Virus record (IMG/VR): IMGVR_UViG_3300030102_005125
Coordinates: 16,589 to 47,806 of that record
Reading direction: 5' to 3' (one strand)
Length of the DNA stretch: 31,218 bases
DNA from: a virus
The notes beneath the pieces are model-generated. The model did no database searches. It saw nothing but the letters and a program-made list of their open reading frames with translations, and had not been told where the DNA came from. Of this stretch, positions 1 through 31,218 are shown piece by piece; positions within the stretch are counted from its first letter, which is position 1; each line of letters starts with the position of its first letter. The position numbers and the translations under genes were made by a program.

Positions 1-2
1 TT

Positions 3-227
3 TTTGGTATCTTGCTAGGAAATAGTTTTGACGCTGGTACTCCAGCAGATTCGAGTATATCGTATGATAAACTCACAACGATCAATGGTGTGTATAGAAA
101 CGTACAGACCTTGACACAAAACTTGACCTTGGCTGCAAGTGACAACGCGCTTGTAGCTGGGCCATTTACGGTACAGTCTGGTAAAACTTTAACTGTACCA
201 TCAGGAGCAACGTTTGTCATCGTATGA
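3..227 (+). CDS. Tail fibre-like protein, 3' end only (5' truncated by window edge)
   Basis: The reading frame is open to the window edge (first full codon at 3), so the true start lies upstream; the TTG at 12 is only an internal codon. The visible 74 residues are rich in Thr, Ser, Val and Ala and end in GKTLTVPSGATFVIV. That beta-strand pattern is typical of the C-terminus of marine phage fibre or needle proteins, and it is echoed in the N-termini of the next two genes (SGDTINIPAGATI, SGDTISIPSGATL). The stop overlaps the next start as ATGA (224-227), which implies translational coupling. I infer a virion fibre or baseplate-decorating role from composition and position; no enzymatic motif is present. 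Confidence 0.6.
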   Translation, partial: FGILLGNSFDAGTPADSSISYDKLTTINGVYRNVQTLTQNLTLAASDNALVAGPFTVQSGKTLTVPSGATFVIV

Positions 228-847
228 GTAAATTAGAAACAATTACAATAGATACACCATCAGGTAGCAGTGCTTTACAAATAGGTGATGGCAATACAGC
301 TACCATTGGTTTAGGTAAATCAGGCGACACAATAAATATTCCTGCTGGAGCTACAATAGCGAATGCAGGAACCGCTACTGGTTTTGGTGTTGCAGGTAGT
401 ATATATTTTTTAGCTAGACGAGGTAACACTGGTCAATCAGTTTCAAACGATACTTTCACTACAATTCAATTTGATACAGAAATGGAAGATAGCGGCAGTG
501 TGTTTAATCCATCAACATATAAGTTTACTCCAGCAGTAGCAGGAAAGTATTTAGTATTTACTAACCTTTGTTTTTCCGTAACTGATGGAGATGATTGGCT
601 TTCTTTCACTGTTTTATTAGATAAAAATGACGCAGGTTATACAGATACAAATTTAAAAGGTAATTTTTCCTATATTAATAGTAGGTCAAGTGGAGATAGA
701 GTAGATAATATATTTGTTCAACAAATAATGGATTTAGATGCTGACGATACAGTAAGAGTTCAATGTCAAGGTGTCTGGCCAAGTTCTTCACAAGCTCAAA
801 CAGTAGGATATGGTAAATCATATTTTGGAGGATTTAGGATAGCATAA
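224..847 (+). CDS. C1q-like jelly-roll tail-fibre tip protein (paralogue 1)
   Basis: 207 aa. The N-terminal ~60 residues carry the shared fibre motif GKSGDTINIPAGATI, probably a docking or shaft segment. The C-terminal ~140 residues look like a C1q/TNF-type jelly roll: an early strand YKFTPAVAGKYLVFT matches the family's 'F..P.aGxYxf' core, a later DLDADDTVRV matches its 'L..GD.V.v' strand, and the terminal YFGGFRIA matches the family's 'F.GFxi' ending. Such domains trimerise and are used by marine phages as receptor-binding tips. The start ATG overlaps the previous stop, and the stop overlaps the next ATG (TAATG at 845-849). C1q assignment is from recognised pattern; host receptor unknown. 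Confidence 0.7.
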   Translation: MSKLETITIDTPSGSSALQIGDGNTATIGLGKSGDTINIPAGATIANAGTATGFGVAGSIYFLARRGNTGQSVSNDTFTTIQFDTEMEDSGSVFNPSTYKFTPAVAGKYLVFTNLCFSVTDGDDWLSFTVLLDKNDAGYTDTNLKGNFSYINSRSSGDRVDNIFVQQIMDLDADDTVRVQCQGVWPSSSQAQTVGYGKSYFGGFRIA

Positions 848-1425
848 TGGTATCACAAATTAAAGTAAACGAAATCATCAAGCAGTCTGGATCGTCAATC
901 ACGATTGGTGAGTCAGGTGATACGATTAGCATTCCTTCAGGTGCTACATTAAACAGTGCTGGCACAAATACATTAACTGGAATTAGTAATACTCCTGCGT
1001 GGATGGTTAGATTAACATCTTCACAAAATGTTTCTACTTCAACAAATACGGTGATTAATTTTAATAATGAGATTTTAGATAGTGCAGGAGCATATGATAC
1101 TTCAAATGGAAGATTCACAGTTCCGTCAGGTCAAGCTGGCAAATACTATGTGTATTCTCAATTAATGAGAAATAACTTTTTTAATAGCAGATATTTAGTA
1201 AAAGTTAGAGTTAATGACACACAGATGTTATCCGCAGAAGACAGAAATACCGATACAGGCGGCACAACTTTTCAAACTGTTCAAGTGGGAGGTATACTAG
1301 ATTTAAGTGTGGGTGATTATGTAAATGTTTCACTATTTCAAGACTCAGGTGATAGTTCTGGTGCTAACGGTGATTCATCTGGATCAAAATCATTATTTAT
1401 GGGTTACAAATTAATAGGAGTATAG
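847..1425 (+). CDS. C1q-like jelly-roll tail-fibre tip protein (paralogue 2)
   Basis: 192 aa, built like its upstream neighbour. The N-terminal segment SQIKVNEIIKQSGSSITIG leads into GESGDTISIPSGATL. Next is a jelly-roll-like C-terminal domain with GRFTVPSGQAGKYYVYSQL, then ILDLSVGDYVNVSLF, and the ending SLFMGYKLIGV. The N-terminal part is much closer between the paralogues than the distal part, as expected if the docking end is conserved while the receptor-binding end diversifies. It is translationally coupled on both sides: TAATG upstream, and a TAG directly followed by the next ATG, with AGGAG in the last codons serving the next gene. Inferred to be a homotrimeric receptor-binding or decorating protein. 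Confidence 0.7.
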   Translation: MVSQIKVNEIIKQSGSSITIGESGDTISIPSGATLNSAGTNTLTGISNTPAWMVRLTSSQNVSTSTNTVINFNNEILDSAGAYDTSNGRFTVPSGQAGKYYVYSQLMRNNFFNSRYLVKVRVNDTQMLSAEDRNTDTGGTTFQTVQVGGILDLSVGDYVNVSLFQDSGDSSGANGDSSGSKSLFMGYKLIGV

Positions 1426-2085
1426 ATGACAAGTGAACTAAAAGTAGATAAGATTACACCAGCGTCAGGAACCAACACACAAATTGGTGAAGCAGGTGAT
1501 ACAACTAATCTTAGTGCTGGAACAGTAACATTACCAACAACTATCATCACTGGTCAAACTGAAAAGACAACACTCGTAGATGCTGACAAGTTTTTAATTA
1601 GTGATTCTGCAGCTTCAGGTGCTTTTAAGTATGTGCAGACATCTAACTTGCCTAGTCTAGATAATACTCCATCTTTTAGAGTAAGGACTTCAAGCGTTCA
1701 AACATTTAGTAGTGGATATCAAAAAGTTCAATATGATGCTGAAGAATGGGACACAGATGGAGTTTTTGACCACACTACAAATTATAGGTTTACAGTTCCA
1801 TCAGGTAAAGCAGGAAAGTATCATATTACTATATATCATAGACAAAATGGAACATCAGCACAAGCTTTAAATTATGGTATTGTAATTTATAAAAATGGTG
1901 GTGGTTATAGATATCACAATGCAAATCCTAGTTATGGTGGTAACGTTTCAAGATACGGAACAGGCTATACCGAAACTATAGAATTGGCTGTTAATGACTA
2001 TTTAGAAGTTTATATCAATGGTGGTGGATTTGAACTTGGAGCTGGTAGCGGACTATTCATGGCTCATAGATTGGCAGGAGTATAA
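1426..2085 (+). CDS. C1q-like jelly-roll tail-fibre tip protein (paralogue 3)
   Basis: 219 aa. It begins TSELKVDKITPASGTNTQIG followed by GEAGDTTNLSAGTVTLP, a diverged copy of the N-terminal module of the two upstream genes, with a further 45-residue insertion (TEKTTLVDADKFLISDSAAS) before the jelly roll. The C1q-like core is seen in YRFTVPSGKAGKYHITIYH, then ELAVNDYLEVYINGG, and the ending SGLFMAHRLAGV. Ribosome binding is likely from the ATAGGAGT just upstream, inside the preceding gene's last codons. It is the third of three adjacent homologues, so gene duplication followed by divergence is the simplest explanation. Confidence 0.7.
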   Translation: MTSELKVDKITPASGTNTQIGEAGDTTNLSAGTVTLPTTIITGQTEKTTLVDADKFLISDSAASGAFKYVQTSNLPSLDNTPSFRVRTSSVQTFSSGYQKVQYDAEEWDTDGVFDHTTNYRFTVPSGKAGKYHITIYHRQNGTSAQALNYGIVIYKNGGGYRYHNANPSYGGNVSRYGTGYTETIELAVNDYLEVYINGGGFELGAGSGLFMAHRLAGV

Positions 2086-2089
2086 TATA

Positions 2090-2668
2090 ATGGCACTTAC
2101 TAGATTAGGACTAAATCAATCAATAAATTTAACCAGTAATGTAACTGGCACATTACCTGTTGCAAACGGTGGCACTAATTTATCTTCAGGATTTATTAAT
2201 GGTACAACAGCTGTTGGAAAAATTTTACAGGTAACTTCTACTTCAGTTTCTTCACAAGTTACTACAACAAGTGGAACTCATGCGGATATAGCCGGTTACA
2301 CTTTAAGTATAACTCCAAGTGCAGCATCATCAAAAATATTATTTCAATGCTATATTCAATATTATTTCTTTGATACTGATGCACAAAATGGATGTTCAAC
2401 AAAAATATTAAGAAATATTGCTGGTGGTACTTATTCTAATTTATCTGCTCAAAGTGCTGGTGTTTCTAATATTGCTTCTGATGTTGACGGTTCAGTAGGT
2501 GGTAATAACGCAGGTTTAGATGCGCCATGTATTACAATAATTGATAGCCCAAACACGACTTCAGTTGTAAACTATAAAATGCAAGGAGCTGCTTCTTGGG
2601 GTGGAACTGCTTATTATGGTTATGATAGTATGACGGGTTATTTAATTGCACAAGAAATAGGAGCTTAA
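2090..2668 (+). CDS. Tail-fibre tip protein, 'SSKIL...DSPNTTS' type
   Basis: 192 aa from the ATG at 2090. An in-frame start exists at 2018, but it lies deep in the preceding gene, whereas 2090 follows that gene's stop by four bases and gives the MALTRLGLNQSIN start. The N-terminal third holds the fibre motif GTLPVANGGTNLSS. The C-terminal part has ITPSAASSKILFQCYIQYYF, IIDSPNTTSVVNYKMQ and the ending MTGYLIAQEIGA. This is a widespread tip domain of marine cyanophage and pelagiphage fibres and differs from the C1q-like tips just upstream. Likely a receptor-binding or fibre-end protein; assignment is from the recognised motif order. Confidence 0.65.
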   Translation: MALTRLGLNQSINLTSNVTGTLPVANGGTNLSSGFINGTTAVGKILQVTSTSVSSQVTTTSGTHADIAGYTLSITPSAASSKILFQCYIQYYFFDTDAQNGCSTKILRNIAGGTYSNLSAQSAGVSNIASDVDGSVGGNNAGLDAPCITIIDSPNTTSVVNYKMQGAASWGGTAYYGYDSMTGYLIAQEIGA

Positions 2669-2669
2669 T

Positions 2670-2876
2670 ATGTTATTAAAATTTGACCAAGCAGTAAAAA
2701 ATTTAAAACCTAATACTGAATATATTTATGTGGGTAAAATTGAAACAGAAGAAGATTTTAATAAAGTTAAATGGGTAACTGGAGTCAACAGTGACAATGA
2801 AGCTATCACAACTTTAATTAATCCACATAGCGAATTAAGTTGGACAGCCGTCAAGGCGGAGATGGATAAGCTGTAA
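2670..2876 (+). CDS. Small conserved protein next to tail-fibre genes, possibly fibre-assembly factor
   Basis: 68 aa, starting one base after the previous stop, with GGAG in the upstream 'aggagctta'. It has no signal peptide or membrane segment. Its last residues (LSWTAVKAEMDKL) form a short amphipathic helix of a kind often seen at the end of small proteins encoded after phage fibre genes. By position it could be a fibre-assembly chaperone or a minor structural protein, but I recognise no family with certainty. The following gene begins directly at 2877, with no gap. Confidence 0.55.
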   Translation: MLLKFDQAVKNLKPNTEYIYVGKIETEEDFNKVKWVTGVNSDNEAITTLINPHSELSWTAVKAEMDKL

Positions 2877-3512
2877 ATGACCTTTGGCGCTGCATCATTC
2901 GGTGAGCGTGCCTTTTCTGAGGACGTTGATCAAAATGCCGTAGTAGCGGTAACCGGACAACAATTAACCTCTGGTTTAGGTACAGTCACAGTAACAGCTG
3001 GTGTATTAGTACAGCCAACTGGTATATCTTTTTCTGCTAACGTTGGCACTGTAACCGTTGTAACTGAAATTATAGTATCACCTACAGGTGTGGGTGCAAC
3101 AATGTCTGTTGGAGATGTTGTAGTAACAGCTGGTGTATTAGTTTTACCAACAGGTTTACAAATTACATCATCTCTTGGCACAGTGACTGTAAGCGGTTCT
3201 GCTCTTGTAGAACCTACAGGTGTTGTTTCTACTTTTGCTGTAGGAGATCCTAACGTATCAGGTTCTGCTCTAGTTGCACCAACAGGAGTGTCCTCGACAT
3301 TTGCTGTAGGAAGTGTTACATTAGAGTCAAGATATTTTCCTGCTGGTGTGCAGGCAACATTTGGTTTAGGAACAGTGACTGTAGTAGCTTCTGCTTTAGT
3401 CATACCAAATGGTGTAAGCATAACGTCAGCAGTAGGAGATCCAAAATTAACAATTTGGAACGGTGTAGACGATTCCAGCGGCAATTCATGGACTGTCGTT
3501 ACAACAGGATAA
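2877..3512 (+). CDS. Tandem-repeat beta-rich virion protein (eight ~22-residue repeats)
   Basis: 211 aa. The first 25 residues (MTFGAASFGERAFSEDVDQN...) are unique. The rest is tandem repeats with consensus TGVxxTxxVGxVTVxxxALVxP: five of 22 residues, one of 20, one of 22, and a last one that runs into the C-terminal cap WNGVDDSSGNSWTVVTTG. Regular short repeats rich in Val, Thr and Gly with no charge suggest a stacked beta fibre, such as a beta-helix or beta-prism shaft. Cap motifs of the form 'W..v....g..W..v' are common in marine phage structural genes. Placed among fibre genes, it is probably a fibre or needle shaft or a head/tail decoration protein. Start follows the previous stop directly. 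Confidence 0.65.
   Translation: MTFGAASFGERAFSEDVDQNAVVAVTGQQLTSGLGTVTVTAGVLVQPTGISFSANVGTVTVVTEIIVSPTGVGATMSVGDVVVTAGVLVLPTGLQITSSLGTVTVSGSALVEPTGVVSTFAVGDPNVSGSALVAPTGVSSTFAVGSVTLESRYFPAGVQATFGLGTVTVVASALVIPNGVSITSAVGDPKLTIWNGVDDSSGNSWTVVTTG
2952..3473 (+). repeat. In-frame tandem repeat, 66-bp unit, eight copies
   Basis: Within the gene at 2877-3512, residues 26-199 are eight units of 22 codons (the sixth is 20 codons). At DNA level the units are degenerate but keep stretches such as 'ggttctgctct(t/a)gt' and 'tttgctgtaggag', repeated in units 4 to 6. Units 4, 5 and 6 are the most alike, which suggests recent amplification there. Copy number could vary between related phages through recombination between units. 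Confidence 0.75.
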
Positions 3513-3521
3513 GGAGATAAT

Positions 3522-4337
3522 ATGGCTGATTCGACAATATTAAATTTAGACCTCCAGACCACTGGTGCAAACGCTGGTACATGGGGATCTAAAACAAACG
3601 ATAATTTAGAAAAAATAGAAAATGCAATCAAAGGATATGCAAATATTTCTATTACAGGCACATCACAAGCATTAACAGTTGCTAGTGGCGGTACAGGTGA
3701 TCAACAAAGTAGAGCTGTTCTTAATTTAACAGGCACATTGTCAGGTTCTACTGCACTAACGTGTGAAGCAAATCCTAATTGGTACATAATAAAAGATGCT
3801 ACAACAAGAGCTGGCCACGCATTAACATTTGGACCATCTGGCGGTTCTGCCGTAACACTTACATCCGGTGCAATACATTTAATTTACACTGATGGTACAT
3901 CAGCATTTCAAATACCAGAAAATTTAGCAAACATGGCATTATCAGGCACACTTACTGTTACAGGCGATGTATCGTTTGATGGTGGCGCTTTTACTTTTAA
4001 CCAATCAGGCGCAGCGGTAGATGCTAGATTTGAGGGCGACACAGATCAAAATTTAATTATAACAGATGGTAGCACAGATCGTGTTGGTATGGGTATTGCA
4101 ACACCAAATGCAAAGTTACATGCTAGACAAGCTTCTGCTTCAGGAGCACAACCAGTTTTAGAATTAGAACAATTAGATCAAGATTATGCATTTACAAATT
4201 TTGTTGGCACATCTGCAAGTGATGCATCAAAAAGTTTATCTTCTGCTACAACAACTTCAGCAAATAAAGTTGGTGCAATAAGAGTAAGAATAAACGGTAC
4301 AGAACGTTGGATAAGATTTTACGATAACGCAACATAG
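3522..4337 (+). CDS. Long tail-fibre protein
   Basis: 271 aa, with a clear AAGGAGATAAT ribosome site before the ATG. The N-terminus (STILNLDLQTTGANAGTWGS then KTNDNLEKIENAIKGY) matches the virion-attachment end of fibres common in marine phages. A middle segment SGTLTVTGDVSFDGGAFTFN resembles the repeated 'LTVTGDVTFDG' shaft strands of fibres. It is followed by DRVGMGIATPNAKLHA, the 'vGIGT..P...LhV' motif found before intramolecular chaperone or tip domains. Its C-terminus (INGTERWIRFYDNA) may be a short tip. A structural fibre role is well supported by motif order and context; which fibre it is cannot be told. Confidence 0.7.
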   Translation: MADSTILNLDLQTTGANAGTWGSKTNDNLEKIENAIKGYANISITGTSQALTVASGGTGDQQSRAVLNLTGTLSGSTALTCEANPNWYIIKDATTRAGHALTFGPSGGSAVTLTSGAIHLIYTDGTSAFQIPENLANMALSGTLTVTGDVSFDGGAFTFNQSGAAVDARFEGDTDQNLIITDGSTDRVGMGIATPNAKLHARQASASGAQPVLELEQLDQDYAFTNFVGTSASDASKSLSSATTTSANKVGAIRVRINGTERWIRFYDNAT

Positions 4338-4345
4338 GAGCTTGA

Positions 4346-6226
4346 ATGACGCTTATAAAAATTCAAGTAGCGCCAGGTATAGATAAACAAAATACTGAGT
4401 ATGGTGCAGAAGGTAGATGGATAGATTGTGATAACGTTCGTTTTAGATATGGATTGCCAGAAAAAATAGGTGGTTGGGCAAAAACAACACCAGAAGCTTT
4501 GTTAGGTGCAGCTAGAGGAATTATAAATTGGTTTTCTTTAGATGGTGATCAATATTTAATTACTGGCACTAATAAAAAATTATACGTTTATCAAAATCAA
4601 GCTTTTCATGACATTACTCCCATACGTGCAACTGGTTCATCTATAACAGATTTTACAACAACAAATGGATCTACTGCAGTAACCGTAACAGACTCTACAC
4701 ACGGTGCAATAGAAGGAGATTTTGTTACAATATCTAGTGTATCAGGCACAGCTAACGGTATTACAGCAACAAATTTACAAGGTGAATTTGAAATACAGTC
4801 TGTAACAGATACAAACAATTACGTTATTACAGCAAAAGCAGCAGCTAGTGGAACTGGTGCTAGTGGCGTTACAGGTAGTGCAGAATATCAAATAAATACT
4901 AGACCAGCATTTTCTATACAAGGATATGGATGGGGTGCAGGACCTTATGGCGGTGCTTCAGGTGGACCTGGTTGGAACAAATCACGTGCAGCTCTTGCTG
5001 CACCAAACAGTGTACAATTAGATTCAGGTAAATGGTCTTTAGATAATTGGGGTGAAGACGTGTTGGCACAACAACTTAATGGCAGTTTATACTATTGGGA
5101 TACATCAGCCAGCACATCAACAGTACAACGTGCAAATAGAACACAAGTTTCTGGTGCACCCACCTCTACCAGATTTGTTTTAGTTTCTGGTACGGATAGA
5201 CATGTCATTTGTTTTGGAACAGAAACAACGATAGGCACACCATCCACAAGAGATGACATGTTTCTTCGTTGGTCAGATCAAGAAGATCCAGCCACGTGGA
5301 CACCTACTGCAACTAATACCGCTGGTTCACAAAGACTTACAGATGGTTCAAAACTTGTGACAGCTAAACGTTCACGTGGTGCTGTGCTTGTATGGTCTGA
5401 CACTGCACTCTATCAAATGCAATTAATTGGCGCACCTTTCGTATTTGGATTTCAACAGTTAGGTTCTGCATGTGGTTGCATAGGACAACACGCAGCTGTA
5501 GAATCTAATGGTAAATCATTTTGGATGGGCAACGATTCTTTCTTTATGTTTGATGGTTCGGTACAAAAAATACCATGTAGTGTAGAAGATTTTGTATTTA
5601 ATGATATTGATGAAGCATCACAAAAAGACACGTTTGCTGGTCTTAATACAGAGTTTAATGAAGTCACATGGTTTTACTGTTCTAGTGGATCAAACGTAAT
5701 AAATAGATCAGTAACATATAATTATTTAGAAAATGTTTGGTATGTTGGTAGTCTTGCTAGATCTTCTTGGTTTGATAAAGGTGTATATGGATTTCCTCAA
5801 GCTATGGAATTTGAAAATTCTAGCACAGCATCTACAATTAGTACTATAACTGGATTAACTGCAGGAAGAAGTTTTTTATATAGTCATGAAAATGGCAACA
5901 ACGCAGATGGTATAGCGTTATCATCATCAATAACATCAGGTGATTTTGTGTTGCCACAAGCAGGTGAAAAACTTATGTCAATAAAAAGATTTATACCTGA
6001 TTTTAAAGATCAAAGTGGCAATGTAAATGTAGAATTAAATTTTAAATTATATCCGAGCTCCACGGCTACAACGAATGGACCATATACAGTATCACCTACA
6101 ACGACAAAAATAGATACACGTGCACGTGGTAGACAAGCATCTTTGAAAATAACAAGTTCTGCTATAGATACTAAATGGAGATATGGCACATATAGAGCAG
6201 ACGTACAACCAGATGGCATGAGATAA
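4346..6226 (+). CDS. Tail accessory / DNA-stabilisation protein (P22 gp10 / T7 gp12-like)
   Basis: 626 aa. Residues 4-44 contain APGIDKQNTEY, ARG/EGRWIDCDNVRFRYG and PEKIGGW, the conserved opening of the phage tail DNA-stabilisation/nozzle family (P22 gp10-like and podoviral tail tubular B-like). Later segments such as WSDQEDPATWTP and VTYNYLENVWYVG fit the beta-propeller-like repeats of this family. These proteins form the distal tail tube or nozzle of short-tailed phages and plug the DNA channel, so this is the best evidence here for a podovirus-type tail. Ribosome site TAGGAG lies before ATG 4346. The stop overlaps the next small gene (TAATG). Confidence 0.65.
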   Translation: MTLIKIQVAPGIDKQNTEYGAEGRWIDCDNVRFRYGLPEKIGGWAKTTPEALLGAARGIINWFSLDGDQYLITGTNKKLYVYQNQAFHDITPIRATGSSITDFTTTNGSTAVTVTDSTHGAIEGDFVTISSVSGTANGITATNLQGEFEIQSVTDTNNYVITAKAAASGTGASGVTGSAEYQINTRPAFSIQGYGWGAGPYGGASGGPGWNKSRAALAAPNSVQLDSGKWSLDNWGEDVLAQQLNGSLYYWDTSASTSTVQRANRTQVSGAPTSTRFVLVSGTDRHVICFGTETTIGTPSTRDDMFLRWSDQEDPATWTPTATNTAGSQRLTDGSKLVTAKRSRGAVLVWSDTALYQMQLIGAPFVFGFQQLGSACGCIGQHAAVESNGKSFWMGNDSFFMFDGSVQKIPCSVEDFVFNDIDEASQKDTFAGLNTEFNEVTWFYCSSGSNVINRSVTYNYLENVWYVGSLARSSWFDKGVYGFPQAMEFENSSTASTISTITGLTAGRSFLYSHENGNNADGIALSSSITSGDFVLPQAGEKLMSIKRFIPDFKDQSGNVNVELNFKLYPSSTATTNGPYTVSPTTTKIDTRARGRQASLKITSSAIDTKWRYGTYRADVQPDGMR

Positions 6227-6396
6227 TGGCACAAATAAATATACCAAGATTACCGCAAGCACCTGACTCATATAGTAAAAATCAAATAGATCAAATGATA
6301 CAATCACTAGATTTATTGATACAATTATTGAATAGTTCTTACACACCGGAAACACTTAGAGAAGAGGACGAGGCATTTGCCTGGTTTTTAAGTTAA
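6226..6396 (+). CDS. Small conserved protein, 56 aa
   Basis: An open frame of 56 codons that fills the whole gap between two structural genes, with TAATG overlaps at both ends (6224-6228 and 6394-6398). Its protein starts MAQINIPRLPQAPDSYSKNQ and continues with an amphipathic helix (IDQMIQSLDLLIQLLNSSYT) and an acidic stretch ending in FAWFLS. The exact end-to-end fit is the main evidence that it is translated. Function is unknown. A small helical virion or assembly protein is plausible, given that both neighbours are structural. Confidence 0.7.
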   Translation: MAQINIPRLPQAPDSYSKNQIDQMIQSLDLLIQLLNSSYTPETLREEDEAFAWFLS

Positions 6397-6701
6397 TGGC
6401 CAACACATACAAACGCGTAATATCTGCTTTGACTAGCACAGGAGACAACACAGTATATACTTGTCCTACAGCTACGACCACCATAGTAAAAACTGTAAAA
6501 GTGTTTAATGCTAGTGGTGGAGCTGCAAACGTGACCATGAAAGTAAATGCTATATCAATAGATAATGAGTCTAGTTTGGCTAATAATGGCACAAAAACCT
6601 TTGTTTCTGGGTCAGATGTATTAGAAGCAGGAGACTTACTTAAAATTAATACAAATGCACAACCAATCAATGTGTACGTAACATTTTTGGAGATATCATA
6701 A
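6396..6701 (+). CDS. Small beta-rich structural protein
   Basis: 101 aa, coupled by TAATG to the preceding small gene. The sequence is an all-beta sandwich pattern: YTCPTATTTIVKTVKVFNAS, then NVTMKVN, then KTFVSGSDVLEAGDLLKINT and the final strand INVYVTFLEIS. The order 'T-IV-xV-x-N-x(s/g)' then 'LxxGDxL' is typical of small marine phage decoration proteins or fibre-associated beta sandwiches. No catalytic residues are visible. Inferred to be a minor virion protein, possibly a head or tail decoration. Confidence 0.6.
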   Translation: MANTYKRVISALTSTGDNTVYTCPTATTTIVKTVKVFNASGGAANVTMKVNAISIDNESSLANNGTKTFVSGSDVLEAGDLLKINTNAQPINVYVTFLEIS

Positions 6702-6741
6702 TGATTGAAAACATACAAAATACTTGCTATAAGGAGAAAAT

Positions 6742-6990
6742 ATGCCTATAAAAGATGACGGAGTAGTGGAGTACGTTGAGATCAACGGCGAAAAAGTACC
6801 AAAGATCGTTGTTCCAGCAGAAATAACTATAACAAACACTGTAACAGGACAAGAATATGGTTCAGCTAAAGAAGCTGATGATGATGTTGCTAATCCTGCA
6901 ACTGACACTAAGGCAGAACACATCAGACAAGATGTCGTTATTAGTGCAGCGATTCACAAAGTATTAGAAGGTAAAGCAGGAGACGTATAG
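6742..6990 (+). CDS. Conserved small acidic protein, unknown function
   Basis: 82 aa, with a good ribosome site (AAGGAGAAAAT) before ATG 6742. The N-terminal half forms likely beta strands (GVVEYVEINGEKVPKIVVPA then EITITNTVTGQEYGS). The C-terminal half is acidic then helical (KAEHIRQDVVISAAIHKVLEG). No known catalytic motif, membrane segment or signal peptide is seen. It sits between structural genes and overlaps the GTG start of the next gene at 6990. I do not recognise a characterised family. Confidence 0.6.
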   Translation: MPIKDDGVVEYVEINGEKVPKIVVPAEITITNTVTGQEYGSAKEADDDVANPATDTKAEHIRQDVVISAAIHKVLEGKAGDV

Positions 6991-7739
6991 TGTCAATAAG
7001 AAACGTACGAAGAGTAAGAAATCAACCACGGCAACAAGATGAAGCAGCTATGCCTTTTGGTGTAATGAATAGACCTAGCATGCCTTTTGATGACAGTAAT
7101 AGAGAAAATTATATTATGCGTTCTGGTATGTTTGGTTTACCTACCATGGCTGACAGAAAAGCAAAAGATGTTGCACCATTACAAATATTTCCTGCCAATC
7201 CTAATCCAACTATCATAGTAGACTACGATGAAGGTAAAGGTGGTAGAGATTCATCTATGTTACCTAATTTCATGGCACCAATAGATCCAGTTATAGACAT
7301 AACACCTGGACCCGTGGACATGACGCCATCGCCTGTAAATCCTTTACCTGCAGATTCACTTGGTGATAGATTAAGAGATTTATTTGACACGGATCCACAA
7401 CTTGCTCCACAAGGAGAAGTATTCATGGCAGGGTTACTTGGACCAGGAAGAGGTCTTGGTGATCCAACAGGAGAAGGTGGTATAATACAAAAGCTTGGTG
7501 AATTTTTAGGTCTTACAGATCCAATAGATCCAGAGAATGAAGGTTTACCAATGGACGAGTTTCAAGAATTTGATCCAAGAGAATTACCTATGGATGAAAT
7601 AACCATGGATGATACTTACTCACTACCAAATTTATTACAAATGATTGAAGATGCCAGAGATGCTGGTAATCTAGATGAATTAGAACTATTAACAAACGAC
7701 TTGGAAATGTTATTTCCAGGTGCTACAATGACAATATAA
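6990..7739 (+). CDS. Acidic, proline-rich virion-associated protein of unknown function
   Basis: 249 aa, with a GTG start (6990-6992) that overlaps the previous TAG. The N-terminus is basic (SIRNVRRVRNQPRQQ) with Met/Pro-rich short repeats (MPFGVMNRPSMPFDDSNREN). The middle is Pro/Asp-rich and low in complexity (DPVIDITPGPVDMTPSPVN). The C-terminal ~70 residues are strongly acidic and end in a helix with LPNLLQMIEDARDAGN. Little globular structure is predicted by eye. Placed just before the internal virion proteins, it may be a scaffold-like or ejected protein. This is inference; I recognise no family. Confidence 0.55.
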   Translation: MSIRNVRRVRNQPRQQDEAAMPFGVMNRPSMPFDDSNRENYIMRSGMFGLPTMADRKAKDVAPLQIFPANPNPTIIVDYDEGKGGRDSSMLPNFMAPIDPVIDITPGPVDMTPSPVNPLPADSLGDRLRDLFDTDPQLAPQGEVFMAGLLGPGRGLGDPTGEGGIIQKLGEFLGLTDPIDPENEGLPMDEFQEFDPRELPMDEITMDDTYSLPNLLQMIEDARDAGNLDELELLTNDLEMLFPGATMTI

Positions 7740-7740
7740 T

Positions 7741-8700
7741 ATGGGATTTTTTGATTCAGCAATAAAGAATATAGTTAAAAAAGCAAAACCGATATTACCT
7801 GTTGCAGCAATGTTTGCTGCACCATATCTTGCACCAAAACTAGGTGCATTTTTAGGAGCTGGTGGTAAGGGTGCAGGTCTAGGTTCTTTACTAAAAGGTT
7901 ATGGTACAAAGTTTGGCGCAATGCCAATGTTACTTAAAGCACCAGTTAGTTCTGGTTTAACAAGTTATGGTATATCGAGACTTATGGGTCAAAAAAACCC
8001 TGAACGTGCAGCGTTATATTCTGCATTAACAGCTGTGCCGTTTTCTTTTATGAAAGCAAATGCTATGGCTAATGCACTGGGTGGTGATGTAAGCGCAATG
8101 GATTTACTCATGGCACCAGGTGGACAACCAATTACACAAACAGTACCAAGATTTGGAGTAGAAGGTGACATGAAGGGTTTACCTTTAAACGTAATGCCTA
8201 AAACTCAATACCTTGGTGATAAAACAAGAACATTATCTGAAGGTATGAAGTTATCAGATTTATTTAGAACACAACAAGCAGGTAAAACTTTCTTAGGCAC
8301 AGATTTACCAGCAGGATCTTTCGATATAAAAGCTGGTATACCTTTACTTGCAGGCACACTTGGTGGCATGCCAACAGATGCACAGGCAGAAGAAATGCAA
8401 ATTGAAAGAGAGAAAAGACGCATGAAACAAATGTATGATATGATGCAAAATCCTTATTATAGTTACGTGCCTAGTGAATTTAAGTTTACGCCTTATGAAA
8501 CAGGCGGCGAGGTCAGTGGCCCAGGTGGCCCAAAAGATGATGCAATAAATGCAAAGTTAAGTGATGGAGAATTTGTTATGACAGCAAAGGCTGTTGAAAA
8601 CTTTGGTAATGGTAGTAGGATGGAGGGCGCAAAGAAGATGTATAAGATGATGAACGCTCTTGATCCTGAGTCTGAAAAACCTTCGGAAGCCATGGTATAA
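7741..8700 (+). CDS. Internal virion protein with 'DDAINAKLSDGEFVMTAKAV' C-terminal motif
   Basis: 319 aa. The first ~130 residues are hydrophobic and rich in Gly and Ala (PVAAMFAAPYLAPKLGAFLG), giving potential membrane-interacting helices. The C-terminal ~60 residues read GGPKDDAINAKLSDGEFVM then TAKAVENFGNGSRMEGAKKM. That motif ('DD.i.A.LSdGEfV...aV...G') recurs at the C-termini of internal or tape-measure-like proteins in many phages. Combined with its position before the large virion proteins, this suggests an ejected or head-internal protein that helps cross the host envelope. The start ATG follows the previous stop after one base. Confidence 0.55.
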   Translation: MGFFDSAIKNIVKKAKPILPVAAMFAAPYLAPKLGAFLGAGGKGAGLGSLLKGYGTKFGAMPMLLKAPVSSGLTSYGISRLMGQKNPERAALYSALTAVPFSFMKANAMANALGGDVSAMDLLMAPGGQPITQTVPRFGVEGDMKGLPLNVMPKTQYLGDKTRTLSEGMKLSDLFRTQQAGKTFLGTDLPAGSFDIKAGIPLLAGTLGGMPTDAQAEEMQIEREKRRMKQMYDMMQNPYYSYVPSEFKFTPYETGGEVSGPGGPKDDAINAKLSDGEFVMTAKAVENFGNGSRMEGAKKMYKMMNALDPESEKPSEAMV

Positions 8701-9147
8701 ATGGATTGGAGATTTTTCGAAGAGAAAGATCTTCATTGGATTCAAAAAGTAAGCAAAGACTTTTTACAAGAATCTCACTGGGGGAATGAAGTGGAGATAA
8801 ACGAAGAAAAAGTTAAAGACTATTTCTTCGCAGCAATGAACAAATCAAATATGTTTGGTATCATTGCTACAAAAAAGGAAGAGCCAATAGGTTTCATGAT
8901 AGGATGCATATTGGAGTTTCCTTACAGTAAAGATACTTTTAGTAGACAATTGGAACTATATGTGGTTCCAGAGGAGAGAGGAAAAATGACTGGTATACAA
9001 TTAATGAAAAAGTTTGTAGATTGGTCAGAGATGAATAAAGTAAAAGAGGTAATATTAAGTGTCTCTGAACAAGTGGGTAGCTTTGATAAAGTTGCAAAAC
9101 GTTTAGGGATGGAAAAAATTGGAACAAATTATAGGAGAGTATTTTGA
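8701..9147 (+). CDS. GNAT-family N-acetyltransferase
   Basis: 148 aa. The GNAT fold is recognisable: an N-terminal helix, strand beta2-beta3 at about 52-72 (MFGIIATKKEEPIGFMIGCI), and beta4 plus motif A at about 84-101 (LELYVVPEERGKMTGIQLMK). The C-terminal strand LGMEKIGTNYRRVF is where GNATs end. The acetyl-CoA pyrophosphate loop, normally R/Q-x-x-G-x-G/A, is ERGKMTG here, so acetyl-CoA binding is probable but the loop is not canonical. The gene starts directly at the previous stop and overlaps the next gene. Its place within a block of virion genes suggests it modifies a virion or host protein, but the substrate cannot be told. Confidence 0.75.
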   Translation: MDWRFFEEKDLHWIQKVSKDFLQESHWGNEVEINEEKVKDYFFAAMNKSNMFGIIATKKEEPIGFMIGCILEFPYSKDTFSRQLELYVVPEERGKMTGIQLMKKFVDWSEMNKVKEVILSVSEQVGSFDKVAKRLGMEKIGTNYRRVF

Positions 9148-10001
9148 GTATACCAGGATTAGGCGACGGTAGCGATCCATCAGGAACCCAGTTTCAGACG
9201 ACGTTTCAACGTGAAGCACCACAGATAGAAGCACGTAAGCTACAGCTTATGGATACAGCTGCAGGATTTGCAAAAGATCCTGTTGATATACCTGTACAAG
9301 AAGTTGTTGATTTCACTGATTTACAAACAGAAGCTTTTAATCGTACAGCTGGTGGTCTTGGTTCTTTTGAACCTTTTATAAACGCAGCAACTCAAAATTT
9401 ACTTGGTAGTACAGCAGCTTATGATCCTATGTCATATCAATCTTTCATGAATCCATTTCAAAATGAAGTTATTTCAGGCATAGAAGATCAATTTGCAAAA
9501 CTACAAAATCAAACTAATTTACAAGCAGCAAAAGCTGGTGCTTTTGGTGGAGCCAGACAAGGTGTGCAAAGTGCAGAATTAGGTAGACAACAAGCACAAG
9601 CTGTCGGTCAAGCACAAGCACAAAATTTTCAACAAGCACAACAAATGGCACAACAGAATTTTCAAAATCAAATGCAAAGAATGGCTCAAGCATCACAAGG
9701 TCTTGGGGCACTCGGTGCACAAAAACAAGCATTGCAACAGGGGGATATTGCATCTGCTATGTCAGCTGGTTCAGTACAGCAGCAACGTGCACAACAAATA
9801 CAAGACGCACAATATCGTGAAAATATACAACAGCTTTATGAGCCGTTTCAACGTCTTGGTTTTGTTAGTGACATTTATCAAGGCATGCCATCTAGTGGTA
9901 TGGCTACAACCATGGGCACTTCACCAACGGTCAACCCATTAGCACAAGCTGTAGGTACTGGTATTCAAGGATTGGCTGCATACGAAGCGTTAAAGAATTA
10001 G
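9144..10001 (+). CDS. Gln-rich internal virion / ejection-type protein
   Basis: 285 aa, with a TTG start at 9144 overlapping the previous TGA, supported by AGGAGAG seven to eleven bases upstream. Residues ~100-135 carry SYQSFMNPFQNEVISGIED and then KAGAFGGARQGVQSAELGR. This is the 'NPY...V......GAFGGsR....E' motif common to phage internal or injected proteins. The following ~80 residues are a Gln/Ala-rich helical or coiled-coil stretch (QQAQAVGQAQAQNFQQAQ). The C-terminus is Gly/Ala rich. Likely packaged in the virion and ejected with DNA; family name uncertain. Non-ATG start may lower expression relative to neighbours. Confidence 0.6.
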   Translation: MSIPGLGDGSDPSGTQFQTTFQREAPQIEARKLQLMDTAAGFAKDPVDIPVQEVVDFTDLQTEAFNRTAGGLGSFEPFINAATQNLLGSTAAYDPMSYQSFMNPFQNEVISGIEDQFAKLQNQTNLQAAKAGAFGGARQGVQSAELGRQQAQAVGQAQAQNFQQAQQMAQQNFQNQMQRMAQASQGLGALGAQKQALQQGDIASAMSAGSVQQQRAQQIQDAQYRENIQQLYEPFQRLGFVSDIYQGMPSSGMATTMGTSPTVNPLAQAVGTGIQGLAAYEALKN

Positions 10002-10007
10002 GGTCTT

Positions 10008-11843
10008 ATGGTTAGTGCAATACTAAGACCTTTGTTTCAAAGAACAGCTAGAGGTTTCAACACACCGCAAGGTAGAATGTTTACGCTTGGCATGATGCCT
10101 CCAATGATTGACTCTATTACAGATCAAAGTGGTCTTACTCCTGCAGATTTTGACACTGATGTAACAGAGGATATAAACACAGAAATAAACGTAACATCAA
10201 AAGATCCTGAACCGAAAGGACCTGCGGATGGACCTACGGTTTCTGCTCAAGAACAATCAGCAGAAGAAGAAATAGTTAACGAACAATCTCTTACAACAAA
10301 CGAAGGAGCTGGTACAGAAACAGATAATTTTGCATCAAATGAAGTACAAAACGATCCTGCAATAGCAAACTATATAGACAATGACAGTGTACAAAGAATA
10401 AATACTTACAAAGATGTTATAAAACAGTTTATAGGAGATTCTTCTGGTGACAAATTACAGAAGGTTGCACTATTAATGCAAATAGGATCTTCATTGATGT
10501 CAGGTAGAACAAATCAACCAGGCCTTAGAGGGTTCTTTGATGTAGTAGGACAAACAGGACAACAAACTGCACCACTCTTATTTGAAATGGGTGTACAAAA
10601 AGCAAAAGCTGATCGTGAAATAGGAGCTGCTGCATTAGATTTATACTTTGAACAGATGGAAGACATGTCAGACAGAAGTGGTCCATATGTCATGGTATAT
10701 CAAAATTACAAAACAGAAGATGATGGCAGTTTATCTTTAGATGCAAAAGGTCGACCAATTAAATTAGAAAAACCACTTAAAGTATTGACGGTGAAAAGAA
10801 CAAGTCCAGAAGAAAGTAAATTTTATGGATTCAATCAAGCGTATGGTTTTGATGTATTTAGTTTCGTTGAAGCTGGTGAAGGTCAAGATGCATTTGGATT
10901 AAACTATGCTGATCAAGTAAATGTAAAAGGTGATGCATCTTCTGATGGTCAAATAGAATACGCACAATATGTTAAACGTGGATTAATACCACTAGCAAAT
11001 GAAATTATACCGCTAATTATTGAACGACCAGATCTAATTGGTGCATCTGGTGAGATAGGAAAAATAGTAGGACCACTAGCACAGGTTTTTGAAGAATTCA
11101 CAGGGCAAGTAATTGCAGGTGATTTTGATTCTCCAGATCCTACAGGTTCAGGATTTGCTGTTCGTGAAACAGCAAACGGCACGATGAATATTGGTGGTGT
11201 ATCGGTGCCTGTATTTATTGATAGAAACAATAAATATGGAGGTAATGGATTAACACAAGATAGATACGGCGCAGGTTTAGGTGGTGATGACTATGGTGCA
11301 GATGCTAATGGACAACCTTATAGAGCGTATGTTGTTGCAGACACATTTACAAAACTTTTACAATCTGGTGGTGAACGATCTGTACTGGAAACATTTGAAA
11401 CAACATTAGGTTTGATGTTAGCAAGAGACAGACAGCCAACTGGTCGTATGTTAGCAGACGTTTTACGTAGATCATTTGAAGACGTAAGATTAACAGGTAT
11501 TGGTGGTCGTACAACAGACAAAGCAATTATACAAAACTATGTAAAAATATATAATCAATTATATAATAACATGTCAGGTGCTTTAACACTTGCTGGTTAT
11601 GACAAAGAAAAACAACCAGATTTCTTTACAATAGAAGGATCTAAAAAATTAGAAAATGCATACTACAATTGGTTATCAAATAATCCAGAAGAACGAACGC
11701 TTAATCTTGATATATCAGGTGGCATGGGATACGCAGACTGGATGAAAAGTTTTGAAGGTAACATACAAGTAGATCATAATGAAAATATGAAACAAAGTGA
11801 CACGACTTATGAAAGTATACTCAATAAATACGGATTAAATTAA
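10008..11843 (+). CDS. Large structural / internal virion protein (611 aa)
   Basis: 611 aa. A basic, Met-rich N-terminus (residues 1-35) is followed by an acidic, Thr/Glu-rich, probably disordered region (to ~125). A mixed alpha/beta body follows, without a catalytic motif that I can recognise. The segment KVALLMQIGSSLMSGRTNQPGL followed by FFDVVGQTGQQTAPLLFEM (about 155-195) resembles the helical segments of phage internal core proteins. Downstream coupling is by TAATG to the 1086-aa gene. By size, order and context it is one of the internal or ejected virion proteins of a short-tailed phage; function is inferred only. Confidence 0.6.
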   Translation: MVSAILRPLFQRTARGFNTPQGRMFTLGMMPPMIDSITDQSGLTPADFDTDVTEDINTEINVTSKDPEPKGPADGPTVSAQEQSAEEEIVNEQSLTTNEGAGTETDNFASNEVQNDPAIANYIDNDSVQRINTYKDVIKQFIGDSSGDKLQKVALLMQIGSSLMSGRTNQPGLRGFFDVVGQTGQQTAPLLFEMGVQKAKADREIGAAALDLYFEQMEDMSDRSGPYVMVYQNYKTEDDGSLSLDAKGRPIKLEKPLKVLTVKRTSPEESKFYGFNQAYGFDVFSFVEAGEGQDAFGLNYADQVNVKGDASSDGQIEYAQYVKRGLIPLANEIIPLIIERPDLIGASGEIGKIVGPLAQVFEEFTGQVIAGDFDSPDPTGSGFAVRETANGTMNIGGVSVPVFIDRNNKYGGNGLTQDRYGAGLGGDDYGADANGQPYRAYVVADTFTKLLQSGGERSVLETFETTLGLMLARDRQPTGRMLADVLRRSFEDVRLTGIGGRTTDKAIIQNYVKIYNQLYNNMSGALTLAGYDKEKQPDFFTIEGSKKLENAYYNWLSNNPEERTLNLDISGGMGYADWMKSFEGNIQVDHNENMKQSDTTYESILNKYGLN

Positions 11844-14800
11844 TGGTAGATGTAACAACAAAACAGTTTGAAAAAGCGGCATCAGACTTAGATGCAAAAG
11901 ATAAAAAGTTTGTAAGTAAAACTGAAGGTGGTGTGCCGCAAACAAAGGCAGAAGAAATAATTGCAAAGAATAGAAAAACAATGGAGCCCGTAGCAGAGGC
12001 TTTTCGAGCACCATTTCAATTATTAGGTAATTTACTTGCACCAGGAAGTCCTTTTGGAAAAGATAATCCTTTTATATCAGATCAAGCAACGCGTGATGCA
12101 AGAGCTTTGGAATTACAAAATCTAAAAACATATAGAGAAAAAAGAGATACTGTTAGAGACAACGTAGTTAATATAATCGCAAGAGCAAAAGAAAAATACC
12201 CTGACATGAATCAACAACAAGCAGCTGAACTTGATGCTGATATACAAGCTTATATTAGATCCATGGGTCTATCACAAAAAGATTTTACAACTATAACACC
12301 AAGCACTTTGCTTATGGAAGATGAGTTTGGTTTATACACATCCACACCAAATCCTTATCCTGTTGTAGAGGCTGGACAAGAAATGGTTGCAGGAACAGTT
12401 GGTGCTTTGAAAGGATTTAAAGCAGGACCAGTTCTATTAGACGCATTCAACAATCCGTATAGATATGGAACAAAAGGATTAGCTTCTAGATTTATGGCTG
12501 GCATGGCACGTGGTGGTAAGGTGCCTGGACCATGGTGGGCAAAAGCGTTAGGTGCAATCATTGGTGGTGCTGCAGGTGTAGGCATAGCTGATTATGGATA
12601 TGAAGTTCAATTAGATATAATGAACAAAGCTGGCACAGCGAAAAAGTTTCTAAAAAATAGTGACAATCAAATGTTAGAATTGATGTCAAATGCAATACCG
12701 GAAAGATTAACATTTGGTCCTGAGGGTATTAATCGTCCTGATCAAGTCACAAGAATAAAAGGCGCATTAAAAGATGCAGCGATTGATGGTGCAATATCTA
12801 GTGTTTTCTTTGGAGCAAGACCTGCCTATTATGTAACAAGAAGATTCATTGGTGGTAATGTATTTGGTATGTTTAAACCAAGAGCAGGATCTAGAGTGCC
12901 TGCTGGTAAAGAAGTTTTAGATGCAGAACAAAGATTATATCAGTCTGGTAAATTTTCTACCATGCTACAAGAAGATCCGTTGACAAAAGAATTTGTTGAA
13001 ACATCTATAGGTGGTCGTACACAAGATATAAAATTAAATATACCTATTATCGGTAATTTAATGACAAGATTGATAAGAAGCCCTGTATTTAATTTTTTAA
13101 GCCCAGCAGAACTAAAAACACCATTAAAACAAGTTGGTGATTTACTACCACAAACTCAAAAAATGGTAGGCACAGACGTTCAAAGATCAGACGTTGGTTC
13201 TCCTATGCTTTCAGGTTTTATGAAACTTCTTGGTCGTGCGCCAGTCATAGGCACAAGAATATATAAAAACAAAGCAGATCAAATGAACGCTTACATGGAT
13301 CTTGGTGGTAGCATAATACAAAAATTAACGTTTGCTCCTATGATAAATGCTGCTGAACATGGAGTAAAAATACAAGATTTAGGTCTTGCTGTTGCAAGAG
13401 GATTTAGAGAGGCTGCTGCAGGAAAACAACAATTGTTATTAGAGGCAGCTAGAAAATACGGTGCTGTTGTAGATGACTCTACACTAGTTAATGAAGCAAA
13501 AAGAATATATCAAAGAGCTTTAGCACAAAGACAAATAGTGCCAACAGAAGAAGGCACAGCTGCGGTTAAGAAAGCAGTTCCAGAACCTTTCATTGATTTT
13601 TTAAAAACTCAAGTCATAGATCCTGGTATTGCAGGTGCTAGAACAATAGAACAATATTATGGTCTTCGTGATCAAATGGATAAATTATATAATAAGTTTT
13701 TAAAGAATGCAGATGGTGAAAGCCAAGCAGATATTTTAAATATATACAAAGCATGGGAAGCAGATATTGGTAGCTTATCAAAATCAGGTATACCTGAAGT
13801 AGAAAAATTATGGCGTGATTATGAAAAGTTTGTAAGCAATGGCATGTTGATGTTTGGAACAAAAGCAGGAAAAGCTTTAACAGGTGGAGTTAAAAGATAC
13901 GGGTACAGTATTAATTTTGATCCGGATCGTCAAGCAACAAATTTATTTGAAACTGTAATTGACATAGCTAGAAAAGATCCAGCGAACGCTGCCACAAATT
14001 TAGCTACAATGAAAAATATAGTTGGAGACAAAGCTTATTATGAAGGATTAGGTATTTACTTAAATAAAGTATTTAACAATTCAATTGTACAAAAAGACGG
14101 CGCAGAGTTATTTGATGGTGAAGCATTCAAACGTGCACTTGGTTTAGGAAAAGACAATCCTTTAAAAACATTATTTGAAAAAGCATTACCAGGACCACAG
14201 ATATCTAAAATAGTAGTACGTGATGGACAAACTGGAGCTGTAAGAGAATTTGATAATCTTAATTTTAATGAAGGATTGAAAGGCATACAATATGAATTTG
14301 CACAAGGTATAACTGGTAAACAAGCAGCACAGTTACCAACGCTAAAAGATTTAGATGATTTCGCGACAATCATGTCTGCAGCTGCAGCCAACGGTATACC
14401 AGAGATAAGCACTTTCATGGCACGTCGTGCAGTAATGGGTGGTATACGTTCAGGTATTAAATCAGCACTACCACAATCTGCTTTAGGATTACAAACAAAA
14501 ACAGTAGCGGCTGGTGCATTAAGTGCGTTTGGTGCTGGTTGGTTAATACCAGCAGCTTTGGCGTATGGTGTAAGATACATGGGTGGAATAATAACAAGCC
14601 CACCTTCTCTTCGTGCCTACAGAAACATATTAGATGACACACTGCCAGAGCAAGTTAGATTCGCTAACTTTGTACGTCTTGTAAGATTACGTCCTGAAGA
14701 ATGGCAGGAATTTGATCGTGAATTAGCAGAGATTGAAAAAGAACAAAGATATAGAGAACAAGTTGGACAAAGCATGGCACCAGCAAGAAGTGCACTAGAA

Positions 14801-15103
14801 ATATTTGGTGAAGCTGGTAAAGATCTTTTAGATAAAGGTAAAGGAATAGTAGAAGATACAATGGGCACACCAGGTCAATCGCCTGCAATGAACATATTAG
14901 ATAGAATACAAAATCCTCCTCAACCAGATTCAAATTATTTTGCAGATGAAGTATCAAGTATTGGTTCTTCAATAATGCAAAACCCTAACATGAATCCTGC
15001 AGCTGCAGCTTCCTTGTACGAAGGAAACTTGGACCAGGCACTCGCTAACAGAGTGGCACCACGTATGGCGGCAAGAGGTGGCATAATATCTTTGGTAAGT
15101 TAA
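11843..15103 (+). CDS. Giant internal virion (ejection) protein, 1086 aa
   Basis: 1086 aa, the largest gene in the window. It is mostly helical and Lys/Ala-rich. A Gly-zipper-like hydrophobic helix at about 230-250 (ALGAIIGGAAGVGIADYG) and another strongly hydrophobic segment at about 885-918 (TVAAGALSAFGAGWLIPAAL) could insert into the host membrane. I found no lytic transglycosylase signature (no clear 'ES.f...A.S..GA.GlmQ'). Large helical proteins in this position correspond to the ejected core proteins of T7-like and P22-like phages, which form a channel through the cell envelope. That role is inference from size, composition, membrane-active segments and order. TAATG couplings at both ends. 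Confidence 0.6.
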   Translation: MVDVTTKQFEKAASDLDAKDKKFVSKTEGGVPQTKAEEIIAKNRKTMEPVAEAFRAPFQLLGNLLAPGSPFGKDNPFISDQATRDARALELQNLKTYREKRDTVRDNVVNIIARAKEKYPDMNQQQAAELDADIQAYIRSMGLSQKDFTTITPSTLLMEDEFGLYTSTPNPYPVVEAGQEMVAGTVGALKGFKAGPVLLDAFNNPYRYGTKGLASRFMAGMARGGKVPGPWWAKALGAIIGGAAGVGIADYGYEVQLDIMNKAGTAKKFLKNSDNQMLELMSNAIPERLTFGPEGINRPDQVTRIKGALKDAAIDGAISSVFFGARPAYYVTRRFIGGNVFGMFKPRAGSRVPAGKEVLDAEQRLYQSGKFSTMLQEDPLTKEFVETSIGGRTQDIKLNIPIIGNLMTRLIRSPVFNFLSPAELKTPLKQVGDLLPQTQKMVGTDVQRSDVGSPMLSGFMKLLGRAPVIGTRIYKNKADQMNAYMDLGGSIIQKLTFAPMINAAEHGVKIQDLGLAVARGFREAAAGKQQLLLEAARKYGAVVDDSTLVNEAKRIYQRALAQRQIVPTEEGTAAVKKAVPEPFIDFLKTQVIDPGIAGARTIEQYYGLRDQMDKLYNKFLKNADGESQADILNIYKAWEADIGSLSKSGIPEVEKLWRDYEKFVSNGMLMFGTKAGKALTGGVKRYGYSINFDPDRQATNLFETVIDIARKDPANAATNLATMKNIVGDKAYYEGLGIYLNKVFNNSIVQKDGAELFDGEAFKRALGLGKDNPLKTLFEKALPGPQISKIVVRDGQTGAVREFDNLNFNEGLKGIQYEFAQGITGKQAAQLPTLKDLDDFATIMSAAAANGIPEISTFMARRAVMGGIRSGIKSALPQSALGLQTKTVAAGALSAFGAGWLIPAALAYGVRYMGGIITSPPSLRAYRNILDDTLPEQVRFANFVRLVRLRPEEWQEFDRELAEIEKEQRYREQVGQSMAPARSALEIFGEAGKDLLDKGKGIVEDTMGTPGQSPAMNILDRIQNPPQPDSNYFADEVSSIGSSIMQNPNMNPAAAASLYEGNLDQALANRVAPRMAARGGIISLVS

Positions 15104-15306
15104 TGAGTATAAGAGACGCAGTGTGGATCATAGGAATATTTATAGCATTAGGTGCTACATGGGGAATGACATCACAGCGTATCAATGCAATGGAACGTGA
15201 CATAGATAGAATAGAAGAAGCACTTATTTTATTTACAAAAATGGAAGCTAGAATAGCGGTCATAGAAAACGAAATAAAAAACATAAATAAAAAATTAGAT
15301 AAATAA
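15103..15306 (+). CDS. Small membrane-anchored coiled-coil protein (holin or spanin candidate)
   Basis: 67 aa. One N-terminal membrane segment (VWIIGIFIALGATWGM, about residues 7-22) is followed by a ~45-residue heptad-patterned helix (INAMERDIDRIEEALILFTK then MEARIAVIENEIKNINKKLD). A single transmembrane segment with a charged coiled coil fits small holins or inner-membrane spanin-like proteins. It lies two genes before the lysozyme, which supports a lysis role, but no partner outer-membrane lipoprotein is evident. TAATG overlaps on both sides place it firmly in the late operon. A tail-associated anchor is the alternative. Confidence 0.65.
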   Translation: MSIRDAVWIIGIFIALGATWGMTSQRINAMERDIDRIEEALILFTKMEARIAVIENEIKNINKKLDK

Positions 15307-15884
15307 TGACTAGAAGAGAACGTTATATAGCAAAGAAAAATAATCCATCAGATATTGGAAATTATGACATAGATCAATTATATAATAGATTAGCTCCTGG
15401 TTATAGTGATGTAGAAAAATTTTCTACTCCAAGTGGGCGAAATCCAATACAAGTGCCTTTCTTTTTACCTCCAGATGATGAACCAAGATTAGATCTTCCA
15501 AAGTTTGAAACAACTCCATTAAAAAAAGGTGATCCTGGATCTACATTTTATCCTGATGAATTTAGAGGATTTATACCTAAAAAAGGTTTTCCTGATGTAT
15601 TAAGACAAGATACCGACCCTGAATCTCTTTTATATCTTTTAGGTGATCTTAGAAATATAGGTGCGCTAGATTTTCAAGGTGGCATAATGGATGCTTTTCC
15701 AAAAGAAGGAATGACACCCGGTAGAGATTTTGAAGGTGCATCAAACATACCGCACATAAGCGGATATATGGATTATTTTAATACTTTATCACCAAGAGAA
15801 ATTCAAGGATTAGGTTCTATATTTAAAAAAATGTATCGTGACGCAGCGATAGACAAAAAATTATATGATTTTTATAATATATAA
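15306..15884 (+). CDS. Conserved hypothetical protein before the lysozyme
   Basis: 192 aa. The N-terminus is basic (TRRERYIAKKNNPSD). A Pro/Asp/Phe-rich middle (NPIQVPFFLPPDDEPRLDLP) follows, then short motifs such as PGSTFYPDEFRGFIPKKGF and GGIMDAFPKEGMTPG. The C-terminal ~35 residues are helical (LSPREIQGLGSIFKKMYRDA). No catalytic motif or membrane segment is seen. Composition resembles the other Pro/Asp-rich virion-associated protein at 6990-7739. It overlaps the preceding gene (TAATG), and its stop overlaps the ribosome site of the lysozyme gene. Function unknown; a minor virion protein is plausible. Confidence 0.55.
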   Translation: MTRRERYIAKKNNPSDIGNYDIDQLYNRLAPGYSDVEKFSTPSGRNPIQVPFFLPPDDEPRLDLPKFETTPLKKGDPGSTFYPDEFRGFIPKKGFPDVLRQDTDPESLLYLLGDLRNIGALDFQGGIMDAFPKEGMTPGRDFEGASNIPHISGYMDYFNTLSPREIQGLGSIFKKMYRDAAIDKKLYDFYNI

Positions 15885-15898
15885 AGGAGAATAATAAT

Positions 15899-16339
15899 AT
15901 GATTGACATGGATAAACTTTTAGAATCTGTAAAACGACATGAAGGATACAGAAACAAGGTATACCTAGATACCTTAGGAAAGAGAACGGTGGGCGTAGGC
16001 CACCTGTGTGTAGAAAATTTTTGGGAAGATGACAAAGAATATGAAGAAGATTTTTTGATGGGTATATTAGAAAAAGATTTACAGTCTGCAATTGATCAAG
16101 CAGATGACATGTGCAAAAATTTAACAATAAGTGATGATGCAAAAATTATAATCATTGAAATGATTTTCCAGCTTGGGGGGACAGGAGTTTCCAAGTTCAG
16201 GAAAATGTGGCAGGCGCTTCAGCAAGATCCACCAGATTACGCCGAAGCGTCAGTCCAAATGCTTGATTCACGATGGGCAAAACAGACACCTAACCGTGCA
16301 AAAGAAATGGCTAGGCATATGTCAGAGTGTGTGGTATAA
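15899..16339 (+). CDS. T4-type lysozyme / endolysin (GH24 muramidase)
   Basis: 146 aa. The N-terminus carries the GH24 active site: KRHEGYRNKVYLDTLGKRTV then GVGHL. By alignment with T4 lysozyme (Glu11, Asp20, Thr26), the catalytic triad is Glu15, Asp24 and Thr30. The C-terminal lobe keeps the helical pattern seen in GH24 enzymes (MIFQLGGTGVSKFRKMWQAL and DSRWAKQTPNRAKEMA, the latter matching the usual 'W..QtP.Ra'). It cleaves the MurNAc-GlcNAc bond of peptidoglycan for host lysis. No signal peptide is visible, so it would need a holin. Strong ribosome site AAAGGAG ahead of ATG 15899. A second peptidoglycan hydrolase of another family occurs at 25771-26292. Confidence 0.9.
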   Translation: MIDMDKLLESVKRHEGYRNKVYLDTLGKRTVGVGHLCVENFWEDDKEYEEDFLMGILEKDLQSAIDQADDMCKNLTISDDAKIIIIEMIFQLGGTGVSKFRKMWQALQQDPPDYAEASVQMLDSRWAKQTPNRAKEMARHMSECVV

Positions 16340-16346
16340 TGCCACA

Positions 16347-17015
16347 GTGCAATTAGTTAAGAAATATAATTACGCAGAATTAAAAAGAAAAGAAGGGGAC
16401 ACAAGGTTATATTTAACACCTGATGGTGAAGCTTTGCCTTCTGTAACCAGTATATTATCTAAAACAAAAGATAAATCTTTTCTAAAAAAATGGCGTGCCA
16501 AAGTTGGTGAAGAAGAAGCAGAAAAAATAATACGTGATTCTGCTAAGATTGGGACCGCGCTCCACCTATACATAGAACGTTTTGTGAACGGAGATAAATA
16601 CAAAGATTTGACAAAAGTTGGTGTTCAAGCAGAAAAAATGGCACAGAAAATAATTGATGAAGCTTTTAAAGATATAACAGAAATATGGGGATCAGAAGTA
16701 CATTTGTATAATCCAGGCAAATATGCTGGCACAACAGATATGGTGGGTGTTTACAAAAATAAACCTACAATTATAGATTTTAAACAAACCAATAGACCAA
16801 AGAAAAGAGAATGGGTACAGGATTATTTAATGCAACTAGCAGCGTACGCCGCGGCTCACAATGCAATATTTAATACTGAAATTGAACAAGGTGTGGTGTT
16901 AATGTGTTCTCGTGATTTAACGTTTCAAAGATTCGAATTGACAGGTGAGAATTTTGTACGCGCTACTAATGCATTTATGAAAAAATTGGATGCATACAAT
17001 GCAAGCATAATCTAA
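16347..17015 (+). CDS. PD-(D/E)XK nuclease (RecB/Cas4-like exonuclease)
   Basis: About 222 aa from the GTG at 16347. The open frame continues upstream to 16173, but that part overlaps the lysozyme gene in another frame and looks non-coding; the recognisable protein begins QLVKKYNYAELKRKEG. PD-(D/E)XK motifs in order: GTALHLYIERF (His73), SEVHLYNPGKYAG (Glu117), TTDMVGV (Asp131), TIIDFKQT (Asp144, Lys146), and the helical QLAAY motif (Gln163, Tyr167). This matches phage RecB-family exonucleases that resect or degrade DNA during recombination. Its stop is one base from the stop of the minus-strand helicase, so the two genes converge. The start is uncertain because no good ribosome site precedes it. 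Confidence 0.8.
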   Translation: MQLVKKYNYAELKRKEGDTRLYLTPDGEALPSVTSILSKTKDKSFLKKWRAKVGEEEAEKIIRDSAKIGTALHLYIERFVNGDKYKDLTKVGVQAEKMAQKIIDEAFKDITEIWGSEVHLYNPGKYAGTTDMVGVYKNKPTIIDFKQTNRPKKREWVQDYLMQLAAYAAAHNAIFNTEIEQGVVLMCSRDLTFQRFELTGENFVRATNAFMKKLDAYNASII

Positions 17016-17016
17016 A

Positions 17017-18486
17017 TCAAATCCACTCTGATAATTCTTCTCCACTAATTTCCTTTGCAATATTTACTTTGTTTTTTAATGCTTTAATTATTTTTTCATC
17101 CACAGTGCCTTTAGATACCATATCTATGTATAAAACTGGGTTGACCTGGCCTATACGATGTGCTCTATCTTCTGACTGTATTCTTTTCTCTAAATCATAA
17201 TTATTTGAATAATATATCACAGTGCTGGCAGCAGTCAATGTGATGCCATAGCCACCTGTTTGTGTATTACCTATAAAAAATCTACAATCATTTGATTTAT
17301 TTTGAAAATCATGAATACATTTTTGTCTATCCTCTGCCTTTGTTGCTCCGTAATATGTGCAATATGATGTGGGTCCGTATTCTTTTTTTATTGCTGATTC
17401 TATGTTCAATATGTCATGTATGTAGTTTGCCCATATAATTGCTTTACCTGTTGTTTCTGATAACACCTGCATTAATTCTTCTATTCTATTGTTTTTAAGA
17501 TCTAATACTTCACCACTATCTGTTTTCATATGCCCACATGTTATTTGATGTAATCTCATCAATTGTGTCAAAACATTGACAGCTGTAAGTGATTGTCCTT
17601 TTAAAATAGTCATGGCATTTGTTTTCATGTCCTGATATGCAATACGTTGTTCATCTGTCAATTCTACTTCACGTTTTACAAAAGTTTTTTCTGGTAAATC
17701 CAAACAATCTTTTTTTAGAATACGATAAGAATGCGGTGATACTAACTGTCCTAATTGTGCTAAGTTTTTAAACTTAACAATCTTCTGATATTTATGCGTG
17801 CCACCGGCAGCATTTGCTGTTATAACAACTGCGTAGCGAGTTCTAAATGCATAAAAACTTTGTTGACCAAGTATCTCAGGATCTAGGAAATCCATCTGTG
17901 CCCATAAATCCATTGGTGACTGGGTTACTGGAGATCCTGTTAATATTCGTCGGTATTTGGCTTCTCTGGCTAATGATAAAATATTTTTAGTTCTTTTAGC
18001 CTGTGGATTTTTTATCGTAGTGCTTTCATCTACTATCATCATAGCTTTTCCAATTAAAAATAATTTAGCAAATTCTACACCTTTTTTTGTAGATAAAGCT
18101 TCTACGTTCATCACCATAATTTTACATCTGTAATCGTTTATATCTTTTATATTTTTTAATTGCTGTTTATATTCTGAACTTGTAGATTGCTTCCAGGCAA
18201 CGACATTTTTTTCTATGTAATCAGGGACGTGTGTAGGTATTTCTTGATCTACCCAATTCATGTATGTGCCTTTTGGTGCAACTATCAACACTCTATCTAT
18301 TCTACCTTTGTTGTATAATATGCATGCGTTGTCTAATGCTATTTTAGTTTTGCCTGTGCCCATCTCTGCAAAGATAGCAAAAGCTTCTTTATTCCAACAT
18401 TTTTTTAACGCATCCTTTTGATGCTCATATGGCTTCGTTTTAAATTTGTACATTCTTAATTCTAATGTTGACTTCTTATATAACAT
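17017..18486 (-). CDS. SNF2-like SF2 helicase / DNA-dependent ATPase
   Basis: 489 aa with the full SF2 motif set: Q-like YEHQKDALKK (20-29), Walker A EMGTGKTKIA (41-50), motif II IVDESTTIKN (151-160, DEST in place of the usual DEAH/DExx), motif III LTGSPVTQSPMDLW (182-195), motif V GGYGITLTAA (411-420) and motif VI QSEDRAHRIGQ (437-447). The RAHRIGQ box and the 'DES..IKN' form are typical of SNF2-type phage helicases, which remodel or translocate on DNA during replication or recombination. It is the only minus-strand gene in the first 28 kb. An alternative start at 18453 (MYKFKTKPYEHQ) fits a candidate promoter better, and neither start has a clear ribosome site. Confidence 0.9.
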   Translation of the reverse strand: MLYKKSTLELRMYKFKTKPYEHQKDALKKCWNKEAFAIFAEMGTGKTKIALDNACILYNKGRIDRVLIVAPKGTYMNWVDQEIPTHVPDYIEKNVVAWKQSTSSEYKQQLKNIKDINDYRCKIMVMNVEALSTKKGVEFAKLFLIGKAMMIVDESTTIKNPQAKRTKNILSLAREAKYRRILTGSPVTQSPMDLWAQMDFLDPEILGQQSFYAFRTRYAVVITANAAGGTHKYQKIVKFKNLAQLGQLVSPHSYRILKKDCLDLPEKTFVKREVELTDEQRIAYQDMKTNAMTILKGQSLTAVNVLTQLMRLHQITCGHMKTDSGEVLDLKNNRIEELMQVLSETTGKAIIWANYIHDILNIESAIKKEYGPTSYCTYYGATKAEDRQKCIHDFQNKSNDCRFFIGNTQTGGYGITLTAASTVIYYSNNYDLEKRIQSEDRAHRIGQVNPVLYIDMVSKGTVDEKIIKALKNKVNIAKEISGEELSEWI

Positions 18487-18496
18487 GATCTATATG
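18468..18496 (+). promoter_or_regulatory. Candidate sigma70-type promoter for the replication operon
   Basis: TTGACT at 18468-18473 and TATATG at 18491-18496, separated by 17 bases: five of six and four of six matches to the consensus hexamers with ideal spacing. Transcription would begin near 18503, a dozen bases before the ATG at 18516, the first gene of the rightward replication block. It is the only place where that operon could start de novo, because the gene to its left is on the other strand. In AT-rich DNA such matches also arise by chance, so this is a prediction. Confidence 0.45.
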
Positions 18497-18504
18497 AGAA
18501 TCAA
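18477..18504 (-). promoter_or_regulatory. Candidate divergent promoter for the minus-strand helicase
   Basis: On the minus strand, TTGATT (plus-strand 18499-18504) and TATATA (18477-18482) are separated by 16 bases. Transcription would start near 18470, before the internal ATG at 18453 (MYKFKTK...), which favours that codon as the real start of the helicase. The elements lie inside the opposing rightward promoter, so the two could not be occupied by RNA polymerase at the same time. The -10 is palindromic and AT-rich, so confidence is limited. Confidence 0.35.
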
Positions 18505-18515
18505 GAAATAAAATT

Positions 18516-18821
18516 ATGACAGTTTACGTACTACAAGAAATGGGTAGAAATATTAGATCAGCTGAAAAATTTGGCGATTTAAAAGTATTATTACCCGACA
18601 ATAAACAAATAGTTTTGTCTTCTGGACCATTAACTCATAAGTTAAAAAAAGAGTTATCCACATTTAGTGATGATGACTATTTGCTTTTGATTGGTGATCC
18701 TGCTATTATTGCATTAGCTGGCGCAGTTGTCAGTGAAATGAATAGAGGCAAATTTAAAGTGTTAAAATGGGATCGTGATGAAAAACGGTACTATGACATA
18801 GAAATAGATTTGAGAGGTTGA
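18516..18821 (+). CDS. Conserved hypothetical protein, first gene of the replication operon
   Basis: 101 aa, beginning MTVYVLQEMGRNIRSAEKFG. An alternation of strands and helices is visible (DLKVLLPDNKQIVLSS; DDYLLLIGDPAIIALAGAVV; KFKVLKWDRDEKRYYDIEID), pointing to a small alpha/beta domain. There is no signal peptide and no known catalytic motif. It leads the rightward replication block and is followed one base later by the next gene, so it is likely expressed early with the SSB-like protein, primase and polymerase. A DNA-metabolism or regulatory role is suggested only by its place. Confidence 0.65.
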   Translation: MTVYVLQEMGRNIRSAEKFGDLKVLLPDNKQIVLSSGPLTHKLKKELSTFSDDDYLLLIGDPAIIALAGAVVSEMNRGKFKVLKWDRDEKRYYDIEIDLRG

Positions 18822-18822
18822 T

Positions 18823-19371
18823 ATGAGTGAATTATTAAAACAAATGGCTCAAGATGCGGGCTCCACGGCCCAGGACAACATGGGTAAAATAGGTGCTGTT
18901 GCAAATGATGTGGCAGACACTGATAACGAGATTGCTGATTTAGAAGAGCAATTAAAAAAGAAAAAAGATTACAAAAAACATTTAGCAGAAAATGTTCTAC
19001 CTAACTTATTTGCAGAAGTAGGTTTGTCAGAATTAAAGTTGGCAGATGGTAGACATCTTAAAGTTACCAACTACTATGGTGCTTCTATTAAAGATACTAA
19101 AAAAGAAGCAGCATTCAAGTGGTTACGAGACAATGGATTTGGTGATTTAATAAAGAACCAAGTTAGTTGTAGCTTTGGAAGGAATGAAGATGAGAAAGCT
19201 AAGTCGTTGATAAATACTTTGGATAGTCAAGGTTATCAATCAATGCAACGTGAATGGGTCGAACCTTCCACCCTTCGCGCATTTATACGAGAGCAACATG
19301 AAGCAGGTAAGCAATTACCTATGGATTTGTTAGGAGCTTTCGTCGGACAAAAAACAACAATTAAAGACTAA
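18823..19371 (+). CDS. Coiled-coil protein of the replication operon, unknown function
   Basis: 182 aa. Residues ~25-60 form a charged coiled coil (NEIADLEEQLKKKKDYKKHL). A conserved-looking alpha/beta domain follows (LPNLFAEVGLSELKLADG; HLKVTNYYGASIKDTKKEAA; WLRDNGFGDLIKNQVSCSFG) and then a helical C-terminus. The arrangement of coiled coil plus small domain is seen in many phage replication operons immediately before the ssDNA-binding gene. Its tight linkage with the following SSB-like gene suggests a partner in ssDNA handling or in inhibiting a host nuclease, but I see no specific motif. AGAGG lies before the ATG. Confidence 0.6.
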   Translation: MSELLKQMAQDAGSTAQDNMGKIGAVANDVADTDNEIADLEEQLKKKKDYKKHLAENVLPNLFAEVGLSELKLADGRHLKVTNYYGASIKDTKKEAAFKWLRDNGFGDLIKNQVSCSFGRNEDEKAKSLINTLDSQGYQSMQREWVEPSTLRAFIREQHEAGKQLPMDLLGAFVGQKTTIKD

Positions 19372-19385
19372 AGGAGAAAGGCCTT

Positions 19386-20192
19386 ATGGCAAAAACACAA
19401 GCAGTCGCAAAGGCGGCAAAATTAGATCTAGCAGTTCTTGCTAGTGACTCAAAAGATGCAAGTGGGTTTGGTAATCTTGACATGTCAAGAGATATTGCAA
19501 TTCCTTACATCAACATACTACAATCCAATAGTCCACAACTTAATCCGCAAAAAGCAGAGTACGTTGATGGTGCTAAAATAGGACAGTTCTATAATACTGT
19601 CACACAAGAGGTCAGTGATTCACTTAACGTGATACCTGTTCTTTATCAACTACGATACGTAGAATGGAAACCACGTGAGCAAGGTGGTGGGTTCGTTGAA
19701 TCACATCATGCTGATAGTGGCATTCTTAGTAAAACTAAACGTGATCAAATGACGTTTAAAGATGTATTACCAAATGGTAATTACATTGCAACCACTGCTT
19801 ATCACTATGTTATGGTGCAAGGCAAAGATGGTGCTTGGTCACAAGCTGTTGTCAGCATGACATCTACACAATTGAAAAAAAGTAGACGTTGGAACAGTTT
19901 AATGTTGAGCCAAAAAGTTAATGGTCCATCGGGAAGTTTTACTCCACCAACATATGCAATCATTTACAAACTATCTACTGTTAGTGAGTCTAATGATCGT
20001 GGTAGTTGGTTTGGGTATCAAGTTGAGAGAGACGGTCAAGTTGAAGACGCTGGCGTTTATAACGAGGCAAAATCATTTTCAACTGCCGCATCAAGAGGAG
20101 AAGTCGAAGCTAAACCTATGTCAGAGGGTGAGCCTGTAAAAGAGGCTCCACAATCTAATAATACAGAAAGTCAAGAAGAAGTACCGTTTTAG
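19386..20192 (+). CDS. Phage single-stranded DNA-binding-like protein with acidic SSB-type tail
   Basis: 268 aa with a strong ribosome site (AAAGGAGAAAGG) before ATG 19386. The body has IPYINILQSNSPQLNPQ, VIPVLYQLRYVEWKPRE, NGNYIATTAYHYVMVQG and TYAIIYKLSTVSESNDRGSW, the strand order of phage SSB-like/recombination-mediator proteins. The last ~40 residues are acidic and low in complexity and end SQEEVPF. That matches the acidic tip with terminal Pro-Phe used by SSB proteins (DDDIPF in E. coli) to recruit replication and repair enzymes. It lies directly before the primase. A coating role for ssDNA at the replication fork is the likely function; the body is not a textbook OB fold by eye, so this rests on tail and context. 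Confidence 0.7.
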   Translation: MAKTQAVAKAAKLDLAVLASDSKDASGFGNLDMSRDIAIPYINILQSNSPQLNPQKAEYVDGAKIGQFYNTVTQEVSDSLNVIPVLYQLRYVEWKPREQGGGFVESHHADSGILSKTKRDQMTFKDVLPNGNYIATTAYHYVMVQGKDGAWSQAVVSMTSTQLKKSRRWNSLMLSQKVNGPSGSFTPPTYAIIYKLSTVSESNDRGSWFGYQVERDGQVEDAGVYNEAKSFSTAASRGEVEAKPMSEGEPVKEAPQSNNTESQEEVPF

Positions 20193-20221
20193 GTAATTCT
20201 TCTACTAAAACTGGAGGTTTA

Positions 20222-21712
20222 GTGGATAGATTCAAATTGATATTTGAAGGCTTAGACGTAGCTTATGGTCAGCACCAGCCAAATGGTTCGCGTGCTGACG
20301 GTAAGCAGGAAGGTAAGTCTTACATTGTAAAACAAGAAGTAAATGATTCTTTATGGAGTAATCATTTAAACGGGAATGGTCCATCATTAGGTATTATTCC
20401 CATAAAAGCAGACAACACAGTTAAATGGGGTTGTATAGATATAGATACATATCCCATTGATTACAAAAAAATAATTAACAGTATAAGAAATTTACAACTA
20501 CCACTTGTTCCTTGTAGATCGAAGAGTGGTGGTATGCATTTGTTTATGTTTTTTAAAAACCCAGTGTCCGCAAGATTAGCCAGAGAGAAGCTACGAGAGG
20601 TTGCATCTGGTTTAGGACATTCTTCTGTAGAAGTATTTCCCAAACAATCAACGATACTGATAGAGAAAGGAGACTTAGGTAATTTTTTAAATCTTCCTTA
20701 TTATAATTCAAAAAGTACAACTAGATATGCTTACAAAGATGATGGAACAGCAGCGACCTTGCTGGAGTTCTATTCTTTATATGATAAATATGTTGTAGAA
20801 GAAATAGACAAAGTTGCAATTCAGATATCTAAAGATGTCATAGAAGATGGTCCGCCTTGTTTACAACAATTATGTTCACAAGGATTTCCCGAAGGCACAC
20901 GCAACAACGGATTATTTAATATCGGTGTTTACTTGCGTAAGTTTGATCCAGACAATTGGAAAACGTTATTAGAAAAATACAATCAAGATTACATGACACC
21001 ACCTTTGTCAGCATCAGAGGTAGTGACAGTACAAAATCAATTAGAAAAAAAAGAATATAATTATAGATGTAAAGAACCACCTATTAGTTCTTACTGCAAT
21101 GCAAAAGTTTGTAGAGGTAGAAAATATGGTGTGGGTGGTAACGGTACATCGTTAGAGTTTAGCGCATTGACTAAATTAGAAACAGATCCACCTGTGTGGT
21201 TTTTGGATGTTGGTGACGCAAGAATGGAATTACAAACAGAAGAGCTGCAGATACAAACTAAATTTCAAAAGAAATGTATGAATAGTTTGAATCACATGCC
21301 TGCTCTTGTAAAACAGTCAGTATGGCAGGAGATTATTGAAAGATTGATGCAAAATCTTATCAAGATTCCTGTGTCTGATGATGGGTCATTGGCCGGTCAG
21401 TTTGAAGCTCACCTCCAGGAGTTTTGTACTGATCGTGCCCAGGCTCTAAATCGTGACGAATTATTATTACGCAAACCATGGACAGAGGATGGTATTACAT
21501 GGTTTAGACTTAAAGACTTGCAGGATTATCTTACACGCAACAAGTTTACATATTTTAACACAGGTCAACTTGTGCAAGCTTTGAGACATCTAAAAGGTAA
21601 AAGTGAGAAATATAATTTAAAAGGTAGAACTGTGCGTGTGTGGGGTGTGCCTGCATATCAACAACAAGATTCTGCATTTGATATAAAGGAGGTTGATGGT
21701 GCACCATTCTAA
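20222..21712 (+). CDS. Primase, archaeo-eukaryotic (AEP/TOTE-like) type
   Basis: 496 aa from a GTG start (20222) with GGAGGT just upstream. AEP primase motifs: WGCIDIDTYP (catalytic Asp73 and Asp75), SKSGGMHLFMFF (His106), VEVFPKQ (137-142) and GNFLNLPYYN (153-162). The middle has GPPCLQQL, GTRNNGLFNIGVYLRK and a cysteine-rich segment YRCKEPPISSYCNAKVC (Cys283, 292, 297), a pattern known from phage and plasmid primases where cysteines bind metal. The C-terminal ~170 residues have helical, winged-helix-like character. It synthesises primers for the family A polymerase encoded downstream. The last 20 bases overlap the helicase gene. The protein also ends in Pro-Phe. Confidence 0.8.
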   Translation: MDRFKLIFEGLDVAYGQHQPNGSRADGKQEGKSYIVKQEVNDSLWSNHLNGNGPSLGIIPIKADNTVKWGCIDIDTYPIDYKKIINSIRNLQLPLVPCRSKSGGMHLFMFFKNPVSARLAREKLREVASGLGHSSVEVFPKQSTILIEKGDLGNFLNLPYYNSKSTTRYAYKDDGTAATLLEFYSLYDKYVVEEIDKVAIQISKDVIEDGPPCLQQLCSQGFPEGTRNNGLFNIGVYLRKFDPDNWKTLLEKYNQDYMTPPLSASEVVTVQNQLEKKEYNYRCKEPPISSYCNAKVCRGRKYGVGGNGTSLEFSALTKLETDPPVWFLDVGDARMELQTEELQIQTKFQKKCMNSLNHMPALVKQSVWQEIIERLMQNLIKIPVSDDGSLAGQFEAHLQEFCTDRAQALNRDELLLRKPWTEDGITWFRLKDLQDYLTRNKFTYFNTGQLVQALRHLKGKSEKYNLKGRTVRVWGVPAYQQQDSAFDIKEVDGAPF

Positions 21713-23207
21713 AACTAAAATAATATTAGGACCACCAGGCACAGGCAAGACACATAACTTATTAAACTTGGTAGAACAAGAGTTAGCAAAGGGCACATCA
21801 CCTGATCGCATAGCATTTGTTGCATTTACCAAGAAGGCGGCAACCGAGGCTCGTGACCGGGCAATGAAGAAGTTTAAGTTAGAAGAACAACATCTACCGT
21901 ATTTTAGAACACTACACTCGTTTGCATTTCATCAATTAGGATTAACAAAGTCAGAAGTTATGTCACGTGATAATTACAAAGAGTTTGCACAAACATTTGG
22001 TATGGATTTAGGATCTGTTACTGATGGTGCAGAAGCTGGTGGTGTGGTAACCACTGACAATATATTAATCAACGAAATAAATTTAGCACGTATGAAGTGT
22101 ATGGATTTAGAACATCATTATAACACATCTAATTTACAAGACATGTCCTGGCACTCTTTGCTTCGTGCACAGAGATCATTGGAAGAGTTTAAGAAAAAGA
22201 AAGAAGTGTTTGATTTTACTGACATGATAGAATTGTATATAGATTCTGGTCCCGTGCCAAAATTAGAAGTCGTGTTTGTAGATGAAGCTCAAGACTTATG
22301 TAAATTACAGTGGCGAATGATAAACAAGTTAACAGAAAATGCAAGAAAAGTATACGTTAGTGGTGATGATGATCAAGCAATATACAATTGGGCTGGTGCT
22401 GATGTTAAGTATTTTATTGAGCTGCCTGGCGAAGTAGAAACACTAAAACAGTCTTTTAGGTGTTCTGCTGTTATTCAAAATTTATCTAATAGAATAATAA
22501 ACAGAGTAAAATTTAGACGTAGTAAACAATGGAGAGGCACAGATAGAGAAGGAATGGTGCAATATCACACTTATCCAGAAAGTGTTAATTTAAGAGATCA
22601 AGGTAGCTGGCTTGTAATGGCTAGGACCAATTATATGCTTGACGAGATAGAGCGCGATATACGATTACAGGGTATGTTGTATAAGAGAAATAACAAATTA
22701 CCTATATCAGCTAAATTATTGAATGCTGTAGAATCTTGGAAAAAATTAAATGGTGGTGAAGTTATACCTTTAGCAGATATAAAAGACATATACTCATATA
22801 TGTCTAGTCAAATAGGCATAGAAAGAGGTCATAAAAATCTTAAAATGGCCGATAAAGAGCAATATGAATTAGAAGAATTGGTAATGCATCATGGTTTACT
22901 TATGGGTGGCAGACCTTGGGATGTAGCATTTGATAAGGTAGGTAATAGAGATAAAGAATATTTACGTGCTATAGAAGTAAGAGGTACAATATCAAAAGAT
23001 CCAAAGATACATTTAAGCACTATACATGGTGCAAAAGGTGGTGAAGCAGATAATGTTATGCTTCTTACTGATTTATCAAGAAAATCACAAGAAGCTATGG
23101 AAAGAGATTCGGATGACGAATGCCGTGTGTTTTATGTAGGAGCAACACGTGCTAGAGAAAATCTACATATAATACAGCCGCAGAGAGATGGAGGATTCAT
23201 AATATGA
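21696..23207 (+). CDS. UvrD/Rep-like SF1 DNA helicase
   Basis: About 503 aa. Motifs: Walker A LGPPGTGKTHNLL (11-24), Ia AFVAFTKKAATEARD, TLHSFAFHQLG, motif II VVFVDEAQDL, motif III YVSGDDDQAIYNWAGAD, motif IV LKQSFRCSAVI and motif VI VFYVGATRARENLHII near the C-terminus. It is shorter than full UvrD (about 700 aa), as is usual in phages. It translocates 3' to 5' on ssDNA and unwinds the template for replication or repair. Three candidate starts are adjacent (TTG 21693, ATG 21696, GTG 21699); AAAGGAGG at 21685-21692 leaves only three bases before the ATG and six before the GTG. The gene overlaps the end of the primase gene. Confidence 0.9.
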   Translation: MVHHSKTKIILGPPGTGKTHNLLNLVEQELAKGTSPDRIAFVAFTKKAATEARDRAMKKFKLEEQHLPYFRTLHSFAFHQLGLTKSEVMSRDNYKEFAQTFGMDLGSVTDGAEAGGVVTTDNILINEINLARMKCMDLEHHYNTSNLQDMSWHSLLRAQRSLEEFKKKKEVFDFTDMIELYIDSGPVPKLEVVFVDEAQDLCKLQWRMINKLTENARKVYVSGDDDQAIYNWAGADVKYFIELPGEVETLKQSFRCSAVIQNLSNRIINRVKFRRSKQWRGTDREGMVQYHTYPESVNLRDQGSWLVMARTNYMLDEIERDIRLQGMLYKRNNKLPISAKLLNAVESWKKLNGGEVIPLADIKDIYSYMSSQIGIERGHKNLKMADKEQYELEELVMHHGLLMGGRPWDVAFDKVGNRDKEYLRAIEVRGTISKDPKIHLSTIHGAKGGEADNVMLLTDLSRKSQEAMERDSDDECRVFYVGATRARENLHIIQPQRDGGFII

Positions 23208-23536
23208 GTTTTAGTACAGGCATTTCTAGCTCAAAACCTAGTATGAAAAAAGAAGATATATTAGAAGAAGCTAGTAAAATAATCTCTAGAGATAGAAATT
23301 TATCTCATGGAGATGCATTTAATAATCACGCAGAAATAGCAGAATATTGGAATATTTTTTTAGATAAAAAATTACAAGCAATGGCTAGTATTACTGCAGA
23401 TGATGTTGCTTTGATGATGGTGTTGCTAAAAATATCTAGGAACAATCAAGGTAAAAAAATTAACATGGATAATTTTGTTGATATGGCAGGTTATGCAGCA
23501 ATAGCAGGAGAGATAATTGACTCAGGATCTATATAA
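23204..23536 (+). CDS. DUF6378-like phage protein
   Basis: 110 aa. After a short Ser-rich lead, the protein has EDILEEASKIISRDRNLSHG, then AEIAEYWNIFLDKKL, then ITADDVALMMVLLKISR and NMDNFVDMAGYAAIAGEII. This is the DUF6378 signature ('a...i...R...hGd...nf..ia..Ws.yl....it..DVa.mm.llKiaR....~.Dn..D.aGYa'). The helical bundle resembles MazG-like NTP pyrophosphohydrolases in outline, but the EExxD metal-binding residues are not clear. The function is unproven, and a nucleotide-handling role fits its place between helicase and polymerase. ATG overlaps the previous stop (ATGA) and the end overlaps the polymerase start by 20 bases. Confidence 0.75.
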   Translation: MSFSTGISSSKPSMKKEDILEEASKIISRDRNLSHGDAFNNHAEIAEYWNIFLDKKLQAMASITADDVALMMVLLKISRNNQGKKINMDNFVDMAGYAAIAGEIIDSGSI

Positions 23537-25364
23537 AACTGTTACGTCACAATGGGTTGCTCCTACGCGTTTCCCTCACATAGAGGGACGCGTAGCGATT
23601 GACTTAGAAACTTGTGACCCAGACTTAATAAAACACGGACCAGGTTGGCCAACTAAGAGAGGTAAGGTGATAGGAATAGCCATAGCCACTGCGTCCTTTA
23701 AAGCGTATTATCCAATTGCACATGATGGCGGTGGAAACATGGATGAAAAGAAAATTATAAAATACATAAAATCTATTTGTGACGATGATTCTATTGAAAA
23801 AGTATTTCATAATGCACAGTATGATATAGGTTGGCTTTGGACATTAGGAATAAATGTAAAAGGTAAAGTTCATGACACTATGGTAGCAGCAGCTCTCATA
23901 GATGAAAATAGGTATTCATATACACTTAATAGCATTGTGCATGAATATTTAGGTGAGTTTAAAAATGAACAAAAACTAAGAGAAGCAGCTGAAGCTTTTG
24001 GCGTAGATCCAAAATCAGAAATGTACAAATTGCCGGCTATGTTTGTTGGTGAGTATGCAGAAGCTGATGCAGATCTTACATACAAGTTACACGAAAAACT
24101 ATCTTGGGAAATTATAAAAGACAATCTTACTACCGTTTATGATGTAGAATGTAGACTTATAAAAGTTATATTTCAAATGACTAAACGTGGTGTAAGATTT
24201 GACACTGTAAAATGTGAACAGCTAAATACAAAATTTCACAATAAAGAAAAAAAATTGATGAAACGTATAAAGGATTTGACTGGTCTTAACATAGAAATAT
24301 GGGCTGCAGCTTCTATTGCAAAAGCTTTTGATGCTTTGAATTTACCATATGAAAGAACAGAGAAAACAGATGCACCTTCATTTACGAAGATGTTTCTTAC
24401 AGATCATCCACATGAATTACCAAGGTTAATTATGCAAGCACGTGAGCTGAATAAATTACGTGGCACATTTTTACATGGATTGATGAACTATACAGAGGAG
24501 GGTAGAATACATGCACATATTAATCAAATTAGGTCTGACACTGGTGGTACTGTGTCTGGTCGTTTTTCTTATAATCACCCTAACTTACAGCAGGTACCCA
24601 GCCGCGGTCAGTTTGCGAAAGACGTTAGGAAATTATTCGTTCCTGAGATGGGTGAATATTGGCTCAAGGCAGATTACTCGCAACAAGAACCAAGACTCTT
24701 AACACATTGGGCGTGCCTCGTGGACCAACCAGGTGCCAAAGAAGTTAAAGAAGCTTATCAAAAGAAAGATTTAGATTTTCATCAACAAACAGCTGACATG
24801 GCTAGTGTTGATAGAAGATTAGCTAAAACTATTGGATTAGGTGTAATGTATGGCATGGGCTATAACAAATTAGCACGTGAGTTAGATTTAGAGCCACAAG
24901 AAGCAAAAGAAATGCTTACAGATTTCCGTAAACGTGTGCCTTTTATGCAGGGCATGCTTGAAGCTGTAATGAATCGTGCAAATTCTAAAGGTGTCATACG
25001 CACTTTATTAGGACGTAAATGTAGATTTGATTTATGGGAACCTACATCATGGGGCGTGCATAAACCATTACCATTGAATCAAGCAAAGGTAGAGTATGGT
25101 GATGCTATAAAAAGATATGGCACATACAAAGCACTTAATAGATTGATACAAGGATCAGCTGCAGATCAAACAAAGAAAGCTATGGTGGATGTATATGAAC
25201 AGTTAAATGTTATACCACTAATACAAGTTCATGATGAGCTTGATTGTTCTGTACAAAGTGAAAAACAAGCAAATGAAATAAAAGAAGTAATGGAAACTTG
25301 TGTAGAACTGCAAGTGCCTTCCAAAGTTGACGTAGATTTAGGGGAAAGTTGGGGGGATAAATGA
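23517..25364 (+). CDS. polA: DNA polymerase I family (family A), with 3'-5' exonuclease
   Basis: 615 aa from TTG 23517; AGGAGAG lies four bases upstream and no better start follows. Proofreading domain: Exo I VAIDLETCDP (Asp29, Glu31), Exo II FHNAQYDIGWL (Asn99, Asp103), Exo III YAEADADLTYK (Tyr180, Asp184). Polymerase: motif A KADYSQQEPRLLTHW (Asp386, Glu391), motif B RRLAKTIGLGVMYGMG (Lys437, Tyr445), motif C LIQVHDELDCSV (His572, Asp573, Glu574). All metal-binding residues are present. There is no 5'-3' exonuclease domain. The residue equivalent to E. coli Phe762 is Leu441, and motif A reads SQQEP rather than the usual SQIEL. It replicates the phage genome together with the upstream primase, helicase and SSB-like protein. 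Confidence 0.95.
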   Translation: MTQDLYKTVTSQWVAPTRFPHIEGRVAIDLETCDPDLIKHGPGWPTKRGKVIGIAIATASFKAYYPIAHDGGGNMDEKKIIKYIKSICDDDSIEKVFHNAQYDIGWLWTLGINVKGKVHDTMVAAALIDENRYSYTLNSIVHEYLGEFKNEQKLREAAEAFGVDPKSEMYKLPAMFVGEYAEADADLTYKLHEKLSWEIIKDNLTTVYDVECRLIKVIFQMTKRGVRFDTVKCEQLNTKFHNKEKKLMKRIKDLTGLNIEIWAAASIAKAFDALNLPYERTEKTDAPSFTKMFLTDHPHELPRLIMQARELNKLRGTFLHGLMNYTEEGRIHAHINQIRSDTGGTVSGRFSYNHPNLQQVPSRGQFAKDVRKLFVPEMGEYWLKADYSQQEPRLLTHWACLVDQPGAKEVKEAYQKKDLDFHQQTADMASVDRRLAKTIGLGVMYGMGYNKLARELDLEPQEAKEMLTDFRKRVPFMQGMLEAVMNRANSKGVIRTLLGRKCRFDLWEPTSWGVHKPLPLNQAKVEYGDAIKRYGTYKALNRLIQGSAADQTKKAMVDVYEQLNVIPLIQVHDELDCSVQSEKQANEIKEVMETCVELQVPSKVDVDLGESWGDK

Positions 25365-25774
25365 GTTATGCTGTGGCAAGACAAGAAAGATATGTTGGTA
25401 CAAAGAAAGGAAAAGAAGCAGCCACAAGATCTAAATTAAAATATCAAAAAAAATTGAGATCTACAGAAGCTGGTAGAATTAAATTAAAATATAGAAAGGT
25501 TAAATGTGAGCATGGTAAAGACGTTGCTGATTGGTGGCTAAAACAAAAACCTATGTGTTTTATATGTGGAGAAAGTGTCGTTTACGAAAAGGCACCTTCT
25601 AGAAAAAATACTAGAAGCAATGCTAATGAATTGGTTATTGATCACAATCACAAGATAAAAAAATTTGTTCCTAGACATTTACTATGTCAACGGCATAATT
25701 TAGGTTACGGTATGTTTCAAGAAAGCGTAGAACAATTACAAAGAGCAATAGAATATAAAAGGAGGTATGGATGA
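25361..25774 (+). CDS. Recombination endonuclease VII-like (Holliday-junction resolvase)
   Basis: 137 aa. The first ~60 residues are basic and helical (Lys/Arg-rich). The endonuclease VII core follows: KPMCFICGES (Cys66, Cys69), LVIDHNHKIKKFVPRHLLC (Asp94, His95, His97, Cys109) and QRHNLGYGMF (His112, Asn113). In T4 gp49 the Zn ligands are four cysteines and the catalytic residues are Asp40, His41 and Asn62. Here the catalytic residues are conserved, but the fourth Zn ligand is His instead of Cys. The enzyme resolves branched DNA before packaging or acts in recombination. It overlaps the polymerase gene by ATGA and the next gene by ATGA, so it is cotranslated. Confidence 0.85.
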   Translation: MSYAVARQERYVGTKKGKEAATRSKLKYQKKLRSTEAGRIKLKYRKVKCEHGKDVADWWLKQKPMCFICGESVVYEKAPSRKNTRSNANELVIDHNHKIKKFVPRHLLCQRHNLGYGMFQESVEQLQRAIEYKRRYG

Positions 25775-26292
25775 GTTGGATATGTAAAACACTTTTAATT
25801 TGTTTAACATTTAAACCTGTCATGGATTACAAAAACAATGATGAATTTATATATCAAGTTCGTGCATGTGCATTACATTTGAACTCTATGCATGTTGAAG
25901 CAGACCGAGTGCCTGTAAATCTCATAGTTGCACAAGCTATACATGAGTCAAATTGGGGCAAATCTAGATTTGCTGTTGAAGCAAACAATCTTCTTGGGAT
26001 ACGCACATTTGACCCAACTGATGATCAACTAAAGCCGCTTAATAATCCTAATGCGACGTGGGGGCTTAGGATCTTTGAGACAAAGTGCGAATCCATTTCG
26101 TATTATATGGATTTATTAAATCATAATCATCATTATTATAAGTTTAGAAGTGAGCGAATAAGTCAGCATTTCAGCGATAAAATAGACTTAGAAAAACTAG
26201 CTATGACACTTGCAATATATGCTGAAGATGTATATTATACGCAAAAAATCATCAGAACAATTAGAGAACTAGAGGCCTATGACAGAGACTAA
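25771..26292 (+). CDS. Glucosaminidase-like peptidoglycan hydrolase (GH73/Bax type)
   Basis: 173 aa with AGGAGG a few bases before ATG 25771. The core segment VNLIVAQAIHESNWGKSRFA then VEANNLLGIRTF is the GH73/Bax signature, with Glu59 as probable catalytic acid. NATWGLRIFETKCESISYYM and LAIYAEDVYYTQKI match the later conserved segments. The hydrophobic N-terminus (WICKTLLICLTF) could be an export signal, unlike the lysozyme at 15899-16339. It cuts peptidoglycan sugar chains. Location in the replication region rather than with the late genes suggests a role other than lysis, for example reshaping the host wall early, but this is inference. Confidence 0.8.
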   Translation: MSWICKTLLICLTFKPVMDYKNNDEFIYQVRACALHLNSMHVEADRVPVNLIVAQAIHESNWGKSRFAVEANNLLGIRTFDPTDDQLKPLNNPNATWGLRIFETKCESISYYMDLLNHNHHYYKFRSERISQHFSDKIDLEKLAMTLAIYAEDVYYTQKIIRTIRELEAYDRD

Positions 26293-27415
26293 GAAACCCG
26301 GGTACCGAGAACAAGGCAAAGCTAGATCTGGCAATGTCAAAAGTAATTTTGCAATTAACCCAGAGCAAATGGAATTTGAAAGAAGAAAAGTTCTTGAACA
26401 AATGTCTACAAAAGTTGACCAAAAGAAACTTAACAACATGGCTGCAGTTGCAGCTACGGTAGAACCAAAATATTTTAAAACAACCAATTTACTTAAAAAT
26501 GGAAAACCAGCAGAATATGATAGCACAGAGGGTAAGGGTGAACAACGTGAGCCTACCATGCGTGTATTATCATTGGGAGCTGGTGTGCAATCATCGTGTT
26601 TAGCATTGATGGCACAAGAAGGATTAACAAAGCATAAACCAGATTATATGATATTTGCTGATACTGGATGGGAACCTAAATTTGTGTATGAGCATGTAGA
26701 ATACCTTAAAAAAGCAATAACGATTTGTCCGCTGATTACTGTAGAGAGAGGAAACATCAGAGAAGACCTTATCAAAGCAGCGAATCCAATACCAGGATCT
26801 AAAGAAGAGGAAAAATCATTTGCTGGACGTGTACCAAACCCTCCGCTGTTTGCTGCACGACAAGGTGGACGTGTGGGGATGCTTTATCGTCAGTGTACGC
26901 ATGACTATAAAGTTATCCCTATTCAAAAAAAGATTAGAGAATTACTTGGTGTAAAGCCGAAACACAGAGTGCCTAAAGATATGATTGTAGAACAATGGAT
27001 AGGCATATCTACAGATGAAGCTATGCGTATGAAAAAAGCTAGATTACCGTGGTTAGAATCAAGATGGCCCTTAATAGAAATGGGTATGTCACGTATGGAT
27101 TGTCTTAATTGGTATCGAGATATAAAAAAACATCCTATGCCTGGCAAATCATCGTGCATAGGTTGTCCTTATCATCACAATGATCAATGGAAAAACATGC
27201 AAAAAAATTACCCTGAAGATTTTGCTGATGCCGTAGAAGTAGACAATCTTATTAGAAACGGTTTAAAAAACTCAGAAGCAAAGTTATATTTACACAAATC
27301 AGCTAAACCATTGGGAGAAATAAATTTCTTAGAACCAAAGAAACAAGCATCATTATTTGGTGAAACATTTGATGAAGAATTTGCAGACGAATGTGAAGGC
27401 TTGTGTGGAGTTTGA
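26279..27415 (+). CDS. PP-loop ATPase, PAPS reductase/DndC-like (adenine nucleotide alpha hydrolase fold)
   Basis: 378 aa. After ~90 basic, poorly structured residues, the catalytic core begins: VLSLGAGVQSSCLALM (PP-loop, 97-111), MIFADTGWEPKFVYEHVEYL (124-143), then LYRQCTHDYKVIPIQKKIRE (Cys206) and VEQWIGISTDEAMRM. Cysteines at 206, 275, 293 and 296 (SSCIGCPYH) could bind an Fe-S cluster, and the tail ECEGLCGV adds two more. These features are shared by phage 'PAPS reductase-like' proteins and the DndC family, which activate a substrate with ATP for sulfur or reductive chemistry. The true substrate is unknown. It overlaps the upstream gene by 14 bases and the small zinc-ribbon gene downstream. 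Confidence 0.8.
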   Translation: MTETKKPGYREQGKARSGNVKSNFAINPEQMEFERRKVLEQMSTKVDQKKLNNMAAVAATVEPKYFKTTNLLKNGKPAEYDSTEGKGEQREPTMRVLSLGAGVQSSCLALMAQEGLTKHKPDYMIFADTGWEPKFVYEHVEYLKKAITICPLITVERGNIREDLIKAANPIPGSKEEEKSFAGRVPNPPLFAARQGGRVGMLYRQCTHDYKVIPIQKKIRELLGVKPKHRVPKDMIVEQWIGISTDEAMRMKKARLPWLESRWPLIEMGMSRMDCLNWYRDIKKHPMPGKSSCIGCPYHHNDQWKNMQKNYPEDFADAVEVDNLIRNGLKNSEAKLYLHKSAKPLGEINFLEPKKQASLFGETFDEEFADECEGLCGV

Positions 27416-27587
27416 TCGTAAGTTTGTAAGACCTGGACCAGAGTTTAGATGCTACAATTGTGGCAAATGGTTTACTAGACTGTTATACTGGACAGATAAA
27501 AAATTTAACCCGCAACAGAAACATAAGTTGCATTTTTTATGTGGGGCTGTTTGCGCAACGGAGAAATATGAGCGAAGTAATAAGTAA
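27405..27587 (+). CDS. Small zinc-ribbon protein
   Basis: About 60 aa from GTG 27405, chosen because GAAGG lies five bases upstream; the same frame is open further upstream, inside the PP-loop gene. The protein has two Cys pairs, RCYNCGKWF (CxxC) and FLCGAVCATE (CxxxC), about 30 residues apart, with basic residues between (KKFNPQQKHK), the layout of a structural zinc ribbon. It is probably a DNA-, RNA- or protein-binding factor. It overlaps the PP-loop gene at its start and the 2OG oxygenase at its end, so it is likely made together with them. I do not recognise a named family. Confidence 0.65.
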   Translation: MEFDRKFVRPGPEFRCYNCGKWFTRLLYWTDKKFNPQQKHKLHFLCGAVCATEKYERSNK

Positions 27588-28206
27588 AATACCAATACAA
27601 GATACAAGATTGTTTTACAAAAGGTACAACAATTATGAAAATCTTAATAATTTATTAATGACAGAAATAGAAAAAGAACGAGGTAACAATCCTAGTGGTA
27701 TGATAAGCACGAATCCTGGTTGTTGGCGTAGTATGTTTAAATTTGAATGTGAAAAAGAACTTATGAAACCAATAGGTATGATAATGTCAGCATATATGGA
27801 TCATTACTTTCCTAAAAAACCTATGGATGCAAGCATAACATATTGGACAAATGTAAACGAGACAGGTAGCAACAACATATTTCATTCACACTACCGTGCA
27901 GACGCAGATCTATCAGGTGTGTATTATGTACAAGGAGCTAACACAGGTCTAATTAGATTTGCTACACACGAACAAATGTATCGTATGATACCTAATCACA
28001 TGCCTCATGCTAATATGATAGCGCATTCACCTAGTGATGGTGACATACTTTGTTTTCCATCTTATCTTTTACATGATGTAGACATAAACAGAAGTAATAG
28101 ACAACGTATTACAATTGCTTTTAATGCAAAAATTAAGTTTAAAGAAGAATCAAACATAATAAATATGCCTGATAGGAGCAAAAAAGATGAATCATTGGAG
28201 AAATAA
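27568..28206 (+). CDS. 2-oxoglutarate-Fe(II) dioxygenase
   Basis: 212 aa from ATG 27568, which has CGGAGAA six bases upstream; the open frame also extends upstream to 27460 but only through the neighbouring gene. The double-stranded beta-helix core is visible: NIFHSHYRADADLSGVYYVQ (His106, His108 region), GLIRFATHEQ, SPSDGDILCFPSYLLHDVD (His169) and SNRQRITIAFNAKI (Arg180). This is the phage 2OG-Fe(II) oxygenase pattern of the PF13759-type: H-x-H/D, a distal His and an Arg that binds 2-oxoglutarate. Likely hydroxylates a protein, nucleotide or nucleic acid base. It forms a cassette with the PP-loop enzyme before it and the SufE-like gene after it. Confidence 0.75.
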   Translation: MSEVISKIPIQDTRLFYKRYNNYENLNNLLMTEIEKERGNNPSGMISTNPGCWRSMFKFECEKELMKPIGMIMSAYMDHYFPKKPMDASITYWTNVNETGSNNIFHSHYRADADLSGVYYVQGANTGLIRFATHEQMYRMIPNHMPHANMIAHSPSDGDILCFPSYLLHDVDINRSNRQRITIAFNAKIKFKEESNIINMPDRSKKDESLEK

Positions 28207-28339
28207 CGAAGAAATGGCGGTTTGGGACCCTGGTGAAAAAACGGCGGTTTTCAGCCAAATAAAAAAGCTCATAATTGCCCGGTATCGGGCTTTAAGAGAG
28301 TGGGCTGTGTGTTTGTACCCGGGTAAAAGACTAAAATGA
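28187..28339 (+). CDS. Small basic protein, 50 aa
   Basis: A 50-codon frame from ATG 28187 to TGA 28339 that fills the gap after the oxygenase gene. It has AGGAG eight bases upstream (28174-28178), starts within the last 20 bases of the oxygenase gene and overlaps the next start as ATGA. Sequence begins MNHWRNNEEMAVWDPGEKTA, continues with a basic helix (IKKLIIARYRALREWAVCL) and ends YPGKRLK. It is more G+C-rich than its surroundings and contains a hairpin. Function unknown; the helix pattern and Trp residues hint at a membrane-surface or nucleic-acid contact. Confidence 0.6.
   Translation: MNHWRNNEEMAVWDPGEKTAVFSQIKKLIIARYRALREWAVCLYPGKRLK
28277..28290 (+). promoter_or_regulatory. Short G+C-rich inverted repeat within a small gene
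   Basis: GCCCG-GTAT-CGGGC forms a perfect 5-bp stem with a four-base loop, with six A's upstream (28261-28266) and TTT right after it. In RNA it could be an attenuator, a weak intrinsic terminator or a processing site at the boundary between the oxygenase and the small exported gene. The T run is only three bases, so strong termination is unlikely. It overlaps coding sequence of the 50-aa gene. Confidence 0.3.
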
Positions 28340-28524
28340 CCCAATTATTTGTCTTGGTCATTAGTTTGTGGGGTTTTGATGGTAACGAGTGGGTTTACGT
28401 TGGTAATCAGATTGTGTTAAACGAACCTATGATAAAAGAGGAGTGTATGGAGATAAGAGAAGACTGGTCATGGCATGAACAAAATGAGTTTTATCGTTTT
28501 TCTATAGAGTGTCATGAAGCATGA
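28336..28524 (+). CDS. Small exported two-cysteine protein
   Basis: 62 aa, coupled by ATGA to the gene before it. A hydrophobic N-terminus (MTQLFVLVISLWGF) lacking charge could be a signal peptide. The mature part has a short beta stretch (EWVYVGNQIVLNEP) and two cysteines at about 36 and 59 (EECMEIREDW, FSIECHEA) suited to a disulfide in the periplasm. Two proteins on the minus strand (29174-29479 and 29855-30079) share the arrangement of hydrophobic lead, beta stretch, first Cys in a helix and a final Cys. The family is unnamed to me. Overlaps the SufE-like gene by 11 bases. Confidence 0.6.
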   Translation: MTQLFVLVISLWGFDGNEWVYVGNQIVLNEPMIKEECMEIREDWSWHEQNEFYRFSIECHEA

Positions 28525-28987
28525 TAAATGTGGCACACCTGATTGTTGTCAGGAGTGTGGACCAATACAAACTAAACTAAATAGATACGTACAAATACTT
28601 AGTAACATAGAAGATGATCAAGACAAGTACGTGTGGATCATGGATTTTGGTAAAAATTCTTTGCCTATGGATGAAGAACATAAAGCACCATCGTTTGAAG
28701 TAAAAGGATGTCAAACACAAACTTGGTTGGTGCCACACTTTGTAGATTATAAAATATATTTTACTGCAGATTCAGCTGCACTTATATCTAAAGGTATGGT
28801 TAGTATAATAGCAGACGTGTACAGTGGCTCGAGCGCCCAGGACATCAACGAATTTGATCAGGATAATTTTAACGAATTAAAGCTAGATACTTTACTTACA
28901 CCAGGTAGAAATAACGGTGTGCATAGTATGTTAAAGAAAGTTAAAACTTATGCCAATAATTTTAATAATTTTATTAATGCTACTTGA
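28514..28987 (+). CDS. sufE: SufE-like Fe-S cluster assembly sulfur acceptor, with Cys-rich N-terminus
   Basis: 157 aa. The SufE fold is clear: YVWIMDFGKNSLPMDEEHKA, FEVKGCQTQTWLVPHFVDYK (active-site Cys66; 'V.GCqsqvWl'), IYFTADSAALISKGMVSIIA ('gdSDA.iv.Gl..il'), VYSGSSAQDINEFD and LLTPGRNNGVHSMLKKVKTY ('Lsp.R.nGl..m...i...a'). SufE takes sulfur from the cysteine desulfurase SufS and hands it to the Fe-S scaffold. The first 16 residues are not part of normal SufE: MKHDKCGTPDCCQECG has four cysteines (6, 11, 12, 15) that could bind metal or accept sulfur. The phage presumably boosts or redirects host sulfur transfer. It ends the rightward block and overlaps the minus-strand operon by eight bases. 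Confidence 0.85.
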   Translation: MKHDKCGTPDCCQECGPIQTKLNRYVQILSNIEDDQDKYVWIMDFGKNSLPMDEEHKAPSFEVKGCQTQTWLVPHFVDYKIYFTADSAALISKGMVSIIADVYSGSSAQDINEFDQDNFNELKLDTLLTPGRNNGVHSMLKKVKTYANNFNNFINAT

Positions 28988-29183
28988 TGACTTTTTTTAG
29001 CCACAAATATAACGCGTAACAAGCAAATAAATAAATTGTTGCAACACCTACATCTATTAGGTGTTCTCTCATGTGGTATATAAATTCTATTCCTGCTTGA
29101 ACGTCGCCCATGCTACCACTTTCGTTGATGGTAACGTTTTTAGTTCCTTCAAAATTTTCTATAGTTTGTTCCACTAATCCCAC
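28980..29183 (-). CDS. Small tail-anchored membrane protein
   Basis: 67 aa. The N-terminal 30 residues are soluble and polar (MGLVEQTIENFEGTKNVTIN), with a Gly/Ser-rich turn. A hydrophobic helix at about 45-62 (VGVATIYLFACYALYLWL) then sits near the C-terminus and ends in KKVIK. This orientation, with a soluble N-terminus and a C-terminal membrane anchor with basic end, fits a tail-anchored protein. It is the last gene of the leftward string and converges with the SufE-like gene. Possible roles include superinfection exclusion or lysis; nothing specific is seen. Confidence 0.6.
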   Translation of the reverse strand: MGLVEQTIENFEGTKNVTINESGSMGDVQAGIEFIYHMREHLIDVGVATIYLFACYALYLWLKKVIK

Positions 29184-29479
29184 TTAGCTTTAGCACGTAG
29201 TGACCATCTTTTAAAAGCTTCTGCATCTATATCTTTTTTAACCAATGTAGCACCATCTGGTATTTCATTGTATAAAGAAATTACTTCTCCATCTTCTATG
29301 TGCACAATACCTGGACCACAAAAAGCATCTTTAACAAATTTAGTATTTTTCTTTTTCATTAATCTTACTTCTTTCATGCAAGCTGATAATGATTCCATAG
29401 GAATGTATTGTGTCATTTGACTTTCCTGGTCATTCATATTACCAAAAACAAACATAAGAATTACGCTAATAACTTCCAT
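29174..29479 (-). CDS. Small exported protein with two cysteines
   Basis: 101 aa. The N-terminal hydrophobic stretch MEVISVILMFVFGNMN looks like a signal peptide or anchor. Next are QYIPMESLSACMKEVRLMKK and NTKFVKDAFCGPGIVHIEDG (Cys at about 34 and 54), then a C-terminal helix (AEAFKRWSLRAKAKWD). The two cysteines in a short span suggest a periplasmic disulfide. It overlaps its upstream neighbour by 14 bases and its downstream neighbour by 10, so it is part of one transcript. Related in layout to the exported proteins at 28336-28524 and 29855-30079. Confidence 0.6.
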   Translation of the reverse strand: MEVISVILMFVFGNMNDQESQMTQYIPMESLSACMKEVRLMKKKNTKFVKDAFCGPGIVHIEDGEVISLYNEIPDGATLVKKDIDAEAFKRWSLRAKAKWD

Positions 29480-29858
29480 TTGCTCTCACTTTGTCTTCGA
29501 GCTTTTCTGTATCTTGAATTAATTTTTCAATATCCTGTTGAGCTCTTTTTATATTTACGGTATTACTCATCATACCCTCCATTTCTTCTTGCATAGCTTC
29601 TATTTGAGTTGCCATAAATTCAATTAACATGTCCTGCTGACTATCGGCAGGCAAATTACCCATCTCGCCACGAGGCCATTTAATTCTAAATTCTGTATTT
29701 TTTTCAACTTCAACAATCATTAACTTGCCTTGGGTCTCAATATTATTTAGGCGTTCAATCACACCAAAATATGCCCACACACCTAGAGCTGTAGCTCCGA
29801 GTATACTGAGCAGGTTGCGCATAGGCATGCTTACACTTGTGTTGTCTGATATTTTCAT
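29466..29858 (-). CDS. Membrane-anchored coiled-coil protein, conserved in marine phages
   Basis: 130 aa. After a short polar lead (MKISDNTSVSMPMRN), one membrane helix (LLSILGATALGVWAYFGV, about 16-33) is followed by IERLNNIET, the segment EFRIKWPRGEMGNLPADS, and a long C-terminal coiled coil (DMLIEFMATQIEAMQEEMEG; RAQQDIEKLIQDTEKLEDKV). The N-terminal segment and the IKWPRGEMG block are of a kind I recognise from many marine phage genomes, where function is unassigned. The topology resembles inner-membrane spanins or holins, so a lysis role is possible. ATGA overlap with the preceding gene. Confidence 0.65.
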   Translation of the reverse strand: MKISDNTSVSMPMRNLLSILGATALGVWAYFGVIERLNNIETQGKLMIVEVEKNTEFRIKWPRGEMGNLPADSQQDMLIEFMATQIEAMQEEMEGMMSNTVNIKRAQQDIEKLIQDTEKLEDKVRANGSY

Positions 29859-30079
29859 AATGTATTTAATCCTTTTATAGGAAAAGCTTCAAAGGGTAAA
29901 CAATATCCCATGGTGGTTAAATTATTCTTATATTCCAATGGTTTAGATTCGTAAATGTTTAAGTAATCTGCAAGTGCTGTCATGCAACTATGTTCATCCG
30001 CATACAAAAAAGAATTTGTTTTAACCGATGGTAGATTAGGTTGTGATATCATTAAAAATAGAAGCCAAACTTTTATCAT
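29855..30079 (-). CDS. Small exported two-cysteine protein
   Basis: 74 aa. The N-terminal MIKVWLLFLMISQPNLPSVK reads as a signal peptide (basic start, hydrophobic core, then a polar/Pro turn). The mature part has NSFLYADEHSCMTALADYLN (Cys about 32) and NLTTMGYCLPFEAFPIKGL (Cys about 60). The pair is suited to a disulfide. Start and stop both overlap neighbours by ATGA. I infer a periplasmic protein that interferes with envelope processes, but no family is recognised. Confidence 0.6.
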   Translation of the reverse strand: MIKVWLLFLMISQPNLPSVKTNSFLYADEHSCMTALADYLNIYESKPLEYKNNLTTMGYCLPFEAFPIKGLNTL

Positions 30080-30150
30080 TGACCTATACTATAAATGCAT
30101 AGCAAACCTAGTGCTATTGATACCCAAATTGCATAGTATAAATATCTCAT
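30076..30150 (-). CDS. 24-aa membrane micropeptide
   Basis: A 24-codon frame (MRYLYYAIWVSIALGLLCIY then SIGQ) with an excellent ribosome site, AAAGGAG, six bases before its ATG. Its start overlaps the stop of the preceding gene (ATGA) and its stop overlaps the next start (ATGA), an arrangement that would be unlikely for a chance frame. The peptide is one transmembrane helix with a basic N-terminus and aromatic flank, and could be a pinholin-like or membrane-protein regulator. It occupies what otherwise would be a 67-base gap. Confidence 0.6.
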   Translation of the reverse strand: MRYLYYAIWVSIALGLLCIYSIGQ

Positions 30151-30788
30151 TTTTGCTCCTTTAAATCGTAAAAGTAATTAGTATCATCGCCTGCTGTCCA
30201 CTTACTTTTATTTTCTACTGAATAATATTCTGTTGACACTTTAAAATCAGGTTGTTTTGTTTCTGATGGTGTAAGTGATTTATCATAATATATAATTCTA
30301 TTGTTTGGTTGTGCTGCGTAGTGACCGTTGTCTAATTCTAAAATATTAAATGATTTATGTTCTTCTGGTACTTCGCTGTAGCTGGTGTTTAACGTGTTGT
30401 GATCAGAATGACAGTTGTCAATTGTAAGTAAATATTCTCCGTGATACCATTTCTTTGATGGTGCAAGATATTTACAACGAACACCTGCTATGGATTGTTT
30501 TTCTATTACAGTGAGATGATAACTAAACGCATCCCACAATTCTAATTCTTCTAATGGGAGATCATCTTTAACATCAGGGGAAGAAACAAAAGCACTAATA
30601 GGGAGCTTATCGTATAGAGCACCATATTCCGGCAAATACGTTTCAAAATATAAGGCTCTGCCTTGGATTGATTTACAACTAATCCAAACACCTTCTACAA
30701 AATCTCCATGTCCTTTTTGATGATCATATAAATAATGTTTTTTGACAAAGACTTTTATTGGAGGTAGATTTGCTACCAGGAACGCCAT
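30147..30788 (-). CDS. Conserved phage protein, unknown function (213 aa)
   Basis: 213 aa. The N-terminal half has a strong conserved-looking block: MAFLVANLPPIKVFVKKHYL, GHGDFVEGVWISCKSIQGRA, LYFETYLPEYGALYDKLPIS. I recognise this kind of block from marine phage genomes, but not with a known function. The middle has WDAFSYHLTVIEKQSIAGVR and KKWYHGEYLLTIDNCHSD, and the C-terminus is polar. No signal peptide, membrane segment or metal motif is apparent. Largest gene of the leftward string. It starts by TAATG overlap and ends by ATGA overlap with the micropeptide. Confidence 0.65.
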   Translation of the reverse strand: MAFLVANLPPIKVFVKKHYLYDHQKGHGDFVEGVWISCKSIQGRALYFETYLPEYGALYDKLPISAFVSSPDVKDDLPLEELELWDAFSYHLTVIEKQSIAGVRCKYLAPSKKWYHGEYLLTIDNCHSDHNTLNTSYSEVPEEHKSFNILELDNGHYAAQPNNRIIYYDKSLTPSETKQPDFKVSTEYYSVENKSKWTAGDDTNYFYDLKEQK

Positions 30789-31060
30789 TATGGTTTTCTT
30801 TGTTGTTTCTTATATTCTTTTGTCAAGTATTTATTGACTTTTGATTTACTGTAAGATTGTTTCATAAAATCCTTACTAAATTTTTTAGCTCTTTCTGATG
30901 CTGATCTTACATCTTTAAGTATTTTTTTAGTTTCATTATCCATTTTAATCTTATCAGATGCTTGTTTAAATGTTTTTAATTGTTCTTTTACTTTAGGTTT
31001 AGTTTTCTTTTGTTTTAAAGCTTTACCAAATCCTCTTAATGCTATTCCAAATATACCCAT
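30788..31060 (-). CDS. Small, very basic protein
   Basis: 90 aa. After a short hydrophobic lead (MGIFGIALRGFGKALKQ) it is almost wholly Lys-rich and helical (KTKPKVKEQLKTFKQASDKI; TKKILKDVRSASERAKKFSK; KSKVNKYLTKEYKKQQRKP). The high positive charge suggests binding to nucleic acid or to negatively charged membranes. It may be a virion-packaged or host-chromatin-directed protein. Its ATG overlaps an upstream stop and its TAA overlaps the next ATG, so it is cotranslated with its neighbours. Confidence 0.6.
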   Translation of the reverse strand: MGIFGIALRGFGKALKQKKTKPKVKEQLKTFKQASDKIKMDNETKKILKDVRSASERAKKFSKDFMKQSYSKSKVNKYLTKEYKKQQRKP

Positions 31061-31134
31061 TATTTACCCCTCATGTAAGTTTTGTTGGGATGGTAGTATA
31101 ACCATTTTAAAAATTTATTCCAGTACTTTAGCAT
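31060..31134 (-). CDS. Small basic peptide gene, 24 aa (or about 40 aa from an upstream GTG)
   Basis: From ATG 31134 the frame encodes MLKYWNKFLKWLYYHPNKTY then MRGK and overlaps the next ATG as TAATG (31058-31062). The aromatic and basic make-up suggests a membrane-surface helix. No clear ribosome site precedes it. The same frame is open upstream to a GTG at 31182, so a longer product of about 40 aa is possible. The overlap geometry matches the rest of the leftward string, which is the main support. Confidence 0.4.
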   Translation of the reverse strand: MLKYWNKFLKWLYYHPNKTYMRGK

Positions 31135-31218
31135 GTTTTTGTCAATTGGGGACCCCCTGCAACGAATGTGCCTGAGGTCCACCGAGATGAAATGAAGTTG
31201 AGAACATTACATGTACAT
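31135..31218 (-). other. Window edge, unresolved coding: three minus-strand frames all open in part
   Basis: This last stretch is clearly richer in G+C than its surroundings. On the minus strand, frame A is open from the edge to TAA 31128 (ends GGPQLTKTC) and overlaps the ATG at 31134 as ATGCTAA, so it could be the C-terminus of the next gene. Frame B has ATG 31207 to TGA 31142 and encodes MFSTSFHLGGPQAHSLQGVP plus N. Frame C extends the 24-aa gene upstream. I cannot choose among them without the sequence beyond the edge. Confidence 0.3.

Follow-up and report, generated by a model that had tools for sequence, protein, structure and literature searches.

A SufE-family protein encoded by a marine phage carries, immediately after its start codon, a short block of one histidine and four cysteines that also occurs on many unrelated viral proteins. 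The window, i.e. the whole stretch of DNA that was analysed, comprises 31,218 nucleotides (positions 16,589 to 47,806 of IMG/VR record IMGVR_UViG_3300030102_005125). The best overall explanation, which we regard as fairly likely, is that a real SufE has been fused to a portable, virus-specific mini-module that would act in trans and probably binds metal. The gene and its tag comprise the following features.

28514 to 28987, plus strand: SufE coding sequence, 157 amino acids plus stop, with a PF02657 score of 113.4 bits and the fold of E. coli SufE.
28595 to 28948, plus strand: SufE domain, residues 28-145, Pfam match.
28709 to 28711, plus strand: codon of the catalytic persulfide cysteine, Cys66 (KGCQTQ), invariant in 50/50 viral SufE rows; in the alignment with E. 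coli SufE it falls in the GCQSQ loop.
28517 to 28564, plus strand: N-terminal cassette of 48 nt, residues 2-17 (KHDKCGTPDCCQECGP), present or absent in frame in relatives with the same upstream DNA and optional among viral SufE genes.
28520 to 28558, plus strand: motif H3-x2-CGTPDCC-x2-C15, the same motif as in at least about 240 viral loci and at least 28 carrier families.

The SufE identity of the gene at 28514-28987 and its linkage, described below, are near certain. A Pfam profile search matched the product to PF02657 over residues 28-145 (E = 7.3e-33, 113.4 bits), where the curated cut-off is 27 bits. The nearest solved sequences are SufE and CsdE proteins, and an AlphaFold2 model built from viral relatives (mean pLDDT 89.8) had E. 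coli SufE (1mzg) as its top Foldseek match, with an E value of 7e-9 and a TM-score of 0.74-0.84. Cys66 is kept in all 50 viral SufE rows along with the TPGR-N-G block. The full SufE-type domain and the active-site Cys66 that an earlier note had read from the letters of this DNA are both confirmed by these results. The cut-offs of the narrower NCBIfam models were not reached, either for the SufE equivalog NF006792 (84.0 vs 160 bits) or for CsdE TIGR03391 (48.5 vs 136.4 bits), and the product is a member of the SufE family outside the SufE and CsdE equivalogs.

Residues 1-16 of the protein are MKHDKCGTPDCCQECG. The four N-terminal cysteines stand at C6, C11, C12 and C15, exactly where the earlier note had placed them, though it overlooked His3, which is equally conserved and part of the same block. 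Its statement that ordinary SufE proteins lack N-terminal cysteines agrees with the cellular proteins examined, none of which has three or more (0/31; 30 from a MAG-centred, Bacteroidota-type sample and one from E. coli). By profile search, 91 SufE relatives were detected in viral contigs, and 80 of them were retained. Alignment of the N-termini revealed no free variation of the cysteines: in viral SufE relatives the block is complete and invariant or missing as a whole, with no intermediate state. Since those close relatives that possess the block preserve it, and the 31 cellular SufE proteins lack it, the extension is not due to chance.

Comparison of the DNA of the relatives defined the cassette as 48 nt inserted in frame immediately after the start codon, and in nearly all close tag-less relatives the start codon lies exactly at the beginning of the domain. 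The cassette is present in loci L150 and L151 and missing in L168, L171, L160, L153 and L158 despite near-identical upstream DNA; a second upstream context also occurs in two states (L148, L149 and L142 vs L162 and L163). Of the 67 viral SufE rows, 15 have it; the tree of SufE domains (67 domains, 15 tagged) requires seven state changes, at least four of which are forced by well-supported branches. The cassette has been gained or lost several times in viral SufE. Its in-frame presence or absence, together with these repeated changes, identifies the block as an accessory and not as a part of the SufE family. No copy relocated elsewhere was found in the records of untagged SufE phages, so the module is not essential. 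AlphaFold modelled the tag with moderate confidence (mean pLDDT 63 for residues 1-10) as a loop without secondary structure.

Viral contigs were scanned for two forms of the motif, H-x2-C-G-T-P-[DE]-C-C-x2-C (13 residues), which together gave at least about 240 loci with the motif in frame. The scan for the Asp form accepted any sequence coding for CGTPDCC, with the histidine and the last cysteine left out of the pattern, and returned at least 120 loci; among the matches listed, 123 of 131 in-frame CGTPDCC cases had both a His at -3 and a Cys at +9, and the remaining eight had neither and look like chance frames. The scan for the Glu form (CGTPECC) required the histidine and the last cysteine and also returned at least 120 loci, with an open frame in 120/120 of those listed. 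A control pattern with an altered Thr codon gave 13 matches, all chance-like, and a chance origin of the motif was rejected on this basis. The consensus is [EVKI]-H-x-[NK]-C-G-T-P-[DE]-C-C-[GQN]-x-C-[DE].

After masking of the motif, the carriers fell into at least 28 groups under lenient single linkage; the largest, with 142 loci, links modular proteins in a chain through other modules that they share, and family counts depend on the clustering. The motif is N-terminal, C-terminal or internal in unrelated phage carriers, which range from a 28-residue micro-protein to modular proteins of 1,300 residues. They include cytidyltransferase-type modular proteins (phrog_3041), a Zeta-toxin/polynucleotide-kinase-like protein, DUF5824 proteins, a 53-amino-acid protein of Pelagibacter phage HTVC008M (AGE60369.1) and a protein of Methylophilales phage Melnitz-1 (QZI94305.1). 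Micro-protein carriers of 28-31 residues contain little beyond the motif itself. One of these, the 28-residue frame at 3313-3396 (plus strand) of contig L102, reads MKSFKRFLEHPNCGTPDCCQNCTEPVEE, a start resembling a T4-type capsid-targeting sequence, with the motif immediately after it and almost nothing more. In L249, L315, L088 and L334 the motif was observed in the C-terminal part of small phage proteins of the WHGGKGS...NWxRIF type. The suggestion of an auxiliary metabolic gene with a new architecture therefore stands in part: the phage SufE is real, but viral sufE is already known as an auxiliary metabolic gene from the ETNP oxygen minimum zone (PMC8940887, as excerpted), and the architecture is not specific to SufE, the motif being found on dozens of unrelated proteins.

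A single motif copy was counted in 49/49 motif-bearing records of the Asp form (a fiftieth record searched held a chance match without the His and last Cys), in 37/37 records searched for either form and in 11/11 tag-bearing SufE records; these sets overlap and amount to about 85 distinct records of up to 221 kb. Most records are fragments, and one copy per genome can be asserted firmly only where the record is long or complete, as with the complete genome of HTVC008M (147 kb), which has one. The copy on SufE is the only one in the present 47.8-kb record. A search of 50,697 phage records with three consensus peptides detected the motif only in HTVC008M and Melnitz phages; weaker matches in Pseudomonas phages fall within the clamp-loader gene and were judged not credible. 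None was found in plasmids. In 84,980 cellular genomes, the search for the Asp form together with its His and Cys returned two matches: a chance frame of 34 residues and, as the sole credible one, a frame at 2847-3407 (plus strand) of L134, a 20-kb contig of a Saprospirales MAG. By eye, this contig also encodes SdhB-like, alternative oxidase-like and SufT-like proteins, and it could be a misbinned viral contig. Among 395 genomes of the same phylum, searched for either form, that genome alone matched. The motif is thus nearly restricted to viruses.

Pfam, NCBIfam and PHROGs contained no significant model over the motif when a micro-protein and small carriers were scanned, and no match was present in PDB sequences. 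CGTPDCC, CGTPECC and related strings were found in none of the open-access full texts searched, in which sequences are rarely printed as text. Judging from these searches, the tag appears to belong to no known family in the libraries covered.

That the tag is a portable module acting in trans is, in our view, likely. A single copy combined with free choice of carrier suggests action in trans, for which one copy per virus on any well-expressed protein would be enough; SufE would be one vehicle among many. Within this reading, metal binding is favoured by a small margin over its opposite. The arrangement H-x2-C-x4-CC-x2-C, with four cysteines and one histidine, points to a metal site, and the rigid GTP[DE] to an additional, specific contact. 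The motif would then be a self-contained mini-module whose His and Cys residues bind Zn2+ or an Fe-S cluster in the manner of a zinc knuckle, and the rigid CGTP[DE]CC turn would be presented to a single conserved partner, most probably a protein of the host. No neighbouring gene family occurs in more than 6 of the 28 carrier families, so a phage partner adjoining the carrier was rejected, and a host target or a self-contained function is likelier than a phage partner. Gene content of tagged and untagged SufE phages was also compared; the genes that emerged may be lineage-specific, and none was a convincing candidate. The product of 30147-30788 (minus strand) belongs to phrog_3704, called ferredoxin or PurM in phages, is 65% identical to its HTVC008M counterpart and is common in cyanophages; it has only three scattered cysteines, which makes the name ferredoxin doubtful. 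It was rejected as a partner of the tag because of its frequency in cyanophages and because no copy was detected in many of the tag-bearing records. More tentatively, and with rather less than even confidence, H-x2-CGTP[DE]CC-x2-C may represent an unrecognised class of viral mini-modules, carrier-independent, one per genome and trans-acting, that is spread across unrelated phage lineages (Pelagibacter and OM43 phages among them) and directed at a single conserved target of the host or the virus, for instance as a ligand serving takeover or counter-defence.

The motif might instead be a short docking, localisation or packaging tag for its carrier, with no metal and with the cysteines serving as thiols or disulfides. 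Carrier independence, very short length and a terminal position on many small proteins would fit such a role. In several T4-like carriers the motif directly follows an MKxFxxFLxE-like start, presumably reminiscent of the T4 capsid-targeting sequence, which we take as a lead only. This start, however, is missing from SufE and from most carriers, a sorting signal for many proteins would not stay at one per genome, and the H-x2-C-x4-CC-x2-C spacing with four invariant cysteines and one histidine is typical of metal sites. We consider this reading unlikely.

The earlier note had proposed that the phage diverts or boosts host sulfur flow and that the extra cysteines may bind metal or relay sulfur to a phage partner instead of SufB. 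Three genes upstream of SufE are relevant here.

26279 to 27415, plus strand: SspD-like PP-loop (N-type ATP pyrophosphatase) protein; phrog_424, 1.4e-45; PADLOC SspD, 7e-12; upstream of SufE in 64/66 loci with sufficient sequence.
27568 to 28206, plus strand: 2OG-Fe(II) oxygenase (PF13759, 5.2e-16), encoded between the PP-loop gene and SufE; a variable partner that some of the loci lack.
28336 to 28524, plus strand: open reading frame of 62 amino acids overlapping the SufE start by 11 nt, with upstream homologues in some relatives only.

The PP-loop protein is labelled PAPS reductase in PHROGs (phrog_424). In a PADLOC scan, which covered three proteins, SspD (PDLC02782) matched its residues 204-347 at model positions 83-218 of 277. 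Its predicted fold, from a weak AlphaFold model (mean pLDDT 68.6), is that of an ATP pyrophosphatase resembling GMP synthetase, the sulfur transferase LarE and the tRNA thiolase NcsA, and eight cysteines are invariant, including CxxC at 293-296 and a C-terminal CEGxC. On sequence and model, it is a candidate phage nucleic-acid thiolation enzyme. Among loci whose upstream sequence is long enough, the gene precedes SufE in 13/13 tagged and 51/53 untagged ones; these mostly look like one phage lineage, so that the linkage does not represent many independent events. Host SufS would supply persulfide to the phage SufE, whose domain would do its usual job, and SufE may pass the sulfur on to SufB, to the PP-loop enzyme for use in nucleic-acid thiolation, or to each of them. 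The SspD-like protein is a likelier phage sulfur acceptor than the tag.

We regard it as improbable that the N-terminal cysteines form a SufE-specific relay or acceptor arm carrying persulfide from Cys66 to the SspD-like protein instead of SufB. Four conserved cysteines do adjoin a persulfide carrier, the SspD-like gene is upstream in every tag-bearing locus with room for it, and PP-loop proteins include sulfur transferases. Nearly all tag-less loci, however, have the same PP-loop/SufE pair, so the tag is not needed for it; the block is gained or lost cleanly, and an identical motif is found on dozens of proteins without an evident link to sulfur. Such an arm was therefore rejected, and what survives of the earlier proposal is a plausible phage partner in the linked PP-loop protein and plausible metal binding by the cysteines.

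Translational coupling of the 62-amino-acid frame with SufE is possible. A 76-amino-acid frame at 27357-27587 (plus strand), with CYNC and CGAVC pairs, overlaps the end of the PP-loop gene, recurs in SufE loci and is possibly a small zinc protein. The DNA polymerase of the record shares 44-50% identity with its counterparts in four phages: HTVC023P and HTVC027P, which are Pelagibacter phages, and two more, for one of which the listed host is a gammaproteobacterium. This makes a host of the SAR11 type plausible.

If this were an ordinary phage SufE whose N-terminal tail is of no significance, it would be understandable that most relatives keep the whole domain though they lack the block, and viral sufE is already on record (PMC8940887, as excerpted), but the motif is invariant across unrelated carriers and nearly absent from cells, which makes this reading very improbable. 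The Gly, Thr, Pro and Asp/Glu positions draw on every synonymous codon, and 162 distinct DNA instances encode the same motif residues; selection thus acts on the peptide and not on the DNA. This free codon use leaves scarcely any credibility to a mobile or regulatory DNA or RNA element translated in frame by accident, which presence in unrelated genes and a 48-nt insertion with clean edges might have suggested, and that reading was rejected.

Unlike phage SufE, the tag itself has no record in the libraries or open-access papers searched. That a near-invariant core moves among unrelated viral proteins, one per record, and is hardly ever met in cells implies a target or cofactor that is both specific and conserved, and what appeared to be a stray extension becomes a testable question. 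The motif also provides a single string with which the relevant protein can be sought in marine phages that otherwise lack annotation. The PP-loop/SufE pair, for its part, suggests that these phages may direct host sulfur to nucleic-acid chemistry in addition to Fe-S assembly.

Among known metal-binding families, the CCHC zinc knuckle is defined by C-x2-C-x4-H-x4-C. The viral motif resembles it in its length of about 13-14 residues, in an x2-spaced C/H pair and in a further ligand after x4; it differs in the order and identity of the residues, in an additional cysteine and in the invariant GTP[DE], and no family model matched. The LDCC-motif mini metal-binding protein of NCBIfam (NF040898) is comparable to the L102 micro-protein as a tiny, CC-containing putative metal binder, but its model matches only the first nine residues of the latter (E = 0.27), outside the motif. 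The protein at 26279-27415 shares with SspD of Ssp DNA phosphorothioation a partial model match and a PP-loop-type ATP pyrophosphatase fold, whereas PHROGs places it with PAPS reductase, and the likeness is one of sequence and model. The sufE of ETNP viruses (PMC8940887) is likewise virus-encoded without SufS and interpreted in terms of Fe-S assembly; the excerpted text gives gene annotations, with the N-terminal module and the PP-loop linkage not described in it. With SufE and CsdE (PF02657; 1mzg) the viral protein has in common the domain, the fold, the GCQ catalytic loop and the conserved TPxR region; it is 31% identical to E. coli SufE, and differs from these systems in being encoded by a virus and in adding a 16-residue N-terminal His/Cys module.
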